A DNA stretch of 64,000 bases, from NCBI GenBank assembly GCA_947626265.1, contig CANQRM010000001.1:1-64000 (forward strand), read 5' to 3'. Below the pieces are notes generated by a model, which saw only the letters and a list, made by a program, of their open reading frames with translations, was not told the origin of the DNA and did no database searches. This DNA comes from an uncultured Oscillospiraceae bacterium (lineage in GTDB: Bacteria; Bacillota; Clostridia; Oscillospirales; Oscillospiraceae). Below, piece by piece: positions 1-64,000 of the stretch. Each line of letters starts with the position of its first letter. The first letter of the stretch is position 1. The position numbers and the translations under genes were made by a program.

Positions 1-1104
1 GCACGGTGTGAAGCGGGGGAAAAGGTGGAAAGCGGTGCTTGCGCACCGCTCAGACCTTACCTATCGCTATCCTGGCGGCCCGGTGATCTGGAGCAGCGCA
101 AAGGGCGCATCGTCCGGCAGGGCAACAATAACCCCACCGTACATATTTATAGATATGTGACCGAGGGGACCTTCGACAGCTATCTGTGGCAGACGGTGGA
201 AACCAAGCAGAAATTCATCAGCCAGATCATGACCTCAAAATCCCCGGTCCGATCCTGCGAGGACATAGACGAGACGGCTCTGAGCTATGCCGAGATCAAG
301 GCCCTGTGCGCAGGCGACCCCCGAATCAAGGAGAAGATGGACCTGGACATCGACGTGTCTCGGCTGAAGCTGCTCCGCGCCAACCACCAGAACCAGCAAT
401 ACCGGCTCCAAGACCGGCTGCTTCAATATTTCCCGGAAGAGATAGAAAAGAACAAAGGATATATCGCCGGGTTTGAGAAGGACATTGCCACCCTCGCCGC
501 CAGCAAGCCCCCGGAGGGCAAGTTTGCCGGGATGGTGGTCCGGGGCGATACGCTCACCGACAAGGACAACGCCGGTGCCGCCATTCTGGAAGCCTGCAAG
601 GAGATCATGGACGGGCACCCGGTGGAGATAGGCAGCTACCGCGGCATGACGATGTTCATTTCCTTTGAGCGTTTCCAGCACCATATCACCCTGAAAGGCG
701 AGATGAGCTATAAAACGGAGCTGGGCGATGACGCCAGGGGCAATCTGACCCGTATTGAAAACGCCCTGGCCAATGCCCCGGATCGGCTCAATGCGGTAAA
801 GGCCCAGCTCGACAACCTGTATCAGCAGCAGGCGGCGGCCCAAGCTGAGCTGGGTAAGCCCTTTCCCCAGGAGGCAGAGTACCTTGAAAAGAGTTCCCGC
901 CTTGCCCAACTGAACGCCGAGCTGAACATAGAAAGCCCCGATCCCGCGCAGACCTTCCCCGAACAGGCCGCCGCCAAGAGCGAGCGCCCGCCCGCCGTCG
1001 CCAAGAGTGAGCGTCCGTCTGTTCTTGCCAAGCTCCGGGACGCGAAGCCCGCGCTGTCCACCGTCTCACGCATATCCCATCATAAGCAACAGGAGGAACG
1101 ATGA
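1..1104 (+). CDS. C-terminal part of ICE SNF2-type helicase / DNA methylase protein
   Basis: The reading frame is open from the first base, so the gene is cut by the window edge. The visible part starts near helicase motif VI (WRPGDLEQRKGR, then RQGN), where the arginine fingers of an SF2/SNF2 helicase lie, followed by a long coiled-coil tail and an Ala/Pro/Lys-rich end. In Clostridia ICEs this tail belongs to very large (over 2000 aa) proteins with N-terminal methylase and central helicase domains, probably acting on transferred DNA. Residues just before motif VI do not match the usual family pattern. The stop overlaps the next start (ATGA). Confidence 0.7.
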   Translation, partial: ARCEAGEKVESGACAPLRPYLSLSWRPGDLEQRKGRIVRQGNNNPTVHIYRYVTEGTFDSYLWQTVETKQKFISQIMTSKSPVRSCEDIDETALSYAEIKALCAGDPRIKEKMDLDIDVSRLKLLRANHQNQQYRLQDRLLQYFPEEIEKNKGYIAGFEKDIATLAASKPPEGKFAGMVVRGDTLTDKDNAGAAILEACKEIMDGHPVEIGSYRGMTMFISFERFQHHITLKGEMSYKTELGDDARGNLTRIENALANAPDRLNAVKAQLDNLYQQQAAAQAELGKPFPQEAEYLEKSSRLAQLNAELNIESPDPAQTFPEQAAAKSERPPAVAKSERPSVLAKLRDAKPALSTVSRISHHKQQEER

Positions 1105-2174
1105 TGACCAGCAAAGAGTTGAATGACGCTCTCTACGACAAAATGAGTAAGGAGATGGAGAAGTATAAAGGCTGGCTGCTCACGCAGCCAGCCGAGGAGA
1201 TCCTTCAGCACACTTATGAATACTCCATGAAACTGGACATCCTGCTTTCCATGGAGTTTCACGAGCTTGACTACGCCCATGCACAGGTGCTGTTGGGTTC
1301 GCCTACGCCGCTGGAAGATGTGTACGGCTATTATCAGAATATGGACTGTGGCTATCTGGACACGTTGTGGGAGAGTATCCAGGGCCGGGCCGATGATGTG
1401 CTGGCCGCGCAAAAGGCCCTCCCTGTGTATAATCATTCCGGCACCTACGCCCATGAACACGGAGAGCTGGAAGCATACCGCGCGTCCCTCAAAGCGAACA
1501 TGGCCTGCCGGGACGCCATTGACGATGCCATTCCCCGGCATTACGATGGCTTCTCTCTGGACGCCGAAGGAGCCAGGGAGGTCATCTCCCTCTTTGGTTT
1601 TGATCGCACCCTCTATGTCCTTGCCAACACCGTGCGACAGCAGGATTGGGATGGCCGGTATTCCAGCTCCAACAAAAAATGGGCGCAGACCATAGATGTG
1701 TGCGAAAACCCGGACAGCTATGGGAACGATAGACAGTGTGAGCTTGTTCTGAGAAGTCACCCCGGTCTTATCAACATATTCATTGATGAGGCTCGGCACC
1801 AGCATCTGCTCACCTTGCCAATCACCGGCGAGGACATCAGGCGGGAAGCGGAGCGGCTGCTCAACGAACTGCAAAGGCGTAAGGAACCGAACAGCCCCAA
1901 CGGATCGCACTTCATGGCGAAGCTCTCGGATGATTTCATGGCGCGGGCCTCGTCCAACGACCAAATAGAACTGAGAAAACTGTTCCAGATCAAGGGCTGT
2001 TTTCTTGGCGACATGAAGGACCGTCCGGGCGTATTCCTCTTTGTGCCCAAGGATGCGGATCGCGGCCTGCCGCTCCGCAAGCCCAGGACCTCCGTCCGTA
2101 CCAAGCTCCACGAGGCCCAGCCGGTGCCCTCCACACCCAAGCCCGCCGCCAAGAACAAGGGCATAGATCGCTGA
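1101..2174 (+). CDS. DUF3848-DUF3849 domain ICE protein
   Basis: 357 aa. The N-terminal 100 residues (LYDKM, then EKYKGWLLTQP and PAEEIL) match DUF3848. Residues about 110-240 (YAHEHGELEAYR, DRTLYVLANT, QDWDGRYS, SHPGLINIF) match DUF3849. Both domains are typical passengers of Tn1549-like conjugative elements; their biochemical role is unknown. The start overlaps the stop of the helicase gene and sits 3 nt after an AGGAGGAACG ribosome site. The C-terminal 100 residues are a basic, Pro-rich tail with no recognised domain. The mobilization genes follow at 1-nt spacing, so all four genes are probably cotranscribed. Confidence 0.75.
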   Translation: MMTSKELNDALYDKMSKEMEKYKGWLLTQPAEEILQHTYEYSMKLDILLSMEFHELDYAHAQVLLGSPTPLEDVYGYYQNMDCGYLDTLWESIQGRADDVLAAQKALPVYNHSGTYAHEHGELEAYRASLKANMACRDAIDDAIPRHYDGFSLDAEGAREVISLFGFDRTLYVLANTVRQQDWDGRYSSSNKKWAQTIDVCENPDSYGNDRQCELVLRSHPGLINIFIDEARHQHLLTLPITGEDIRREAERLLNELQRRKEPNSPNGSHFMAKLSDDFMARASSNDQIELRKLFQIKGCFLGDMKDRPGVFLFVPKDADRGLPLRKPRTSVRTKLHEAQPVPSTPKPAAKNKGIDR

Positions 2175-2175
2175 C

Positions 2176-2514
2176 ATGGCGAACCGAAAACGGAATATTA
2201 TGCTCCGCTTCCGCGTCAATGAACAGGAGCAGCAGGCCATAAAAGACAAGATGGACGCGCTCGGCACAGGCAATTTGGAAGCTTATCTGCGCAAAATGGC
2301 ACTGGACGGATATATCGTCAAAATGGATCTGCCGGAGCTGCAGACGCTGGTGTCTCTGCTCCGGCGCTCCAGCAACAACCTCAACCAGCTTACCCGCCGC
2401 GTCCACGAGACGGGTCATATCTATGACGCCGATCTGGAGGAGCTTCGCCGGGACTTTGACCGGCTGTGGGACGGCACGCGCCAGCTGCTCCACTCTCTGG
2501 CTGTTCTTCGATAA
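2176..2514 (+). CDS. mobC: MobC-like relaxosome accessory protein
   Basis: 112 aa. The N-terminus (NIMLRFRVNEQE) has the beta strand and helix pattern of a ribbon-helix-helix DNA-binding fold. The middle (LRRSSNNLNQLTRRVHETG) matches the MobC helical signature. MobC proteins bind oriT and help the relaxase nick it. The gene starts 1 nt after the preceding stop and ends 1 nt before the relaxase start, the usual mobC-relaxase arrangement. Confidence 0.8.
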   Translation: MANRKRNIMLRFRVNEQEQQAIKDKMDALGTGNLEAYLRKMALDGYIVKMDLPELQTLVSLLRRSSNNLNQLTRRVHETGHIYDADLEELRRDFDRLWDGTRQLLHSLAVLR

Positions 2515-2515
2515 C

Positions 2516-3943
2516 GTGGCGGCAACACGGATAATGCCCCTGCACACGGGCGCGGGCCGGACGCTGAGAGCGGCGCTCCGCAAGATCTTCGACTACGCGG
2601 AGGATCCCGGAAAGACTGATAACGGTAGCTTGATCTCTACCTACCGTTGCAACAGAGAGATCATTGACGGCGAGTTTGCGTTTTCCAAACGGAAGTATGA
2701 AGAGCGGACCGGCCTGACGCATGACGGTGACAATGATGTGATCGCCTATCAGGTCCGGCAAGCCTTTCGTCCCGGTGAGATCACCCCGGAGGAAGCCAAT
2801 CGCTTGGGCGTGGAATTTGCCCGCCGCTTCACCAGAGGAGACCATGCTTTTATCGTCTGCACCCATATCGACCGCAGACATATCCACAACCACATCATCT
2901 GGAACTCCACCACTCTGGACTGCACACGGAAGTTTCGTGATTTCCATGGTTCCGGGAGAGCTGTCCGCCGTCTGAGCGACACCATTTGCATTGAGAACGG
3001 TTACTCCGTCATAGAAAACCCACAGGGTAGGGGCATGGCCTATAACAAGTGGCTGGGGAATTCCAAGAAGCCCTGCCACCGTGACGATCTTCGCGCAGCC
3101 ATTGACCGGGCGCTGGAAAAGGACCCCGCCGACCTGGATGCACTGTTCGATCTGCTTCGCAAAGGCGGCATCCAGGTTTCACGGCGGGGCAAGTCTGTCA
3201 ATCTGAAAGCGCCTGGCTGGGCCAAGGCCGCCCGATTGAGCAGCCTGGGTCCCGGCTACACTGAGGACGATCTGATGGCTGTGCTTGCTGGGAAGAAAAA
3301 GCATACGCCCCGTGAGAAAACTGCTGCACAGGCAGATCCGCCGAAAGTAAATCTGCTGGTGGACATCCAGGCCAAACTTGCCGAGGGCAAGGGGGCCGGT
3401 TATGCGCGGTGGGCCGCCTCTTTCAACCTGAAGCAGATGGCGAACACCCTCAACTATCTAACGGAGAACAAGCTGTTGGACTATGGGGCGCTCTGTGAAA
3501 AGACGGACGCTGCCACCGCCCGCTTCCATGACCTTTCTGGGAAGATCAAAGCGGCGGAGGCCCGTATGTCGGAGATCGCCGAGCTGAAAACGCAGATTAT
3601 TAACTACTCCAAGACACGCGAGGTCTACGCCGCCTATCGCAAAGCCGGGTACTCCAAAAAGTTTCTGGCCGAGCATGAGCGTGAGATCCTTTTGCACAAG
3701 GCGGCCAAGAAAGCCTTTGATGAACTTGGGCTGAAAAAGCTCCCCACCGTCAAGAGCCTACAGGCCGAATATGCCAAGCTGCTGGCAGAGAAAAAACGGG
3801 CCTACTCTGAGTATCGCGCCGCACGGGATGAGATGCAGAATTTACAGATGGCGCGGGCCAACGTCGCCCGGATCATGGGCTATGACGACAAGACGCCGAC
3901 CAGGAAGAAACAGAGAAAGACACCCTCGCACGATGTTCGCTGA
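2516..3943 (+). CDS. MOBP-family relaxase (VirD2/MobA-like)
   Basis: About 475 aa from a GTG start 1 nt after the mobC stop; the protein then begins VAATRIMPLHTG, the usual start of this family. An upstream ATG at 2423 lies inside mobC and is less likely. The three-histidine metal site HIHNH appears in THIDRRHIHNHI, near residue 125. The first ~300 residues are the relaxase domain that nicks oriT by a tyrosine and stays bound to the 5' end; the rest is a long coiled coil, as in ICE relaxases. A strong terminator follows at once. Confidence 0.85.
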   Translation: MAATRIMPLHTGAGRTLRAALRKIFDYAEDPGKTDNGSLISTYRCNREIIDGEFAFSKRKYEERTGLTHDGDNDVIAYQVRQAFRPGEITPEEANRLGVEFARRFTRGDHAFIVCTHIDRRHIHNHIIWNSTTLDCTRKFRDFHGSGRAVRRLSDTICIENGYSVIENPQGRGMAYNKWLGNSKKPCHRDDLRAAIDRALEKDPADLDALFDLLRKGGIQVSRRGKSVNLKAPGWAKAARLSSLGPGYTEDDLMAVLAGKKKHTPREKTAAQADPPKVNLLVDIQAKLAEGKGAGYARWAASFNLKQMANTLNYLTENKLLDYGALCEKTDAATARFHDLSGKIKAAEARMSEIAELKTQIINYSKTREVYAAYRKAGYSKKFLAEHEREILLHKAAKKAFDELGLKKLPTVKSLQAEYAKLLAEKKRAYSEYRAARDEMQNLQMARANVARIMGYDDKTPTRKKQRKTPSHDVR

Positions 3944-3954
3944 TCGTGTATGAC

Positions 3955-4004
3955 GACCGGGAGCAGGAACGCCTCAAGTGGCGGCTTGCTCCCGGTCTTT
4001 TTTT
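3955..4004 (+). terminator. Rho-independent terminator after the relaxase
   Basis: A perfect 11-bp stem (3955-3965 with 3987-3997, GACCGGGAGCA) is followed by seven T. It ends the mobilization operon 11 nt after the relaxase stop. Confidence 0.9.
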
Positions 4005-4209
4005 ATTGCTTTTTGTATCGTATGACTGGAACCTGCTTCACTCTTTTTCCTGTTGTACGACGTTCCAAAGCAAACACCATTCCGTCGGTGCGCGCAAAGA
4101 AGCCGATGTCTTTCTTCCAACTCATGCCGCATCGACAATGCTGCAAGCCGATAAACTGCTGCTTCATTTTCCGGCCGCAGGCCGGACAGACCTTGTTGCT
4201 TGCTCCCAT
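4003..4209 (-). CDS. Small zinc-ribbon ICE protein
   Basis: 68 aa. Cysteines 8, 11, 25 and 27 (CPAC and CRC) could hold one zinc ion. The rest (GLQHCRCGMSWKKD, MVFALERR) is basic and resembles small ICE proteins of unknown role found next to HU. It lies 31 nt downstream of the HU gene on the same strand and probably shares its transcript. The stop runs into the terminator of the convergent relaxase gene. No function can be assigned. Confidence 0.55.
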   Translation of the reverse strand: MGASNKVCPACGRKMKQQFIGLQHCRCGMSWKKDIGFFARTDGMVFALERRTTGKRVKQVPVIRYKKQ

Positions 4210-4240
4210 ATTCCCTGCACAGCTCCAGCTTGTTGTGCTG

Positions 4241-4516
4241 TTATTTCGCTGCGGCGTCTTTCAATGCCTTGCCCGGTTTGAACTGGACGACCCTGGTAGC
4301 AGGGATGACGATCTCCTGCTTGGTCTGCGGGTTCCGACCGATATGCTGCGCACGATCCTTCACATCAAAATTGCCAAAGCCGACCAGCTGGACTTTCTCT
4401 CCTTTTTCCAGCGATTCGGTGATTACTTCCAGCACTGCGTCAACAACCGTTCCGACATCCTTCCGGGTCAGGCCGGTCTTGTCCGCCGCCGTTTCGATAA
4501 GCTCTGCCTTATTCAT
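4241..4516 (-). CDS. hup: HU family DNA-binding protein
   Basis: 91 aa, full length for HU. It begins MNKAELIE, has the dimerisation helices in residues 3-45, the GFGNFDV turn, and the DNA-binding arm RNPQTKQEIVIPA, ending in FKPGKALKDA. HU bends DNA non-specifically; an ICE copy may help recombination or the relaxosome. It lies between the zinc-ribbon and coiled-coil genes, all on the minus strand. Confidence 0.93.
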   Translation of the reverse strand: MNKAELIETAADKTGLTRKDVGTVVDAVLEVITESLEKGEKVQLVGFGNFDVKDRAQHIGRNPQTKQEIVIPATRVVQFKPGKALKDAAAK

Positions 4517-4537
4517 TTTAGGTTCTCCGTAATACGC

Positions 4538-4873
4538 TCATTTGAGCTGGGCCAGAATCTCTTCCGCCGTCTTTCCGCTGCTGATGAGCTGCGTGACGAC
4601 ATTTTCGATCTCGGCTTTCTGTGCGGCGGCCGCTTCTATCGCCTCGCACTCCGCTTTCTTGGCGTTCAACACAGCCAGGGCATTCTCCGCCTTGCGAAGC
4701 TCCTTCTTCTTGTTCCGTACCAGAAGCTGCTGCTCCTTGATGCTGGCGGTCACGCCGTCCAACTCATTTTTAATAGTTGCGATCACGGCTTCCTGCTCCG
4801 TGATCTGTTTTGTGATCTCAGCGACTGACAGAACAACAGACTTTCTATTCTTGCTGCCTTTTTTCCTGGGCAT
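4538..4873 (-). CDS. Coiled-coil protein with basic N-terminus
   Basis: 111 aa. It begins with a lysine/arginine-rich segment (MPRKKGSKNRK), then a long heptad coiled coil through about residue 95 and a short C-terminal helix (GKTAEEILAQL). The basic start could contact DNA. A good AGGAGG lies 8 nt upstream of the ATG. It is the first gene of the minus-strand trio with HU and the zinc ribbon. Its function is unknown. Confidence 0.6.
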   Translation of the reverse strand: MPRKKGSKNRKSVVLSVAEITKQITEQEAVIATIKNELDGVTASIKEQQLLVRNKKKELRKAENALAVLNAKKAECEAIEAAAAQKAEIENVVTQLISSGKTAEEILAQLK

Positions 4874-5176
4874 GAGATGAACCTCCTCGTTGTTTAGTAC
4901 ATTCGGGCATGTGTAGCATTATAATCATTGTCCCGTGGAAAAGCAACATACATTTTCCATATAAAGCGTTTCGTCAGAAACGCGCAGCCAGCTCCATTTT
5001 TGGAGCTGATCCAAGGGTTTTAGGGATGCTGCCCTAACAAGCAAATGGGTCATTCCGGCGTGAGGCCGGAATGACCCATTTTTCGCATGTGGCGCGCCAC
5101 ATGCCCTGCTTGCCAGGGTTGTGGCCGGTTTCCAGGGCTTGGGCCGGAAAAGCGCTTTATAGCGCCATTTCTTGGG
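4874..5176. other. Intergenic region with oriT-like repeats
   Basis: About 300 bp without a credible gene. It holds the promoter side of the minus-strand HU operon, the inverted-repeat cluster listed separately, and GC-rich degenerate repeats near 5121-5165 (GGCCGG, AGCGCT). Confidence 0.6.
4985..5120. other. Cluster of inverted repeats, candidate oriT
   Basis: Five consecutive dyads lie in a gene-free stretch. They are CAGCTCCA/TGGAGCTG (4989-5008), TTAGGG/CCCTAA (5020-5037), a perfect 17-bp stem with 5-nt loop (5043-5059 with 5065-5081), a 20-bp perfect palindrome around GGCGCGCC (5085-5104), and CCCTG/CAGGG (5104-5118). Such a density of hairpins near mobC-relaxase genes is typical of an origin of transfer. 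The 17-bp stem is followed by five T and could also terminate transcription. The nic site cannot be fixed from sequence alone. Confidence 0.45.
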
Positions 5177-5613
5177 TCAAGAGGGCTGTGGCCCGCGCAA
5201 CTCTGACTTTTCGGCTTTAAGTTCAGCAATTCGTTTCAAATCCAAAAAGTGTGTGGCGTACCAACGCTCAATTTCCGGGTTTCCGCTCTTGCTGAATCGG
5301 AGAGGAATCACTGGCCTGCGTCCTTGCTCGGACTTATTCTTCACGCCCCATTGCTTGTAGCAGGTAAAGGAAGGTTTTAACCCGGTCTTTTGCGCGTATA
5401 CGCGCATCTGGTGCATGATGAATGACAGCTTATGGAGGTTGACCGTGCAAACGCTTTCCAGATACGACACACGCCCAAAACGCCAATCCTCATATTTCTT
5501 TTTGGCAATACACCTATATCCATCAGCACATCCACCGGTGCAGCATAGCCGTGGTCCCGGCACTGATGATACATGGCTGAATGTACCTTCCCGATCAACT
5601 CGCCATTATTCAT
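5177..5613 (-). pseudogene. Frameshifted conserved ICE protein
   Basis: Two minus-strand frames form one protein. Residues from the ATG at 5613 (MNNGELIGKVH, DVLMDIGVLPK) continue in the other frame as KYEDWRFGRV, LHKLSFIMHQMR and FSKSGNPEIERWYATHF to the stop at 5177. The break lies in a run of five A near 5510, and one extra A would restore a protein of about 145 aa. The joined protein resembles small ICE proteins of unknown role from Clostridia. It is either a real mutation or a sequencing error in a homopolymer; no convincing programmed-frameshift signal is seen. Confidence 0.6.
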
Positions 5614-5922
5614 TTTTGCCCTCTCATTCCTTCACCGGCATCCGCGATCATGGTCATAAACAAAAAGCCACGATGGACTGGCCGCCAGGAGCGACAGGGC
5701 CAACATCTATAACTAAGGTAGCACAAGATGCGCGTGGCCGTCAACAGTCGATGGACAAGGGACTCTGCAAGGTTATATAGTTCTCAATGTTCTCACGCGC
5801 AGAGGAATGAGACAGGTGCAATCGCTATCGTTGCCGCAAAAGCAGAGGTTTATTTCGGGACTCTCTTTATCTCTGTTATCCTTGCATAACAAACCGGAAG
5901 AACTTATCAGAAGCAGCAGCCA
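5614..5922. other. Intergenic region, no gene seen
   Basis: About 300 bp between the frameshifted gene and the truncated permease. On the minus strand the first bases (5923 down to about 5780) read as the lost C-terminal end of the permease after its stop codon (WLLLLISSSGLL, then non-conserved residues). I see no other feature. Confidence 0.5.
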
Positions 5923-6954
5923 CTATGCCGGGATTGTCAGTGCAAAGATGGATGACGGGTCCCCCAAGGCTACGAGGGATGCGATCAAGTAATGTGCCCC
6001 TAGACCAAGGGTAGCGCCCAGCAGGACCAGATACACATCCCGGAGGATGTCAATGCCCTGGATGGCGGCCCTGCTCATGCCCGCCCAGCGGAGGGCGTCT
6101 GTTTGGCGGCGCTTTTCTTCCCGGTGACGTGCAGTCCCTGCCATACGCACCATCGCCGCGCAGAGAAAGCCTGCCGCCGCGAAGACTGCCAGATATGCGG
6201 CCTCACGCGTTTCGGCGTCCCACTTCTCCTGCCGGGCGCTGTCACGGTTCGATACTTCAAAGCCCAAGTCAGAAATAGCCTTGGAAACGGCCTCTGCCGC
6301 GCCGATGTTGGTCACGCGCACCTGCGCCCCGGTATAGCCGGACGGGAGGCCCTGGCTTTGCAAAAGGGTTCGGGCCACATCCTGCCCAATATAGGCGGCG
6401 GGATCATCACCCTCGAAAAGACCGCTCACCTTTGCCAGAATCGTATTATCGCCGAGTTTCAGCAAAAAGTTCGCTCCCAGCCAGTCGATGTCGGGCATAT
6501 AGCTTGCAGTATGCTTCGTCTTGTAGGCAGGGTCTATGAACGCCTGCGCCGCCGTCTTGCTCAACGTGATCCAAGGCATAGCACCGCTGGCTGGGAACGG
6601 CTCTCCCGCGATATAGGCAAGATCATGCAGATAATCCCCATCTATCCCCACAAGGGCAAGGCTGGCGGTGTATTTCCCGCTTGTCACGGTAGCTTGGACC
6701 TCCACAGTGCCGGTCGCATCCACCACATCTTCTATGGCCAGGAAATCCAGCACAGACTGTTCCGTGATGGAAAAGTAGCTGGGCGCGGTGACGGACAATT
6801 CGCACGGTTCAGCCTTTTCGCTGTGTATGGCCGTCAGAATCGCGCCGGAGAAGCACAGCGCCGTGACCGCTGCGGCGGTGAGCAGGACGCCCACCGCGTC
6901 AAAGCCCCGGTGCAGGCTGTGCCCTGCCAGGGCCAGATAGTCCGTGAGCCTCAT
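5923..6954 (-). CDS. FtsX/MacB-like ABC permease, truncated at the C-terminus
   Basis: 343 aa from the ATG that overlaps the upstream stop (ATGA). It has an N-terminal helix (about 15-40), an extracellular MacB-type domain (45-255) and a helix at YLAVFAAAGFLCAAM. A further helix is at VYLVLLGATLGLG. FtsX/MacB permeases normally have four helices; here the protein stops at IFALTIPA before the fourth. The next codons in frame after the TAG spell a hydrophobic stretch (WLLLLISSSGLL), so the last helix seems to be lost to a nonsense mutation. The fold suggests work on the cell envelope with the surface protein encoded just upstream. Confidence 0.6.
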   Translation of the reverse strand: MRLTDYLALAGHSLHRGFDAVGVLLTAAAVTALCFSGAILTAIHSEKAEPCELSVTAPSYFSITEQSVLDFLAIEDVVDATGTVEVQATVTSGKYTASLALVGIDGDYLHDLAYIAGEPFPASGAMPWITLSKTAAQAFIDPAYKTKHTASYMPDIDWLGANFLLKLGDNTILAKVSGLFEGDDPAAYIGQDVARTLLQSQGLPSGYTGAQVRVTNIGAAEAVSKAISDLGFEVSNRDSARQEKWDAETREAAYLAVFAAAGFLCAAMVRMAGTARHREEKRRQTDALRWAGMSRAAIQGIDILRDVYLVLLGATLGLGAHYLIASLVALGDPSSIFALTIPA

Positions 6955-8681
6955 TTCTTGATATGCCGAGGAGAGAACGCTGCCCGTTTCCGCAGAGCCA
7001 GTATCAGCGACAGCAGAACGATTGCCACTCCGCCAGCCGCTACAAATACCCACCACTGTGTTTTCTGCGCCTGTTCTTTCTCTGCTTTTTCCTGTTCCTG
7101 AACAGGGTTTTTGGTGGCGATCACAAGCTCCTTGATGTTGGTGGCGGCAGCCGCCTCGTCCGTGTACTCTTGGCCGCTGGCGTCCTCATAGATGAGCCGC
7201 ACCGTGCCGGAGGTATATCCATACCGCTCGTCGCCGTCCTTCATCCCGGCAAACACATTCAGCGTCTCGGTGGCTGACGTACCTGCCTCCATGTTGCCGA
7301 TAAAGGCGTTGCCGGAGGGGGAGAGACCGGGAACGTCCAGCTCCACACGGGCATTGTATATCCCTGTGCGGCCCAGGTTCATCACCTGGAAGGAAAGCTG
7401 CACCGTCTCCCCGGCGTTGATCTCGCTGGGCATAGTGAAAGGGGCCAATTCGACATTTACCGGCTGTGCAACTTCCACGGTGACGGAGCCAGAGGATGCC
7501 ATGCTCATGGCGTCCTCGTCGTCAAATTCTATGGCCAGGGCGATATTATACCGCTGGGCCGGGGTCTCCCGGTCCGTGCCGTACTTCAGTTCCAGTTCTG
7601 TGGTCCCTCCGGCCTCCAGATCTCCCAGGAAGATAGTGCTGGTGTCGTTTTTCAGCACAAGATTCGCGATTTCGCTGGACACGGTGACGAGCATATTCTG
7701 CACATCGCCCTCCGGGCTGGTGTTTTTCAGCGTGACGGTCACGGTGAAGTCCTCCCCAGCCATCACGGGGGTCTTGCTGACGGTGTACTTGCTCACCAAA
7801 ATACGGGGATTGGACACGGGCGCTTCGGTGGGTGCTACATACCCGCCGCCACCACTGTATACGGGTGTAGGATTATCGGTCGCCTCCGGCTGGGCGTCAG
7901 TAATGGTGACGAAGCAGTTGTAACTCTGGGTGATCTGATCTCCGTTTTCATCTGTGGCTTGAATATCCAGAACGATGGGGTATGTGCCGTTTTTGCGCTC
8001 TGTGCGCAGAGGGAAGTCAAAGCGCACAAGGTAAGAGGGGACAGTCTGGATGACCTCGCCCTCCGCGCCCGTGACGTTCACTGGGTTGTTGGCCAGAGAG
8101 AACGTCTTTTGATAGTTTTTATATTGAATTGGAGAGACATTCGTATCTCCCAGGTTCGGCGTGACAGTGATCCTGTCGCCCCATATAGCTCCATTTGTTA
8201 TAAGAGGCAGTACCAGCGTAACAATACCGTCTTTGACCGTGGGCACATAGCCGTCCTTATAGGCCCGGTCCATGCCCTCATAGATGTTGGCGTCGTCGAT
8301 CTGGAACTGGATGGCCTGATTGACAGGCGTGGTAGGTTCAATGGTCTGCGTCGGTTCCGTCGTCGCCGGAGCGGTAGCGGTAGCGTCCTGTGTTGGTTCT
8401 GTTGTGGTCGGAGTGGTAGAATCAATCGGCTGCATCGGGTCGGCTACTTCCGGCGATGCTGGCGTATCATCGGATTCTGTCGCAGGGGAAGTTTCGTCTG
8501 TCGAAACTGGCGTTGGCGTATCATTTAGCGCTGTCACTTCTACCGGCTGCGGTATATCTGTGACCTCTGGCGCGGGTATAGCCTCAACAGGCGGTCCAGC
8601 CTCGCCCTCGGCATAGGCCGGAAACGGCGCGCAGACGGTCAAAATGAGCAAAGCCAAAAGCATACAGATGGGTCTTTTCAT
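6951..8681 (-). CDS. Secreted, membrane-anchored S-layer-like surface protein
   Basis: 576 aa from the ATG at 8681 (an ATG at 8693 is also in frame but is too close to the AGGAG). It has a signal peptide ending AYA, a Thr/Pro/Ser-rich spacer (about 30-125), then several Ig-like domains of the COG1361/CARDB type (KTPVMAGEDFTV and INAGETVQLSF repeats). A C-terminal helix (WWVFVAAGGVAIVLLSL) and basic tail anchor it. Such proteins are commonly encoded with MacB-like permeases. It probably stands on the cell surface as a partner of the ABC proteins. A GGGG hinge near residue 275 separates two blocks. Confidence 0.7.
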   Translation of the reverse strand: MKRPICMLLALLILTVCAPFPAYAEGEAGPPVEAIPAPEVTDIPQPVEVTALNDTPTPVSTDETSPATESDDTPASPEVADPMQPIDSTTPTTTEPTQDATATAPATTEPTQTIEPTTPVNQAIQFQIDDANIYEGMDRAYKDGYVPTVKDGIVTLVLPLITNGAIWGDRITVTPNLGDTNVSPIQYKNYQKTFSLANNPVNVTGAEGEVIQTVPSYLVRFDFPLRTERKNGTYPIVLDIQATDENGDQITQSYNCFVTITDAQPEATDNPTPVYSGGGGYVAPTEAPVSNPRILVSKYTVSKTPVMAGEDFTVTVTLKNTSPEGDVQNMLVTVSSEIANLVLKNDTSTIFLGDLEAGGTTELELKYGTDRETPAQRYNIALAIEFDDEDAMSMASSGSVTVEVAQPVNVELAPFTMPSEINAGETVQLSFQVMNLGRTGIYNARVELDVPGLSPSGNAFIGNMEAGTSATETLNVFAGMKDGDERYGYTSGTVRLIYEDASGQEYTDEAAAATNIKELVIATKNPVQEQEKAEKEQAQKTQWWVFVAAGGVAIVLLSLILALRKRAAFSPRHIKK

Positions 8682-8696
8682 GATCCTTTCCATCTC

Positions 8697-9278
8697 CTAA
8701 AGCACAATGGTCTGATCTGCGGGGATGATCTCGCTGCCGCAGTACAGCACCGCAAACTTATCCGCCTCCCAGCGGGCCATGACCGCGCTCACCAAGCGCC
8801 CTGTTTCCCTTTCATCCAGCATAGATGCGGGGTCGGCAAGCAGGAGAATCGTCGGGGCTTTCACCAGCGCCCGCGCCAGAGCAGCCAGCCGCCGCTCACA
8901 CAGTCCAAGGCTCTGTGGGTATATATGGGCGGCGTAGCCTATCCCCAGACTGTCCAGCACGTCAAAGGCGGCGTCTCGCCGTTCATATCGGGAAACACCC
9001 GCCGATGTCAGCGGCAGGGCCGTGTTGTCCAGAACGGTCATGTCCTCCCAAAAGCCCGCGTCCGGGGACATATAGCCCACAGTGCCGTTCAGAATGACCT
9101 CGCCGTTGTCCGGCTCTGTCAGCCCGCCGACGATCCGCGCCAGCGCCTCAAAGCGGGTTGGCTCCATGATGATGCGGACACGCTCTCCCGGCTGGACCGT
9201 CAATTCTGTCGGAGGCACCAGCGCCCGTCCGTCCGGGCCGTAGGCGGAAATGCCTTGTAGTGTCAATATCGGCTCCAT
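8697..9278 (-). CDS. Degenerate ABC ATPase-like subunit
   Basis: 193 aa from the ATG overlapping the upstream stop (TGATG). The fold follows an ABC ATPase (LTLQGISAYG, a hydrophobic IVGGL core, LLLADPAS in place of Walker B), but the catalytic parts are gone. The P-loop position reads EPTRFEAL without the GKS/T. The signature LSGGQ is replaced by SLGLCERRL, and the Walker B glutamate is a proline. It should not hydrolyse ATP by itself and may pair with the intact ATPase encoded just before it. Classing it as an ABC pseudo-ATPase is an inference from pattern. Confidence 0.65.
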   Translation of the reverse strand: MEPILTLQGISAYGPDGRALVPPTELTVQPGERVRIIMEPTRFEALARIVGGLTEPDNGEVILNGTVGYMSPDAGFWEDMTVLDNTALPLTSAGVSRYERRDAAFDVLDSLGIGYAAHIYPQSLGLCERRLAALARALVKAPTILLLADPASMLDERETGRLVSAVMARWEADKFAVLYCGSEIIPADQTIVL

Positions 9279-9922
9279 CACTTCACCATCGTCATCACGC
9301 CGGCGTCCATCTCGCATACGGTGTCGCACAGCTCGTCGATGTCTATTTGGTTATGGCTGGCCAGGATGATGGTCTTGCCTTGCTCCCGCAGGTCTTTGAT
9401 GACCTCCCGCATGTCTGCCACACCGTTTTTGTCCAGGCCGTTGAAGGGCTCGTCTAAAATGAGGATGGAGGGGTTCTCCATGATGGCCTGGGCGATGCCC
9501 AGCCGCTGGCGCATCCCAAGGGAGTATTTGCCCACCGGCTTTTTGCTGTCCGGGTCCAGGCCCACCCGCCGGATCGTTTCGCGGATTCCCTCCCGGTCCA
9601 CCCGCCGCCGCAGGGAGGCCAGCAGCTCTAAGTTCTTCATGCCCGTGAGGCTCGGCAGAAATCCCGGTGTTTCGATGATGATGCCGGTATCGTCGGGAAA
9701 GTCCATGTCCCGGCCAACCTGCTTGCCCCGGACAAGTATCTTTCCTTTGGACGGCGGGAGAAAGCCGCAGATGCACTTCATCAGTACGGTCTTGCCGCTG
9801 CCGTTGTTGCCCACAATACCGTGGACCCGGCCCTCCTCAAATTCCCGGCTGACATCCCGCAGCACCGTGGTGTCCCCGAAGGTCTTGGACACGTTCTGCA
9901 CGCTGATGGCGCTGTTGGACAA
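9278..9922 (-). CDS. ABC transporter ATP-binding protein
   Basis: 214 aa, full length for an ABC ATPase. Walker A is GNNGSGKT (about 37-44), the signature is YSLGMRQR, Walker B is ILILDEPFNGLD, and the switch histidine is in ILASHNQIDI. It powers the two integral membrane subunits encoded immediately upstream. The stop overlaps the start of the degenerate ATPase, so the two are translationally coupled and may form a heterodimer. Confidence 0.9.
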   Translation of the reverse strand: MSNSAISVQNVSKTFGDTTVLRDVSREFEEGRVHGIVGNNGSGKTVLMKCICGFLPPSKGKILVRGKQVGRDMDFPDDTGIIIETPGFLPSLTGMKNLELLASLRRRVDREGIRETIRRVGLDPDSKKPVGKYSLGMRQRLGIAQAIMENPSILILDEPFNGLDKNGVADMREVIKDLREQGKTIILASHNQIDIDELCDTVCEMDAGVMTMVK

Positions 9923-9924
9923 CT

Positions 9925-10821
9925 CTATCCCTCCGTTCCCGTGAACACAAAGTTATACTTGCGAATGGCGGCCAGCGCCAGAATATATCCCAACAGCATC
10001 AGAGCGCCGAAGATGGCGAAGGACTGCCACAGCCGGGGTAGTAGATCGTAGCCGAAGTTGTGCATGTGATACGTTGCCTGATTGAGCGGGGACAGCCACC
10101 CCACAGCCACGTTCGCCTTGTAGAACAGCTCATCCGGGAGTTGGAACACGGTCTGGATGGTGTCAGGCTTTAAGAGCAGCCCGAACACACTGAACGCGAA
10201 ACCGCTGACGATGCCCGCCGCGCCGCCACGGGTCAGGTTGAACACCAGCATGATGAACACCATCACCACGGAGTAGCAGAGCATGAGGCCGAAGATGGTG
10301 CCCATGCAGTGGTAGGGAAAGCTCATTTCCAGGGTCTTGACGAGGGCGGGCAGAGCGATCTCCTCACCCGCGCCGGAGTAGCCCAGGATGGCCGCCGTCT
10401 CGCTCCACACGTCGCCTATGTAGGACTGCCGGACGCTGACTGCGATGGTGGACCCCAGCACGAACACAAGGAAGATGGCCGTGGCCAGCACCGTGTAGAC
10501 GAGCTGCCCCGTGATCCACTTGGTGCGGTCGATCCGCATGAGGAAAAAGGGCGTCCCGGAGGAGAGAAAGGGCATATCCGTAAAGAGCAGGATCAGCAGA
10601 AGCGAAATGAGCAGTATGGAGCTGCTGTCCCCAAAGGTCCATATGAACGGCTCGGCCAGCTGCATGGTGGTTTTGTGGGCCGTGGCGAAGTTCACCGCCT
10701 TGTCGGAGAGCAGAAAGCTCAATATGAACGCCAGGGCAAAGGTGACAAGGATGCGGGGGTTGCGCCGCCATTGGCGGAAGTTGTAGGCCACCACGGACAT
10801 GATCTGCCGGATCGCTCTCAT
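9925..10821 (-). CDS. ABC transporter permease (ABC-2 like)
   Basis: 298 aa from the ATG overlapping the upstream stop (ATGA); longer readings start inside the previous gene. Six hydrophobic segments are visible (ILVTFALAFILSFLL, LLISLLLILLF, VYTVLATAIFLVFV, GLMLCYSVVMVFIML, IVSGFAFSVFG, IFGALMLLGYILA). The pattern is that of ABC-2 type exporters that move peptides, drugs or lipids. The substrate cannot be told. It is third in this reading of the operon: permease, permease, ATPase, degenerate ATPase, surface protein, FtsX-like protein. Confidence 0.75.
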   Translation of the reverse strand: MRAIRQIMSVVAYNFRQWRRNPRILVTFALAFILSFLLSDKAVNFATAHKTTMQLAEPFIWTFGDSSSILLISLLLILLFTDMPFLSSGTPFFLMRIDRTKWITGQLVYTVLATAIFLVFVLGSTIAVSVRQSYIGDVWSETAAILGYSGAGEEIALPALVKTLEMSFPYHCMGTIFGLMLCYSVVMVFIMLVFNLTRGGAAGIVSGFAFSVFGLLLKPDTIQTVFQLPDELFYKANVAVGWLSPLNQATYHMHNFGYDLLPRLWQSFAIFGALMLLGYILALAAIRKYNFVFTGTEG

Positions 10822-11582
10822 AGGCTCCGCACCCTCTTTCTCACAGCGGCCCCGAAGCCCAGGGCTGTCACGGCGATAAGCTCTCCGATCACCAGCGCGG
10901 GACCCCACCGGCCCATGCTCCATTCCTCGCCTGGGGACAGCCACGCCTTTGGATAGACCACATAGAGGGACGTAAAATACCGCTCACAGAGGATGATAAG
11001 CACATAGTAGAAGATGAACGGCGCGGCGTAGGCGATATACATGCTCTCCATGAGGGCGCTCATGGTCATGCCGAACAGGGACCAAAAGCCCCCGGACAGA
11101 AAAATGAGGCCGCAGTTGCGAAGAAGCGTCATGGCATATTCCGGGGCCTCGGCGTCCGGCTCCAGCGGTCCCTCCAGGGGCGTGAACAGAACCGCCGAAA
11201 CGCCGTAGGCCAGCCACAGGCCCAGCACGATGACCGCGCCGCCGGACACAAGGCACCCCGCCGCTTTGCCCAGGATGTAGCCCCTGTTGCTGGTGCGGGA
11301 GATATAAAGTTTCAGATAGTTCGTTTTTACATCGTCCACGAAGCTGGCGGCATAGGGCAGGGCGCAGACGATGGGCAGGCAGATGGTGATGGCGTCCGCG
11401 TCCAGGGCCTTGAGGATGAAGTCACCATGCCATCCGTATGCCAGCGGCTCCTCGGAGCGAAACGCCTCCGTCATTGCGTCTATGGAGGAGAGAAAGATGA
11501 CCGCCGCCATAAAAAGGATGCCTAGGATAAAACGCCTTGTCATGATTGACTGCCGTATACCGGATGTGATGGCGATTCTCAT
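10818..11582 (-). CDS. ABC transporter permease (ABC-2 like)
   Basis: 254 aa. The ATG at 11582 follows CAGGAGAG by 3 nt and is preferred over a TTG at 11603. About six hydrophobic segments (FILGILFMAAVIFLSS, AVIVLGLWLAYGVSAVLF, AAPFIFYYVLIILC, ALVIGELIAVTALGF) fit an ABC-2 membrane subunit. VKTNYLKLYISRTSNRGYILGK resembles the cytoplasmic coupling helix region. It begins the ABC operon, 57 bp after the lipoprotein gene on the same strand, so agr-controlled read-through is possible. Confidence 0.7.
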   Translation of the reverse strand: MRIAITSGIRQSIMTRRFILGILFMAAVIFLSSIDAMTEAFRSEEPLAYGWHGDFILKALDADAITICLPIVCALPYAASFVDDVKTNYLKLYISRTSNRGYILGKAAGCLVSGGAVIVLGLWLAYGVSAVLFTPLEGPLEPDAEAPEYAMTLLRNCGLIFLSGGFWSLFGMTMSALMESMYIAYAAPFIFYYVLIILCERYFTSLYVVYPKAWLSPGEEWSMGRWGPALVIGELIAVTALGFGAAVRKRVRSL

Positions 11583-11604
11583 AATCTCTCCTGAAAAGCA
11601 CAAT

Positions 11605-11633
11605 ATATCCCTGCCACGGAGTAACAGGGATAT
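11605..11633 (-). terminator. Hairpin between lipoprotein and ABC operon
   Basis: A perfect 9-bp stem (ATATCCCTG with CAGGGATAT) lies between the lipoprotein stop and the first permease. On the minus strand only four T in a row follow, so it is a weak terminator or an attenuator letting some transcripts into the ABC operon. Confidence 0.5.
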
Positions 11634-11639
11634 AGTTCT

Positions 11640-13046
11640 TCAGTAACCAAGCGCTGCATCAATAAGGGTGCCATCGACTGCGTTGATAAGGCATAGGTCT
11701 GTCGACCCCCAAGAGGATCCGTTAATTGATACTTCGCCAATGAATATATACGATGGAACCAATAAATAGTAACCCTCGTTATTCTTTTCCTTTACACGGA
11801 AAAGCCCTTTCTGAATGTTCGACACATCTATCTCAAACTGCACATCTTGAAATTCTGGATCTTCATTTACACCCTCAATGAAAGAGTTTATATCGTAGGC
11901 TGACTTCATTTGATGCACAAATGTTTGATATGCTTCTTCAAGCGAAATCGTTTCTACAACCTCACTGATAACTTCAACAACATCCAACGGCGAAGTAAGC
12001 CAAACAGATACAACAGTCCCATTATACACAGTTATTTCCAGCTGGCTATAGTCATAATTGGCTGCATATTGAAGTTCAGGATCAATCACAATATAGTCAT
12101 GTAGAACTGTGTTTCCCATCACAACAGGCGTGTAGTAGACTGTGAATTTGCTTGATGAACCATCAGATTCGTCCAACACTTCCAATAACACCCAGTCTGA
12201 GAGAGCCAACTCCTCCCGCAGTTTATCAGCTATATCCACCGCTTGATCAGCCGATAATTCGCAATACGGAAGGTCGTAAAAAAGTTCCTCTTCATCTAGA
12301 TAATAAAACTCCATTCTATTCATTTTATAGTCATCCGCATCACGATTCAACACCTTCATCACCGGTGAGTGCCCATTGACTCCTTTCGCCATAACCTCAA
12401 TTGCCTGGGTACCAGAAAGCGCTTGCGCTCTGCCGTCATTCGACAGGTAATTAGGTTCATAATAATTGAGATCTTGGAAGAGCCAATCACTTTCCCTCAA
12501 CTCATTGAATTCTGGCGCCGAATCATATTGAGCTTCGTAGTTTTCCACCATCGAACTGTAATAATCACGTGTAGCTTGTTTATCTTGAAACTGTGCGAGC
12601 CACTCTTCATCATTCATTAGTTCTTTGTAAAAAAGTATTTGTCTTTCAATTTCTTCTTTTGTTAAAATGCTTGTCGCTTCATATGCTGTGTTTCCATCAA
12701 ATAATACATTCGCCCATTTCTTTGCTTCATCAGAGCTTATCTGGTGAGGTGCCACACGAATAACCGGTGACAAATACTTAACGCTGTCTATATGCAAATC
12801 AATGGTGAAGAGTAGTTTTTTATCGTTACTCGAGAACTGTTCCACAATTTTTTCGACCACACCATCATTCTCGACATCCGACCTATTAATTTCCTCGTTC
12901 CCAATGTTCTCCCGCGGAGAGTTTTCAATTTTACTTTCGAAAAGTCCGTTATTTTTACTATTTACGGCAGCAGATTCTGGATTCTGTCTGCATGCCTGGA
13001 AAAAGAGGCATGCAGACAGAACGATCACTGTAACTATTTTTTTCAT
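11640..13046 (-). CDS. Putative lipoprotein, DUF6034-like
   Basis: 468 aa. The N-terminus is a lipoprotein signal: basic MKKI, hydrophobic VTVIVLSACLFF, lipobox FQAC with Cys at about 19. The mature part is acidic and mostly alpha/beta, with HIDSVKYLSPVIRVAPHQIS, a helical stretch (EEIERQILFYKELM) and a C-terminal VDGTLIDAALGY. The layout recalls the DUF6034 lipoproteins of Clostridia, whose role is unknown. It follows the peptidoglycan-binding gene by 3 nt and probably shares the agr-type promoter near 13740. Its codons are more AT-rich than the neighbouring ABC operon, which points to a separate origin. Confidence 0.65.
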   Translation of the reverse strand: MKKIVTVIVLSACLFFQACRQNPESAAVNSKNNGLFESKIENSPRENIGNEEINRSDVENDGVVEKIVEQFSSNDKKLLFTIDLHIDSVKYLSPVIRVAPHQISSDEAKKWANVLFDGNTAYEATSILTKEEIERQILFYKELMNDEEWLAQFQDKQATRDYYSSMVENYEAQYDSAPEFNELRESDWLFQDLNYYEPNYLSNDGRAQALSGTQAIEVMAKGVNGHSPVMKVLNRDADDYKMNRMEFYYLDEEELFYDLPYCELSADQAVDIADKLREELALSDWVLLEVLDESDGSSSKFTVYYTPVVMGNTVLHDYIVIDPELQYAANYDYSQLEITVYNGTVVSVWLTSPLDVVEVISEVVETISLEEAYQTFVHQMKSAYDINSFIEGVNEDPEFQDVQFEIDVSNIQKGLFRVKEKNNEGYYLLVPSYIFIGEVSINGSSWGSTDLCLINAVDGTLIDAALGY

Positions 13047-13049
13047 CTA

Positions 13050-13520
13050 TTAGCCCACATAATGCCAAGTACCAGCATAGTAGCAATACCATGATCCGTT
13101 CGCGTAATCATATTGCTTCATATTGTACTTGTTGGCATAATACGGATAATCACCCTTATACATATAATACCCTCCTTCTTTACTTTGATAGATCAAGGAC
13201 TTCCGGAAGGCACTCCATGTATTAGGCCCACAAATACCATCCTGAGTGAGTTTTTTTGCCATCTGGAATGCCGCAACACCAGCTGCTGTCCCATTACCGT
13301 ATATCGCATCCACACCGCCGTTGTTGATGATGCTGGAACGTGTTGACGAGTTAAAGTTTATTAACATCACTTGTATGGCTCGCGTGTATCGAGCAGTATA
13401 ATCTGTAGTTTTCTGTTCTGGAAAACCAGACATTTCGCTGGCAAACGCAGGGGCAGCCATGCTGGCACACATGACCACTACGAGAATCAGAGGAATCACG
13501 CGCTTCATAAGTTTATTCAT
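13050..13520 (-). CDS. Secreted peptidoglycan-binding domain protein
   Basis: 156 aa with a signal peptide (KRVIPLILVVVMCASMAAPAFA). Residues about 48-105 fit the PG_binding_1 fold: AIQVMLINF, VDAIYGNGTAAGVAAFQ, LTQDGICGPNTWSAF. The C-terminus is Tyr/Trp-rich (GGYYMYKGDYPYY, YCYYAGTWHYVG) and could bind wall polymer. It is the first gene after the predicted LytTR-controlled promoter, with a leader of about 210 nt, so it is probably made in response to the agr signal. No catalytic domain is present. Confidence 0.75.
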   Translation of the reverse strand: MNKLMKRVIPLILVVVMCASMAAPAFASEMSGFPEQKTTDYTARYTRAIQVMLINFNSSTRSSIINNGGVDAIYGNGTAAGVAAFQMAKKLTQDGICGPNTWSAFRKSLIYQSKEGGYYMYKGDYPYYANKYNMKQYDYANGSWYCYYAGTWHYVG

Positions 13521-13892
13521 ATTGGTTCTCCTTACTATTAATATTTTTTCCTAAATGTCTCTCCCCCTCTCCGCCTCTGGCCAGATCGACGATTCGGGAA
13601 GGATACATATAGATTAAGGGAATTGGCGCGGAATCAGTTTTGCCACGGCAACAGTTCAGCGCACATCCATCTCTAGGTCGGGGTGAGTATACCCATACAA
13701 CCGACCGGCCGGCGTGGGGTTCCCTCTAGTGTTGCCCTATTATACATCGCAAACTTGCGTTTGTGTGCGAAACGGTGCAAAATGTGGGAAATTGGGTGCA
13801 AAGTGTAGTTTTCTCTGCTGTAAAGTAATTCCCGCGTGGCAAACGGATATCCGCTGCCACACGGGAACTTATAAATTAAATTGTATATCCGA
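13521..13892. other. Regulatory intergenic region
   Basis: It holds the ~210-nt leader of the secreted operon (with a CCGGCCGG palindrome near 13706), the promoter with paired repeats, and a hairpin at 13831-13865 (CCCGCGTGGCA with TGCCACACGGG, one mismatch, inner GGATATCC) that probably ends the XRE gene on the minus strand. Confidence 0.55.
13739..13812 (-). promoter_or_regulatory. agr-type promoter with paired LytTR-like sites (secreted operon)
   Basis: Read on the minus strand, CACTTTGCACC (13805-13795) and CATTTTGCACC (13784-13774) are direct repeats 21 bp apart. After 29 nt comes a perfect TATAAT (13744-13739). LytTR regulators such as AgrA are known to bind paired repeats with this two-turn spacing upstream of a weak -35. 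The same arrangement occurs before agrB. The promoter points at the secreted-protein gene starting at 13520. Confidence 0.7.
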
Positions 13893-14222
13893 CTAATCGT
13901 CCAGAAGCAGCGCTTCTATCAACAGACGGACTAGTTCGTCCAGGCGACGGCGCTTTTGAGGGGAGAGCTTTGATAATCCGGAGGATGATGCTCCTTCCAA
14001 TGCCTCACGGGAGGTTCCAAGAAGCAAATCATTGGGCGTCACCCGCAACGCTTGGCACAATTTGACGATGTTTTCGGGTCTAAGCGCCTTTGTTCCGCGC
14101 TCCGCGCTGGATACTGTCTGTGTGGTCAAGCCCACCAGCTCAGCCAGTTGATCCTGGGTCAGATTCCGCTCTTTTCGTATGTGCGCTATGCGCTTCCCCA
14201 TCTCGACTACAACTTCATCCAT
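13893..14222 (-). CDS. XRE-family transcriptional regulator
   Basis: 109 aa. Residues 7-62 form a helix-turn-helix of the Cro/C1 type: RIAHIRKERNLTQDQLAELVGLTTQTVSSAERG split over helices 1-3, then NIVKLCQALRVTPNDLL. The C-terminal helix (SPQKRRRLDELVRLL) may dimerise. It is transcribed away from the agr-type locus, which starts 200 bp further right, so it could regulate that locus; nothing in the sequence proves it. Confidence 0.8.
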   Translation of the reverse strand: MDEVVVEMGKRIAHIRKERNLTQDQLAELVGLTTQTVSSAERGTKALRPENIVKLCQALRVTPNDLLLGTSREALEGASSSGLSKLSPQKRRRLDELVRLLIEALLLDD

Positions 14223-14365
14223 CTCCGCGCCCCTTGCACTATAACACCATTTTAAGTGTTATGGTTGCTTTTATACAGATTCTATGATTTAATAAGTAAT
14301 GCCATAGAATTAGTTATCATAAATAATCTTGTCATTGTAATTCAAAATGGCAGAAATAAAACCTC

Positions 14366-14394
14366 TTGACAGTGTGGTGGGGAGATGATATATT
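14366..14394 (+). promoter_or_regulatory. Consensus sigma-A promoter for the agr-type operon
   Basis: A perfect TTGACA (14366-14371), 17-nt spacer and TATATT (14389-14394) lie 36 bp before the response regulator ATG. There are no paired repeats here, so transcription of regulator and kinase looks constitutive. Confidence 0.85.
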
Positions 14395-14430
14395 TTGCCA
14401 AAAAGCACAAAAAGAAGGCTGCTGAGGATT

Positions 14431-15141
14431 ATGAAAATCGTTATATGTGATGACAACTGCGAATTTCTACAGATTTTCAGGGACATGCTCGAAACGTTGT
14501 TCACGCTGCGCGACTGGGTTTTCGACTGCCGCGAATTTCGGTCGGGACAGGATCTACTTAACGCCAATCTCAGCGACATCCATGCCATTTTTCTGGATAT
14601 TGATATGCCCGGTTTGAACGGCCTTCAAGTTGCGCGGAATTTGCGAACCAAGTATCCAGACATAATCATCGTGTTCGTGACAGCTTTTTCAGAATATGCC
14701 CTAGATGGGTACGAAACAGAGGCATTGCGTTATTTATTAAAAGACAATCTATCACGGTATTTGCCGTCGTGCCTAGATGCCGTGCAGAAGAAATTATTTG
14801 CCTCCCAGGACGCATTCTTGCTGCGGACATCTTCAAGCCCAATTACAGTGCGGCTGAGAGATATCATGTATTTTGAGGCAACTAGGCACGCAAACACGAT
14901 AGTGCATATCTATCCAGATAGCAGAATTAACTGTCTAGGTTATCTCTCGGAATATGAGGACGCCATGTCAAATAATGGGTTTTTGCGTATTCAGCGAAGC
15001 TATTTGGTAAATAGTATGCATATTACGGATATATGCAATTATATAGCTACGCTCAAAAACGGAGAAACGCTCTCTACTTCCAGAAAGCAGTACAAGCAGA
15101 TTTGTGCGGATTTTGTGAGATGGAAAGGACATCATATATGA
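14431..15141 (+). CDS. LytTR response regulator (AgrA-like)
   Basis: 236 aa. The ATG at 14431 follows TGAGG; an upstream start at 14395 overlaps the promoter and is rejected. Residues 1-120 are a receiver domain with the acidic pair D7-D8, phospho-acceptor D56 (FLDIDMPG), T in FVTAF and a K in LLKD. Residues about 135-236 are a LytTR DNA-binding domain (VRLRDIMYFEA, FLRIQRSYLVN). It should be phosphorylated by the kinase encoded next and bind the paired repeats before agrB and the secreted operon. The stop overlaps the kinase start. Confidence 0.9.
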   Translation: MKIVICDDNCEFLQIFRDMLETLFTLRDWVFDCREFRSGQDLLNANLSDIHAIFLDIDMPGLNGLQVARNLRTKYPDIIIVFVTAFSEYALDGYETEALRYLLKDNLSRYLPSCLDAVQKKLFASQDAFLLRTSSSPITVRLRDIMYFEATRHANTIVHIYPDSRINCLGYLSEYEDAMSNNGFLRIQRSYLVNSMHITDICNYIATLKNGETLSTSRKQYKQICADFVRWKGHHI

Positions 15142-16490
15142 ACGAAGCATTAGAATGGTTCACCACCTTGTTTGCAATTGGCATCGAGGAGTTGATGACA
15201 ATATTATTATCATCATGTTTCTTTAGCCGATATTATTCTCGGAAATTATATACTCTCTCTATCTTGGGGTATGTTACGGTAGAATCAATCTGGCTCTTGC
15301 TGTGGTATTATTTTCTAAACGGCTATATTGCTATCAAATACCTAGTCTGCGCTCTAATCCTGTTGACTTGGCTTTTGACAGCTTACAGAAGTTCTGTAAT
15401 CAAAAGCTTGTTTTTTATCACCGCTATTTTTTCTTATCTCACCATTGTGGATAGTTTTTCCATGGCTATTATCGTTCCTGCTATTCCAGCAATTTCCGCA
15501 AAAGGAATCCTCCAATTCGCGCTTCAAGATCCCTACGTATACAGCGTGATAATCTGCAATGCAAAAATGATGGAGCTGTTTGGCGTTATTATCATCCTAA
15601 ATGCCGCAAAAAAGCGCGGCTTTCTGAAAAAACCCTTTCGCTGGACTGAATGGGCGGTGACATTGTTTTTCCCCCTCTCTGCGCTCATTGTTTCCGTCAT
15701 CATATCGCGAATTATCTGGACAAATCTAAGTTATTCAAAAGAATACGCCGTGTGTATGTTTATCATGCTCATGCTAGTGCTGCTATCCATTTACTTTCTG
15801 GATCAATATAACAAATCACAGCAAGTAATTCGTGATAACGATGTATTGCGTCAAAACCTGAAACTTGAATCAAACCATATAGCAGCGTTGCAGGAAAGCT
15901 ATGAGCAGCAACGCAAGCAGACCCATGACTTTTATAATCATCTGGCAACGCTTCAGGGCATGGCAGAGAAAGGTACGCCAAGTGAGGAATTTTCCAAATA
16001 TTTGGGGACAATTCTTGCAACTAAGATTCCTGTGGTATTTTATATCAATACGCACCGCACAGTGGTCGATATCATTTTAAGCCAGAAAGTTTCCATTGCG
16101 CGGGATAAGGGCATTGATTTTCAGCTAAAATTAGAAAATTTATCCCATTTCCCTATCCCCGATGACGCTTTGGTCGTGATTCTCACCAATCTGATTGATA
16201 ACGCCATCGAAGCCTGTGAGAGAATCAGCGATATACAGGACCGGTTTATTCTGCTCACCATGAAAATGGAAAAACAAATAGCATGGCTGTGCATAGAGAA
16301 TACAACCGCAGAGCCGGTCAGCATTCGCGATAATTTCGTGACGACAACAAAGGACGATCTCCTTCTGCATGGGTACGGTCTGAAAAATATCACAACCTTA
16401 CTGAGCCAGTGTAACGGCACGTATATTCTGGACTACCGGGACGAGGATAGAATGTTCAGCTTCTACTCTAAAATTCCAATTCTTGGATAA
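15138..16490 (+). CDS. AgrC-like sensor histidine kinase
   Basis: 450 aa from the ATG overlapping the regulator stop (ATGA). Six to seven hydrophobic segments fill residues 1-220. A coiled linker and the dimerisation segment QTHDFYNHL follow, with phospho-acceptor H263 probable. The C-terminus is a GHKL ATPase (NLIDNAIEACE near 350, GYGLKNI as the G box). This is the 10HK family layout that senses cyclic peptides. It should detect the product of the AgrD-like gene 0.7 kb downstream and pass phosphate to the LytTR regulator. Confidence 0.88.
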   Translation: MNEALEWFTTLFAIGIEELMTILLSSCFFSRYYSRKLYTLSILGYVTVESIWLLLWYYFLNGYIAIKYLVCALILLTWLLTAYRSSVIKSLFFITAIFSYLTIVDSFSMAIIVPAIPAISAKGILQFALQDPYVYSVIICNAKMMELFGVIIILNAAKKRGFLKKPFRWTEWAVTLFFPLSALIVSVIISRIIWTNLSYSKEYAVCMFIMLMLVLLSIYFLDQYNKSQQVIRDNDVLRQNLKLESNHIAALQESYEQQRKQTHDFYNHLATLQGMAEKGTPSEEFSKYLGTILATKIPVVFYINTHRTVVDIILSQKVSIARDKGIDFQLKLENLSHFPIPDDALVVILTNLIDNAIEACERISDIQDRFILLTMKMEKQIAWLCIENTTAEPVSIRDNFVTTTKDDLLLHGYGLKNITTLLSQCNGTYILDYRDEDRMFSFYSKIPILG

Positions 16491-16525
16491 TTTGGGATTA
16501 TATGTATGTTTGTGAGTAAAAAAGC

Positions 16526-16594
16526 GGCACTTTGCACGTCTCAAACTGCACTTTGCACCATTATTAGCCCAAATGTCTGCTGTTATGTTATTAT
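16526..16594 (+). promoter_or_regulatory. agr-type promoter with paired LytTR-like sites (agrBD)
   Basis: CACTTTGCAC occurs at 16528-16537 and 16549-16558, 21 bp apart. The last C of the second copy is followed by 29 nt and then TATTAT (16589-16594), 26 bp before the agrB start. The arrangement copies the promoter at 13739-13812 base for base in spacing, so the regulator probably activates its own signal genes. Confidence 0.7.
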
Positions 16595-16619
16595 AAGCAA
16601 AAAGCATTGGAGGCGTCCT

Positions 16620-17195
16620 ATGCACAGGCTTGCGTGTCAAATCACCGCTTACAGCGCCAACCGCAACTGGATTGATAACGACGAACGCGCAATATGTTGC
16701 TATGCCTTTGAACGGCGCTTATTACTGATGGTTTTTCTTCTTGTCCAGGTGCTGATATATGCTCCGACAGGAAAATTAACTGAAGCATTCATATACATAA
16801 CAGTCGCTCTTTCCTTTCGACGGCGCATTGGAGGAATACACGCAAACAGCGCATGGCTATGCCAAGTCATAAGTACGGCTTCGGTACTCACTTCTGTTTT
16901 TGTTTTAGGACCGCTTGTTGTGAAATTACCGCCGAAAGCCATCTATGCTTGTGACGCATTATTGATTCTCAGTATGTTTCTTATTAAACCTTTCTATCCA
17001 GTACAAGTCCATTTTTCCCAGCACGACATTGAAGGGAATATACGCAGAAAAAATGTGTTGGTCATTCTGCTCATTATAGCGCAGGCGTTAACTGCTAAGT
17101 GGCTTGGTATGCTTTTCATTACCTATAGTTTATTGGGCCTATTTTTTGTGATTTTCACAGTACTAATAGGAAAAATATGCGAAAGGGAAGGATAA
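16620..17195 (+). CDS. agrB: AgrB-like peptide-processing membrane protease
   Basis: 191 aa. The ATG at 16620 follows GGAGG by 6 nt. The family catalytic pair is visible: H74 in RRIGGIHA and C81 in SAWLC, seven residues apart as in known AgrB. Four to six hydrophobic segments (LLLMVFLLVQVLIY, LLILSMFLI, VLVILLIIAQALT, LLGLFFVIFTVLIG) embed it in the membrane. AgrB cuts the AgrD C-terminus and closes the thiolactone ring. The gene sits between the kinase and agrD. Confidence 0.88.
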   Translation: MHRLACQITAYSANRNWIDNDERAICCYAFERRLLLMVFLLVQVLIYAPTGKLTEAFIYITVALSFRRRIGGIHANSAWLCQVISTASVLTSVFVLGPLVVKLPPKAIYACDALLILSMFLIKPFYPVQVHFSQHDIEGNIRRKNVLVILLIIAQALTAKWLGMLFITYSLLGLFFVIFTVLIGKICEREG

Positions 17196-17203
17196 CACAC
17201 ATT

Positions 17204-17365
17204 ATGAAAGCAAAAGAAAGAATTTTGTCTGGAATTGTCCGTAGCGTCATTAAAGCAGAGGTTGGTCCTTGGCCGCCCGTTTGCATAGGACTCGGTTATC
17301 AGCCGGAGCGTCCTGTGGCAGCACGAAAGAAAGCCGAGCCGCATCCTCGCACGAAGAATAGGTGA
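17204..17365 (+). CDS. agrD: AgrD-like cyclic autoinducer precursor
   Basis: 53 aa from the ATG at 17204. Residues 1-20 form an amphipathic helix that would sit on the membrane. The core is PPVCIGLG followed by YQPERP. In Clostridia AgrD peptides the ring ends just before a (Y/H)QP motif, so the predicted ring is the five residues C27 to G31, with an N-terminal tail of unknown length. The C-terminal basic/Pro-rich part would be removed by AgrB. It lies 8 nt after agrB. Confidence 0.82.
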   Translation: MKAKERILSGIVRSVIKAEVGPWPPVCIGLGYQPERPVAARKKAEPHPRTKNR

Positions 17366-17410
17366 CATTCTGTATTCGGAAATGCACTTTTTCATATGCA
17401 AAACCAGTAT

Positions 17411-17442
17411 GGTCATACCCAGTCCTCTGGGTATGGCCTTGT
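17411..17442 (+). terminator. Terminator after agrD
   Basis: GGTCATACCCAG (17411-17422) pairs with CTGGGTATGGCC (17427-17438) with one G-U type mismatch, 4-nt loop, followed by TTGTTT. It ends the agr-type operon 45 bp after agrD. Confidence 0.8.
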
Positions 17443-17488
17443 TTATAAATTGTGTTTATTTGATAATCGTAATGCCGTAAACGCATAT

Positions 17489-17675
17489 GTAACTATTCAG
17501 ATACCTTTTTCTGCATTGTACCAGTGCGCCCCGTCGATGGAGCATCCGCGCTCACGCGCTTCCCGTGAGATCGCAAGCATTCGCGCGGGCGCTCCCTCTC
17601 CTTCCGCACGTCGGTGCGCTGCATCCTTCCGGCTCTCACTGATCCCTTCTCCCTGGGGGGTATCTGAACAGTTAC
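17489..17675. mobile_element. 187-bp MITE with IS66-type ends
   Basis: The element starts GTAACTATTCAGATACC (17489-17505) and ends with its inverted copy (17659-17675), one mismatch in 17 bp. It is flanked on both sides by the 8-bp direct repeat ACGCATAT (17481-17488 and 17676-17683), a target duplication. IS66-family elements are known for ends starting GTAA and 8-bp duplications. The interior has no transposase and no credible gene, so it must have been moved in trans. Confidence 0.75.
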
Positions 17676-17729
17676 ACGCATATATGCTATTTACAATCGT
17701 TCACAGCTTTGTACCATAATAATTATTTC

Positions 17730-17752
17730 CCCGGCTAGGACCGGGGCTTTCT
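17730..17752 (+). terminator. Hairpin with T-rich tail
   Basis: CCCCGG (17730-17735) pairs with CCGGGG (17742-17747), loop CTAGGA, then CTTTCTT. It is a possible second terminator between the agr-type locus and the XRE gene. Confidence 0.5.
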
Positions 17753-17967
17753 TACACGCAAAAAGTTACAAAAAATATCAAAAGAAACAAATACTTACAC
17801 TCGCTATCACCAGCGGGCCACTAGGAGGATACTGCTTTGCCGTGATGCCTTCTTTTGGGGAGGGGAGGCGTCCGCCTCGTTACTGTAGTATTGTTTAGGA
17901 TTTGGTCGTGTGGAGGTTGATGGAGGCTCATTGGGTTCCTTCTAGCTAAGGCGGAAAGGAGCAGTCC

Positions 17968-18279
17968 ATGAGCATCGACGGTAAGGCAATCGGTCAGCGG
18001 ATGCGTGAACGCCGGATCGAGCTTGGCCTCAGCGCGACACAGGTTGCGGCGGACCTGAATTTCTCGGTGGAACATTATTGGAAGATAGAGGCCGGGACTC
18101 GCAGCCCGTCCTTGGAAACCATCGCTCTATTTTCAGAACGTTATCACATCAGCACCGACTATCTCATTTTCGGGCAGACGCACAACACGAAGCTTCGCGG
18201 GATGATCGATTTCGTTATCAATCTGCTCATATTGGTACGGGATAATATGTCAACTGGACGTATCTGGCCCAGTTTTTGA
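17968..18279 (+). CDS. XRE-family regulator near the ICE recombinase
   Basis: 103 aa. Helix-turn-helix in residues 7-66: IGQRMRERRIELGL, SATQVAADLNFS, VEHYWKIEAG, then FSERYHISTDYLIFG. AAAGGAG lies 7 nt before the ATG. XRE genes of this type often precede the recombinase genes of Tn-like elements and may control excision. The C-terminal 25 residues are hydrophobic (MIDFVINLLILV). Confidence 0.8.
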   Translation: MSIDGKAIGQRMRERRIELGLSATQVAADLNFSVEHYWKIEAGTRSPSLETIALFSERYHISTDYLIFGQTHNTKLRGMIDFVINLLILVRDNMSTGRIWPSF

Positions 18280-18324
18280 CGAAAAGTGGGCGTACTACGC
18301 CCAGTCACACGGCGGGAAACGCGC

Positions 18325-18732
18325 TATAATATCAGCGAGGTAAGGAAATACCTCCCCTACCCTGACAACTGAATACACGGTGTCACAGGCACAAAAACCG
18401 CGTGATAGCGACGCAGGGTGCGACGCCATGATGAGGCAGGACAAGCCTCGGAGCGACCAACGCATACCCTGGACCCGACCCGGCAGATCGGGCGCGACGA
18501 CAGCGCGGTGGATAATGAAACTTGCTCACGCTCTCCCACGGACTTGAGGGGAAGCCCTGTGGTATACGCCAGCCTTACAAGCAGCGGTATCGCAGAGCTA
18601 TGACAGCCTAGCCAAAGGCGGCCTGCGGCATCCCCCATCGCCGGGGCGCGTGGCAAATACGGCGAAATCACGCAAAAGGAGGAATGCCGGTGTATCATCC
18701 ATAGGTCATCCTACGGTGATACACCCGGCTTT
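18325..18732 (+). ncRNA. Structured non-coding leader before TnpW and recombinase
   Basis: About 400 bp without a gene and rich in hairpins: GAGGTA/TACCTC (18337-18354), GCGACGC/GCGACGC-type dyads (18408-18425), GAGGC/GCCTC (18432-18448). The last is a long stem joining GCCGG-TGTATCA with TGATACA-CCCGGC (about 18686-18728). The last hairpin lies directly before the TnpW gene. No known riboswitch or intron could be matched with confidence; a GTGCGAC at 18418 recalls a group II intron 5' end but the rest does not fit. Confidence 0.35.
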
Positions 18733-18752
18733 CTGCGGAAGAAGGCTTCATT

Positions 18753-18941
18753 ATGGAAAAAACACATGACCGGGCGGAGCGCAAGCTGGATATGCCCGCC
18801 GATGACCCTTTGAACAAGAAAACCACCTACACGGTGGATGGCAGAAGATTCGTTGTCACCCCTGTCTTTCGTGACGGAGGCGAATCCTTCGGCAGTATTC
18901 TCATGCGGATGATGAAAGCTGACGTTACGATTCAGCTTTGA
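18753..18941 (+). CDS. tnpW: TnpW-like transposon-encoded small protein
   Basis: 62 aa. KTTYTVDGRRFVVTPVFRDGG matches the strand-rich core (threonine-tyrosine, valine-valine pattern) of TnpW-family proteins that accompany TnpX-type recombinases; a C-terminal helix (SFGSILMRMMKAD) follows. TnpW's role is unknown, possibly regulatory. The gene lies 90 bp before the recombinase on the same strand. Confidence 0.65.
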   Translation: MEKTHDRAERKLDMPADDPLNKKTTYTVDGRRFVVTPVFRDGGESFGSILMRMMKADVTIQL

Positions 18942-19031
18942 CTTTTTCAATCGCACCCGTGACAACGGCAGCAAGACGTGGTATTCTCATACTGTAATAT
19001 CGCTGTGTTGACTGCCGGAAAGGAGGATTAT

Positions 19032-20756
19032 ATGAAACAGTCAACCAGTAAGAAATCCCGCGAGAATACTGCGTTTTTGTACCCCAGGCTCTCCCGCGAC
19101 GACAACCTGGAAGGGGAAAGTTATAGCATCCAGAATCAAAAGAAGCTGCTCACCAAGGCAGCCAAGGACATGGGCTATACCAACCTCGTCACATTCGTGG
19201 ACGATGGCGTGTCCGGCGTCACCATGAACCGCCCTGGCTTTAATGCCATGATGGCCGAGCTGGAAAAGGGTCACGCAGCCGCTGTGTTCGTAAAGGATAT
19301 GTCCCGCCTGGGCCGGAACTACATTGAGGTCGGCAGGCTGATGGAGGAATTTTTCCCGGAGCATGACATACGGCTCGTGGCTGTCTCCGATGGCATTGAT
19401 ACATTCGATGGCGACAACGAGCTGGCCCCGATCAAAAACCTGTTCAACGAGTGGTACGCCCGCGACATCAGCAAGAAGCGCCGCATCAGCAACAAGATCA
19501 AGGGCAACTCCGGCGAACCGATGGGGCCTCCCCCTTACGGATACATGAAGGACCCGGACAACGGAAAACGCTGGGTCGTAGACGAGGAAGCCGCCGCCGT
19601 TGTGAAGCGTATCTTCGCCATGACTATTGAGGGATACGGCATTGAGCAGATCGCGGCGAGACTGGAAGCGGACGGCGTTCTGACACCGAGGGCCTACTGG
19701 ATCAGCAAGGGCGTCCGGCGTCCCGTCTCCAATGAAAACCAGTCCCCTACGAAGTGGTGCAAGTCCACCGTCAGCAAAATTCTGTCCTTGCAGGAATACT
19801 GCGGCGACATCGTGAATTTCAAGACCTATTCCAAGTCGTACAAGCTGAAAAAGCGTATTGATAATGACCCGGAGAATTGGGTGATCTTCAAAGATGTTCA
19901 TACCCCCATCGTGGAGCGTTCGATTTGGGAAAAAGTCCAGGAGAAGCGCGGAAAGGTACGCAAGCGTAAAAAACGGGACGGAACGTCGTGTATGTTCTCC
20001 GGCCTGCTGGTCTGCGCCGACTGCGGTCACAATCTGCACTACCACTTCAACCAGAAAAATCACGACATCAAGTTTTACACATGCTCCAATTATAGAGGGG
20101 ATCGTGGTACTTGTCCGTCTACGCATTACATCCGTGTCGATTTTCTGGAACAGGTGGTGCTGGGCGAGATCAGGCGGTTGACGAAGTTTGCCAGCAAGTA
20201 TGAAGCGCAGTTCGCGCAGGCGGTCATGGGCTGCTCTCAGCAGAACTCCGTGGCGAAGCGTGAGGCTATGCAGAAGGAATTGTATTCTCTGCGGGCCAGG
20301 GACAGAGAGCTTGACAGCTTGTTTGAGCGTATCTACGAGGATAACGCAGCCGGTAAGATCAGCGACGAGCGGTTCGCCCGCATGAGCCAGCGTTACGAGA
20401 ACGAGCAGGCGGATCTGACAGTGAAGATCAAGGCTCTGAAAGCGGAGATCGACAAGGTAGGCAGTCAATCTGTCACCGCCGATATGTTTCTGGCTACCGT
20501 CAGAAAGTACACCCGCGCAAAGAAGCTGACGCCCCGGATGCTCAACGAGCTTGTCCAGTACATAGAGGTCCATCAGGCGGAAAAGGTGGATGGCGTATGG
20601 GAACAGAGGCTGACGATCCATTACAACTGTGTCGGCGTCATCGACATTCCCGCTGAACTGTCGCTTCCCTGCCCCGAAGTATCTGTGAACACGAGGAAGG
20701 GCGTTACCGTCAGCTATGCACCAAACGCCTTAACAGCAAAGGAGGCCAGCGCATGA
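19032..20756 (+). CDS. Large serine recombinase (TnpX-like), ICE integrase
   Basis: 574 aa. The ATG at 19032 follows AGGAGG by 5 nt. The resolvase domain holds catalytic S21 (YPRLSRDD) with the partner motifs VKDMSRLGRNY and EWYARDISKKRR. A recombinase domain (PYGYMKDPDNG), a zinc ribbon (VCADCGHNLHY, YTCSNYRG) and a coiled coil follow, ending in a DUF4368-type tail. TnpX enzymes excise and insert their transposon through a 2-bp core. Its stop overlaps the next gene (ATGA). Confidence 0.9.
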   Translation: MKQSTSKKSRENTAFLYPRLSRDDNLEGESYSIQNQKKLLTKAAKDMGYTNLVTFVDDGVSGVTMNRPGFNAMMAELEKGHAAAVFVKDMSRLGRNYIEVGRLMEEFFPEHDIRLVAVSDGIDTFDGDNELAPIKNLFNEWYARDISKKRRISNKIKGNSGEPMGPPPYGYMKDPDNGKRWVVDEEAAAVVKRIFAMTIEGYGIEQIAARLEADGVLTPRAYWISKGVRRPVSNENQSPTKWCKSTVSKILSLQEYCGDIVNFKTYSKSYKLKKRIDNDPENWVIFKDVHTPIVERSIWEKVQEKRGKVRKRKKRDGTSCMFSGLLVCADCGHNLHYHFNQKNHDIKFYTCSNYRGDRGTCPSTHYIRVDFLEQVVLGEIRRLTKFASKYEAQFAQAVMGCSQQNSVAKREAMQKELYSLRARDRELDSLFERIYEDNAAGKISDERFARMSQRYENEQADLTVKIKALKAEIDKVGSQSVTADMFLATVRKYTRAKKLTPRMLNELVQYIEVHQAEKVDGVWEQRLTIHYNCVGVIDIPAELSLPCPEVSVNTRKGVTVSYAPNALTAKEASA

Positions 20757-21157
20757 GAGTTTACCTATACTGCCGGATCGCCCCGCCACAGGCAGACCCC
20801 GTTTTTATGGAAGCGCAGAGACAACAGTTGACGCACTACGCAGAAACAAAGGGCTGGCAGATTGTGGGCCAGACCTCAGAATGCGCCGCTGGCGCAAATC
20901 TCACCCGTTCAGGCTTGCAGGAAGTGGACAACGCTGTTCGCGCCGGCCAGGTGGATATTGTGATAGTTCACGATCTATCCCGCATTTCCAGGCACATGGT
21001 CCTGACACATGAGTACATCCGTTTTCTGCATCAGCACAACGTCACGCTGCTCTCCGTCAGCGAGGGCATAGTGCTGAAACCACATGATGATAGAACACCG
21101 TGCCTCGCTTTGGGCAAAAAAAGCGAGTGTTCTTACAGGAGCTTTCAACTCCTATAA
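20753..21157 (+). CDS. Small resolvase-like protein lacking the catalytic serine
   Basis: 134 aa, start overlapping the TnpX-like stop. It matches the N-terminal resolvase fold (VYLYCRIAPPQ, VDIVIVHDLSRISR, HNVTLLSVSEG), but the serine of the YxRxS motif is alanine 10, so it cannot form the DNA link. Such small partners often follow TnpX-like genes and may act as accessory subunits. Its last ~25 residues (from about HDDRTP) are Cys/Ser-rich, run into the prophage integrase terminator and probably replace the native end, which fits insertion of the prophage here. Confidence 0.65.
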   Translation: MRVYLYCRIAPPQADPVFMEAQRQQLTHYAETKGWQIVGQTSECAAGANLTRSGLQEVDNAVRAGQVDIVIVHDLSRISRHMVLTHEYIRFLHQHNVTLLSVSEGIVLKPHDDRTPCLALGKKSECSYRSFQLL

Positions 21158-21164
21158 GAACACC
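21117..21164 (-). terminator. Terminator of the prophage integrase
   Basis: GTGTTCTTACAGGAG pairs with CTCCTATAAGAACAC (one mismatch in 15, 21127-21164). On the minus strand a run of seven T follows (21123-21117), 3 nt past the integrase stop. Confidence 0.85.
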
Positions 21165-21166
21165 CG

Positions 21167-22693
21167 TTATGGTACGGCTGACGGGATTCTATACAAACAG
21201 TTTGTCTCGTCGCCGTCTAAGGAATCTATTACGGAGATTGGAACTTCGATAGAATCGGTTGTTCCGCGCTTAATCACAATCTTCAATTTGTCATCGTACA
21301 CATAGACAGCTTTTATGAATAGGCGAATAAGCTCTTTATGATACTCACGGTTTTTGAGATGTGCGTTTCTATACCTTTCTATTGTATAGCGGATATCATC
21401 GTCTGTCAACTCTTCCAGTGCGTCTTTCTCAATGCGGATAGAAAGCTCAAGATCGTGTCGCTGCTCCTCCAGCTCCACCATTCGCTCTTTTGTGGTAGAT
21501 GTTATGATACCCTCCTCTATTGCCTTCATCACGTTACCCAAGCTCTTGTTGACTTCTGCCAACTCCTGTTCCATTGAGGCAAGCGCCGATTCTTGGCGCA
21601 AGCTCTCAGCGAACGACTGATACCCGGCAACGATCCAGTTTATGGTTTCGTCATCCATTATGAGGTTGCAGACCGTCTGAATCACGGCAGATTCTATGAC
21701 CTCTTTCTGCACGTTCTTCTTGTCGCATAGGCCTTGCCGCTTTCCCTGGCACGCATAGTAATAGTGCTTTGTGCCCGTGCGGGATGTCCCGGAAATTCCA
21801 ACCATTGGATGCTTACAAAGGCCGCAGAACAATTTGCCGGTCAACAAGTATTCTTCAACATCACGTTTTCTGCCACGCGGGTGTTTTTTGTTCGCCAATT
21901 TCCGCCGCACCTCCTCAAAGGTTTTCTTGTCTAAAATCGCTGGAATACCGCCCTCTATTCTGACGCTTGAAAACTTATATACCCCGATGTACTGCTCATT
22001 TTGTAGAAGGGTATTGAACGACTGTGGTTTCCATGTCCCTCCACTGTGGGTCTTTATACCTCTGGCATTGAGGTCATTTATGATGTCAACCTGTTGCCAA
22101 TCCTCCAGGATACGTTGAAATATCTCCCGGACGATGGCAGCCTCTTCTTCGATGACCTCGTACTTCCCGTCCTTACCCTTGCGGAATCCAAAAGCAAGCC
22201 TGCCGTTTACCATGCACTTTTCGGCGTTGTCCATCATACCGCGTCGCACATCTTCAGCCAAGTTCTCACTGTAAAACTGGTTGACGTTCATCATGTTGCG
22301 GAGGGCAAAGCGGCCGGCGGCGGTGTCGTCAAAGGACTCCTCCGTGTAGAGGCACTTTACACCTTCCTCTGCCAGCTTCGTGGTGTTCATCATGGCCTGC
22401 AGCATATTGCGGCCCATACGGTTTGACTTCCAGGCAATTACATAATCGAACAGGCCTTTCCGTGAATCCCGCATCATCTTCTGGAACTGTGGCCGGTTGT
22501 CCGTCTTCCCGGAGATGGCCTTGTCTGAGTATATCTCAATGATGGTGTAGCCCTTTCGCTCGGCATACTCCATACACCACTTGATTTGTTGCTCTATGGA
22601 CGCCTCGCGCTGGTTATGGGAGCTATACCTTGCATAGACCACGGCGCGCTTCACGCTATCTAGCTCACTTATGAGATTCTTTTTACGTGGCAT
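21167..22693 (-). CDS. int: Prophage large serine integrase
   Basis: 508 aa. Resolvase domain with catalytic S24 (VVYARYSSHNQ), KSNRMGRN and a Cys zinc ribbon (LFCGLCKHPM, YYACQGKRQGLC). A long coiled coil follows (about 370-440), as in phage integrases of the phiC31/Bxb1 class. It catalyses attP x attB recombination; reversal normally needs a directionality factor, not identified here. It is the first phage gene and points outward, with a strong terminator just past its stop. Confidence 0.92.
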   Translation of the reverse strand: MPRKKNLISELDSVKRAVVYARYSSHNQREASIEQQIKWCMEYAERKGYTIIEIYSDKAISGKTDNRPQFQKMMRDSRKGLFDYVIAWKSNRMGRNMLQAMMNTTKLAEEGVKCLYTEESFDDTAAGRFALRNMMNVNQFYSENLAEDVRRGMMDNAEKCMVNGRLAFGFRKGKDGKYEVIEEEAAIVREIFQRILEDWQQVDIINDLNARGIKTHSGGTWKPQSFNTLLQNEQYIGVYKFSSVRIEGGIPAILDKKTFEEVRRKLANKKHPRGRKRDVEEYLLTGKLFCGLCKHPMVGISGTSRTGTKHYYYACQGKRQGLCDKKNVQKEVIESAVIQTVCNLIMDDETINWIVAGYQSFAESLRQESALASMEQELAEVNKSLGNVMKAIEEGIITSTTKERMVELEEQRHDLELSIRIEKDALEELTDDDIRYTIERYRNAHLKNREYHKELIRLFIKAVYVYDDKLKIVIKRGTTDSIEVPISVIDSLDGDETNCLYRIPSAVP

Positions 22694-22699
22694 CCAGGC

Positions 22700-23545
22700 T
22701 CACCCCCCGTCAAGGAAAAGAGTAAGGTCCCTACTAGCAGAAGCTATTGTGAGAACATATGTGTTGCTATTCCTATCGAAATCGTCCTTGCTGCCGGTAG
22801 GCATTAGAGCAAGATCATGGAGAGAAATATACGCATCATACATTTCTTGAACAGATGTGCCTATTTCTTCAGCCTCTTTTCCGCTTATCTCTGTCAGTGC
22901 AATATCCTTATACTGTTGTTGAATGCTGTTATAGGCGGCATCAATAGTTTCGCGGTTCTCATTTGCGTTCTCTGTGAGCCATTGAAGAGCGGCATCGACC
23001 ATTGCATCACTCGGATTGCCGGAAATTTTTAAGTAGTTGCTCTCATAGTTTGTCATATTACCGAGGACTAAGCTTGCAGCATTGATGTCATCTCTGCAGA
23101 TGGATACCGCCTCTTTGTAGGCATCAAGATTTGCGGCGGAACGAGAGGCACCCACACCCCTTATTACAAAAAAGAGAATAACACTAATGATAAGCACACC
23201 TAGAATGACGGCTGGGATTAAGAATGACCTGGGACGCCGCTGCTGCCCAGTAGCTTGCCTCTGGCGTGGAGTATCTTTAATCCCTGCAGTGGCATTAAAC
23301 TTCCTTTTGAATTGAACAGCCTCTTTATATTGGTCAGCATCAAAAAACAGTTGATACCGCTCCCCGGTCGCCGTTTGAACACGGATAGAGCCTTCAGCGT
23401 CGTTCTGAGGCAACACCACCTTTATGGCGCTGACCTCATCTATGGGGATGTATGTTGCATCTTCCCCCTGCAACTGGATTTTCAATGTGGTGTCTGAAAA
23501 AGCTATCCCCCCATCATAGGAGATGAACTTCGCAATGGCTGCCAT
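22700..23545 (-). CDS. Lysogeny-region membrane protein
   Basis: 281 aa. Residues 1-85 are strand-rich (FISYDGGIAFSDTTLKIQ, YIPIDEVSAIKV) like a small PH-type or DUF4429-like domain. A basic linker (about 90-107) and one transmembrane helix (FLIPAVILGVLIISVILFFVI) come next. The outer part is helical. It lies 6 bp upstream of the integrase start on the same strand, where phages often keep genes expressed in the lysogen, such as superinfection exclusion. That role is an inference. Confidence 0.5.
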   Translation of the reverse strand: MAAIAKFISYDGGIAFSDTTLKIQLQGEDATYIPIDEVSAIKVVLPQNDAEGSIRVQTATGERYQLFFDADQYKEAVQFKRKFNATAGIKDTPRQRQATGQQRRPRSFLIPAVILGVLIISVILFFVIRGVGASRSAANLDAYKEAVSICRDDINAASLVLGNMTNYESNYLKISGNPSDAMVDAALQWLTENANENRETIDAAYNSIQQQYKDIALTEISGKEAEEIGTSVQEMYDAYISLHDLALMPTGSKDDFDRNSNTYVLTIASASRDLTLFLDGG

Positions 23546-23711
23546 CTATCTTTCCTCCCATTCGAAATAATCTTCCATAACACACGGTCAACCACCCTCT
23601 CCTGTGGTATGGTTAATTTACCAATACGAAAGGATGGTGTGAGGATGGCAAGTTTGCTCTATGTTCTATCCCTGTTCTCTCTCCTTTCCGACGAGGATCA
23701 GGAGGAGATTC
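23546..23711. other. Intergenic region between repressor and membrane protein
   Basis: It holds a small dyad (ACCAC/GTGGT near 23590-23608) and the start of a possible small plus-strand reading frame listed separately. No other gene is evident. Confidence 0.4.
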
Positions 23712-23773
23712 TCAACGAGGTAATTTCTTCTCAATCAGAGCAAGAATGCGCTTCTGCTCAAACGGGCTGAGAC
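23645..23773 (+). CDS. Possible 42-aa peptide overlapping the repressor gene
   Basis: An ATG preceded by GTGTGAGG opens a short frame beginning MASLLYVLSLFSLLS and then acidic (DEDQEEILNEV). It is antisense to the last 20 codons of the repressor. The first part is hydrophobic. It could be a small regulatory peptide or chance; only the ribosome site supports it. Confidence 0.25.
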
Positions 23774-24083
23774 GGGGGTACAAAGCATTCATTCTCTCCA
23801 TACGCTCACCGGCGCTCTCATCGCTGGTGGGCGTTTCTCTTTTCATAGGTACATCGAAGCCGGCAAGCCACGCCGGGTTCACTTCAAGGACTTCGGCTAA
23901 CAACTCGTTCATATCGCTACCTGGTTTGAAATCCCCACTGACATATTGTGATAGTTTACTTTTATATAGTTTGAGGCCACGCTTTTCACAAAGTGGCCGG
24001 GCCATTCTCACAATATCGACCTGGCTGACGCCGCGGAACTCCATCGCTTCTTTCAATCTTTCACATACAGGTACTACAGCCAT
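23712..24083 (-). CDS. CI-type XRE repressor
   Basis: 123 aa from the ATG at 24083, 9 nt after AAGGAGG. N-terminal helix-turn-helix (RLKEAMEFRGVSQVDIVRMA, YKSKLSQYVSGDFKP) and NPAWLAGFD follow the phage CI/XRE pattern; the C-terminal helices (LSPFEQKRILALIEKKL) likely dimerise. There is no peptidase domain, so induction cannot be by simple RecA-driven self-cleavage. It is divergent from the early operon, with three TTCA-TGAA dyads nearby as likely operators. Confidence 0.85.
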   Translation of the reverse strand: MAVVPVCERLKEAMEFRGVSQVDIVRMARPLCEKRGLKLYKSKLSQYVSGDFKPGSDMNELLAEVLEVNPAWLAGFDVPMKRETPTSDESAGERMERMNALYPRLSPFEQKRILALIEKKLPR

Positions 24084-24124
24084 GGCATACACCCTCCTTG
24101 GTAAACACACTCATTATATCGAAT

Positions 24125-24142
24125 ATTGAACAAAAATTCAAT
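24125..24142. promoter_or_regulatory. Repressor operator 1
   Basis: Dyad ATTGAA-CAAAAA-TTCAAT just upstream of the repressor start. It shares the TTGAA/TTCAA half site with operators 2 and 3. Confidence 0.6.
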
Positions 24143-24151
24143 AAAAATGTA

Positions 24152-24180
24152 TTGCAATCAGGATGGAGTTATGTTAATAT
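24152..24180 (+). promoter_or_regulatory. Early rightward promoter
   Basis: TTGCAA (24152-24157), 17-nt spacer, TAATAT (24175-24180), between operators 1 and 2. It would transcribe the early phage operon and be shut off by the repressor. Confidence 0.7.
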
Positions 24181-24189
24181 GTCCATAGA

Positions 24190-24206
24190 GTTCAGAAAAA
24201 TTGAAC
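24190..24206. promoter_or_regulatory. Repressor operator 2
   Basis: Dyad GTTCA-GAAAAAT-TGAAC, starting 10 bp after the -10 of the early promoter, so a bound repressor would cover the transcription start. Confidence 0.65.
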
Positions 24207-24237
24207 CACAAGACAATTAGGAAGGAGGGCATAGCCC

Positions 24238-24498
24238 GTGAGCAAGCCTTGCACTAAAGAGCCGCGCGTAGCGTATCCGCATGATTACTCCAAACTGCGC
24301 GGTCGCATCGTTGAGAAGTACGGGAAATATCACGTCTTCGCTGATGCGCTTGGTGTCTCTACCCACACTCTGAGCAACAGGCTCAACAATCAGTCATCGT
24401 GGAGTCACGATGATATGTCGAAAGCAATAATGCTTCTTGGAATTCCCGATAATGATGTGGGCGCATATTTTTTTGCGCCAATAGTTCAGAATTTCTGA
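24238..24498 (+). CDS. DUF739-like Cro-type phage regulator
   Basis: 86 aa from a GTG 8 nt after GGAGGGC. DYSKLRGRIVEKYGKYHVFADALGVSTHTLSNRLNN is the helix-turn-helix of DUF739 phage proteins, split over three helices; the tail (SKAIMLLGIPDNDVGAYFF) is typical. It is the first gene of the early operon and in the Cro position. Its own stop codon region contains the third operator. Confidence 0.75.
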   Translation: MSKPCTKEPRVAYPHDYSKLRGRIVEKYGKYHVFADALGVSTHTLSNRLNNQSSWSHDDMSKAIMLLGIPDNDVGAYFFAPIVQNF

Positions 24499-24500
24499 AT
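24484..24500. promoter_or_regulatory. Repressor operator 3
   Basis: GTTCAGAATTTCTGAAT, a near-perfect dyad across the stop codon of the Cro-like gene, with the same half site as operators 1 and 2. Confidence 0.5.
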
Positions 24501-24514
24501 TTTTGGGGTACACC

Positions 24515-24712
24515 ATGGCAAACATCAATTATGGGGAAATCCCCGAAACATCCAGGCAGGACCTCCTGGCAATCCTTTACGCCATGACGGTCCATGACCT
24601 AAAAGACCCGGCTATCCGGGCTGACTGTGAGCGCTGGAAGAAAGAGCGGCGGGCCAGACTAGCCGCCGCTGGAAAGGAGGGTAAAGGTGGCAGCTCCCTT
24701 GCGATTGAGTGA
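24515..24712 (+). CDS. Early phage protein of unknown function
   Basis: 65 aa from the ATG at 24515 (TTG at 24503 also in frame). An N-terminal NYGEIPETSRQDLLAILYAMTV segment is helical, then a charged helix (ERWKKERRARLAAAGKEG). No domain is recognised. The next gene starts inside its end. Confidence 0.5.
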   Translation: MANINYGEIPETSRQDLLAILYAMTVHDLKDPAIRADCERWKKERRARLAAAGKEGKGGSSLAIE

Positions 24713-24929
24713 CGAAGCAGTAGAGGCCGAGATTGCCCGGCTCCAGGCTTCGCCTCATGTAAAGCTCGCGAAGAAGGAAGAGCGAATTCGGTATCGCCGC
24801 AGACAGTACATGTACACGCTGCGGATGTACGAGAAAAAAGGGCTGCAGCTGGAAGCCGCTGGGATCACGATGGAGAAACTTGATTCGATGGCAGATGAAG
24901 TTGAGATTTCCATCCCGGAACAGGGATGA
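24687..24929 (+). CDS. Early phage protein, charged helical
   Basis: 80 aa from a GTG preceded by GGAGGGTAAAG. It is almost wholly helical and rich in Lys/Arg/Glu (KLAKKEERIRYRRRQYMYTLRMYEKK). Its start overlaps the previous gene by 26 bp. Function unknown; the basic helix could bind nucleic acid. Confidence 0.55.
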   Translation: MAAPLRLSDEAVEAEIARLQASPHVKLAKKEERIRYRRRQYMYTLRMYEKKGLQLEAAGITMEKLDSMADEVEISIPEQG

Positions 24930-24954
24930 CCAGCAGAAATAGGAGGAAACCCAG

Positions 24955-25398
24955 ATGTCCTACATAGCTTCATGGAAAACCGGCTTTGGAAGCCTATTCA
25001 GAGCGGATGCCCAGCTCGTGGCAAACGAGATCATGAGCATTGGAGATACCGCCACACCCGCGCAGATCGTTGATATGGCCCGTGACAGCAGCACAGAGCT
25101 TCATAAGTGCTTTGAGTGGAATGACACAGTAGCCGCCGAAAAGTACCGATTGGAGCAGGCGCGGCAGGTTGTCCGCATCCTAGTCATCAAACGCGAGGAC
25201 GGGCAAGAGGACCAGCCTGAGCGCCGGTTCTTCCATAAGAACGAATACAGCGAGGGATATAAAAGCCTGGAATTCATCGTCCGAAATGAAACCGAATACG
25301 AAAAGCTGTTGAAACAGGCCCTTTCGGAGCTTCACGCTTTCAAGGCCAAGTATCATGCACTTTCGGAGTTGGAGGAAATACTGGCTCTTATTGACTGA
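24955..25398 (+). CDS. Early phage protein of unknown function
   Basis: 147 aa with an AGGAGG 8 nt upstream. Acidic and helical, with a start MSYIASWKTGFGSLFRADAQ and a Leu-rich C-terminus (ALSELEEILALID). No domain is recognised. It is the last gene before the long-hairpin array and may be cotranscribed with it. Confidence 0.55.
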   Translation: MSYIASWKTGFGSLFRADAQLVANEIMSIGDTATPAQIVDMARDSSTELHKCFEWNDTVAAEKYRLEQARQVVRILVIKREDGQEDQPERRFFHKNEYSEGYKSLEFIVRNETEYEKLLKQALSELHAFKAKYHALSELEEILALID

Positions 25399-25408
25399 GC
25401 CTAATATA

Positions 25409-25536
25409 TGCAACAGGTGCTGCTGAAGGTTTATACCTTCAAAGCATTGATTAGAACAGGATCGTGCAAGAAAGGAACAAACAGAAAAAGACAAAATAAC
25501 ACATCATATTATAAGCCTTCAGCAGCACCTGTTGCA
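25409..25536 (+). ncRNA. Long-hairpin RNA unit 1
   Basis: A perfect 21-bp closing stem (25409-25429 with 25516-25536; 5' arm starts TGCAACAGGTG) encloses an 86-nt A-rich loop. The inner end of the 5' arm can instead pair with a near sequence: GAAGGT with ACCTTC (25425-25440). The 3' arm is followed by CACACCACAC. Function unknown. Confidence 0.65.
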
Positions 25537-25590
25537 CACACCACACTTCACTAGCAAAGAGAACATGACTTGACAGAACAGAACACTATA

Positions 25591-25711
25591 AATCAGCACC
25601 GGGAAGGGCTTGTTAGCCCAAGTATAACGAGTTACACGCAGGCAAAAAACAGAAGGAAACAGCAAGTTATAACAAAGAACAGTACACAACAAGCCTTTCC
25701 CCGTGCTGATT
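25591..25711 (+). ncRNA. Long-hairpin RNA unit 2
   Basis: A 24-bp closing stem (25591-25614 with 25688-25711; 5' arm starts AATCAGCACC) has one C-C mismatch and one G-U pair and encloses a 73-nt loop rich in AACAG. GGGCT can pair locally with AGCCC (25606-25619). Preceded by ACTATA, followed by TGCACACC, as in unit 1. Confidence 0.65.
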
Positions 25712-25784
25712 GCACACCGAGCAGACTATAAAAAAGCATAATTCAGGACAGCAGATTAACAGAACAATATAGGACACTATAAAT

Positions 25785-25912
25785 GACCGGGTATGGCAGA
25801 GGGCTTGAAATCCCTCGCAAATTATGTGATAGACGAGAATATTTCAATTTGCTTCACCAAAGGTCAGGACAAAACAGTATAGAACAGAACAAGCTCTCTG
25901 TCATGCCCGGTT
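25785..25912 (+). ncRNA. Long-hairpin RNA unit 3
   Basis: A 23-bp closing stem (25785-25807 with 25890-25912; 5' arm starts GACCGGGTATG) has four positions that differ from perfect DNA complementarity, and all four are G-U pairs as RNA. The loop is 82 nt. GAGGG pairs locally with CCCTC (25800-25815). A plausible promoter precedes it: TTAACA, 16 nt, TATAAA. Confidence 0.65.
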
Positions 25913-25938
25913 AAACATATTTTTAGGAGGAATAGAAC

Positions 25939-26586
25939 ATGAAAAAGGACAAGAACACCGTGGTTTTGGAGCCTATTAAAATCCAGACCGCAACTGTGAC
26001 CATCGATGGAGACACTGATCTTGTGTTGAATAAGATGAACGCCCGCGCCGAGCGCACCTTGACCGATGAACGCACCGGCGAGGGGAAAAAGGTCAAGCAG
26101 GTTCCGAATATCTGGGAAGACATCATCACCGCTATGCACTGGCGAGATGGTCTGCAGATGAAGGACAGTTACATCGAATCCACCGAGGAGCGGCTTGTGT
26201 CCATGCTCCAGAACAACGCCCCTTGCATCACGGCCTTTGGACTTGGCAAATCATTTGGACAGGCCGTGACGAGAAACGAAATCGATAAATACGCTACCAA
26301 ATTTGATAACGCAGTGAATGTGCTGTCCCACGGCGGGCTTATCCCCATTAAGTTCACCGAACACTGCGTTGATACCCGGCTTATGTCCCCGAAAAGAGGC
26401 GCCCCTGTGCTGGTGCATCTAAACCGCTTCGCGGGCTGGACAGCACAGTTCCAGATTCAGTACACGGAGCACGTTTACAGTCTGGAGGAGATTGTGAACA
26501 TCATCAACCTTGCAGGCTTCGGCTTGGGCATCGGCAGCGGGCGCACAAGCGGCTATGGCCGGTACCATGTGGCCGACGTGAAATGA
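25939..26586 (+). CDS. Phage RAMP-like protein of unknown function
   Basis: 215 aa, AGGAGG 9 nt before the ATG. Early part: VTIDGDTDLVLNKMNARAE. A central ITAFGLGKSFGQAVT sits where related phage proteins have a glycine-lysine motif. The C-terminus IINLAGFGLGIGSG then RTSGYGRYHV is a glycine-rich loop like that of RAMP (Cas7/Csm3-type) RNA-binding folds. Similar proteins with this ending are widespread in phages but uncharacterised. It lies between hairpin units 3 and 4, which makes an RNA-binding role attractive. The RAMP assignment is an inference from one motif. Confidence 0.45.
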   Translation: MKKDKNTVVLEPIKIQTATVTIDGDTDLVLNKMNARAERTLTDERTGEGKKVKQVPNIWEDIITAMHWRDGLQMKDSYIESTEERLVSMLQNNAPCITAFGLGKSFGQAVTRNEIDKYATKFDNAVNVLSHGGLIPIKFTEHCVDTRLMSPKRGAPVLVHLNRFAGWTAQFQIQYTEHVYSLEEIVNIINLAGFGLGIGSGRTSGYGRYHVADVK

Positions 26587-26617
26587 GGAAACAATTTGTC
26601 AGAGAAAACTACCCCAC

Positions 26618-26751
26618 CTATCCGCTCAACCGTGCCGGCCTCGATATACCCGGCCGATTACATCAGGACAACGGCCCCCTTCTGACTTGGCTGCTGACAT
26701 GATAAACCTCCTCATACCTTACTGCGGGCGCCGGCACCGTTGAGCGGATAG
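26618..26751 (+). ncRNA. Long-hairpin RNA unit 4
   Basis: A 22-bp closing stem (26618-26639 with 26730-26751; 5' arm starts CTATCCGCTCAAC) has a single C-C mismatch and encloses a 90-nt loop. The inner end of the 5' arm, GCCGG, can pair with a local CCGGC (26634-26654). It has the architecture of units 1-3 but a GC-richer loop, and it lies downstream of the RAMP-like gene. Confidence 0.6.
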
Positions 26752-26921
26752 AAAAAGGAGATGGTCACCTTGGTCTGATGCAGACGCCCCTGTCCGGGAG
26801 ATGTGGGGCACCAAACGAAAAGGGCCGCTGTGCTGGCACACAACGACCCAAGGCAAAAGAATCTACTGTTATTCTAGCAAACCCCGGCGCTTATGTCAAT
26901 GCGCCGAGAAAGGAGGGCAAC
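26752..26921. other. Intergenic region with small hairpins
   Basis: No gene seen. Contains GCCCC/GGGGC (about 26788-26812) and GGCGC/GCGCC (26887-26906) dyads, then the ribosome site of the next gene. Confidence 0.4.
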
Positions 26922-27308
26922 ATGAAAGGCATTGTAATCACCACCCGCGACGAGATCTCCGTCCAGGAGTTTGACCAGCCCATCCACAAGTCCTTGGGCA
27001 AAGCCGTCGGCGGTTACATAGAGCACGTCCGGCCCATGTTCCTGCCGAGGCCGTACTGCATGATCGTGAATGAAGAAGGGCTTTTGAAGGGACTCCCCAC
27101 GAACACCTTCGGCTGCGTTCTTTATGGCACCGTCCACCACGGCTCCCAAATCGTTGGGGACCTGGTTCTCATGAAAGAGGTTAACACTGGCGATGGGCTC
27201 GACTTTGGTGGTCTGAACGACGGTGACATCAAGTATCTGGCAGGGCTGATAGAAAAGGTGACCCACGGAGCCATGAAGCTGCCCGCGGCGGTGGCCACCG
27301 ATGGATAA
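26922..27308 (+). CDS. DUF3846-like phage protein
   Basis: 128 aa from the ATG at 26922, 6 nt after AAGGAGG. An N-terminal strand-helix (KGIVITTRDEISVQEFD) then LGKAVGGYIEHVRP and a NEEGLLKGLPTN segment fit DUF3846, common in phages and ICEs and of unknown role. The stop overlaps the next gene start. Confidence 0.65.
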   Translation: MKGIVITTRDEISVQEFDQPIHKSLGKAVGGYIEHVRPMFLPRPYCMIVNEEGLLKGLPTNTFGCVLYGTVHHGSQIVGDLVLMKEVNTGDGLDFGGLNDGDIKYLAGLIEKVTHGAMKLPAAVATDG

Positions 27309-27885
27309 CGAGCTGCGGACGCTCCGCGTGAAGAACAATCTCCCCGCCAAGGAGATGGTCGCTGTGGTCCGGGAGCTTTACCCCCGGTTCGATAAGCCCC
27401 TTTTGAGCAAGTGCGAACACGGTGATGACTATGGCGTGGATCTCCGCGAAGACGCTATGGAAGCTCTGCGGGCCCATGTCGGGGCTCATGCCGTGCCAGA
27501 GGCAAAAAAACCGGCCCACAAGGAGAACCGCCGCAAACCCGTGCGCTGTTACTGCCGGATGGAAGAAAGCTCACACGCGGCGTTGCAACGGGCAATAAAG
27601 GCCAAAGGATATGCCACGGTCCAGTCATGGTTCGATGATGTTGCCAAAAAGTGCATTTCCGGGGAGCAAAAACCAGCCACCGGCGGCACAGGCCAATGGA
27701 TACGCATGGAGGACCGCCCGCCGAAAACCGGCAATGTTCTGATGACCGTGGAACGCAAGAACGGGGATAAATATGTCACACCGGCAAAGGTGACAAATGG
27801 TCGGTGGAACATCTACCCCTACAACGGAGACAGGATAACCGCCTGGATGCCGTTCCCGGACCCGTACACGGAACCGGTGCCATGA
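27301..27885 (+). CDS. Phage protein with C-terminal DUF551-like domain
   Basis: 194 aa. Residues 1-60 (MDNELRTLRVKNNLPAKEM, FDKPLLSKCEHG) are an XRE-like helical segment seen in phage proteins. Residues about 130-190 (WIRMEDRPPKTGNVLMTVE, RITAWMPFPDPY) match DUF551. No biochemical role is known. The next gene overlaps its stop (ATGA). Confidence 0.65.
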   Translation: MDNELRTLRVKNNLPAKEMVAVVRELYPRFDKPLLSKCEHGDDYGVDLREDAMEALRAHVGAHAVPEAKKPAHKENRRKPVRCYCRMEESSHAALQRAIKAKGYATVQSWFDDVAKKCISGEQKPATGGTGQWIRMEDRPPKTGNVLMTVERKNGDKYVTPAKVTNGRWNIYPYNGDRITAWMPFPDPYTEPVP

Positions 27886-28079
27886 GAGAGGTCCCGGACA
27901 ATCCCATCATCCAGTATGTCGAGCGCAACGGCTACGCTCCATGGCAGATACCGGCGCCCGACCCCGTTTGCCCCGTCTGCGGGAAGGTCTGTGACACATT
28001 CTATACCAACGACTTCACCCACGAGATCGTCGGCTGTGACAACTGCATCACCAGCGCCGACGCCTATGTGGATGACTGA
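27882..28079 (+). CDS. Small zinc-ribbon phage protein
   Basis: 65 aa from the ATG overlapping the previous stop. Cysteines 30, 33, 52 and 55 (CPVC and CDNC) form a likely zinc ribbon; acidic C-terminus. Function unknown. Confidence 0.6.
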   Translation: MREVPDNPIIQYVERNGYAPWQIPAPDPVCPVCGKVCDTFYTNDFTHEIVGCDNCITSADAYVDD

Positions 28080-28090
28080 AAGGAGCTGCT

Positions 28091-28366
28091 ATGCCGAAAT
28101 TCATCTACACCTACGGTTTGGAAGGTCACCCCTTTGAGGGTGGCTGGACCGAGATCGAAGCGCCGGACCTAAAGAGCGCCAATGCCATCTTCCGGGCTTT
28201 TCACCCGGACAAGTACGAAGGGTTCCTCAACTGCTGTTCGGTCTATACGGAGGAAGAATTCAAGGCCACCAAAATGAGCGGACCCAACGGCAACCACCAT
28301 AAGCACTGCCAGGAGCGCTTCACCTTCACCCATGAAATCTATTCTGAAAAGGAGACAGACACATGA
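28091..28366 (+). CDS. Phage protein of unknown function
   Basis: 91 aa, AAAGGAG 6 nt upstream. Starts PKFIYTYGLEGHPFEGGWTEI and has FRAFHPDKYEGFLNCCSVYTE, a pattern seen in small phage proteins encoded before Sak4-type recombination genes. Its stop overlaps the next start. Confidence 0.55.
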   Translation: MPKFIYTYGLEGHPFEGGWTEIEAPDLKSANAIFRAFHPDKYEGFLNCCSVYTEEEFKATKMSGPNGNHHKHCQERFTFTHEIYSEKETDT

Positions 28367-29310
28367 TCGTACAGCCCGAAAAAATGAGCTTCGATAATAA
28401 GAAGTTTTCCATGATTCTCTACGGCCCCCCGGGCGTTGGCAAGACCACCCTGGCCCTGTCCGCCCCGAACCCTCTTATCATCGACTTCGACCGGGGCATG
28501 AGCCGCGTCAAGGCCCAGCACCGCAAGCCGGCCATTTTCTGCAACACCTATGAGGAGGTTATGAACGATCTCCGTTCCCCGGATATCAAGGACTTCGAGA
28601 CCATCATCATCGACACCGGCGGCTCTTTCGTGAGTTTCCTTAAGGACTGGGCATTTAGGACAAAGCCCGATGCCATCACGAAAAGCGGCCAGTTCAATTC
28701 GCTCAAGGGCTTTGGTCATGTCAAGAGCGAGTTTGAGAGTTTCACCAACTATGTGCGGGATACGCTGAACAAATACCTCATTTACATCTTCCACTCTGTG
28801 GAACAGACCGACAAGGACGGCAGCACCCAGCAGCGCCTCATGTGCGAGGGTGCGGCCAAGAATATCGTGTGGACCCCCTGTGACTTCGGCGCATATATGC
28901 AGATGATCGGAGAGGATAGGTTCGTCTGTTTCTCTCCTGAGCAGGAATATTTCGCCAAGGGATGCCACGGCATCACGGGAAAAATCCGTGTTCCCGCTCT
29001 GAGGACAGAGGATTCCAACGACTTCTTGACCAGACTCTTTGCCCAGGCAAAAGCGAATATCGCCGCCGAGGACGAGGCCTTTGCACCCATCCGCGAAAAG
29101 TATGAAAAGGCCATGGTCCGGGTCGCGGAGTTGGTCGAAGGTGTCCACGACCTTGTGTCTGCCGATGCCGCTCTGGCTGAGATCCCCAAGCTGGACCACG
29201 CGCTGACATCCAAGAAAGAGGCCTCCGCTATGCTCCGGGAAAAAGCTGCTTCCCTGGGCCTCAAATACAGCAAGGAGGCGGGGTGCTTCATCAACGTGGA
29301 GGCGACATGA
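28363..29310 (+). CDS. Sak4-like RecA-fold ATPase (AAA_24)
   Basis: 315 aa. Walker A GPPGVGKTT (21-29), Walker B TIIIDTGG near residue 85, and a downstream IYIFHSVEQTD strand. This is the phage AAA_24 family, of which Sak4 assists single-strand annealing and recombination. The C-terminal third is helical. Its neighbours (nuclease, HNH protein, SSB) make a recombination module. The gene ends in an ATGA overlap with the nuclease. Confidence 0.8.
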   Translation: MIVQPEKMSFDNKKFSMILYGPPGVGKTTLALSAPNPLIIDFDRGMSRVKAQHRKPAIFCNTYEEVMNDLRSPDIKDFETIIIDTGGSFVSFLKDWAFRTKPDAITKSGQFNSLKGFGHVKSEFESFTNYVRDTLNKYLIYIFHSVEQTDKDGSTQQRLMCEGAAKNIVWTPCDFGAYMQMIGEDRFVCFSPEQEYFAKGCHGITGKIRVPALRTEDSNDFLTRLFAQAKANIAAEDEAFAPIREKYEKAMVRVAELVEGVHDLVSADAALAEIPKLDHALTSKKEASAMLREKAASLGLKYSKEAGCFINVEAT

Positions 29311-29927
29311 TGGCCCGGTATCTTATCACACAGAGCCTGTTATCCGCATGGGCTTACACGTTCAACTGCTATGAGAGCCAGGAGGAAGAGGCGCGAGCCT
29401 CTTTCCTCCAGGCCTTGAAGCGGGAGCCCGGCGAGGTCAACCAAGCCATGCTGGATGGCAGAGCCTTTGAGGATGAAGTCTATGCTGCGGCTGCCGGTGC
29501 CAAGCGCGCCACCCACAAGAAATGGGAGAGCGGCATTCAGAAGGTGGCGGCAATCATCCGGGGCGCACCCGTCCAGGTGAGAGCGTCCAGAGAGCTTGAA
29601 GTAGACGGCATGACGTTCCTTGTGTACGGCATTCTGGACGCGCTGAAGGCCGGCGTCATCTACGACGTGAAGTATAAGGCCAAGAGCTTCGGTTCTCTCG
29701 ACCTTGCCGGGGACTACCTCGACAGCGCCCAGCACCCGGCATATTTCTACCTCGTCCCGGAGGCCAGAGAATTCCAGTATCTGGTCAGCGACGGTGAGGA
29801 CCTATACATCGAGCGGTACACCCCCCAAGAGTCGAGGCCCCTGTCCAGCATCATCGGGGAGTTCATTCCCTCTATCACTAGGATGGGCCTTCTGGATCTC
29901 TACAAGGAACACTGGGTGGCGGCATGA
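29307..29927 (+). CDS. PD-(D/E)XK nuclease-like phage protein
   Basis: 206 aa from the ATG in the ATGA overlap. The core FLVYGILDAL followed by VIYDVKYK gives the D and D-x-K of the PD-(D/E)XK fold, with a later QHPAYFYL helix, as in Cas4/RecB-like phage exonucleases. Next to Sak4 and SSB it probably resects DNA ends for annealing. Confidence 0.7.
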   Translation: MMARYLITQSLLSAWAYTFNCYESQEEEARASFLQALKREPGEVNQAMLDGRAFEDEVYAAAAGAKRATHKKWESGIQKVAAIIRGAPVQVRASRELEVDGMTFLVYGILDALKAGVIYDVKYKAKSFGSLDLAGDYLDSAQHPAYFYLVPEAREFQYLVSDGEDLYIERYTPQESRPLSSIIGEFIPSITRMGLLDLYKEHWVAA

Positions 29928-30625
29928 GAGATAGCGTCTACATCATCGACGGGACAATCGCAGACTACAACAACGGGGTCTTGACTATCAAGGCCCCCTG
30001 CGATGACTGGGAGCTGCTCTGCAAGCGTGAAATCAGCAAGGTGAAGATCCAGCTGATGGACGGGCGCCCACTATCCGACAAACAGCGCCGGGCCTGCTAC
30101 GCCCTTATCGGGGCGATTGCGGACTGGAGCGGTGATGACAAGGTTTCCATCAAGGAATACATGAAGCTGGATTTCTGGCAGTCCCACCTTGAAGACTTGA
30201 ACGAGCAGATATTCAGCCTGTCCAATGCGCCCATGAGCCTTATCGCTGAGTTCCAGCGGTTCCTGGTGCGGTTCATCGTGAGCAACGATGTTCCCACGAA
30301 ATGGAGCTTGCTAGGCATGGTGGATGACGTGGGCGATTACATCTACAGCTGCCTTATCGCCAAGAAGTGTTGCATCTGCGGCCGGAAAGCGGACCTTCAC
30401 CATGTGGACCGGGTCGGCATGGGCCGGAACCGAGAGGAGATCATCCATGAGGGAATGGAGGTCTTGCCCCTGTGCCGTGAGCATCACGACGAGCTCCACA
30501 TGAAGGGCCAGACGGAATTTATGGACCTTTACCACTTGGAGAGCGGTATCGAGCTGGACAAAACCCTCTGCCGTATCTACGGACTGAAGCGGCAGAAGAA
30601 AAAGACGGAGGAAAGCAAATGCTGA
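29924..30625 (+). CDS. HNHc_6-type putative nuclease
   Basis: 233 aa. Residues 1-90 carry DGRPLSDKQRRACYALI, typical of the phage family; residues about 145-190 hold the HNH site (CCICGRKADLHHVDRVG, LCREHHDELH). The family is known from Firmicutes phage replication clusters, perhaps processing recombination or replication intermediates. It overlaps both neighbours. Confidence 0.8.
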   Translation: MRDSVYIIDGTIADYNNGVLTIKAPCDDWELLCKREISKVKIQLMDGRPLSDKQRRACYALIGAIADWSGDDKVSIKEYMKLDFWQSHLEDLNEQIFSLSNAPMSLIAEFQRFLVRFIVSNDVPTKWSLLGMVDDVGDYIYSCLIAKKCCICGRKADLHHVDRVGMGRNREEIIHEGMEVLPLCREHHDELHMKGQTEFMDLYHLESGIELDKTLCRIYGLKRQKKKTEESKC

Positions 30626-31071
30626 ACCACATTGTTATCATGGGCCGCCTGACCCGTGACCCGGAACTGCGCTACACCCAGAGCCAGACGGCGGTCGCCT
30701 CGTTCCGTCTGGCGGTGGAACGTGACTATGCAGGCCAGGGCCAAGAGCGGCAGACGGATTTCATCGACTGTGTTGCTTGGCGTGGCACGGGCGAGTTTGT
30801 GAGCAAATACTTCCAGAAGGGGAGCATGGCCGTGGTATCTGGCCGCCTGCAGCTGCGGGAGTGGACCGACCGGGACAACAACCGGCGCACCACTGCGGAG
30901 GTCGTGGCGGATAACGTGTACTTCGGCGAGAGCAAGCGCGACCAGGGCTCCGGTCAGCGGAGCTATCAGACCGCAGGGAGCCCGGCACAGTCGGCCAGCA
31001 CAGCCGGGACCAGCCAGACCGCCAGCGCTTTCACAGAGCTGGACGATGACGACGGAGAGATACCCTTCTGA
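30619..31071 (+). CDS. ssb: Single-stranded DNA-binding protein
   Basis: 150 aa. OB fold in residues 1-105 (NHIVIMGRLTRDPELRYT, FIDCVAWRGTGEFVSKYF, GRLQLREW), then a Gln/Ser/Thr-rich linker and the acidic tip DDDDGEIPF that binds partner proteins. It serves phage replication and recombination. Confidence 0.95.
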   Translation: MLNHIVIMGRLTRDPELRYTQSQTAVASFRLAVERDYAGQGQERQTDFIDCVAWRGTGEFVSKYFQKGSMAVVSGRLQLREWTDRDNNRRTTAEVVADNVYFGESKRDQGSGQRSYQTAGSPAQSASTAGTSQTASAFTELDDDDGEIPF

Positions 31072-31085
31072 GGAGGTGGTAACAC

Positions 31086-31979
31086 ATGGCAACAGGAAAG
31101 CGGTACTACTGGCTGAAACTGAAAGAGTCCTTTATGAACTCTGATACCGTGGACTACTTCATGAGCCAGAAAGACGGCGCCAACTATGTTGTCCTCTATC
31201 AGATGCTCTGTCTGAAAACCATCAACACCGGCGGGCGGCTGCAACGGCAGATAGGAGAAGTCATTATCCCGTATGACATCGAGAAAATCCAGCGGGATTG
31301 CAAATACTTCTCTGCTGACACGATCCGCATAGCTCTCAAGCTCTATCAGGCCTTTGGCCTTATCTATGAGGACGCCGGCGGGGTCCTAGTCCTGTCAGAC
31401 CACAAGAACCTCGTCGGCAGCGAGACCGACTACGCTGAAAAGAATCGCCGCTTGCGGGCTCAACAGCGCGTCCCGTTTCTCCCGGACGGTGGACACAATG
31501 TGTCCGACAACGTGTCCGAGAATGTGTCCACAGATATTAGAGATAGAGATAAGAGATTAGATACCAGAGATAAGAGTACAGAGGATAGAGATACTACGGC
31601 CGTTTCTGGCGAAACGACCCGCCGCACATCAGATGTGCAGCGCGTCATAGATGCCTGGAATGCCCTGGGTCTCCAGAACATCAGAAGAATTGCCCCCGGC
31701 ACCGACCGGGACCAATGGCTTCGCAAGCGCATCCGGGACTACGGCATTGATGCTGTCTTGGAGGCCGTCGAAAAGGTCCGTGGCAGTAGGTTCTTGATGG
31801 GCGAGAACAAGCGTGGCTGGCAAATCACCTTCGACTGGTTCATCCGGCCCAACAACTTTCCCAAGGTCCTCGATGGCAACTATGACGACCGCGAGGAACC
31901 GGTTGGTGCCGAAAGCGGTGGCAGTCCCCTGGATGACCTTCGCGCCCTCCACGCCATGTATGAGGGCAAGGGAGAATGA
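31086..31979 (+). CDS. Phage replisome organizer
   Basis: 297 aa. Residues 1-125 match the Phage_rep_org_N winged-helix domain (RYYWLKLKESFMNSDTVDYF, GANYVVLYQMLCLKT). The linker near residues 137-170 is encoded by repeated DNA, the likely origin. The C-terminal part (WLRKRIRDYGIDAVLEAVEKV, WQITFDWFIRPNNF) resembles DnaB/DnaD-type domains that recruit the helicase loader. Origin binding inside its own gene is the usual mode for such initiators. Confidence 0.85.
   Translation: MATGKRYYWLKLKESFMNSDTVDYFMSQKDGANYVVLYQMLCLKTINTGGRLQRQIGEVIIPYDIEKIQRDCKYFSADTIRIALKLYQAFGLIYEDAGGVLVLSDHKNLVGSETDYAEKNRRLRAQQRVPFLPDGGHNVSDNVSENVSTDIRDRDKRLDTRDKSTEDRDTTAVSGETTRRTSDVQRVIDAWNALGLQNIRRIAPGTDRDQWLRKRIRDYGIDAVLEAVEKVRGSRFLMGENKRGWQITFDWFIRPNNFPKVLDGNYDDREEPVGAESGGSPLDDLRALHAMYEGKGE
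31497..31595 (+). promoter_or_regulatory. Candidate phage replication origin (iterons plus AT-rich stretch)
   Basis: GTGTCC recurs three times at 12-bp steps (31500-31530), followed by an AT/purine-rich stretch of repeated AGAGATA units (31537-31592). Iterons next to an easily melted stretch inside the initiator gene are the lambda-type origin layout. Confidence 0.55.
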
Positions 31980-32482
31980 CGCGCAAGGAAACGACAGAGG
32001 TTTTCTCCGTCCTCATGCTGGCATTTCCCAGGGCGGAGATGTTCAAGGGCGGCATCGCCAAGCTGGGACCCACCATCGAGCTGTGGGCCACCTGCCTAAG
32101 CGATATCGACTTCTGGACCGGCCAGCAGGCCACATTCCGGGTCTGCAAGAAATGTACATTTCCACCTACCATTGCGGAGTTCAGAGCCGAGGCAGAGGGC
32201 ATTGAGAAAGAATTGCGGCAGGGCGCAGATGAAATATTCCGGCAGTTCCGCTCAGCTTGTATCCAAGCGAAAACACCGGAGGAGTTCTACAACCATCAGT
32301 TCATCAGCCAGCAGGGACGCGCCGTGATAGACGCCATGGGGGGCCCCGCCGGAATCTTCGCCGCGGATAGATGGGACCCAAGAGGGATAGAAGAAACATA
32401 CGTCCGGCTTGCAAAAGCGAATATGTGGCTGACCGATGGGGTTTCCCCGGCAGCTATGAGGAGATTGGAGGCTCCAAAATGA
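31976..32482 (+). CDS. Putative helicase loader (G39P-like)
   Basis: 168 aa, overlapping the replisome organizer stop. N-terminal helices (ETTEVFSVLMLAFPRAEMF, IELWATCLSDIDFW) and FPPTIAEFRAEA fit the loader/inhibitor family typified by SPP1 G39P. It should load a replicative helicase; none is encoded in the window, so the host DnaB may be used. Confidence 0.6.
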   Translation: MTRKETTEVFSVLMLAFPRAEMFKGGIAKLGPTIELWATCLSDIDFWTGQQATFRVCKKCTFPPTIAEFRAEAEGIEKELRQGADEIFRQFRSACIQAKTPEEFYNHQFISQQGRAVIDAMGGPAGIFAADRWDPRGIEETYVRLAKANMWLTDGVSPAAMRRLEAPK

Positions 32483-32598
32483 TTTCTTTGAGCATCGTGC
32501 TTTCCATCGGCGGTTTCGTGGCCGACTACATATTCCCCGGGGTCCGCCCGGTGGAGCGGTTCATCCGCTCTCTACCTCTGGGGAGGGACGGGGAATGA
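32479..32598 (+). CDS. 39-aa hydrophobic phage peptide
   Basis: The ATG overlaps the previous stop; the peptide starts MISLSIVLSIGGFVADYIF and ends in a charged tail. One short membrane helix is possible. The tight ATGA overlaps on both sides support translation. Confidence 0.45.
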   Translation: MISLSIVLSIGGFVADYIFPGVRPVERFIRSLPLGRDGE

Positions 32599-32780
32599 GT
32601 GATGTGCCTGCGCTGCGTCGTTGCAAATGCGGCGAATATGCAGAGATGTGGTATATGCCTCTGACCGGGGCTTACAACGTCAGATGCAGAAAATGCCAGA
32701 ACAAGGGGCGGCCCCATCTTTCCGAGAAGATGGCGGCAGAAGCCTGGAACGATAAGGAGTGGAAGGGAGATCTGAAATGA
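32595..32780 (+). CDS. Lar-like zinc-ribbon protein
   Basis: 61 aa. Cysteines 10, 12, 31 and 34 with VRCRKCQNKG and the late AAEAWND match the Lar restriction-alleviation-like family, small phage zinc ribbons. Real anti-restriction activity is untested for most members. Confidence 0.65.
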   Translation: MSDVPALRRCKCGEYAEMWYMPLTGAYNVRCRKCQNKGRPHLSEKMAAEAWNDKEWKGDLK

Positions 32781-32980
32781 AAGTGCCGTATGGACCGCAC
32801 CAGAGAGCCAGGCGCCGGCGGCGGCGTTGCAAAGTGCTTGCGCTGTCCTTGGCACTTCTGGCTATGGTGATCACGACCTCCCCGGCGCTGACGAGGGACC
32901 CGCCGCCACCGCCTAAGGAGGATCTGTTGGGTCTATCCAGCGCCGGTGCCGGGACCTGGGGGTTCGAGAGCGACCGGTGA
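32777..32980 (+). CDS. Small membrane or exported phage protein
   Basis: 67 aa. An arginine-rich start (RARRRRRRCK), a hydrophobic helix (VLALSLALLAMVITT) and a Pro-rich tail. ATGA overlap with the preceding gene. Function unknown. Confidence 0.5.
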   Translation: MKVPYGPHQRARRRRRRCKVLALSLALLAMVITTSPALTRDPPPPPKEDLLGLSSAGAGTWGFESDR

Positions 32981-33540
32981 AGGCCGGTACCAGACCGGAC
33001 AGGCCATGGGATGAAGAGGCCTTCCGAATCCTCGCTGATGGCATCCGGGACGGGGACAGCTACGCGGCGATAGGACGCCGCCTGGGGAAGTCTGAAAAGG
33101 CCGTCCGGGGCAAGGTCTTTACGGTATATCTGACCGAGAACGCCGATAAGGTCCGTGAACTGATGGGTGATGGCAAATGGGGCAACGGTGCACCGGTGCC
33201 CACCGTGAAGCAGGGTATTGTTCTATCACGGCACGAAGCAACCACAAAGCGGAATCTGGCGGCTCTGGCCTTTGTGCTGAAGCAACGGGCCATATCTCTG
33301 GGCTGGGACCCGTACTGGCAGCGCAAGATGTGCCAGCACTGGGATGACATGGAGGGTTGCACCGCGGGCGGAGAAAACTGTGACATCTGCGTGGACTTCA
33401 AGAGGATGGAACCACAGTTCTGCTCCCGCTGCGGCCGGGACTTCTTTGAGAGAAAACAAAATCGGTTCTGCCAGGAGTGCCGGGAAGCACGGAAACGGCA
33501 GGCCCAGCGCCGATGGGCGCGGATGAACGACGCACGTTGA
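32977..33540 (+). CDS. Phage HTH and zinc-ribbon protein
   Basis: 187 aa from a GTG overlapping the previous stop. Residues 8-50 (WDEEAFRILADGIRDGDSYAAIGRRLGKSEKAVRGKV, split over three helices) resemble a Myb/GcrA-like DNA-binding unit. Cysteines in CQHWDDMEGC, CDIC and the final CSRCGRDFF/CQEC could bind one or two zinc ions. It may regulate transcription; the family is widespread in Clostridia phages. Confidence 0.6.
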   Translation: MKAGTRPDRPWDEEAFRILADGIRDGDSYAAIGRRLGKSEKAVRGKVFTVYLTENADKVRELMGDGKWGNGAPVPTVKQGIVLSRHEATTKRNLAALAFVLKQRAISLGWDPYWQRKMCQHWDDMEGCTAGGENCDICVDFKRMEPQFCSRCGRDFFERKQNRFCQECREARKRQAQRRWARMNDAR

Positions 33541-33553
33541 AAGGGGTGGTAGT

Positions 33554-33841
33554 TTGTATATCCTCAACGGACCGGGAAAAGAGATCGTCAACAGCGATTT
33601 CGTAGAGAGGTTCTGCATCGTAGAGCATGAAGACACGGCAATGATCATAGCCAGTTACAACGCCAACAGGGCGGTGACGCTGAGCAAGTACAAGGATTTA
33701 CCCGAGGCCAGCAGTGTACTCGGCGATATGCTTGCGGCCCTCGCCGGTGGACAGACTTCCTATGAGATGCCGGAGAGCAGCTTGTTCTACGGGCAACGCA
33801 CAATCAAAGACGCACGGACCCGCAGGAGAGGCGGGTCGTAA
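33554..33841 (+). CDS. Phage protein of unknown function
   Basis: 95 aa from a TTG 8 nt after AAAGGGGTGG. YILNGPGKEIVNSDFVERF, then DTAMIIASYNANRAVTLSKY and a basic end. A conserved small phage type without known role. Confidence 0.55.
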   Translation: MYILNGPGKEIVNSDFVERFCIVEHEDTAMIIASYNANRAVTLSKYKDLPEASSVLGDMLAALAGGQTSYEMPESSLFYGQRTIKDARTRRRGGS

Positions 33842-33898
33842 CAGCGAATACGGGCCGCCGGCGCCCATATCCGCCGGCAGATCTGAAAGGAGAGCACA

Positions 33899-34066
33899 AT
33901 GAAGGAAACCGCTTGCACCAACGATTGCCCGCACTGTATGTACGTGGGCGATGGAGACAGCTGGTGTGACGTAATCGGGAAAATCGTCATTGAGGACTGG
34001 ATCGTCACCAGCAATTTTATGGGGCCCGGATGCCCCTACACCGAGAAAGGAGAGCACCATGGATAA
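33899..34066 (+). CDS. Small Cys-rich phage protein
   Basis: 55 aa, ATG 6 nt after AAAGGAGAG. Starts MKETACTNDCPHCMYVGDG and has Cys at 6, 10, 13, 23 and 45. Its last codons overlap the start of the ParB-domain gene. Function unknown. Confidence 0.55.
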   Translation: MKETACTNDCPHCMYVGDGDSWCDVIGKIVIEDWIVTSNFMGPGCPYTEKGEHHG

Positions 34067-35525
34067 CTTGCAGTACATCGAGGTTGCGAAGATTCATCCC
34101 AATCCCGGCAACCCCAGGAAGGACCTGGGGGACCTCACGGAGCTGGCCGACAGCATCAAGGCACAGGGCATCCTCCAGAATCTGACGGTGGTCCCTGGCC
34201 ACCGCATGACCCGCGAGGAGTTCGCTGATATGGCAAAGGCTGAGGGCAGCACCAAAGCGGCGGCTAGGGCGCTGTATGACAGCGACCCATCCGTGGGCGA
34301 TTCTGAGGACGGCTATATGGTCATCATCGGGCACCGGCGCTTGGCAGCGGCGGCGCTGGCGGGGCTTGATAAGGTCCCCTGCGTGGTGGTGGACATGGAC
34401 GAGAAAAAGCAAGCCCGGACAATGCTCATGGAGAATATGCATAGGTCAAATCTGACCGTCTATGAGCAGGCGCAGGGCTTTCAAATGATGTTGAATTTGG
34501 GCGACACAGTAAAGGATATCGCCCAGCAGGCCGGCTTTTCTGCGGCCACCGTGCGGAGCCGCGTGAAGCTCTTGGAGCTGGACCCCAAGAAATTCAAGAA
34601 ATCCGAGGAACGCGGAGCCACCATCCAGGACTATGTGGAGTTGGAGAAGATCGAGGACCCTGATTTGAAAAATGAGGTGCTGGACACTATCGGCACCAAC
34701 AACTTCAAGAATGCCCTGCAGAGTGCCATGGAAAAGGAGAAGCTGAATAAGGCCCTGGCAAAATGGGAGGCCGAGGTCAGCACTTTCGCCCAGAAGATAA
34801 AGAAACAGGGAAAGGTCAACGGCGTTGATGTTCCGATGGACTTCTACCAAAACCTTAACAAGTGGTGTTTGGACAAGGAGGTGGTGAGGCCGGAGGATGC
34901 CGACACGGTCAAATACTACTACACCATCAGCGACAGGGAAATCTACATCTACCACGACCACAAAGAGCGGAAAAAGACCCCGGAGGATATTCAGCGAGAG
35001 GAGCAGGAGCGCGAGGAAAAAAGAATCCGGGGGGAACTGACTGAAATTTCCGAGAGACACCGTTCCTTGCGCTACGACTTCATTTCCAGCTATGGCGCCG
35101 CCAAGAAGAACCTAAAAACGATTATGCAGTTTATGGCGACGGCCATCATCGTGGACGCGGGCAACTGGATCTCCGCCAACGATGACACCCTGTATGGTCT
35201 TTTGGGATTCGAGATCGACGATGACACGATGGATGATGACCTGGAGAAGATGGCGAAAGAGGCAGTCAACGAGCGCCCGGAGTATTCCCTTCTGGCGTGT
35301 GCCTATGCCATAGCCGATGACACAAATGAGAACTACTGGTATTCGACTTGGAGCTCTGAGCAGAGAAGGACTATTTTCCTCCACCACGAGAACCCCAATC
35401 TTGACCGCATATATGACTTCCTTATCTCCCTGGGCTACCAGATGTCAGACGAGGAAAAGGCCATGCGGGACGGCACCCACGAGCTGTTCAAGGCTATGAC
35501 CGCAGCGGACTCTGATGCCACATGA
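34059..35525 (+). CDS. ParB N-terminal domain phage protein
   Basis: 488 aa. Residues 1-130 are a ParB/Spo0J nuclease-like domain (IHPNPGNPRKDLGDLTELADSIKAQG in pieces, VIIGHRRLAAAALAG, MLMENMHRSNLTVYE). A helix-turn-helix (DIAQQAGFSAATVRSRVKLLEL) follows, then a long acidic coiled region. Phage proteins of this type may regulate or process DNA; partitioning is unlikely without a ParA. It is the first of three ParB-domain genes in this prophage. Confidence 0.75.
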   Translation: MDNLQYIEVAKIHPNPGNPRKDLGDLTELADSIKAQGILQNLTVVPGHRMTREEFADMAKAEGSTKAAARALYDSDPSVGDSEDGYMVIIGHRRLAAAALAGLDKVPCVVVDMDEKKQARTMLMENMHRSNLTVYEQAQGFQMMLNLGDTVKDIAQQAGFSAATVRSRVKLLELDPKKFKKSEERGATIQDYVELEKIEDPDLKNEVLDTIGTNNFKNALQSAMEKEKLNKALAKWEAEVSTFAQKIKKQGKVNGVDVPMDFYQNLNKWCLDKEVVRPEDADTVKYYYTISDREIYIYHDHKERKKTPEDIQREEQEREEKRIRGELTEISERHRSLRYDFISSYGAAKKNLKTIMQFMATAIIVDAGNWISANDDTLYGLLGFEIDDDTMDDDLEKMAKEAVNERPEYSLLACAYAIADDTNENYWYSTWSSEQRRTIFLHHENPNLDRIYDFLISLGYQMSDEEKAMRDGTHELFKAMTAADSDAT

Positions 35526-35938
35526 AAGAGATGGTCTACGCCGGGAAGACCGCGTTTGAGGTCCTGGGCCAGGGGGATGTTGACGGATATACCTGGGCCG
35601 TTGTCAGCCACGGGGCCCACCCCAGCGTCTATGTAGCTCCCCCGGAGGGGCACCCTGCTGCCGGGCTCTATCGAAACTTTCGGTGGACGAGCCTAGACCT
35701 TACGCTCAATGTCCACGGTGGCATCACCTATGCCAGATTTGGACTCTTTGAGGTAGACCCAAAGGGCGCCCGTTTCTGGCTAGGTTGGGACTACAACCAC
35801 GGAGCGGACTTTGCGGACTTTGGAAATGGGGTGTCCTGGGGGAAAAGGAAATACTCTGCAGAAGAACTACGGGCCGATGCAGAGGACGCCATAAGGCAAC
35901 TCAAAAAACTGGAGGGTATGAACAAATGGAAAGATTGA
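35522..35938 (+). CDS. Phage protein of unknown function
   Basis: 138 aa, ATGA overlap. Strand-rich, with SVYVAPPEGHPAAGLYRNF, GARFWLGWDYNHGADFADFG and a helical end. Similar small proteins occur in Clostridia phages; no role is known. Confidence 0.5.
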   Translation: MKEMVYAGKTAFEVLGQGDVDGYTWAVVSHGAHPSVYVAPPEGHPAAGLYRNFRWTSLDLTLNVHGGITYARFGLFEVDPKGARFWLGWDYNHGADFADFGNGVSWGKRKYSAEELRADAEDAIRQLKKLEGMNKWKD

Positions 35939-36303
35939 CCTGCCGTTTGAGGGATGACTGCATCACCGTGGCGGGCGCTGCCACCTATTACAACCCGAAG
36001 AGCAGGGGGGCGGTGAGCCAGGCAATTACGAAGCTGGCAGCCTATGAGGACACCGGATTGACGCCTGATAAGGTGGCCGAGATCATCGTGCCGGGACAGA
36101 CAGTCTGGCTGATACGGGGCGTCCCCAAGAACCGCCGGGTCCTGGATGGTGAGGTAATCCAGGTGGCCATCACCACCGATGGCAGAAGAATAGACGTGCG
36201 TGTGGGATATGCGGTCTATAAAGGCCTGAGTGAAGACCTGGTCCACTTGACCAAGGAGGCGGCAGAGGCTGCCATGGCCAAGATGGAGGAATACGAAGAA
36301 TGA
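35926..36303 (+). CDS. Phage protein of unknown function
   Basis: 125 aa, start overlapping the previous gene by 13 bp. N-terminal MERLTCRLRD and AAYEDTGLTPDKVAEI are standard parts of a common phage family (the ...AYEDTGLTP motif), followed by a strand-rich part (VWLIRGVPKNRRVLDGEVIQV). Role unknown. Confidence 0.6.
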   Translation: MERLTCRLRDDCITVAGAATYYNPKSRGAVSQAITKLAAYEDTGLTPDKVAEIIVPGQTVWLIRGVPKNRRVLDGEVIQVAITTDGRRIDVRVGYAVYKGLSEDLVHLTKEAAEAAMAKMEEYEE

Positions 36304-36776
36304 AAGCTATCACCATTCGGCAGCCCTGGGCCTCTCTCCTGGTGCTGGGGTACAAGCAGTATGAAACGCGATGCTGGAGGACCATGTACCGGGGACCGCT
36401 GGCCATACACGCCGGGAAGATGCCGGTGAAAGACACACTAGCAGAACTCATGGCCCAGGGGAGAGAGGGCCGAAGAATCGTAGAGGCCGTGGAAATGGCC
36501 CTGGAAGGCCACGGAGGTATCGACCATATTCCACACGGGGCGATTATCGCCGTGCGTAATCTAGTGCGTTGCAACGTCGTTGATGAGTGTTTCCTGTCCG
36601 GCCTCACGAATCAGGAATATATGTTCGGCGACTACCGCCCGGACCGGCGGCGCTATGCCTGGGAGTTCGACAGCGGAGGGCAGAACCTTGTGGCCCCGAT
36701 CCCGGCGAATGGGTCCCAGGGGCTATGGGACTGGGAGGAGGGCGACCGCTTTGCCGGAATACCTACAAGGCGTTGA
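36300..36776 (+). CDS. ASCH-domain protein
   Basis: 158 aa. It begins KAITIRQPWASLLVLGYKQYETR and continues with GPLAIHAGK and GAIIAVRNLV, the ASCH beta-barrel pattern of RNA-binding or RNA-modifying proteins. Phage copies are common; the substrate is unknown. Confidence 0.8.
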   Translation: MKAITIRQPWASLLVLGYKQYETRCWRTMYRGPLAIHAGKMPVKDTLAELMAQGREGRRIVEAVEMALEGHGGIDHIPHGAIIAVRNLVRCNVVDECFLSGLTNQEYMFGDYRPDRRRYAWEFDSGGQNLVAPIPANGSQGLWDWEEGDRFAGIPTRR

Positions 36777-37191
36777 TTCGGTTGATGTGACGCCCCGCGA
36801 TTTGAGCGTCAACGGAGAATGTACCGGCTGCGGGGAGTGCTGTACCAATGTGATGAAGCTTTCCCGCGCGGAGATCACCCGTATAAGGTCCTACATAGCG
36901 AAGCACGGAATAAAGCCTGTTGACCACTTCAAAGCGCCGATGGCCGGTGAGTTTCTGGATATGTGCTGTCCATTCCTCGATGATAAGCGGCCCGCAAAAA
37001 AGTGCATCATCTATCCGGTCCGGCCGGCGATATGCCGCCACTTCATGTGTCGCAGTATTTCAGATCCAGCCTACCGTGAGCAGATGCTTCGGCGCATGAG
37101 CCGGGACAGAGATGCTGTGGAGGAAGTCTCTGCTCCAATGGTCAATGTCCGGGAAACATTCTTCCCGGGAAAAGGTGGTGATGCATTATGA
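36751..37191 (+). CDS. YkgJ-family cysteine cluster protein
   Basis: 146 aa from a TTG 10 nt after GGAGGAGGG (a GTG at 36787 is possible). CTGCGECCTN, then CCPFL, CIIYPVRPAICRHFMC give the eight-cysteine YkgJ cluster that binds zinc or an iron-sulfur centre. Function unknown. Its start overlaps the ASCH gene. Confidence 0.75.
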   Translation: MPEYLQGVDSVDVTPRDLSVNGECTGCGECCTNVMKLSRAEITRIRSYIAKHGIKPVDHFKAPMAGEFLDMCCPFLDDKRPAKKCIIYPVRPAICRHFMCRSISDPAYREQMLRRMSRDRDAVEEVSAPMVNVRETFFPGKGGDAL

Positions 37192-38012
37192 CGGCTATCA
37201 TCAAATACCCGGGCGCGAAGTGGTCTATCGCGCCATGGATAATCAGCTTTTTCCCAAAGCATCACAGTTATCTGGAACCGTTCTTCGGTTCCGGCGGTGT
37301 CTTTTTCACAAAGGAGCGGAGCAACATTGAGACCGTGAACGACCTGGATGATGATGTCGTCAACTTCTTTGAGTGGGTGAAAAAGGACCCGGAGCGCCTA
37401 GCGCACGAGGTTTACTGGACCCCTTATGCCAGAGTGGTATATGACAAGGCGTGGGAAAGAAAAAAGACTGAGCCAGACTCCCTGCAGAGGGCCGTACAGT
37501 TTTGCGCCTGCATGATGATGGGTCACGGATTCCGCACGACCGGGGAGAAGGTCGGATGGAAAAACGATGTCCAGGGCAGAGAGAGGGCCTATGCCGCACA
37601 CTATTGGTGCAAGACACCAGAGAACATAATGCAGGCGGCAGAGCGTCTTCGGGGTGTACAGATAGAACACAGGCCGGCGATAGAGTTAATCCAAAGGTTC
37701 AACTACCAGAACGTCTTGATTTATGCGGACCCGCCCTATCTCATTGCCACACGCCATGGGAGGCAATACCGGCATGAAATGACCGATGCAGACCACTTGG
37801 ATCTCCTGGACGTGCTGAAGGCCCACAAGGGCCCGGTGCTTATTTCTGGGTATGACCACCCGCTATATACCATCGCCCTCAGAGACTGGCACCGTGAGGA
37901 AATAGTGGCCAGAGATCAGAAGGCAAGGCACCGCAGGGAGGTTCTGTGGATGAATTTTGTGCCGGAAACACAGAGAGCTTCATGTACAGAAGTGGAGGTA
38001 CCAGATGGCTGA
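37188..38012 (+). CDS. dam: D12-class DNA adenine N6-methyltransferase
   Basis: 274 aa. Motif I region YPGAKW and FFGSGGVFF, catalytic DPPY (LIYADPPYL near 180) and VLISGYDH mark a Dam/D12 enzyme that methylates adenine using SAM. In a phage it may protect DNA from host restriction. GATC specificity cannot be assumed. Confidence 0.88.
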   Translation: MTAIIKYPGAKWSIAPWIISFFPKHHSYLEPFFGSGGVFFTKERSNIETVNDLDDDVVNFFEWVKKDPERLAHEVYWTPYARVVYDKAWERKKTEPDSLQRAVQFCACMMMGHGFRTTGEKVGWKNDVQGRERAYAAHYWCKTPENIMQAAERLRGVQIEHRPAIELIQRFNYQNVLIYADPPYLIATRHGRQYRHEMTDADHLDLLDVLKAHKGPVLISGYDHPLYTIALRDWHREEIVARDQKARHRREVLWMNFVPETQRASCTEVEVPDG

Positions 38013-38178
38013 GACATACGGAGAGCTGATATGCCGCCTATGCCAGTTGCGGGACCAGATGCGCAAGACAGACGCCGGGAGAATCGCTCTGGGCGAAGTA
38101 ATCAACACGCTTGTGGTCGCCGTCGGGCGCGGCATCACCTACGAAAAAGCAAAGGAGTTGATCGGATATGACCAATGA
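38005..38178 (+). CDS. Small helical phage protein
   Basis: 57 aa, ATG after GGAGGTACCAG. Helical with a CRLCQL segment and a YEKAKELIGYD end. Overlaps both neighbours. Function unknown. Confidence 0.5.
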   Translation: MAETYGELICRLCQLRDQMRKTDAGRIALGEVINTLVVAVGRGITYEKAKELIGYDQ

Positions 38179-38524
38179 GAAGATAGCCGCGATGGCGGCG
38201 TGGACCCTTGAAGACTTCCAGAACGACCCGTTGGGGGCCGTGGCGCAGGTCCGGGCGCTGGCCACTGCCCATCTGTCCCTGCAGCGTGAGCGGGACGCGG
38301 CGGTCCGGGAGTTGAGAGATATGTGCGTCACATACGGGGACACCTGCAACAGATGCGCACATAAGCGCAACGAGGGCATTGAGTGCTACTTCCCGAATGA
38401 ACAGGAAGATGCGGATGATAGGATATGCCGGATGTGCGACAGCGAGTGCCCCTGCGGGCACTGTGACGGCGAAAGCAAGTGGGAGTGGCGCGGGCCACAG
38501 GAGGTGGCGAACGGTGATTCTTGA
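38168..38524 (+). CDS. Cys-rich phage protein, paralogue A
   Basis: 118 aa. A helix with RERDAAVRELRDM is followed by a cysteine block (CNRCAHKR, CRMCDSECPCGHC) and the end WEWRGPQE. The RERDAAVR...WRGPQE frame recurs in the next gene, so the two are diverged duplicates. The cysteine block likely binds zinc. Confidence 0.55.
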   Translation: MTNEKIAAMAAWTLEDFQNDPLGAVAQVRALATAHLSLQRERDAAVRELRDMCVTYGDTCNRCAHKRNEGIECYFPNEQEDADDRICRMCDSECPCGHCDGESKWEWRGPQEVANGDS

Positions 38525-39002
38525 AAAGAAAAAACTGCTGGCCCTGGCTGATAGGTGGGATAAAAAGGCGCGGAACGCCGAGGCCCGATACCAGGAGAGC
38601 GGGGACCAGCGCCATCTTCGGGAGAAGGAAAACACCGAGGATATAGCGGACGCCTTGCGAATGGCCGCTAACGCTGAGGAGGATTATTCTGAGCTGGTGG
38701 TGAAAAGGGCCCGCCTTGCAGCCTATGAGGCCACCGGCATGACCCCGGCGGAGATCGCCACTCTCAAAAAGGAACGCGACGCTGCTGTGCGGGACCTGGA
38801 GGCCCTTATGGGGGCGGGCATGGACGGCGATGGTGAAACGTCCGAATGTGATTTCTGCAAGCTGGGGCAGGAGGCGATTTGCACAAAACCCTACTGCGTA
38901 CCAGAATGGCGCGGACCGCAGGAGCCGGAGCAGGTTATCGCCCCGGCAGATCAGAGCGCCGGGGCATACGCCGACAACCCGGTTCTGGCCCCAGCTACCT
39001 AA
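38514..39002 (+). CDS. Cys-containing phage protein, paralogue B
   Basis: 162 aa from a GTG 7 nt after AGGAGGT. A long N-terminal coiled coil, AAYEATGMTPAEI, then KERDAAVRDLEALM, a CDFC...CTKPYC block and PEWRGPQEPEQ. It shares the last modules with the preceding gene. Function unknown. Confidence 0.55.
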   Translation: MILEKKKLLALADRWDKKARNAEARYQESGDQRHLREKENTEDIADALRMAANAEEDYSELVVKRARLAAYEATGMTPAEIATLKKERDAAVRDLEALMGAGMDGDGETSECDFCKLGQEAICTKPYCVPEWRGPQEPEQVIAPADQSAGAYADNPVLAPAT

Positions 39003-39012
39003 GGAGGAACCA

Positions 39013-39252
39013 ATGGACATGATACGCCTGGAAAACACCTACATTCGGAAAGATGCGATTGTCGGTGTAAGAAGCGACTGGAAAGACCTTATGGGTCGGA
39101 AAGCCATCATGATATTTACTGCCGGAGATATAGGGCACCCGTTTATATTCGGCTACAACACCGTTGAAGACAGCGCTCAGGAGGAAAAGTATAAGGCCGA
39201 TCTTGAAAGGCTTGGGAACGAGCTGGGCGTGATGTTGGAGGTGCCATCGTGA
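39013..39252 (+). CDS. Phage protein of unknown function
   Basis: 79 aa, AAGGAGG 5 nt upstream. Starts MDMIRLENTYIRKDAIVGVRS; mixed strand/helix; ends in a helix (LERLGNELGVMLE). No domain recognised. Confidence 0.5.
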   Translation: MDMIRLENTYIRKDAIVGVRSDWKDLMGRKAIMIFTAGDIGHPFIFGYNTVEDSAQEEKYKADLERLGNELGVMLEVPS

Positions 39253-39629
39253 GGCCGATAGACGCTGAGCCGGTAGAAGAGTGGCTGGACGTGGCGAAGG
39301 AGGCCGCAGAGAGGCAGAGAATCGCCCTGGCATACGTCAAGAAGATTATCCAGGACGCGCCCACCCTAGACGTGCAGGGCAGCCAAGAGGACAACGCGCC
39401 TCTGGAGGTGGACCAGCTTCTGCAGATGAACGGGCAGCCGGTGTATATCGTCGCCAAGCCGAACCCGGACGGGGAACAGTTGAAATTCTGGGCCCTTGTG
39501 GAGGTCGGCCGGTTTTATTCCGATGACATATTCCTCACCAACGCCGCCGGGGGCCGGTCCGAGATCGAGGAAGTGATTAATGACATTGAGGCGATATACC
39601 GGCGCCCGCCGGAGGTGGCGACGGCATGA
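39249..39629 (+). CDS. Phage protein of unknown function
   Basis: 126 aa from a GTG overlapping the previous stop. N-terminal helices (MRPIDAEPVEEWLD; DAPTLDV is a frequent phage phrase) and a strand-rich C-terminus (PVYIVAKPNPDG). Role unknown. Confidence 0.5.
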   Translation: MRPIDAEPVEEWLDVAKEAAERQRIALAYVKKIIQDAPTLDVQGSQEDNAPLEVDQLLQMNGQPVYIVAKPNPDGEQLKFWALVEVGRFYSDDIFLTNAAGGRSEIEEVINDIEAIYRRPPEVATA

Positions 39630-39970
39630 AGGATGACCAGCAGATAAGCCTCTTTGACGGCGAACCAGAGCCGGGCACATGGGTTGAGGCGCACGGTGAA
39701 CGGCTGTCCTTTGATGACTTGACGCACATGATAGGCGAGGTCGTGATAAAGGATTGCAGCACCGAAAGCCATGCGTGGTACAAGGCGGTGCGGGTGGTCA
39801 GCATCATCCACACCTTTGACGGCGACAGGCGGCTGGTGTTTTCCGACAGACCGACGAAGCGAGGCGGGGACTATTGTTCGGTGAGTGCGCGGTTTTTCTC
39901 TCCGACGTGTCGCTACCCGGTGAAATTCTACTTGCCGGCACAGCCGGTGGAACAGGAGGCAACAGTATGA
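39626..39970 (+). CDS. Phage protein of unknown function
   Basis: 114 aa, ATGA overlap. Starts KDDQQISLFDGE; mostly strands with two cysteines (DYCSVSARFFSPTC). Role unknown. Confidence 0.45.
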   Translation: MKDDQQISLFDGEPEPGTWVEAHGERLSFDDLTHMIGEVVIKDCSTESHAWYKAVRVVSIIHTFDGDRRLVFSDRPTKRGGDYCSVSARFFSPTCRYPVKFYLPAQPVEQEATV

Positions 39971-40194
39971 TCGTTGCAAAAACCAAACTGCGAAAACTCC
40001 CGGCAGGGTGCCGGAAATGCCCGTACTACCGGCCGGAGCAATACAGCGTCTATGGATCTGACCCCGGCATGTGTATGCTCCTCTGGCACGGAACTGAAAA
40101 CATCGTCGTGTCCCGTCAACGGCTGCCGGAGTGCCCGCTGATGGATACGAAGCTGGAAGAAAAGGAGGATTCCAATGAGCGGACCGATATATGA
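39967..40194 (+). CDS. Small Cys-containing phage protein
   Basis: 75 aa, ATGA overlap. Cysteines at CRKCPYY, CMLLW and ECPL. A likely small zinc-binding protein; the end overlaps the radical SAM gene by 20 bp. Confidence 0.5.
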   Translation: MIVAKTKLRKLPAGCRKCPYYRPEQYSVYGSDPGMCMLLWHGTENIVVSRQRLPECPLMDTKLEEKEDSNERTDI

Positions 40195-40876
40195 GCCGCG
40201 GGGAGCGGCGAAGGAGTACGGCGACTATGCCATCAACATCTACACGGGATGTCCGCATCGGTGCTGGTACTGCTTTGCCCCGGGTGTCCTGCATCGGAAA
40301 GTGGAAGAGTTCCACAGCCATGTGGAGCCCAGGAACATCCTGGTGCCGCTGGAGCGGCAGCTGTCCACCGGGGACTATGCGGGCAAGACCATCCATCTGT
40401 GCTTTACGTGCGACCCCTACCCTACCGGCTATGACACATCGCCCACGCGGGAGGTCATAAAGTTGCTCAAAGGGGCCGGGGCCCACGTCCAGATACTCAC
40501 CAAGGGGAACGGCAGCCGGGATTTCGACCTTTTGGATGGCGGGGATTGGTTCGGCATGACGATTACTGGTGGCAGCCTGAAAGCGGAGCCTGGGGGTCTG
40601 CCAATGACGGTGCGCCTGCGCCAGTTGGATGTAGCAAAAGCGCGTGGGATAAGGACGTGGGTATCGTTCGAGCCCGTCTTGGATGCCGACATCGTCCTAT
40701 CTCTCATTGAAAATTGTAACGACATATTCGACCGGGTGAAGATCGGTAAGCTGAATTACCATCCGTCGAGCATCAACTGGGCGGACTTCGGACGGCAGGC
40801 GGAGGCCCTTTGCAAGAAGTTGGGTCTGGATTACACCATCAAAGAATCGCTGCGGCGGGAGATGGAGCGTGGATAA
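40175..40876 (+). CDS. Radical SAM protein, SPL-like
   Basis: 233 aa. TGCPHRCWYCFAP gives the CxxxCxxC cluster site (about residues 26-33) of radical SAM enzymes. HLCFTCDPYPTGYD, VQILTKGNG and TWVSFEPVLD follow the pattern of the spore-photolyase-like group found in many phages. Substrate unknown: DNA repair or nucleotide chemistry are possible. Confidence 0.8.
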   Translation: MSGPIYEPRGAAKEYGDYAINIYTGCPHRCWYCFAPGVLHRKVEEFHSHVEPRNILVPLERQLSTGDYAGKTIHLCFTCDPYPTGYDTSPTREVIKLLKGAGAHVQILTKGNGSRDFDLLDGGDWFGMTITGGSLKAEPGGLPMTVRLRQLDVAKARGIRTWVSFEPVLDADIVLSLIENCNDIFDRVKIGKLNYHPSSINWADFGRQAEALCKKLGLDYTIKESLRREMERG

Positions 40877-41379
40877 TGGATGCAAAAGATGTTATCAGCT
40901 GCCGACACGCCAAGTTCACAAATGGAGGCGGGGACAGCGCCACGCATTATTTTATCTGCGAAATGAATGGAAAGGTCACTGATCCGGCAAAGTGCAGCAC
41001 TTGCAGGGCGTTGGGTCGTGATAAGACCCTGACCGATGCTGACCAAGAAAAGATCATCCAAAATGCGTGCCGAAGGGCCGGCCTCTACGGTCACGTGAAA
41101 TGGCTCCAGACGCATAGAGACGCACATACATGGGCGGAGAAAATCGCTTATATGTATCGGAAACCTGGATACAGAATCATGCCGACAAAGGGCAGCGTCA
41201 TGTATTGCGAAACACTGGATATGTGTTTTTTCTTCATGTACGGCAAAACTCCGGCAATGGCGTATGCCGGATATATGGCGGCCGGCGGATCGGACAACGC
41301 AGAAAAGCTCGCAACCGCCTTTAAGAAGGGAGAGGAATTGCTACGGTTTATGAAGGAGGAACTGGAGGCGAAAGCATGA
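40876..41379 (+). CDS. Cys-rich phage protein of unknown function
   Basis: 167 aa; start shares a base with the previous stop (TAATG). CRHAKF...CEMNG...CSTCRAL near the N-terminus suggests a zinc site. The rest is mixed, with MCFFFMYGKTPAMAYAGYMAAGG. No family recognised. Confidence 0.5.
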   Translation: MDAKDVISCRHAKFTNGGGDSATHYFICEMNGKVTDPAKCSTCRALGRDKTLTDADQEKIIQNACRRAGLYGHVKWLQTHRDAHTWAEKIAYMYRKPGYRIMPTKGSVMYCETLDMCFFFMYGKTPAMAYAGYMAAGGSDNAEKLATAFKKGEELLRFMKEELEAKA

Positions 41380-41795
41380 GCGAAAAGTTGCCAGAGAATG
41401 TGACACGCATAGATGTTGCTCGGGTGGACATGGCAGCCAGGAAGATGTGCCGTTGTGCGGAGCCGCATTACGTCGTGGACGTGCCGAACCGCCTGGTGCA
41501 TTGTGGGGTGTGCGGAGCCCTAGTGGAACCGTTCGATGCGATAAAGTACATCGCATGCCACTATGACCGGGTGAACAGGGCTATGGAGCGACAGCTGGAG
41601 GAGCGGCGCCAAATCGACGAATACAAGCCCAGGCGGGTGGTCATGAAGAAGCTGGAGGAGCTTTTCACAAAAATGGGCCGACATGATTTCGTGCCCACTT
41701 GTCCTCGGTGCGGAGAGTGTTTTGATCTAGAGGAGCTTCTTACAGTCAAATGGAAGGTACGGACACCAGATAAGCCTCACATTGAAAAGGGGTGA
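41376..41795 (+). CDS. Double zinc-ribbon phage protein
   Basis: 139 aa, ATGA overlap. Cysteines in CRCAEPHYVVDV...CGVCGALV and a second set in CPRCGECFDLEEL. A charged coiled coil joins the two. Function unknown. Confidence 0.55.
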   Translation: MSEKLPENVTRIDVARVDMAARKMCRCAEPHYVVDVPNRLVHCGVCGALVEPFDAIKYIACHYDRVNRAMERQLEERRQIDEYKPRRVVMKKLEELFTKMGRHDFVPTCPRCGECFDLEELLTVKWKVRTPDKPHIEKG

Positions 41796-42175
41796 TAGCC
41801 GTGAAGAACATTATCATTTGCGACGACTGCCAGAAAGAGTTTTCCCCTACACCGTCTGATTTCAGCGCCATAGAAGACGGAGATCTCCGGGTAGAGTTCT
41901 TCATTTGCCCTCACTGTCGGTCAAAGCACCTGTACTTTGCCTCTGACACAAAGATGCGTGAGCTGGTCCAGAAGCGTCGGAGAATCGCGGACATGATTCG
42001 AGCGGGCCAGACCAAGGGCTTCAAGCAGAAGACGCTCCGGCAGTACATACGGATGATGGACAGCGTCAAGGCCAAGCAGAAGGAGATCTACCCAGCTCTG
42101 AAAGTGCGCGGAGAGCGGCTTTTGGAGAAGCATCGAGAGGTTCTGAAAGAAGATGCAGGGGATACGTTGACATGA
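41792..42175 (+). CDS. Phage zinc-ribbon and coiled-coil protein
   Basis: 127 aa, overlap of 4 bp. IICDDCQKEFSP and FFICPHCRSKHLY form an N-terminal zinc ribbon; a basic coiled coil follows (VQKRRRIADMIRAGQ, KAKQKEIYPAL). Common small phage type, unknown role. Confidence 0.6.
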   Translation: MIAVKNIIICDDCQKEFSPTPSDFSAIEDGDLRVEFFICPHCRSKHLYFASDTKMRELVQKRRRIADMIRAGQTKGFKQKTLRQYIRMMDSVKAKQKEIYPALKVRGERLLEKHREVLKEDAGDTLT

Positions 42176-42405
42176 CCGAGGCGCTTGTGGAGATAAAGCC
42201 CGTCATCGTTGTCTGCCGCCGCGGGCACTGGATAGAGGGCGACCCCAACGGGGTGATATGCCCCTTCTGCGGAGCCTGGGAAAACCTACCGGAGCCGATG
42301 TGCCCGAACACGGATTGCCGGGCGCTGCTAGATGGGATAGTTTACCGCCGCCAACTGAACGGCGAAAAAACCGGCCTTTGGGCTGGAGGAAGGAGTAGTA
42401 AATGA
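42172..42405 (+). CDS. Small zinc-ribbon phage protein
   Basis: 77 aa, ATGA overlap. VCRRGHWIEGD, CPFCGAWENL and CPNTDC supply cysteines for a zinc ribbon. Function unknown. Confidence 0.5.
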   Translation: MTEALVEIKPVIVVCRRGHWIEGDPNGVICPFCGAWENLPEPMCPNTDCRALLDGIVYRRQLNGEKTGLWAGGRSSK

Positions 42406-42593
42406 ACAAGGAAGAAAAGACCAGGGCTGAAGCTGACTGCCTCATGGGCGGCTGCCCGTTCTTTACGGGGTATGTAAACTGCCTCAAATGTGGATTCAAC
42501 AGATATGAGGATGCCCGCCGGAAAAAGATACCTCTGACGGTGGGGCCGGATGGCCTGCGCCGGAAGTATGTCGGGAACCGGTGTGAGGACTGA
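42402..42593 (+). CDS. Small Cys-rich phage protein
   Basis: 63 aa, ATGA overlap. CLMGGCPFFTGYVNCLKCGFN is shared by a family of small phage proteins (Cys 13, 18, 27, 30); it ends YEDARRKKIPL and a few more residues. Function unknown. Confidence 0.5.
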   Translation: MNKEEKTRAEADCLMGGCPFFTGYVNCLKCGFNRYEDARRKKIPLTVGPDGLRRKYVGNRCED

Positions 42594-42608
42594 CGAAGGA
42601 GGGAAACG

Positions 42609-42839
42609 ATGGATATTCCCTACTATGGCAATGTCAGCATCCTGGGGGAGGACTTCTGTAATGGGTGCCTTGAAGCGGAGCTTATAGCTTCGACTGATTT
42701 TCTACGTGTTTGGGGCGAGAAGGCAATTGTGACCCACACAATCGCGTGTAGCCATCTGGCTATGTGCAAGCAGGTTTACAAGAACACACTGGCAAAGAAG
42801 TGCCAAGAAATCACTGAAAAAGAAAGCGAGGAAAAATAA
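42609..42839 (+). CDS. Small Cys-containing phage protein
   Basis: 76 aa, GGAGGG upstream. DFCNGCLEAELIA and a late HTIACSHLAMCKQ give four cysteines and a histidine. Function unknown. Confidence 0.5.
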   Translation: MDIPYYGNVSILGEDFCNGCLEAELIASTDFLRVWGEKAIVTHTIACSHLAMCKQVYKNTLAKKCQEITEKESEEK

Positions 42840-42841
42840 CT

Positions 42842-43042
42842 ATGAGTAGCGCGATCAACCACAAAAAGCGGAGCCGGTTTTCTGAACACGCCAAGGGCGG
42901 GGCCTTCGCCGCATCGTCCAGGAGGGCGTTCTACAACACTGCCTATGACCGGAACAATCTCAACGCCTTGGGCGCCCTGGGCCGTATGTTCCACCGCCGC
43001 TCCCCCAAGGGTGCCAACACCATCAAGCATGACGAAGGGTGA
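42842..43042 (+). CDS. Small basic phage protein
   Basis: 66 aa, very basic (KKRSRFSEHAKGG, SSRRAFYN, MFHRRSPKG), no cysteine. Starts 2 nt after the previous stop. It may bind nucleic acid. Confidence 0.5.
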   Translation: MSSAINHKKRSRFSEHAKGGAFAASSRRAFYNTAYDRNNLNALGALGRMFHRRSPKGANTIKHDEG

Positions 43043-43083
43043 GGCCTACGGGCCATGCCCAAGAAAAGTGATGGAGGTAGGAT

Positions 43084-43641
43084 ATGGAAAACAAGCATGA
43101 AGAGCGCGACCACATCATAAAGCTGGCCGCAGAAATCGGGGCCAAGACCGCGCTCAAAGCTTTCGACGAGGAGATCTCACGGGCGAAAAATGAGCGCGTG
43201 GACCGGCGGTTGCGGAACACCAAGCTCCTTTTGCGGAACTACCGAATGTTCAAGGCTCATGCGGAGAACGCGGTGTACGATGCCCAGGACATCGACGAGA
43301 GCGCCTACGATATCATCGACCTCATGTCGGACCGCTGGCAAGACAGCGAGGTATTCGTGGAGAGCATCAAACAGTCTGTTGCCCGGACCGTTACCATCGT
43401 GGCCCATGTGGACACCATGCTGGGGCTGTATGAATCGTACTGCGTCAACTCCGGGAACCAAGAGGAGGTCAGACGCTGGGAAGTGATAAAGGCCCTATAC
43501 ATAGACGAGCCTGCGGCCGGTGTCCGGCAGCTTGCACACCAATTTAACGTGACCGAGCGGACGATCTACCGGGACATCGACATCGCCTGTGAGCGTATTG
43601 CGGCGTTGATCTTCGGCATCGACGGCGTGAAGAAAGGATAG
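43084..43641 (+). CDS. Phage HTH regulator (sigma-region-4-like)
   Basis: 185 aa, AGGTAGGAT upstream. Helical N-terminus, then a C-terminal helix-turn-helix (VRQLAHQFNVTERTIYRDIDIACERI, split as helix-turn-helix). Phage proteins of this shape commonly switch on later genes. It lies mid-operon, 8.9 kb before the terminase. Confidence 0.65.
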   Translation: MENKHEERDHIIKLAAEIGAKTALKAFDEEISRAKNERVDRRLRNTKLLLRNYRMFKAHAENAVYDAQDIDESAYDIIDLMSDRWQDSEVFVESIKQSVARTVTIVAHVDTMLGLYESYCVNSGNQEEVRRWEVIKALYIDEPAAGVRQLAHQFNVTERTIYRDIDIACERIAALIFGIDGVKKG

Positions 43642-43652
43642 GTGGATAGAAA

Positions 43653-44051
43653 ATGATGCTTTATGTTGGCCGTGGTGATGTGACCATGGGGCGCACCACC
43701 ACGGATGGGGCCGGGAACGTGGTAAAACAGGTTCCCGCCAAGTATGAGGAAAAGGACGACGGGGCCTGCGTGGTGATAGGTGAGATCAACACAGAAACCG
43801 GGGAATTGGGAGATGTGACATCCTTCTACGGGGACTGGCAGGCCGCCGAGTATCTGGGTGATGTGTTGTCACGGCTGGGAAAGACCCGGCCCATAAATAT
43901 CCCCAACTTCAAGGCCATGGTGCAAAAGGCGGAAAAGGACCGCACCGAATGGGAGGACAATATCTTCTGCCAAAAATGCCGAGAGACCGGGATTATGAGC
44001 TGCCGGTTCTGCATCGTGAACGAGTGGAAGGAGGAGGTGTCTGAGCAGTGA
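43653..44051 (+). CDS. Phage protein of unknown function
   Basis: 132 aa. GDVTMGRTTTDGAGNVVKQV start, ACVVIGEINTETGEL, and a C-terminal cysteine set (FCQKCRETGIMSCRFC) likely to bind zinc. No family recognised. Confidence 0.5.
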   Translation: MMLYVGRGDVTMGRTTTDGAGNVVKQVPAKYEEKDDGACVVIGEINTETGELGDVTSFYGDWQAAEYLGDVLSRLGKTRPINIPNFKAMVQKAEKDRTEWEDNIFCQKCRETGIMSCRFCIVNEWKEEVSEQ

Positions 44052-44404
44052 AGACCGTCGATATTCTTGGCACCCCCTATAATCTTGTCACGAAGGACTA
44101 CTCCGAGGACCCGATGTTTGAACAGTACGGCAGCGGGGCCTACTGCGACAACTCTGCCAATGCCTTTGTGCTGTGCAACATAGTGACGTACCCAGGGTGG
44201 GAGCAAGCGGACCCACGGGACATCACGAATCAAGAGAAGGAGCTTCTGCGGCACGAAATCGTCCACGCCTTCCTATTTCAGAGCGGACTTTCCGCAAACT
44301 CCAACGCCACCGACGCCTGGGCCACGAACGAGGAAATGGTGGACTGGATCGCTTTGCAGGGCCCGAAGATATACAAAGCCTGGAAGGAGGCCTGTGCGCT
44401 GTGA
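44048..44404 (+). CDS. Phage HExxH metallopeptidase-like protein
   Basis: 118 aa. RHEIVHAFLFQ contains HExxH and NEEMVDWIA a later glutamate, the zincin pattern. Proteins of this size occur in many phages; substrate unknown. The stop is in a GTGA overlap with the next gene. Confidence 0.7.
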   Translation: MKTVDILGTPYNLVTKDYSEDPMFEQYGSGAYCDNSANAFVLCNIVTYPGWEQADPRDITNQEKELLRHEIVHAFLFQSGLSANSNATDAWATNEEMVDWIALQGPKIYKAWKEACAL

Positions 44405-45216
44405 AAGACAGTGACACGTGTAAGGTGACAGCCCTGGACATCAAGAAGGCACTGGCCGAGAAGCATTACATGGACTTCTTTCTCACTGAGGTCAAGAACG
44501 GCTCCACCTATTTCCCGCCGGCGGACGGGATGAAGATACTGGACGGGTTGGCGATCAAGAAAAGCTACACAAAGCCCTGCTTTACCGGGTACGAGGTCAA
44601 GGTCAGCCGAAGCGACTTTCTCCGGGACGCCAAGTACCACACCTATGCGACCCTGGTGAACATGCTTTACGTCGTCTGCCCGAAGGGGATGATCAATAAG
44701 GCGGAGCTGCCGGAGGCCGTGGGGCTCATGTATTACGACCCGGAGAAAAAGACGATCACGACCCGGAAAAAGGCCATTTTCCGCCATGTGGAATACTCGA
44801 CCGACATGTTGCTCTACATCATCTACTCCCGGCTGGACAGCGACCGTATCCCGTTTTTCTCCGACCGGAAGGAATATCTGCGGGAGTACATAGCCGGAAA
44901 GAACGACGGGCGGGAAATCGGCTATCGGCTGGGCACAAAAATGGCCTGGGAGATCACCAGCCTAAAATCAGAGATCGAATCCCTGCAACACTACAAGCGC
45001 CTGCGGGACGCCTATGCGGCGGTGGAGCGTGTTCTGCAGGAGCACGGCGTCATATTCTGGAGCTCTGACCCGGAGTATACAGCTAAAGCCCTGGACAAGG
45101 CCCTGGACAGGAAAGTACCGCCGGAGGTCGAGAGCGTGAGAAAAGATTTGGAGAGCTGCGTGGCTATGCTAAAAAAACTGGAGGATGGCGACAGAAAGGC
45201 GGCATCTGAAACATGA
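44401..45216 (+). CDS. MmcB-like PD-(D/E)XK protein
   Basis: 271 aa from a GTG overlapping the previous stop. Residues 1-150 (DGLAIKKSY, then FTGYEVKVSRSDFLRD, YVVCPKGMI) match the MmcB-like/restriction-like nuclease fold with E-x-K; the remainder is a long coiled coil. Phage copies are annotated as DNA repair-like; real activity unknown. Confidence 0.65.
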   Translation: MKDSDTCKVTALDIKKALAEKHYMDFFLTEVKNGSTYFPPADGMKILDGLAIKKSYTKPCFTGYEVKVSRSDFLRDAKYHTYATLVNMLYVVCPKGMINKAELPEAVGLMYYDPEKKTITTRKKAIFRHVEYSTDMLLYIIYSRLDSDRIPFFSDRKEYLREYIAGKNDGREIGYRLGTKMAWEITSLKSEIESLQHYKRLRDAYAAVERVLQEHGVIFWSSDPEYTAKALDKALDRKVPPEVESVRKDLESCVAMLKKLEDGDRKAASET

Positions 45217-45596
45217 ACGAAAACTGCGAGAGCTGCTTGGAGATCACAAAGAGGCCGGTGGGGTTTTACGACCGGCAGATGCCGGACGGGACCCTTCAAG
45301 GCGGGGTGATATATAACTGCGACAGCAAGACGTGCCCCGTGGCCCTGGATGCCCAGGCTGCCCATGAGCGTTCCATGGCAGAGCATAGGATGGCCAGAAA
45401 ACTGAACGCTGCTGACGGGATTGACCCCAGCGCCGCCCGTCAGGACCGCATAGATGCGAAGCTTACGATGCTGGCCATGGCCCGTAAGCTGAATGTATCG
45501 CCCTCGCTGGTGAGCGACTGGGAGCAAGAGCGGAGAGCATGGCCGAAGGATATGTACGACCGATATATGGCCGTTATTGAGAAAGAGGTTGGATAA
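45213..45596 (+). CDS. Phage protein with Cys pairs and helix-turn-helix
   Basis: 127 aa. ENCESCLEI and CDSKTC near the start, and KLNVSPSLVSDWEQERRAW near the end, which looks like an XRE-type recognition helix. Possibly a regulator. Confidence 0.5.
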   Translation: MNENCESCLEITKRPVGFYDRQMPDGTLQGGVIYNCDSKTCPVALDAQAAHERSMAEHRMARKLNAADGIDPSAARQDRIDAKLTMLAMARKLNVSPSLVSDWEQERRAWPKDMYDRYMAVIEKEVG

Positions 45597-46030
45597 TGAC
45601 AATTGACGAAACAATCAAAGTTTTATCTAACGAGCGGGCCTGTGTCATGAGAAACACGGCAGGGGCCTGTGATAGGGACTGCGCCGCCTGCGATCTTGTT
45701 TTGCCGGACAAGCTAGTAATAGACTCCTACCGGACGGCGGTAAATATTCTCCGTGCCAAGCAAGCGGAGGAAAAGGCCGAGCCGCTGACGCTGAAAGAAC
45801 TGCGGGAGATGGCAGAGCAGTGCGAGGGCGTCTATGTTGCTCACACTGACGGCAGGGAGGTATTCAGAGGCCGGAAATACTGTGCCGCAGTCCTTGATAT
45901 TGCGCCGGTATTCGGGAGCATGGGGACGCATATCCAGGCGATTTACGGGGACAAGCTCACGATGTGGGAAGACGACTACGGAAAGACGTGGCTGGCCTAC
46001 CGCCGCCCACCGAAGGAGGGGCAGACATGA
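45596..46030 (+). CDS. Phage protein of unknown function
   Basis: 144 aa, TAATG overlap. CDRDCAACDLV near residue 27 and a C-terminal strand-rich part ending WLAYRRPPKE. A typical phage accessory layout, no known role. Confidence 0.5.
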   Translation: MTIDETIKVLSNERACVMRNTAGACDRDCAACDLVLPDKLVIDSYRTAVNILRAKQAEEKAEPLTLKELREMAEQCEGVYVAHTDGREVFRGRKYCAAVLDIAPVFGSMGTHIQAIYGDKLTMWEDDYGKTWLAYRRPPKEGQT

Positions 46031-46473
46031 GAGAGATGGTGTTCAGAGGCCGCGAAAAAGGCGGGACGAAATGGTTTGAGGGCGATTTGTCCTACTTGGT
46101 CCATAACAGGCAGAAGTGTTACATCTTCCCGCCGGAAGGCTATGATAGCCCGGACCGCTATGAGGTTGACCCTGCGACGGTGGGCCAGTACACCGGACTG
46201 ACAGACCAAAATGATAAAAAGGTCTTTGAAGGGGATGTCGTGAAGATGCACTACTTTTTCGAGAACTACGCCCCTGGAACGCTTGGAGCCTTTGAGGACG
46301 AAGAAGTGCTGGATGTTGTCATCAAAATCGACAAATATGGTGTGTCCTTTGAAACGCTGGACCATGAAATGTCTGGTTACTTATGCGACTACCTCCAAGA
46401 CCCGGAGGCAGAGCTTGAGATCTTCGGCAACATCTACGACAACCCGGAACTGATGGGAGGCGAGAAGAAATGA
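46027..46473 (+). CDS. YopX-family phage protein
   Basis: 148 aa, ATGA overlap. MREMVFRGREKGGTKWFEGD, VGQYTGLTDQNDKKVFEGD and a closing EIFGNIYDNPEL are the YopX signature. YopX is a widespread phage protein without known function. Confidence 0.85.
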   Translation: MREMVFRGREKGGTKWFEGDLSYLVHNRQKCYIFPPEGYDSPDRYEVDPATVGQYTGLTDQNDKKVFEGDVVKMHYFFENYAPGTLGAFEDEEVLDVVIKIDKYGVSFETLDHEMSGYLCDYLQDPEAELEIFGNIYDNPELMGGEKK

Positions 46474-46730
46474 GGCAAGGGACCTGCAGAGCGTGTGGGG
46501 CACATATCGTCTGGATAAGGACCCAGGGCGGGAAGTCGATGCCGTGTGACGGTACGGCCCTCTACTACATAGAGAAGCCGCGCACCGGTTCAAAGAAGAT
46601 TGTGACCCCAAACGGTGAAATGCTTTCCTGTGAGTACACTGACGATATGCACTCTGCTACCGGCGTTGGCTATGCGCCTCACTGGGGGAGCTGCCGGAAC
46701 CCGAGAGCATTAAAAAGGGCGGCGAGATGA
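46470..46730 (+). CDS. Small zinc-ribbon phage protein
   Basis: 86 aa, ATGA overlap. CRACGAHIVWIRTQGGKSMPCD is a common phage zinc-finger start, with further cysteine and histidine near PHWGSC. Function unknown. Confidence 0.6.
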   Translation: MRQGTCRACGAHIVWIRTQGGKSMPCDGTALYYIEKPRTGSKKIVTPNGEMLSCEYTDDMHSATGVGYAPHWGSCRNPRALKRAAR

Positions 46731-46733
46731 CCG

Positions 46734-46952
46734 ATGTTCTGTTGCCCGATATGCAAGAGGCTCTACACCACCCATGACGGCGTAATCGTAGTAACGGCTG
46801 AAAGGCGGCAGCACCGGCGGGGTCGCATAGCCTGGAGCCGGGACGGGATATGCCTGGACTGTGCCACGAGAGAAAAGGCCAGTGCCGATGTCAAAAATGT
46901 TTCATTGCCATGTCATTGTGCAGATGCTACAATAGCAGATGTAAAATTTTAA
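46734..46952 (+). CDS. Small Cys-rich phage protein
   Basis: 72 aa. CCPICKRLY and CLDCATRE supply four cysteines; two more near the end (PCHC). It is the last gene before the early-operon terminator. Confidence 0.5.
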   Translation: MFCCPICKRLYTTHDGVIVVTAERRQHRRGRIAWSRDGICLDCATREKASADVKNVSLPCHCADATIADVKF

Positions 46953-46963
46953 TCAGATGCCAG

Positions 46964-47015
46964 AACTCCCGATTCTTGAGGCCTCGCCGGGCCTATGAGA
47001 GAATCGGGAGTTTTG
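46964..47015 (+). terminator. Terminator closing the early operon
   Basis: A perfect 13-bp stem (AACTCCCGATTCT, 46964-46976, with 47000-47012) ends in TTTT. It separates the long early operon from the membrane protein/PAPS-reductase operon. Confidence 0.85.
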
Positions 47016-47144
47016 CATATCCGCGGGAAGGAGGATATAGAGGCCTGTTTTACTCCTTGGCAGGTCTTTTCTACGCGCCCACCGGGGCCGTCGTTGTTCG
47101 CCGCTGCGACAGGGCCGGGGGCAATAAAAAAGGAGGAAAACAAA

Positions 47145-48146
47145 GTGTTTTCGCGTATTACGGACAAATTCAAGTCCAACCCCACGATGTACTATGCCAT
47201 GAGCATCACCGCCTCCTGGGCGGGTGTTGGCTCTCTGATGAACTTCCGCACCCTTGCCTATGGGACCGGCCTTATCCCCGCCATCATCTGGGGACTGGCC
47301 AACTCCGTGGCCTGTGTTCTGTTCGGGCTTATCGCCAAAAAGCTCCCCACAGTGCGGGAGCTGATGCGGACACGGGCGCTGCGGTATATTCTTGGTTTTC
47401 TGACCCTGTTCCAGTGCTGGACCAACATGACCGGCATCCGGGAGGTATTTGAGGACACGCCCCTGGGCGCCACCGGCGGCACGGTCATCACCTATGCCGT
47501 GTGCATATTCTTCATCATCCTTCTTCTGCGCCGCGGCATGATACGGAACGTGCTGACCGATAGCGGCTCTTGGGTGGCCGTGTACGGGCTTCTGTATCTA
47601 CTCACCATCCTGGCCTATATCAAATCTGGGGGCCGCGTGAACGCGGTGCCAGCCGGTACGGAATGGGTCAACATGAAGGTGGGACTGTGGAAGGGATTTT
47701 TGCTTCTGCCGGGCCCGTTTACCTACGCCTATTTCTTTGAGCTTCTGGACTACAACGACCAGAACAGCGACGCCACAAAAAAGGTCGATATTACCCGCTC
47801 ATTCCTGTTCGCCGGACTGATGTTCGGCTGGTACATGGTATTCTCCTGTGCCCTGGCCCTTACGGATTTCTCCCCGGTTCTGAATGTCATCAAGGCGGTT
47901 CTCATCACACTGGTGGCTGTGTCCAGCATATCCAGTTTCCTCTACTCTGAGTATCTGCTGTTTGGGAAAAAGCTGGGGCTGGCCGTGGACATCTTCACCG
48001 TGGGTTTCTGGCCCTTTGTGGTTCCCTTGGGCGTGATGGGCGTCTGGACCCTCATGTCGGAGATCCGCATTTACATGGTGGCCGTGCTTCTGCTCGTTGC
48101 CCTGGTGCGTCGTATGGTGCTTAAAAAGCGGGGTGTCACGGCATGA
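47145..48146 (+). CDS. Phage multi-pass membrane protein
   Basis: 333 aa from a GTG 8 nt after AGGAGG. About ten hydrophobic segments (YYAMSITASWAGVGSLM, IIWGLANSVACVLFGLI, VITYAVCIFFIILLL, VYGLLYLLTILAYI, LLPGPFTYAYFFEL, FAGLMFGWYMVFSC and others). It looks like a transporter or channel but no family is recognised. It leads a five-gene, overlapping operon with two PAPS-reductase/ParB pairs, so it may supply a substrate or sit in the same system. Confidence 0.55.
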   Translation: MFSRITDKFKSNPTMYYAMSITASWAGVGSLMNFRTLAYGTGLIPAIIWGLANSVACVLFGLIAKKLPTVRELMRTRALRYILGFLTLFQCWTNMTGIREVFEDTPLGATGGTVITYAVCIFFIILLLRRGMIRNVLTDSGSWVAVYGLLYLLTILAYIKSGGRVNAVPAGTEWVNMKVGLWKGFLLLPGPFTYAYFFELLDYNDQNSDATKKVDITRSFLFAGLMFGWYMVFSCALALTDFSPVLNVIKAVLITLVAVSSISSFLYSEYLLFGKKLGLAVDIFTVGFWPFVVPLGVMGVWTLMSEIRIYMVAVLLLVALVRRMVLKKRGVTA

Positions 48147-48925
48147 AACAGTACGTCGGGAGAAAGCAGTCCAGCAACAATGCCGACTGGCTGTATGCCG
48201 TGGAACACATCGAGGAGCTTATCTCTCCAGAGGAAGTGGAGATTTACGCGGCAAAGGCGGCTGAGCGTATCAGCCAGGCCTGCAGCGGGAAGAAAGTGGC
48301 ATATGCGTGGTCCGGCGGGAAAGATAGTATCGTCCTCGGTGACATTCTGGCAAAGCTGGGAATCACCGAGGGCTACTTCGCTTACTGCGACCTGGACTAC
48401 CCGGCCTTCATAAGCTGGGTGAAGGCCAACCGGCCGGCGGGCGTCACGATGATGCACACCGGGTACAACCTGGAATGGCTGGCCAAGCACCAGGAGCTTA
48501 TCTTTGCCACTGGGCACACTGGCCAGCGGTGGCACCAGATAAGCCAGAAGGGCCCGTTTACGGAGATGTTCTTCTCCCACGGGCTTGAACTTCTGCTCCT
48601 GGGGCACCGAGTCATCGACGGGAACGTCTGCGGCCCGGAGGGGTTCATCCGCAAGAAAACCGGTGAGGTCCGATATAACCCGCTCTATGACTGGCCGCAT
48701 GAGGCCATCCTGGGCTACATCCACTACCACGGCCTTTCGCTGCCTCCCTTCTACGGCTGGAAGGACGGCTATGTGCAGGGGACCCACGCATGGCCGGAGC
48801 GGGACCATTGCAAAACGCTCCACCAGGGCTACCAGGAAGTGTACGACATCGACAGCTCGATCATCATCGAGGCGGCGCGGTATATTCCCTCTGCGCTCGA
48901 CTTCCTCCGGGAGGTGGGCGTATGA
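48143..48925 (+). CDS. PAPS reductase-family protein (IbrA/DndC-like), copy 1
   Basis: 260 aa, ATGA overlap. AYAWSGGKDSIVLGD is the PP-loop of the PAPS reductase/DndC family; it later has LLLGHRVIDGN and EVRYNPLYDW. Such enzymes activate or transfer sulfur groups by adenylation; DndC does this in DNA phosphorothioation. Here it is coupled with a ParB-domain protein. Substrate unknown. Confidence 0.75.
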   Translation: MKQYVGRKQSSNNADWLYAVEHIEELISPEEVEIYAAKAAERISQACSGKKVAYAWSGGKDSIVLGDILAKLGITEGYFAYCDLDYPAFISWVKANRPAGVTMMHTGYNLEWLAKHQELIFATGHTGQRWHQISQKGPFTEMFFSHGLELLLLGHRVIDGNVCGPEGFIRKKTGEVRYNPLYDWPHEAILGYIHYHGLSLPPFYGWKDGYVQGTHAWPERDHCKTLHQGYQEVYDIDSSIIIEAARYIPSALDFLREVGV

Positions 48926-49578
48926 ATATCGTCACCAAGCGCCTGGACGAGCTGGTGCGCCCGGATAAGAACGTCAGAATCCATACCACAAAGCAGATTG
49001 ACGAGTATGTGCGTTCGCTGAAGATGTTTGACCAGATACGGCCCCTCATCGTTGACGAGAACGGCGTGATCCTGGTCGGCAACGGTATGTATGAGGCGCT
49101 GGTCCGCATGGGCCGGGAAACCTGCGAATGCGAGGTAAAAGAGGGTCTTACGGAGGTCCAGAAGAAAAAGCTCATGCTGGCCGACAATAAGATCTTCGAG
49201 CTGGGCATGACAGATTCCCAGGCCTTTGAGAGCATCTTAAAGGACATCGGCACGGACTTCGATATACCGGGCTACGATTCATCCATGCTAGAAATGATCA
49301 CGATGTCGTTCTCCGGCGTGGATGACTTCATAAGCAACTACGGCACATTCGGAGCCGAAGATGTAGAGCGTATCAACGGAAATACGGCTGAAACACACGT
49401 TGAGGGCGTTGCAACGGGGTTCCCTGGGCAGGCAGACCCCAACCCCATATCGAACCTAGCCCCGGCGACCCTTACGAATCCAACCCCAACAAACGGCCAA
49501 AACGGGGCCCCGGTAGAGCGGTATATAATCTGCCCCAAGTGCGGAGAGCGCATTCCCATACGCGGGGAGGTGGTCTGA
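48922..49578 (+). CDS. ParB-domain protein with zinc ribbon (IbrB-like), copy 1
   Basis: 218 aa, ATGA overlap. Residues 1-130 are a ParB/sulfiredoxin-type domain (RPDKNVRIHTTKQIDEYV, VILVGNGMYEALVRMG, KLMLADNKIFEL). A Pro/Thr-rich linker and a zinc ribbon (YIICPKCGERIPI) follow. IbrB-like ParB proteins are usual partners of PAPS-reductase proteins; the fold can bind nucleotides and DNA. Confidence 0.75.
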   Translation: MNIVTKRLDELVRPDKNVRIHTTKQIDEYVRSLKMFDQIRPLIVDENGVILVGNGMYEALVRMGRETCECEVKEGLTEVQKKKLMLADNKIFELGMTDSQAFESILKDIGTDFDIPGYDSSMLEMITMSFSGVDDFISNYGTFGAEDVERINGNTAETHVEGVATGFPGQADPNPISNLAPATLTNPTPTNGQNGAPVERYIICPKCGERIPIRGEVV

Positions 49579-49579
49579 T

Positions 49580-50725
49580 ATGCCGTATAAGACCCTCCAA
49601 AGCACCATCAACGTGCTTGACGCTGCCAAAATCCGCATAAAGAACGTCTTTGCCAACGGGTGCAAGGTATATCTCTCCTTTTCCTCCGGCAAGGACTCTT
49701 TGGTGCTGTCGAGCATCACCTATGACCTGATACTGGCCGGAGCGATAGACGCGAAGCAGCTGACGGTCATCTTCATCGACGAGGAAGGGATTTACCCCTC
49801 CATGGAGGAGGCGGCCTACCGGTGGCGGCAGAAATTCTTGTCCGTTGGCGCCAAATTCATCTGGTTCTGTTTGCCGTTCAAACAGGTCAGCGTGATAGAC
49901 CATCTTTCTGCATCGGAGAGCTGGATAACCTGGGAGCCCGGAAAAGAAGACGTGTGGATTCGGCAGCCGCCGCCATTTGCGGTGATGCAGAGCCCTATCA
50001 TGGAATATCCCGGGGAGATGAACTACCAGACCTTCTGCAAGGCGGCATTCATCGACGGAATACAGATGATAGGCCTCCGCACGGTCGAATCCCTCACAAG
50101 GCTCCGGGCGGTGTCAATCCTGGATATGACCAGGATAAAACCGGGTGGGGCCTTCTACCCGATCTATGACTGGAAGGATACCGATGTCTGGCTCTACATC
50201 AAAGAGCGGAACCTGGAATTCCCGGAAATCTATATGCGGCTCTATGAGGCCGGCGTGAACAGACGGAACCTCCGGCTGTGCGCCTTCTTCGGTGACAACG
50301 GTACACAAGGCTTGCGGTGGATCGCCGAGACAGACCCGGACCTCTGGGCCCGCATCGAGAAGCGGGAGCCGAATGCCTACCTGGTGCTGCTGTACTGGGA
50401 CAGCGAGATGTTCCGCAGATCCACCCAGAAGCGCCGGGAACTGGAACAGGGGGAGCCGGAGAAGGATTACCGGGCTCTCTGTGAAGATTTGCTTTTCCTC
50501 CACCCGGAGAAATACACCATCGCCGCCGACACGAAAAAGCACCTCAAAAGCTGGAAACAGCTGTTCATCAAGAGCTACGACATAGCCACGAACAGCCATT
50601 ACAAGCGTATGTATGAGGGGCTTCTGTACGGCGACCCCAAAATGCGGATTCTCCGAATCCTCTGGAACTCCATCTATGGGGAATTTGCAGAGCGGGCGAG
50701 AGAGGAGCGTGCGTCACATGAGTGA
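49580..50725 (+). CDS. PAPS reductase-family protein (IbrA/DUF3440-like), copy 2
   Basis: 381 aa, starting 1 nt after the previous stop. PP-loop SFSSGKDSLVL (about 33-43), VIFIDEEGIYPS, WEPGKEDVWIRQPP, and FYPIYDWKDTDVWLYI fit IbrA. It differs clearly from copy 1 (longer, extra C-terminal helical domain), so the pair is not a recent duplication. Confidence 0.8.
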   Translation: MPYKTLQSTINVLDAAKIRIKNVFANGCKVYLSFSSGKDSLVLSSITYDLILAGAIDAKQLTVIFIDEEGIYPSMEEAAYRWRQKFLSVGAKFIWFCLPFKQVSVIDHLSASESWITWEPGKEDVWIRQPPPFAVMQSPIMEYPGEMNYQTFCKAAFIDGIQMIGLRTVESLTRLRAVSILDMTRIKPGGAFYPIYDWKDTDVWLYIKERNLEFPEIYMRLYEAGVNRRNLRLCAFFGDNGTQGLRWIAETDPDLWARIEKREPNAYLVLLYWDSEMFRRSTQKRRELEQGEPEKDYRALCEDLLFLHPEKYTIAADTKKHLKSWKQLFIKSYDIATNSHYKRMYEGLLYGDPKMRILRILWNSIYGEFAERAREERASHE

Positions 50726-51245
50726 AATGGACCTCTTCTCTCCGCTGCGGTCCCTTCAGTGGGTAGACCGCACCATGCTCCGGGCCAACGACTACAACCC
50801 CAACAAGGTCAGTGAGGACAATCTACGTCTGCTGACCCAATCCATACTGACCAACGGCTGGACGCTCCCCATCGTGGTCCGCCCGGATTATACGATCATC
50901 GACGGATTCCACCGGTGGACCGTGAGCGGGCGGGAGCCTCTGCTTTCCAAGCTGGGGGGCAAGGTCCCGGTGGTCATCGTAGACCACGCCGGCGACGAGA
51001 GCGCCGATGTGTACGGGACCATCACCCACAACAGGGCCCGGGGCACCCATCTGCTGGAGCCCATGAAAGCCATTGTGAAAAAGCTGTTGGACGAAGGGAA
51101 GACAGTGCAGGAGATAGGTAAGCAGCTGGGCATGAGGCCCGAAGAAGTGTTTCGGCTGAGCGGATTCACCCGCGAGGAATTCCTAGCTCTCATGACGGAA
51201 GATGTTGGTGGTTATAGCAACGCCGTCATTTACAAGAAGATTTGA
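50718..51245 (+). CDS. ParB-domain protein (IbrB-like), copy 2
   Basis: 175 aa, start overlapping the previous gene. Domain marks: LRANDYNPNKVSEDNLRLL, IDGFHRWTVS, ITHNRARGTHLLEPM. It ends with a helix-turn-helix-like VQEIGKQLGMRPEEVFRL. Together with the preceding gene it forms a second IbrA/IbrB pair. Confidence 0.8.
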   Translation: MSEMDLFSPLRSLQWVDRTMLRANDYNPNKVSEDNLRLLTQSILTNGWTLPIVVRPDYTIIDGFHRWTVSGREPLLSKLGGKVPVVIVDHAGDESADVYGTITHNRARGTHLLEPMKAIVKKLLDEGKTVQEIGKQLGMRPEEVFRLSGFTREEFLALMTEDVGGYSNAVIYKKI

Positions 51246-51362
51246 CATATGACCCTCCTTTCAGTACAACGCCCCACGGCGGTTGCGTGCCAGCGCTGGG
51301 ATGAAACAAACCGCGCCGGTGAAAATCCGGCATCTGCTTTTTTCAAGTAAGGGGGCGGGGAT
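51246..51362. other. Intergenic region with a weak terminator
   Basis: GCCGG (51315-51319) pairs with CCGGC (51327-51331), followed after 6 nt by six T. It may end the PAPS-reductase operon. Nothing else seen. Confidence 0.5.
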
Positions 51363-51539
51363 ATGCAGTCTACGGAGAAGATACCCGTGTATGTGCGGGT
51401 GGAAAAGGGCCGGACAATCTGTATATGTCATGCCGGCCGCCGGGGCTGTGGCTGCTCCTGCTGCGAGAGGGACACCGTAACTCGGGACAAATTTGCAAAA
51501 TGGGAAAGCACCCGCCGAAAAAACAGGTACGGCCTGTAG
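51363..51539 (+). CDS. Small Cys-rich phage protein
   Basis: 58 aa. VYVRVEKGRTICICHAGRRG is followed by CGCSCCERDTV; seven cysteines in 60 residues suggest a metal-binding protein. The ribosome site (GGGGCGGGG) is fair. Function unknown. Confidence 0.45.
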   Translation: MQSTEKIPVYVRVEKGRTICICHAGRRGCGCSCCERDTVTRDKFAKWESTRRKNRYGL

Positions 51540-51610
51540 GCGGTGCGGCCCTCCTAGACAAGTGAACCGGCGAATGCCATGTAGGTTGTTGATGATGGAG
51601 GGCTTTATAT

Positions 51611-51684
51611 GCTGGTATGGCTTAGTGGTAGAGCGCCGGTTCCGTACTCCGGATGGGTGGGTTCGATTCCTACTACCAGCTCCA
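51611..51684 (+). tRNA. Phage tRNA, probably Thr (anticodon CGT), unusual loop
   Basis: 74 nt including encoded CCA. Acceptor GCTGGTA/TACCAGC (7 bp, perfect), D arm GCTTAGTGGTAGAGC, T arm GTGGG-TTCGATT-CCTAC with one G-U, discriminator T. The anticodon stem is CCGG/CCGG plus a U-U pair, and the loop TCCGTAC puts C, not T, at position 33; CGT then lies at 34-36. It lies directly before the terminase region, a common phage tRNA place. Identity is tentative because of C33. Confidence 0.75.
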
Positions 51685-51700
51685 ATGGAGGAAAAGAGAT

Positions 51701-52000
51701 ATGAGCTTTGTTCCCAAAAAGGATATACATATTCGGACACCGAAGCTGCCGGACGCCGGTATGCACTTCTGTTTCGGTGATATTGTGGTGGTCGAGGGCA
51801 GTCTGATCGGTGTGGTGGTGAAGTCCTGGACCGGGCGCATGGGGGCAAATCCCACCGGTCCAAATCACGATGTGTATGTCCGAGAATTCAACGCCATCGT
51901 GAATTACCGGGAGGATGAGATGCAGCGCTATATGGTGCGGCACAAGTATCTGGATGACCAGGAGCTGGAATACCAGCATAACGCCATAGCGGGCGTATAA
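51701..52000 (+). CDS. Phage protein of unknown function
   Basis: 99 aa, ATG after AATGGAGGAAAAGAGAT. Strand-rich start (HFCFGDIVVVEGSLIGVVVKSW) and a helical end. It lies between the tRNA and the HNH gene. Role unknown. Confidence 0.5.
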   Translation: MSFVPKKDIHIRTPKLPDAGMHFCFGDIVVVEGSLIGVVVKSWTGRMGANPTGPNHDVYVREFNAIVNYREDEMQRYMVRHKYLDDQELEYQHNAIAGV

Positions 52001-52006
52001 AAAGAG

Positions 52007-52375
52007 ATGGCCACTAGGAAAAGGCCGGGCTATCATCCCTCCATGAAAAACGGCAGCCCCCAAAAAGATACCTTCAAGGAGCGGGGCTTCTACCAGAGCC
52101 GCGCATGGAGGCAGATACGGGAGGTCGCCCTACAAAGGGACCACTACCTGTGTCAAAACTGCCTACGAAACAACCGGCTCACAAGAGCAACCGAAGTACA
52201 CCACATACAGCCGCTTGAGGACCATCCAGAGCTAGGCCTTGAGCTGGCCAACCTTCAGTCCCTATGTTGGGACTGCCATGAGAAGACCAAGGATCACGGC
52301 AAGCGTGTCGTAGTGGTTCCGTCTGGTGTGCGCGTTATCAAGGTGACTGATGACAGTGATGTGGACTGTATGTAG
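52007..52375 (+). CDS. HNH endonuclease
   Basis: 122 aa. CQNCLRNNRLTRATEVHHIQPLEDH (in two parts) and LCWDCHEKTK form the HNH site with its zinc cysteines. In HK97-type phages such a protein lies just before the terminase and helps cut DNA at cos. Confidence 0.88.
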   Translation: MATRKRPGYHPSMKNGSPQKDTFKERGFYQSRAWRQIREVALQRDHYLCQNCLRNNRLTRATEVHHIQPLEDHPELGLELANLQSLCWDCHEKTKDHGKRVVVVPSGVRVIKVTDDSDVDCM

Positions 52376-52551
52376 TCTTTCATTCTTGTCAGAGAGATAA
52401 TCAACAGCCTGCCCCGGGCGGGTGTCGCCGTCGTCGGCGATACCCCCCTACCCTCGGAGTTGAAATCGTGTCGCCAAATAACCGCGCGCCCTCGTACCTT
52501 TTCACCGCGAGTTATGCGTAAGGTTTTTTTGGAAAGGAGGAGACGTGAGGG
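52376..52551. other. Candidate cos region
   Basis: No gene. Holds dyads CCCGCCCGGGGC-like (52411-52425) and TCGCCG/TCGGCGA (52427-52442), the string CCCCCCTACCC, and a weak ACCTT/AAGGTTTTTTT terminator (about 52497-52534) before the small terminase. In phages with an HNH gene here, the cos site often lies in this gap. Confidence 0.35.
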
Positions 52552-52908
52552 ATGGGCAATTCCAAGAAGAATATCATCCGTGTAGACCTCAATGCCCAGG
52601 CGAAGGAGATACTGGAAAGGGCGACCGCCAAGGGCGTGGAGCATAGCTTCATGTTCGTGACCGCCTTCAAGAGATATGAGGAACACATACAGCACCTGGC
52701 GGCTCTGCAGAAGTCCATCGAAGAGGATGGTCTGATGGTCACGAAAGAGTATGTCAAGGGCCGGCAGAACATCTATGTGCATCCCGCCGTGAACGCCTAC
52801 AATGCCACGGCCGCCGCCGCCGACAGAACGGCCCAGCTTCTACTCCGATACATCGTCCAGCCGTTGTCTGATGATGGCGACGAGGGGGATGAATTCGATG
52901 TCTTTTAA
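52552..52908 (+). CDS. terS: Terminase small subunit (P27 family)
   Basis: 118 aa, AAAGGAGGAG upstream. NIYVHPAVNAYNATAAAADRTAQLLL (in two parts) is the P27-family end, preceded by EYVKGRQ. It recognises phage DNA and guides the large subunit. Its end overlaps terL. Confidence 0.8.
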   Translation: MGNSKKNIIRVDLNAQAKEILERATAKGVEHSFMFVTAFKRYEEHIQHLAALQKSIEEDGLMVTKEYVKGRQNIYVHPAVNAYNATAAAADRTAQLLLRYIVQPLSDDGDEGDEFDVF

Positions 52909-54646
52909 GGAGCTGTATCCAGAGCTTCACATATCAAGTGCTATCCAGTCCCTCAAAGCGTTCCAATTCTGTGTGGACGTGCTGGACGACACGCTCCCCT
53001 CCGGGAAATCCGGGAAGAAGCGGAAACAGGCGTGTATGCGTTTTGTGAACGAGCTGGAACTGTCCGCGACGGATCCGGCCTATCCCTGGGAGTTCAATAT
53101 CGAAAAAGCCTACCGCCCGATAGATTTTATCGAGCGGTTTTTGACACCCACCAAGGGCGCGTACAGTCGGATGGAGCTGCTGGCGTGGCAGCACTTTGTC
53201 CAGGCGAATATGTACGGCTGGGTGTCCAGAAAGACCGGGTATAGGCGGTTCCGCGAGGCTCTTATCCTGGTGGGACAAGGCAACGGCAAATCAACGATGA
53301 TAGCCGGGAATGCGGCCTATGGCCTCACGAAAGACGGTGAACGCGGCCCGGAGATATACTGCCTGGCCAACTCCCGGGAACAGGCCCGCATCATCTTCGA
53401 CGAGTGCTCCGCGCAGGTGGAGGGGAGCAAGATACTCTCCAAGCACATCGATGTGAAGAGCAACGGCATGTACTACAAGAAAGGCAAGTTTGAGCCACTG
53501 GCCTCGGATAGTAAGAACCTGGACGGTCGGAACGTCCACATCGGAGTGTTTGACGAGATCCACGAGTTCCGGGACTACAAGCTCATAAACGTCATAAAGG
53601 GCAAGCTGAAGAAACGCAGGCAGCCCTTGATAATTTACATCTCCACCTTCGGCACGGTCATAGATGGCCCGCTCATGGACTTCTATGTCCTGGGCAGTCA
53701 GATACTTGATGACACCGGTGCCATCTCCCAAAGGGCGGCGGACCGTATGTTCGTCTACATCGACGAGATAGACGAGGATGACGACCCGGCGGACCCGGCC
53801 TGTTGGGGCAAAGCAAACCCCTCTTTGGGCGTTCTGCTGGACCTGGAAGACCTTATCGACGAGTGGGAGCGGGTCAAATCCATCCCTGCAGAGCGGTCCA
53901 ACTTCATCAACAAGCAGCTGAACGTCTTCACCATGGTGGACGAGCTTTCCTTCCTGGACGTGAAGACCATCCGCAAGAACAACCAGACCTATGACATCAA
54001 AGCCCTGCGGGGTGAGCTGTGCTACGGTGGCTTCGACCTTTCCGAGACGGAAGACTTCACATCTGCCTGTCTGGAATTTCCGCTGGCTGAAAACCGGTTT
54101 TTCCTCCTGGAACACACCTGGGTCCCTCAAAAAAAGGTGGAAATCGACCACGAAAAGCTCGATTGGCAGTCCCTCATGGAGAATGGCTGGCTCACCGTCT
54201 GCCCTGGGGAGTATGTGGACTACACGATGGTCTATCAGTGGTTCTGCGAGATGCGGGAGCTTTACCGCATCGACTCCATCGGCTACGACCCGGCCAAGGC
54301 CTTTATGATGGTCCAGAAGATGAAGGAGGACGGCTTCATATTGAACGAGGTCCGGCAGGGCGAGCTGACGTTGACGGCTCCGCTCGACGATCTCAAAGAG
54401 CGGTTCCTGGACGGCAAGATAATCCACAACAACAACATGATGTATATGTGGTATCTGGGCAACGTGAAACTGACGAAAAGGTCCGCAAATGCCACTTATT
54501 TGCCCACAAAACAGTCAAAATACCGCAAAATCGACGGTTTTGCGGCCCATTTGGACGCGCATACAGAGTATTTGCGCAAGCACCCGCTGTATATCCCGGA
54601 GGATAAGAAACTGACAACCGTCATCAATTTGAGCGGGAAGATGTAG
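52898..54646 (+). CDS. terL: Terminase large subunit
   Basis: 582 aa from the ATG at 52898, overlapping terS. Walker A LVGQGNGKST, Walker B HIGVFDEIHE, and a C-terminal RNase H-type nuclease (GFDLSETEDFT, ...GYDPAKAFMM). It drives DNA into the prohead and cuts it. Confidence 0.95.
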   Translation: MSFKELYPELHISSAIQSLKAFQFCVDVLDDTLPSGKSGKKRKQACMRFVNELELSATDPAYPWEFNIEKAYRPIDFIERFLTPTKGAYSRMELLAWQHFVQANMYGWVSRKTGYRRFREALILVGQGNGKSTMIAGNAAYGLTKDGERGPEIYCLANSREQARIIFDECSAQVEGSKILSKHIDVKSNGMYYKKGKFEPLASDSKNLDGRNVHIGVFDEIHEFRDYKLINVIKGKLKKRRQPLIIYISTFGTVIDGPLMDFYVLGSQILDDTGAISQRAADRMFVYIDEIDEDDDPADPACWGKANPSLGVLLDLEDLIDEWERVKSIPAERSNFINKQLNVFTMVDELSFLDVKTIRKNNQTYDIKALRGELCYGGFDLSETEDFTSACLEFPLAENRFFLLEHTWVPQKKVEIDHEKLDWQSLMENGWLTVCPGEYVDYTMVYQWFCEMRELYRIDSIGYDPAKAFMMVQKMKEDGFILNEVRQGELTLTAPLDDLKERFLDGKIIHNNNMMYMWYLGNVKLTKRSANATYLPTKQSKYRKIDGFAAHLDAHTEYLRKHPLYIPEDKKLTTVINLSGKM

Positions 54647-54658
54647 TAGGAGGTTGTA

Positions 54659-55975
54659 ATGGGGATTCGTACTTACTTCAAGGCCCGGCGCCGGGAGCGC
54701 ATATTGAAGGCTGCTGTCGCAGAGGGCCTTATTGTTCCCAGCCAGCAGACATTGAAATCTGGCTGGCGCTCTTCTCTTCTCCGGCGGGGCGATTATACGC
54801 TGCGGAACAGTGAGCTTATATTCTCCGCCGTGTCGAGGATAGCAAATGCTCTGTCTGCCATGCCGATTAAGCTATATAGAGGCCCAAATCAGCGAAATAC
54901 GGCCCTCAGCGACATGGTATGCAACGCCCCGAACCCGAATATCACGAGCTGCCAGTTTTTCAAGACGATGGAGGCGTGTCGCTGTACCTACGGGAACTGC
55001 TACGCGCTCAAAATCTACGATGCGGCCGGCGGCGACCCGATCCGGCTAGACATACTTGACCCAATGCGGGTGACGCCCGTCATGGAGGAAAAGTCAAAAG
55101 AGCTGTGGTACCGGGTGACGCCGGAAGATGGTGCCTCGTACTATATCCACAACTTCTACATGATACACGTGCCGTTCATCTCCACGAACGGATATGCGGG
55201 TGTGAACCCCGTATCTGTGCTATGCGATACCCTCCAATACAGCGATCAGATGCAGGTTTTCTCCCGGGAACTGCTGGAACAGGGTGTCAATGCCGCCGTG
55301 GTGCTTGAAGCGCCGGCTCAGCTGGGCAGTGACCAGCGGAAGAAGATGATTGAGGACTTCATGGAGACCTACCGGGAAACCAAGGGGAACATTCTCCTGT
55401 TGGAATCCGGCGTGAAGGCCTCGTCACTGAATCTGTCGCCGGTTGATACGAAGATCCTGGAGGTCGAGAAGATAACCCGCTCGAAGGTGGCCATGGTCTA
55501 CAATATCCCGCCCCACCTCCTGGGGGACTATTCCGACACGTCCTTCGCCTCCCAGGAGCAGCAGATGTTGGAGTTTTTGACCCTGACGATGCTCCCTATC
55601 GTGACCGCCTATGAGCAGGAACTGAACAGAAAACTCATAAATACGGCCTCGCGCCGCCGCGGCTGGCATTTCAAGTTTGATATGGATATCCTTCTCCGGG
55701 CAGACGCCTCTACACAGGCAGAGGTGGACTACAAGGGAGTGAGGAGCGGCTGGACCACGGTGGACGAAATCAGAGCCCGGCGTAATTTGCCGCCTCTTCC
55801 TGGTGGCGTTGGCAGTAAGGCTCTGGTGTCCCAGGACCTGGCCACGCTGGACTATACGGTGAACGAGAAAGCGAAGGTCCTGGCTGCCGGGAAGGCCCAG
55901 ACGACAGAGAAAGAACCGCCTCCGGCCAATGAGCCGGACAAGACCACTCCGGAGGAAGCCGCCGATGAATCCTGA
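54659..55975 (+). CDS. Portal protein (HK97 type)
   Basis: 438 aa. LRNSELIFSAVSRIANALSAMP, NPNPNITSCQFF-like, SPVDTKILEVEK, YNIPPHLLGDY and a Pro/Glu-rich tail are the Phage_portal family signature. It forms the ring at the DNA entry vertex. Confidence 0.93.
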   Translation: MGIRTYFKARRRERILKAAVAEGLIVPSQQTLKSGWRSSLLRRGDYTLRNSELIFSAVSRIANALSAMPIKLYRGPNQRNTALSDMVCNAPNPNITSCQFFKTMEACRCTYGNCYALKIYDAAGGDPIRLDILDPMRVTPVMEEKSKELWYRVTPEDGASYYIHNFYMIHVPFISTNGYAGVNPVSVLCDTLQYSDQMQVFSRELLEQGVNAAVVLEAPAQLGSDQRKKMIEDFMETYRETKGNILLLESGVKASSLNLSPVDTKILEVEKITRSKVAMVYNIPPHLLGDYSDTSFASQEQQMLEFLTLTMLPIVTAYEQELNRKLINTASRRRGWHFKFDMDILLRADASTQAEVDYKGVRSGWTTVDEIRARRNLPPLPGGVGSKALVSQDLATLDYTVNEKAKVLAAGKAQTTEKEPPPANEPDKTTPEEAADES

Positions 55976-56105
55976 CCTTATGAAAGAGGCCGAAAAATAC
56001 GGTATAAACGCCTCTATGTACTATCTTTTACCCCCCAGGCAGCGTGAAAAAGCCCTCAGAAAAGACATAGAGAGGGCAAAAAAAACAGTCCGCGTCCGGC
56101 GATGA
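55965..56105 (+). CDS. Small phage protein after the portal
   Basis: 46 aa; ATG inside the end of the portal gene. Starts MNPDLMKEAEKYGINASMYY and ends in a very basic tail. Its stop lies in the terminator hairpin that follows. Function unknown. Confidence 0.45.
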   Translation: MNPDLMKEAEKYGINASMYYLLPPRQREKALRKDIERAKKTVRVRR

Positions 56106-56123
56106 ATAATCGCCGGTCTTTTT
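56096..56123 (+). terminator. Terminator between portal and protease
   Basis: CCGGCGAT (56096-56103) pairs with ATCGCCGG (56109-56116), loop of 5, then TCTTTTT. It lies within the head operon and would reduce, not stop, downstream expression. Confidence 0.75.
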
Positions 56124-56159
56124 ATGCCCATTTGCGGAAATCTCACAGGAAAGGAGGGC

Positions 56160-56972
56160 TTGAACACGGACAACGAGATGAAATTCAAATCGTTTGCTAT
56201 CTCCAAGGCAAAGGCAGATGCGGCCGCTGACATCGACCTCATCAACCAGTACGCCATGAAGACGCTTGCCCCGGAAGACGTTTTTTGTTTTTCCGTCGTA
56301 CTCTCCAACAACGATGTAGACCGCGACATGGAGTGCCTGTCTGATAAGTCCCTTGATGAACTTGCCGAGATGCTCACCGGCAAGACCGGCATCATGGACC
56401 ACATCAACCGCGCCCATAACCAGGTCGCTCGTCTCTACCGCGTGGAAGTGGAGACCCCGGGCGGGATGAACAGGCTGGGCAAGACGCTCAGACAGCTTCG
56501 CGGCAGCGCCTATATGCTGCGTACCGAGGAGAACAAGGCTCTGATCGCCTCCATCGAGGGCGGCATCACCAAGGAAGTGTCCATCAGTTTCCAGGTCAAG
56601 CGGGTGGCCTGTTCCATCTGCGATAAAGACCTGAAATTCGACTGGCGCACCTACACCTGCCGTTGCGAGAACGACCACGTCAAGGGCAGCGAGTACGACG
56701 GCAAGCTGTGCGCCGGCGTGCTTGATGATGTGACGGACGCCTATGAGTTCTCCTTTGTCGCCGTGCCCGCGAACAAGGGCGCCGGAGTTGCCAAGGGCTT
56801 CAATCCCGGTACTAGCGTCCATAAGGCGTTCCTGCAGATGAGCATGGAGCAGCTTTCCGAGTTCCCTGAGGCAAACGAGGCAGTCATCAAGCATTTGCAG
56901 ATGGCCAACACATCTGCCGACGAGCGGGCCAAGCGCGCCGCCATCCGCAAGTTTGCGGAAGAAAATCTTTAA
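56160..56972 (+). CDS. Prohead protease
   Basis: 270 aa from a TTG after AAAGGAGG; an ATG at 56124 lies in the terminator tail and one at 56178 is too far from the ribosome site. The fold is the HK97 prohead protease/U35 type (LSNNDVDRDMECL, TGIMDHINRAHN, EVSISFQV, FSFVAVPANKGA). A CSICDKDLKF...CRCEN insert with cysteines is unusual. It trims the capsid protein during assembly. Confidence 0.8.
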   Translation: MNTDNEMKFKSFAISKAKADAAADIDLINQYAMKTLAPEDVFCFSVVLSNNDVDRDMECLSDKSLDELAEMLTGKTGIMDHINRAHNQVARLYRVEVETPGGMNRLGKTLRQLRGSAYMLRTEENKALIASIEGGITKEVSISFQVKRVACSICDKDLKFDWRTYTCRCENDHVKGSEYDGKLCAGVLDDVTDAYEFSFVAVPANKGAGVAKGFNPGTSVHKAFLQMSMEQLSEFPEANEAVIKHLQMANTSADERAKRAAIRKFAEENL

Positions 56973-56990
56973 TAGAAAGGACCTATACAA

Positions 56991-58133
56991 ATGACTCTGT
57001 TTGAGATGAAGGAAAAGAAGTTCGCTCTGGAGAAAGAGCTGAACACCATCAAGGACACCATCCTGGAGAAGTCCGCCGACCCCACCTATCCTATCGCCGA
57101 CCTGGACGAGAAGAAGGCCAAGGCCGAGGAGCTGAAAAAGCGCATCGCCGTGTTCGACGAGTCCATCCAGGCCGAGGAAGATGCCCAGCGCAAGGCGCTG
57201 GCCATGAAGGGCGGCTCCGGCAGCGGCATGACCGAGGATCAGATTCGCACCAAGGCCAAGGCGGATTTCTACCGTGCGGCTCTGACCGGCGGCGATGTCA
57301 GCAAGTCCTATGAGGCCCTGGGCGGCATTCCCGCCGCGACTGCGGACCTGGGCAACGGCGATAAGCTGCTCCCCGTAAACATGAGCAATTCCCTCCTGGT
57401 TGAGCCCTTCCAGGACAACAGCCTCCGCTCGGTCTGCCAGATCACCAACATCACCGGCTATGAGGAGCCCAAGCTGGGCTTCACCATCGACGACGCCGAT
57501 ATCAAGGATGTCACCGACCAGGAGACCGCCAACGAGATCGAGCTGAGCGGTGATACTGTGACCTATGGCCGGCACAAGGTCAAGGTCAAGGCCACCGTGA
57601 AGGACACCGTTCTCCATGGCACCAATGTGGATCTGGTGACCACCATCGAGAACGCGCTGCGTTCTGCGCTGGCCATCCGTGAAAAGACCTTCGCCTTCAT
57701 GGAGTCCTCCGACACCACCCACGACCACATGTCCTTCTACCTGGCCGAGATCACGGAAATCGAGGGCGAGGACATCATCGATGCCATCACCAAGGCCTGG
57801 GCCGACCTGCCCGACGCCTACTCTGGCCGTGCTTCCGTCATGATGCGCAAGCAGGACTACTACGCCGCCGTCCGCACCCTGGCCAACTCCAGCGTTGACC
57901 TGTGGGGCAAGAAACCCGAGGACGTGCTGGGCATCCCCGTGACCTTCAACGACAAGGCCAAGAAGCCGGTCGTGGGCGACTTCTCCTTCTACGGCATCAA
58001 CTACGACATCGGCACTATCTACGACACCGACAAGGACGTGGATAAGGGCGAATACAAGTTCGTGCTGACTGCCTGGGGCGACCAGCAGATCCGGCTGAAG
58101 AGCGCGTTCCGTGTCGCCAAGGTAAACCCTTAA
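56991..58133 (+). CDS. Major capsid protein (HK97 fold)
   Basis: 380 aa. An N-terminal coiled-coil delta region (about 1-70), then the HK97 fold with LLPVNMSNSLLVEPF, ETANEIELSGDTVTYGRHKVK in part, RASVMMRKQDYYAAVRTL and VLGIPVTFND. It ends AKVNP. The stop lies directly after a slippery heptamer and before a stable stem-loop, so some ribosomes may shift into the next frame (see 58124-58867). Confidence 0.93.
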   Translation: MTLFEMKEKKFALEKELNTIKDTILEKSADPTYPIADLDEKKAKAEELKKRIAVFDESIQAEEDAQRKALAMKGGSGSGMTEDQIRTKAKADFYRAALTGGDVSKSYEALGGIPAATADLGNGDKLLPVNMSNSLLVEPFQDNSLRSVCQITNITGYEEPKLGFTIDDADIKDVTDQETANEIELSGDTVTYGRHKVKVKATVKDTVLHGTNVDLVTTIENALRSALAIREKTFAFMESSDTTHDHMSFYLAEITEIEGEDIIDAITKAWADLPDAYSGRASVMMRKQDYYAAVRTLANSSVDLWGKKPEDVLGIPVTFNDKAKKPVVGDFSFYGINYDIGTIYDTDKDVDKGEYKFVLTAWGDQQIRLKSAFRVAKVNP

Positions 58134-58175
58134 TCGGTCCTGACGGCGTAAATATCCCCGCCCAAAGTCAGGACC
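58124..58175 (+). promoter_or_regulatory. -1 ribosomal frameshift signal at the capsid stop
   Basis: Heptamer A AAC CCT (58124-58130) is in the zero frame, directly before TAA (58131-58133). Five nt after it starts a stem: GGTCCTGAC-GGCG (58136-58148) pairs with CGCC (58159-58162) and, after a 4-nt bulge, GTCAGGACC (58167-58175). This is the classic X XXY YYZ plus stimulating stem arrangement. Confidence 0.7.
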
Positions 58176-58867
58176 TTAATTTGGGCGATAAGCACACACG
58201 CGACCTTATCAGCGACAATGTGAAGATGTCCGTTACCGGGAACACCGTCAAGGTGTCTGGTGACGTGAAGACAATCACAAAGAAATGGACGGAGTTCGAC
58301 AAGAGCGGAAACAACACCGGCCATTTTTTCCCGATGCTGCTCCCTACTGAGTGCGTCGGTCAGGAAGTCACGCTGAAAGGCCGAACGGGCAGTGACAGAA
58401 CCGTAAAGGTAGACCAGGACCGGCTACTTATAGTGCGGCTTGAGAACCTGTCCGGCACAACTCTCACAATCGAGATGGGCGGTAAAACGCTCATGGAGGT
58501 TGACTTCACTGGCGTTATCCCAACGGGTGAAAGTGCCCGCGACCCCGATAAAACCGACTTCGGGAGCTACGGTAAACTGGAGCAATTCGTCAGCGGGCTC
58601 AATATCGCCTGGACGGGTGTAAAAGGAAAAGTTACCGGTGAGCTTCTGAAATTTGCCGGAAACGAAAAGGTCAAAGAGGGCCATCACTTCCCGCTTGGCA
58701 TGAGCGCGTGGTATGCCGATGGCGTTGAAAAGATGCTGAACGGCAAGAAAGTGACAGACAAGGACATCATCGTGACTATCTCTAGCAAAGACACGCCGAT
58801 TACGGTGAAATACAACGGCCTGACGGTGATGGAACTTGATTTGTCTGCTATGACGCTCGGAAGCTGA
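58130..58867 (+). CDS. Capsid C-terminal extension / decoration module
   Basis: The frame is open from the capsid slippery site with no stop and reads LIGPDGVNIPAQSQD before LGDKHTRDLIS. A TTG at 58181 with a weak AGGA could also start a separate 228-aa protein. Two similar strand-rich units follow, each ending in a pattern like GKTLMEVDFTGV and GLTVMELDLSAM. A related unit ends the major tail protein. Fusion to the capsid by -1 shift would make a ~625-aa minor form displaying the module on the head, as known for other phages. Confidence 0.6.
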   Translation, partial: LIGPDGVNIPAQSQDLNLGDKHTRDLISDNVKMSVTGNTVKVSGDVKTITKKWTEFDKSGNNTGHFFPMLLPTECVGQEVTLKGRTGSDRTVKVDQDRLLIVRLENLSGTTLTIEMGGKTLMEVDFTGVIPTGESARDPDKTDFGSYGKLEQFVSGLNIAWTGVKGKVTGELLKFAGNEKVKEGHHFPLGMSAWYADGVEKMLNGKKVTDKDIIVTISSKDTPITVKYNGLTVMELDLSAMTLGS

Positions 58868-58881
58868 AGGGAGGGGCGGCT

Positions 58882-59184
58882 ATGGCAGCGACAGTGGAAG
58901 GTCTGCGCAAGTATCTCCGGCTTATGCCGGATAACGACGAGGAGCTGACGCTCTATCTGAACGCCGCAAAGGACAAAGCCACCGCCGCTGGCATCCCCGA
59001 ATTCAAGCACAACTCCCAATATGAAATCTTCATCTATGCCCTGGCTGCCATGCTCTATGACAACCGGGGCATGGGCTTCTCCGGGTCCTATCAGGCGACC
59101 GCCGAGGAGACTGCCAGGAAGATGATAAACGGCTTTGTGCTTGAACTCCGGTATATGCCGGAAGAGGACGGTGATGACGGGTGA
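58882..59184 (+). CDS. Head-tail connector (gp6-like)
   Basis: 100 aa. VEGLRKYLRLMPDNDEELTLYLNAAKDKA (in parts) and FIYALAAMLYDNRG are the gp6 adaptor pattern that extends the portal ring. Stop overlaps the next start. Confidence 0.8.
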   Translation: MAATVEGLRKYLRLMPDNDEELTLYLNAAKDKATAAGIPEFKHNSQYEIFIYALAAMLYDNRGMGFSGSYQATAEETARKMINGFVLELRYMPEEDGDDG

Positions 59185-59537
59185 GTAAAACGGCTAACCC
59201 CGGCGAACTCAACACCCTCGTTTCCTTCATCAAGATCGTGCGGGAGAATGACGAAGAAAGCTACTCGCAGGAGAGGAAAGTAAACGTGTTTGGAGAAAAC
59301 GCCTTGGTCCCCACAAAATGGGTCAACGCCCATGGGACCGAGGCGTTCACCGCGTTGCAACTCTCTCTGCGGGAGCCTGCGACCATCACTTGTAGGTATT
59401 CCCCCCTCATCACTGAAACGTGCCTAGTGTACCGCAAGGGCGATGATGACCCGTTCGAGATCATCAGCATCGACAACGTGGAGCAGCGGAACGAGTGGCT
59501 GGAAATCAAGGTGCAAAGGAGGGTGCCGGCACGATGA
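59181..59537 (+). CDS. Head closure / adaptor protein
   Basis: 118 aa from a GTG overlapping the previous stop. NTLVSFIKIVREND, VFGENALVPTKWVNAHGTEAF, TITCRYSPLITETC and FEIISIDN fit the phage head-tail joining family that closes the connector. Confidence 0.75.
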   Translation: MSKTANPGELNTLVSFIKIVRENDEESYSQERKVNVFGENALVPTKWVNAHGTEAFTALQLSLREPATITCRYSPLITETCLVYRKGDDDPFEIISIDNVEQRNEWLEIKVQRRVPAR

Positions 59538-59878
59538 CGGTAGATAAGCGGTTGACCGAAGCCCTAAAGCCGTTTGGGGACGACATCGCCAACGCCGTGA
59601 CCTTCAGCAAGAATAAGCGCTACTACGCCTTCAACTATACCACCCTCCCTATCGCATTCGCGGATAACGAGCCGCACTATGAGCGGTATCTGGTGCAGGT
59701 CCACTTCTTTGCCCCGCTGGCCGAGAACATAACCAAGCGGAAAAAAGAAACGAAGGCAGCCCTGTTCCGTGCTGGGTTCACTTGGCCCACGGTCGAGGAT
59801 GCCTCTGACAGCGACGGCCGCCACATCATCTTCGAGTGTGAGATTGAAGAGGGGATAAACGACGATGGCGAAGTTTGA
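59534..59878 (+). CDS. Putative tail terminator / completion protein
   Basis: 114 aa, ATGA overlap. VDKRLTEALKPFGDDIAN, ERYLVQVHFFAPLAENIT and HIIFECEIEE give the alpha/beta pattern of tail-completion proteins. The gene order (adaptor, this, gp10-like, tail tube) agrees. The exact family is not certain. Confidence 0.55.
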   Translation: MTVDKRLTEALKPFGDDIANAVTFSKNKRYYAFNYTTLPIAFADNEPHYERYLVQVHFFAPLAENITKRKKETKAALFRAGFTWPTVEDASDSDGRHIIFECEIEEGINDDGEV

Positions 59879-60287
59879 CACAGCTGATATGGAGCAGCTG
59901 CTTCTGGACATGAAGGAGATCGCCGACATGCCGGAGGGTGTCATCACCGACATGCTCCAAGCAGAGGCAGATGTTATTATCCCGGCGCAGAAGGAGACAG
60001 CCGTTTCTCTCGGTGTTGTTGACAGCGGCATTCTTGCGGCCTCCATCAAGTCCGGCAAGGTGACCCGCACAGCAGACGGCGCTACCATGAGCGTCTACCC
60101 CCAGGGGAGCCGCAAGCGTGGCAACACCACGACAAGCAACTCCGAAATCGCATTTATCAACGAGTTCGGGAAACATGGCCAGCCCCCTAGGCCGTTCATC
60201 CAGGCGGCCAACGAGAAGTACGCGGACAGGGCTGTTGACGCGGCCTTCGATGTGTACGACGAATACCTGAGATCAAGAAATCTTTGA
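59865..60287 (+). CDS. HK97 gp10-like neck protein
   Basis: 140 aa, start 13 bp inside the previous gene. ITDMLQAEADVIIPAQKE, a Gly/Ser loop (YPQGSRKRGNTTTSN), IAFINEFGKHGQPPRPFIQ are typical of HK97 gp10 proteins of the head-tail interface. Confidence 0.85.
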   Translation: MAKFDTADMEQLLLDMKEIADMPEGVITDMLQAEADVIIPAQKETAVSLGVVDSGILAASIKSGKVTRTADGATMSVYPQGSRKRGNTTTSNSEIAFINEFGKHGQPPRPFIQAANEKYADRAVDAAFDVYDEYLRSRNL

Positions 60288-60303
60288 AAAGGAGCATTTG
60301 CAA

Positions 60304-61293
60304 ATGAGATACGGTGCAAAACACGCTATGTGGGCGCCTTTCCTCGGTGATGAGCCCGAAACCGGGATGCCCAAGTATGGGCCTGCGGTGAGTCTGGGCG
60401 GCATCAACGAGAGCAACGACACCATCAACTTCGCGGAGGCGTCTGCCTATGCGGACAACGCCCAGAAGCTCAAGCTGAAGGAGTTTTCCAACGGTACGAT
60501 CGCGTCGAAGATGCTGCATCTCCTCTTCTCCATCGGCTCCCAGATTCTGGGCACCGATGCTGATGATACCGAAGGCCGGTCCTACGGTGAGGACGACAAC
60601 GCCCCCTATGGTGGGTATGGCTTCTTCTGCAGCCGCATGGACGCCAACAAAAAGCGGTACCACGAGGTGGTCTTCTATCCCAAGGTCCAGGGCTCCGTCG
60701 AGGGCTCCAACTACAAGACCAAGGAAGACCAGATCACCCTGGAGTATGACAGCCTGGCCTGGGAGATCCTCTGCCCCAACTGCGGCAAGTACAAGATCGA
60801 GAAGCGCTTCACCACCGAGGCGGCTGCCATCAATTACCTGCTCGGTCTGTTCAAAGGCACGTCCGAGGTGCCCGGGCTCGAAGGCTCTGGTATCCCCCAT
60901 GGCGAGAAGGCCGTTACCCTGTATAAGACTGGCGAAACGGCCGGCTATGACGGGAAGAAGGCTGAAGACCTCATGAATGAAGACTTCTCCCTGTCCTGGG
61001 AAGGCACGAAGGCCACCGGTACCGGCACCCTCAAAAAGGTGACCGATTGGGAGGCCCTTCCTACCAAGGACGACAAGAGCGGTCACTACTTTGCGTGCAA
61101 GCTCAGCCCCGCCTACCGTGACCGCCCCTTCGACTTCTACCGTGATGGGGAACTCGCCGGCCATGCTGACAAGGCGGGTGATGACGAGCTGTTCTGGGTG
61201 CTGAAGGCGGACGAACACAAGCATTTCGCCTTCGCGGTCGATGGAGACACTGTTGCCGAATTCGACCTCTCCGGCGCCATCATGGGCGAGTAA
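60304..61293 (+). CDS. Major tail protein with C-terminal surface module
   Basis: 329 aa. Residues 1-200 (RYGAKHAMWAPF, EVVFYPKVQGSVEGSNYKTK in part, ITLEYDSLAWEILC) are the phi13-type tail-tube subunit. The last ~90 residues (GTLKKVTDWEALPTKDDKSGHYF in part, VAEFDLSGAIMG) form a separate strand-rich unit that recalls the capsid extension repeats. Confidence 0.85.
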   Translation: MRYGAKHAMWAPFLGDEPETGMPKYGPAVSLGGINESNDTINFAEASAYADNAQKLKLKEFSNGTIASKMLHLLFSIGSQILGTDADDTEGRSYGEDDNAPYGGYGFFCSRMDANKKRYHEVVFYPKVQGSVEGSNYKTKEDQITLEYDSLAWEILCPNCGKYKIEKRFTTEAAAINYLLGLFKGTSEVPGLEGSGIPHGEKAVTLYKTGETAGYDGKKAEDLMNEDFSLSWEGTKATGTGTLKKVTDWEALPTKDDKSGHYFACKLSPAYRDRPFDFYRDGELAGHADKAGDDELFWVLKADEHKHFAFAVDGDTVAEFDLSGAIMGE

Positions 61294-61306
61294 GGAGGCG
61301 CGGAAC

Positions 61307-61696
61307 ATGATCCCTTGTGTCGGCGTGGTAATCGGCGGGAAGAAGTATTACCCGTTGATGAACAATGGGGCCATGTTTCGGCTGCAAGAGAGCTTCCCTC
61401 CCGACGTGCTTGACAAAATTTCAGAGGATGACACAAAGGCCGGCTTTAAGCTGGCCTTTGATGTCTTCTCTGTGCTGTGCGAGGAGGGGGCGGCTGCACG
61501 TCGTTACTATGGCTATGACCCCGGCCCTATCCCTGTGTGGGAGGACGCGGACGTTACTTGGCTGCCCCGGGACGTTAAAAGCCTGAAGGCCGCCATCTAT
61601 ATGGCGGTCACGCTTGGATATACAAGCGAGAGGCCGGCCACGGAGGATGAAGACATCGACCTTGAGCTGTTGGAGTTGGAAAAAAAAACAGAGTGA
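61307..61696 (+). CDS. Tail assembly chaperone, G-like form
   Basis: 129 aa, AAGGAGG 8 nt upstream. It lies between tail tube and tape measure and ends in an A-run (LELEKKTE stop), the normal place for the G/GT chaperone pair. It holds the tape measure during tail assembly. Confidence 0.75.
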   Translation: MIPCVGVVIGGKKYYPLMNNGAMFRLQESFPPDVLDKISEDDTKAGFKLAFDVFSVLCEEGAAARRYYGYDPGPIPVWEDADVTWLPRDVKSLKAAIYMAVTLGYTSERPATEDEDIDLELLELEKKTE

Positions 61697-61851
61697 ACTC
61701 CCGCAGGGTTGACTTCATCAACCTGGCTCTGATGCTCGGTATGAGCATAGTCGAGATATATCGGGACCTTACGCCAAGAGAACTGGACGACCTGATAAAA
61801 GAGCGAGAGGAGGCTCACGAAAGATGGAAGAACGAGCACGGGAAAAAATGA
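61307..61851 (+). CDS. Tail assembly chaperone, GT-like frameshift product
   Basis: Nine consecutive A (61680-61688) permit a -1 slip just before the G stop. The -1 frame then reads RVNSRRVDFINLALMLG, IVEIYRDLTPRELDDL and stops at 61851. That T-part resembles phage T domains (an acidic helix after LTPREL). The fusion is about 181 aa. A G and GT pair made by -1 shift is conserved in siphophages. Confidence 0.7.
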
Positions 61852-62183
61852 CCGGATTCTACTTCGGTGTTCCTATCGAAATCTGCGGGCAGACATATTA
61901 CATCGACCTTAACAGAACGGGCATAAAGCAGAAGATCAACGAGCTGAACGGCCAGATAGAGGAGGCCGTCAAGACTGCCAGCACCCCAAAAGGGCTGAAA
62001 GGGGTAATGGATCTCACCCGGAGATATATCAACACCATCCTGGGTGAAGGGTCCTTTGAGACCATCTTTGCCGGGCGCGAGGGCAATACGTATGACCTCG
62101 TTGCCTTCTACAACTACGTCGCGGCGGCTGTGACCGCAGAATCCAAGCGGATAGACGAGGAACGGAAGAAAGCCGCGAAGTAA
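61848..62183 (+). CDS. Tail protein of unknown function
   Basis: 111 aa; the ATG overlaps the GT stop (ATGA), an ATG at 61824 is also possible. FYFGVPIEICGQTYYIDLNR then helices (LTRRYINTILGEGSF, YNYVAAAVTAESKR). It lies just before the tape measure and may be an additional chaperone. Confidence 0.5.
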   Translation: MTGFYFGVPIEICGQTYYIDLNRTGIKQKINELNGQIEEAVKTASTPKGLKGVMDLTRRYINTILGEGSFETIFAGREGNTYDLVAFYNYVAAAVTAESKRIDEERKKAAK

Positions 62184-62207
62184 AGCTCAGCAGAGAGGAG
62201 GCGCCTT

Positions 62208-64000
62208 ATGGCGGTCCGTAAAATATCTACCAAACTCGCCATTGAAGGCGAGGCCCAGTACAGACAAGCTCTGCAAAGCATCAACAGCTCTTTGAGCACT
62301 CTGAACAGTCAGCTCAAACTGACAAAAAGCGAATTCCAGAATCAGCAGAACTCTCTCACGGCGCTCCAGGCGAAGGAAGAAGCGCTTGCCAATGTGCAAG
62401 AGGCTCTGGCCAAAAAGGTCCAGACCTGCAAAGACGCTTATGCCAATGCCAAGAGCGCCATGTCTACATATCAGAACCAGGTCGAGGCGAACAGAGCCGC
62501 CCTTGAAAAGATAAAGACGGCTTTGAGCGCCATGGACAGCGCCACCAAGACCTCCGGCCAGCAGTGGCTCAACTATAAGACCCAGATAGAGCAGGCCGAA
62601 AAGCAGTTGAAGGTGCTGGAGAACACCTCCGGCGACACCTCCGATCAGGAGGCCAAGCTGCGGCAGGAGATTGAGCAGGCCCGGTCCGCTATGGACAAGT
62701 TGGAGGCAGAGACAGGCGGCGCGGCCAAGACCGCTGGTGAACTGTTGCAACAGCAGCAGAGCCTTACCACGGAGATGGATAGGGCCGAGGCCGGGTATAA
62801 CGCCGCAGAAAAGGCCTGTGATACCTGGCAGAAGAAAGAGAACGAGGCCCAAATCGCGCTGAACAACACCAACGCGGAGCTTGAACTTACCAGGAAATAC
62901 CTTGGAGAAGCAGAGCAGGCCACGGACAATTGCGCCACTTCGATAGATGAATTCGGGAACCAGACCGAACAGGCAGAGGTGACGACGCGAGATCTCTACA
63001 CCGCCCTTATGAGTGCGGGCCTCCTCCGAGCGCTCAAAGAAGTGAAGGAGGCCTTTAGCGCGTGTGTGGAGGCCGCCGCTGGCTTCGAGGCGCAGATGTC
63101 TGTGGTCGAGGCCATCAGTGGCGCCACACAGGACGAGATGACGGCACTTTCTGCACTGGCCAAGGAGATGGGCGCCACCACCAAATTCACGGCACAAGAA
63201 GCCGGGCAGGGCCTGGAATACATGGCCATGGCCGGGTGGAAGGCCGATGAAATGTTGGATGGCCTAGCCGGTATCATGAACCTCGCGGCGGCGGCCGGCG
63301 CCGACCTCGGCGAGACATCGGATATCGTGACCGACGCCCTTACAGCGTTCGGGTTGACCGCAAAGGACAGCGCCCACTTCTCCGACGTTATGGCCCAGGC
63401 CGCGGCGAACTCCAACACCAACGTGACCATGATGGGCAACTCGTTCAAAATGGTCGCCACCACAGCGGGGTCCCTGCACTACTCCATTGATGACGTGGCC
63501 GTGGCCTTGGGCGCCATGGCCAACCAGGGCCTCAAAAGCGAGATGGCCGGTACCGCGCTGGCCACCGCGTTTACCCGGATGTCCGGGACGAACTCTAATG
63601 CTACAAAGGCCATGGAGGCCCTCGGCCTCTCCATGTTCGATGTCAACGGCAACGCGAAGGATCTGTCTGTCTTCCTCGGGGAGCTTCGTGAAGCCTTCGC
63701 CGGCATGACCGAACAGGAAAAGGTGTCGAATTTGTATATGCTGGCCGGGCAGAAAGGCATGAAGGGCCTCCAGGCCATCGTCAACACGTCCGAGGCCGAT
63801 TGGCAGAAGCTCACCCAGGCCATAGCCGGATGCTCCGGTGCGGCAGAAATAATGGCTTCAACGAAGTTGGACAACTACGCTGGCCAAGTGGTGCTGCTTG
63901 AATCGGCCTTTGACGCCCTCAAAACCGAGATAGGCAGTGTCCTCACGCCGGTCCTTCGCAATCTGGCCGAAGATGCCACGAACGCCCTTAACTGGATGAC
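62208..64000 (+). CDS. Tail tape measure protein, N-terminal part
   Basis: Starts ATG after AGAGGAGGCGCC and runs off the window with 597 codons seen. Residues 1-260 are a long coiled coil (Gln/Ala/Lys/Glu repeats). The TP901/PhageMin_Tail core follows (EVKEAFSACVEAAAGFEAQMS, LAKEMGATTKFTAQEAGQGLEYMAMAG in parts, GADLGETSDIVTDALTAFGL, ANSNTNVTMMGNSFK). It sets tail length and passes DNA out. The end is not in view. Confidence 0.93.
   Translation, partial: MAVRKISTKLAIEGEAQYRQALQSINSSLSTLNSQLKLTKSEFQNQQNSLTALQAKEEALANVQEALAKKVQTCKDAYANAKSAMSTYQNQVEANRAALEKIKTALSAMDSATKTSGQQWLNYKTQIEQAEKQLKVLENTSGDTSDQEAKLRQEIEQARSAMDKLEAETGGAAKTAGELLQQQQSLTTEMDRAEAGYNAAEKACDTWQKKENEAQIALNNTNAELELTRKYLGEAEQATDNCATSIDEFGNQTEQAEVTTRDLYTALMSAGLLRALKEVKEAFSACVEAAAGFEAQMSVVEAISGATQDEMTALSALAKEMGATTKFTAQEAGQGLEYMAMAGWKADEMLDGLAGIMNLAAAAGADLGETSDIVTDALTAFGLTAKDSAHFSDVMAQAAANSNTNVTMMGNSFKMVATTAGSLHYSIDDVAVALGAMANQGLKSEMAGTALATAFTRMSGTNSNATKAMEALGLSMFDVNGNAKDLSVFLGELREAFAGMTEQEKVSNLYMLAGQKGMKGLQAIVNTSEADWQKLTQAIAGCSGAAEIMASTKLDNYAGQVVLLESAFDALKTEIGSVLTPVLRNLAEDATNALNWM

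Follow-up and report, generated by a model that had tools for sequence, protein, structure and literature searches.

A probable VIPR-like system with hairpin-framed NN-ACA guides in a prophage of an uncultured Oscillospiraceae bacterium

VIPR (Viral Interference Programmable Repeat) combines a phage RAMP protein with guide RNAs built of GGY/NN pentamers and represses genes of competing phages (PMC13142463). A fixed triplet alternates with a dinucleotide NN, and the successive NNs read DNA as NNxNNx, one base being skipped (PMC13142463). Seven types are described, with the pentamer GGY/NN "or a related consensus" (PMC13142463, preprint of April-June 2026). The window analysed here, a prophage-bearing stretch of 64,000 nucleotides, holds a locus that resembles the type II VIPR of phage SUSP1 in its small phage RAMP protein with a glycine loop, its tandem pentanucleotide guides of a fixed triplet plus NN read with a 1-base skip, and its one linked partner gene. 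As in VIPR, the targets lie in other phages, some of them in other VIPR loci, and the matched guides comprise about 10-15 repeats here and 9-16 repeats in VIPR (PMC13142463). In contrast to SUSP1, the triplet is ACA (with ATA/AAA variants) rather than GGY; the guides occupy the loops of 22-28-bp hairpins and the linkers, a single weak hairpin (score 14.1) having been found by the scan at the SUSP1 locus; and the partner protein is without a fold match, the protein similarity to SUSP1 Vipr itself being weak (E 0.033). The phiSUSP1 locus served as a positive control: around its vipr gene (28474-29079 of the L170 sequence) GGT is spaced by 5, 10, 15 and 20 nt 22, 21, 19 and 17 times, respectively.

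Class 1 CRISPR-Cas systems, with their Csm3/Cas7 RAMPs, share the RAMP fold and presumably the coating of a guide RNA. In contrast, the present locus is without direct repeats, has a 5-nt instead of a 6-nt period and is read with gaps. No CRISPR direct repeats were found in the window, which contains only short families of 2-3 copies and in which the arms of the hairpin units differ, and no cas genes were found among the scanned neighbours (10 + 4 proteins), the only Cas6 match (E 0.051) falling on the RAMP protein itself. Judged from the comparisons below, the locus very probably encodes a VIPR-like RNA-guided DNA-binding system carried by a prophage, with ACA instead of GGY as its triplet and with hairpin-framed units; it is filed under VIPR provisionally because the triplet differs. 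The literature search found only PMC13142463 to bear on this array. The statement of an earlier note on this DNA, which knew of no described system with this layout, is thus superseded in part, a phage RAMP with pentanucleotide guides being described. The hairpin-framed array and the ACA code go beyond the main text of that preprint, where the words hairpin, inverted and stem are absent. Its "staggered arrays with overlapping vrRNAs" and "related consensus" (PMC13142463, figs S17 and S18) could be this arrangement.

The hairpin array and its neighbouring genes

Units 1-3 lie on the + strand between a 147-aa gene (24955-25398) and a 215-aa gene (25939-26586), and unit 4 lies beyond the latter on the same strand. 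Unit 1 (25409-25536) closes a loop of 74 nt with a 27-bp stem (25409-25435/25510-25536) and carries a guide tract of 14 pentamers from 25439. Unit 2 (25591-25711) has a 24-bp stem (25591-25614/25688-25711) and a loop of 73 nt with a weaker guide tract from 25617, and unit 3 (25784-25913) combines a 24-bp stem (25784-25807/25890-25913) with a loop of 82 nt and a guide tract of 15 pentamers from 25812. Unit 4 (26618-26751) displays a 22-bp stem (26618-26639/26730-26751) and a 90-nt loop without the NN-ACA signature. The four stem-loops had been placed at these positions in the earlier note, with which stems and loops agree, unit 3 being one base longer on each side; the C-C mismatches described for units 2 and 4 are seen in the sequence. 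RNA folding z-scores of units 1-4 are -9.7, -6.5, -6.1 and -7.0, an equally good fold arising in 0 of 200 shuffles. Linker 1, between units 1 and 2 (25541-25590, + strand), is a guide of 10 pentamers with the NNs CC CT CT AA GA TG TG GA GA CT, and linker 2, between units 2 and 3 (25712-25783, + strand), has a pentamer phase not above chance. The block 25399-25938 has only short open reading frames, one of 53 aa on the + strand and, on the - strand, one of 57 aa besides parts of frames of 104, 91 and 68 aa; none is taken for a gene. Rfam gave nothing at the gathering threshold for this block, MIR2646 (E 0.0051), far below its own cut-off, being rejected as a generic hairpin; the scan for promoters and terminators returned 2 and 3 sites, as in shuffles, and INPHARED held no record matching the DNA of the block at E 1e-5.

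The vipr-like gene (25939-26586, + strand) is predicted from its model to encode a small phage-encoded RAMP-fold protein of 215 aa with a C-terminal glycine loop, GFGLGIGSGRTSGYGRY. The AlphaFold2 model has a pLDDT of 89.8 and a pTM of 0.83, residues 201-203 of the glycine loop falling below 50. Foldseek returned 54 chains at E 0.001 or better, starting from E 2e-6, with TM-scores of about 0.35-0.52; among solved structures the closest are RAMP subunits from Cmr, Csm and type VII effectors, and this Csm3/Cas7-like fold bears out the earlier suspicion of a RAMP-like phage gene. The profile of 56 homologues found a single match among PDB sequences, SUSP1 Vipr (36pp), which is the weak one at E 0.033 and covers the glycine-loop region. 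The Pfam family RAMPs matched the window protein at E 0.0099, below cut-off, and, at E 0.01 or better, 11 of the 56 members. INPHARED held no match to the protein at E 1e-5.

The 147-aa gene (24955-25398, + strand; phrog_15946, without known function) has homologues in 66 of 68 vipr loci, and in the 60 with a recorded distance these lie 0.8-2.4 kb upstream of vipr; in L142 it lies downstream. Among the eight window neighbours tested in the 68 loci (the count leaves out L120, L125, L129, L131, L145 and L147) it is the only one kept in nearly all, the others being found in 25 (SSB), 2 (Sak4), 2 (the gene at 29283), 1 (HNHc_6) and 0 loci (the gene at 24687, DUF3846 and DUF551). The AlphaFold2 model of its product is mostly helical (pLDDT 87.6, pTM 0.55); no PDB fold matched at E 0.001, no DNA-binding fold was recognised, Pfam gave no family common to two of 57 partner-protein members, and the conserved gene shows no tie to vap1-6. 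It is probably a VIPR accessory (vap-like) gene, a reading drawn from its conserved position beside vipr. The window also carries its own Sak4-like gene near vipr (28363-29310). Elsewhere in the window, two genes that we take to be of PAPS-reductase type alternate, between 48143 and 50725, with presumably ParB-like genes (48790-49578 and 50613-51245), and what we assume to be two large serine-recombinase genes lie in opposite directions upstream of the phage genes (18978-22693).

Relatives of the 215-aa protein were collected as 7 viral loci, 55 viral loci with alignment and 10 genome loci, the last including MAGs named Lachnospiraceae, Oscillospiraceae, Blautia and Ruminococcus, and as a further set of 65 viral loci taken with longer flanking DNA, of which 10 lay on contigs new to the collection. 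The main hairpin scan, which scores only Watson-Crick pairs and so treats G-U and A-C alike, covered 58 loci, the window included and eight near-copies omitted. The repeat records L001 and L003-L007 of contigs already included, and the near-copies L022, L028, L030, L035, L047, L048, L061 and L072, were dropped from the hairpin, ACA-spacing, pentamer-composition, local-hairpin and stem-letter counts and from the first-round guides; the loop, pentamer, local-hairpin and stem-letter counts take in only hairpins above the score cut-off and near the gene. Upstream of the gene 170 hairpins were found in 68,907 bases, against 1 in 344,535 bases of dinucleotide shuffles and 1 in 107,298 bases elsewhere in the same loci. 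Recurrence beside homologues of the gene had been set beforehand as a test, and a long hairpin lies upstream in 55 of 58 loci (at least two in 51) and at least two accompany each of the 10 new homologues, four of which are only 31-38% identical. The three loci without an upstream hairpin are L031, where a G-U-tolerant scan finds two, L043, which has two downstream, and L071, which has none. Among the non-Watson-Crick pairs of the stems, G-U/U-G (432) outnumber A-C/C-A (94), beside 160 other mismatches; thus the + strand RNA is what is kept. A locus holds 1 to 10 units, the arms differ within one array, and in several loci units also lie downstream of the gene. In the second units of L023 and L026 (also L032) one long arm start, GAACGTGGATTC, is common to different phages, beside unlike neighbouring units, so units may be exchanged or lost singly.

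The NN-ACA pentamers and their probable reading with one skipped base

The loops 1 and 3 and linker 1 of the window display a 5-nt periodic NN-ACA signature, weak in loop 2, that the earlier note had overlooked. With weights derived from loops that included the window's own, the pentamer score was reached by 0 of 2000 shuffles for each of loop 1, loop 3 and linker 1, by 37 of 2000 for loop 2 and by 799 of 2000 for linker 2. As 1713 of 2000 shuffles score as high as the loop of unit 4, this unit is a true hairpin without a guide signature, either a degenerate guide unit or something else, and not the equal member of the array that it had first been taken for. Some other loci have units downstream like unit 4, but with ACA-rich loops.

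The same period runs through the homologous loci. Pairs of ACA in 203 loops are spaced by 5, 10, 15, 20, 25 and 30 nt 365, 334, 318, 282, 243 and 195 times, whereas spacings of 4 and 6 occur 11 times each and shuffled loops give 15-30 at multiples of 5; in 82 linkers the counts from 5 to 30 by fives are 163, 132, 101, 109, 102 and 82. Within the RAMP gene the 5-nt ACA periodicity was not found. The pentamer composition is N N A (68%) C (55%) A (83%), with ATA/AAA variants, and the triplet is thus ACA and not GGY.

The NNs of the ACA tracts were searched against the collected sequences with skips of 0 to 4 bases and as scrambled guides, matches inside or beside guide tracts being masked in all scans. 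In the first round (428 guide windows of 9 pentamers, 46 loci), skip 1 gave 10 matches at 18/18 and 37 at 17, against no match at 18 and a single one at 17 for the other skips together. The top matches came mostly from two guides, L038/L135 and L021/L119 (each pair one contig under two names), against the glycine-loop codons of the vipr genes of other phages. With one guide window per region in the second round (n=145 guides), skip 1 brought 7 guides to at least 18/20 and 3 to 19/20, whereas skips 0, 2 and 4 brought 0, 0 and 1 to at least 18/20 and none to 19/20, and four scrambles 0, 2, 0 and 2 to at least 18/20 and none to 19/20; skip 3 gave 4 and 3. The last round covered 2.88 Mb and 144 guide regions, contained loci and near-duplicates having been dropped. 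The regions with a best score of 18/19/20 numbered 13/4/5 for skip 1, against 3/0/0, 4/1/0 and 8/1/0 for skips 0, 2 and 4 and 3/0/1, 7/0/0 and 10/0/0 for three scrambles. The excess of skip 1 over other skips and scrambles is therefore clear at 19-20 (9 regions, against 0, 1 and 1 for skips 0, 2 and 4 and 1, 0 and 0 for the scrambles) and small at 18. Since L119 and L120 are near-copies, seven distinct guides underlie the nine best skip-1 regions.

Skip 3 returned 10/3/2 in the last round. All five of its best matches have long hairpins of a different vipr locus no more than 120 nt away, which holds for 0 of 10 at score 18; these best matches are thus look-alike arrays, read as themselves. With this skip, guide tracts of different phages share dinucleotides at 20/20 (L161 at 9920 with L141 at 9486; L140 at 6742 with L165 at 9373), and it seems from these tracts that different phages carry the same guide. 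The second batch of targets was chosen because guides had already matched RecT and Sak4 and is thus biased with respect to those guides; the gain of L136 (from 19 to 20) and that of the L119/L120 linker guides (from 18 to 19) are not independent. The codon-phase test was not decisive, the skipped base falling at codon position 3 in 29 of 62 skip-1 regions at 17/20 or better and in 30 of 57, 19 of 52 and 15 of 50 for scrambles.

Targets of the guides

Several matches involve vipr itself. The guide of L135 matches the glycine-loop codons of the L122 vipr gene over 15 successive dinucleotides (30/30 letters, in frame), and a guide of L119 matches those of L117 and L118 at 20/20. Both also match their own vipr gene at 17/20, so self-avoidance is weak. 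A guide of L142 matches the partner gene (phrog_15946) of L122 at 19/20, and another the vipr gene of L143 at 18/20. RecT genes are matched by L136 at 19/20 in L127 and L110 (both assigned by Pfam RecT) and at 20/20 in L199, and Sak4-type genes by a linker guide of L119 at 18/20 in L153 (AAA_24/Sak4) and at 19/20 in L248. A guide of the phage contig L133 matches 12 dinucleotides (24/24) in a 459-aa frame of L174, located at a portal match in a prophage on contig 27 of the window's own genome. For the matches to vipr, RecT, Sak4, the partner gene and portal named above, guide and coding strand run in the same sense, and the skipped base falls on the wobble position. L107 also reaches 19/20, against L100; in the longest frame at this site the skipped base does not fall on the wobble position. 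Among the matched guides, those of L133, L136 and L119 and the second of L142 lie in loops, whereas that of L107, the second of L119, the first of L142 and window linker 1 lie in linkers; the best guide, that of L135, lies in no hairpin found by the scan, the nearest unit being about 70 nt downstream. These targets sit in what are presumably competing mobile elements.

In the window, linker 1 matches the Sak4-like gene of L269, L286, L287, L289, L293 and L299 at 18/20 with a 1-base skip and in frame, 9 of 10 dinucleotides being perfect, at the peptide PLLKEWCD-L. With equal base odds the chance expectation at 18/20 is about 0.009 for one guide window and about 0.16 over the 17 tried, so that this match is weak alone; it gains weight because the Sak4 loci were chosen for the L119 guide, which matches the same codons in the same register. 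By its translation, the window's own Sak4-like gene is without the PLLKEWCD-L peptide. Loops 1-3 gave no target above chance in 2.88 Mb, and linker 2 likewise none above chance; RecT was not found in the window's genome.

Proposed mechanism and alternative readings

The array RNA would be transcribed in the sense of the vipr gene, as the G-U asymmetry of the stems suggests. Vipr would coat the single-stranded NN-ACA tracts in the loops and in some linkers, holding ACA and presenting NN to the DNA, and the NNs would together spell the gapped target NNxNNxNNx, x being the wobble base of the coding strand in the best of the observed matches. The 22-28-bp stems would frame each guide and would be the sites at which the precursor is cut to release individual guides, host RNase III being the simplest candidate enzyme; the arms, or the small local hairpin where 5' arm and loop meet, may serve as guide ends. 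Both are candidates for a counterpart of the structured 3' tail of VIPR guide RNAs. By analogy with the published system, bound Vipr would repress genes of rival phages (Vipr, the accessory gene, RecT, Sak4 and portal), the 147-aa upstream gene probably supplying an accessory factor. Loops and linkers would both be guides, because matched guides are found in both. The hairpins thus appear to be the frame, with the target information in the tracts between the stems, and not the element that is bound or cut as such, the role first proposed for them. Whether these loci form a separate VIPR branch in phage contigs and genomes of gut Clostridia is an even question; such a branch would have its own ACA/NN code and a double array of loop and linker guides, in which each long stem would join the ends of two successive guides, spacing and releasing both.

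That the array is instead a regulatory leader, in which the vipr mRNA is attenuated or autoregulated through tandem and alternative local hairpins, its 5' leader being bound by Vipr itself, is improbable. In favour of it, 55 of 58 loci have the array upstream of vipr and in line with it, a second pairing partner is open to most 5' arms, and two guides match their own vipr at 17/20, but units are also found downstream of the gene in several loci, their number varies from 1 to 10, and the better matches are in other phages. Autoregulation as an extra beside the guide function is compatible with this evidence.

It is very unlikely that function resides in the hairpins as such, the RAMP protein binding them as dsRNA-like or structural RNAs (for instance as a scaffold or a decoy for host CRISPR) and the A-rich loops being mere spacers. 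This idea draws on stems in nearly every locus and on their regularities, since the aligned stems have preferred letters about 10-12 bp apart (G-Y at positions 8-9, where 94% have G opposite the Y, and G at 18-20), and a small local hairpin where 5' arm and loop meet (e.g. GGGC-UUGUUA-GCCC) occurs in 83% of 200 units against 22% of permuted pairs. At the same cut-off the local hairpin at the border of 3' arm and linker is weaker (38% against 16%). The arms were found through their pairing, so their complementarity is not independent evidence. Against this reading, the loops hold the 5-nt phase over 30 nt, the phase also runs through linkers outside the stems, and the gapped matches to phage genes are near-perfect. 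The arms as guides were considered and put aside: by eye, first-unit arms look orthologous between phages and only covary, and the pentamers explain the targets. Chance or composition, that is A-rich low-complexity DNA or inverted repeats such as MITEs, can be practically dismissed: the loops are indeed 46% A, but shuffles yield a single hairpin in 344.5 kb where the upstream DNA of the loci has 170 in 68.9 kb, which refutes it; the stems carry a G-U bias, the 5-nt phase is not lost and the arms differ within one array.

The guide reading thus adds sequence-only support for the gapped 1-base-skip code of one preprint in a distant phage group with another triplet, and suggests that the reading rule may stay while the triplet changes. 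The natural targets (Vipr, partner, RecT, Sak4 and portal) make phage-phage conflict in gut Clostridia testable.

The contigs of L165, L166 and L169, of jumbo-phage size (208-213 kb), carry distant homologues with hairpin arrays and fewer consecutive ACA pentamers (7, 5 and 5 of 10, respectively). Hypothetical proteins of the Gordonia phages UmaThurman (32765-33316) and Pipp (32510-33040) are about 26% identical to the L165 RAMP protein and are possible unnoticed Vipr proteins in named phages. L073 (G375:C14:56911-57486), from the order of the window's genome, is a stronger relative of phrog_4652 (E 2.8e-47); in its neighbourhood GGC (7 of 10) and GAC (6 of 10) recur at a 5-nt period and there is a single short-looped hairpin, of score 14.2, and it is probably a VIPR with a GGY-like code.
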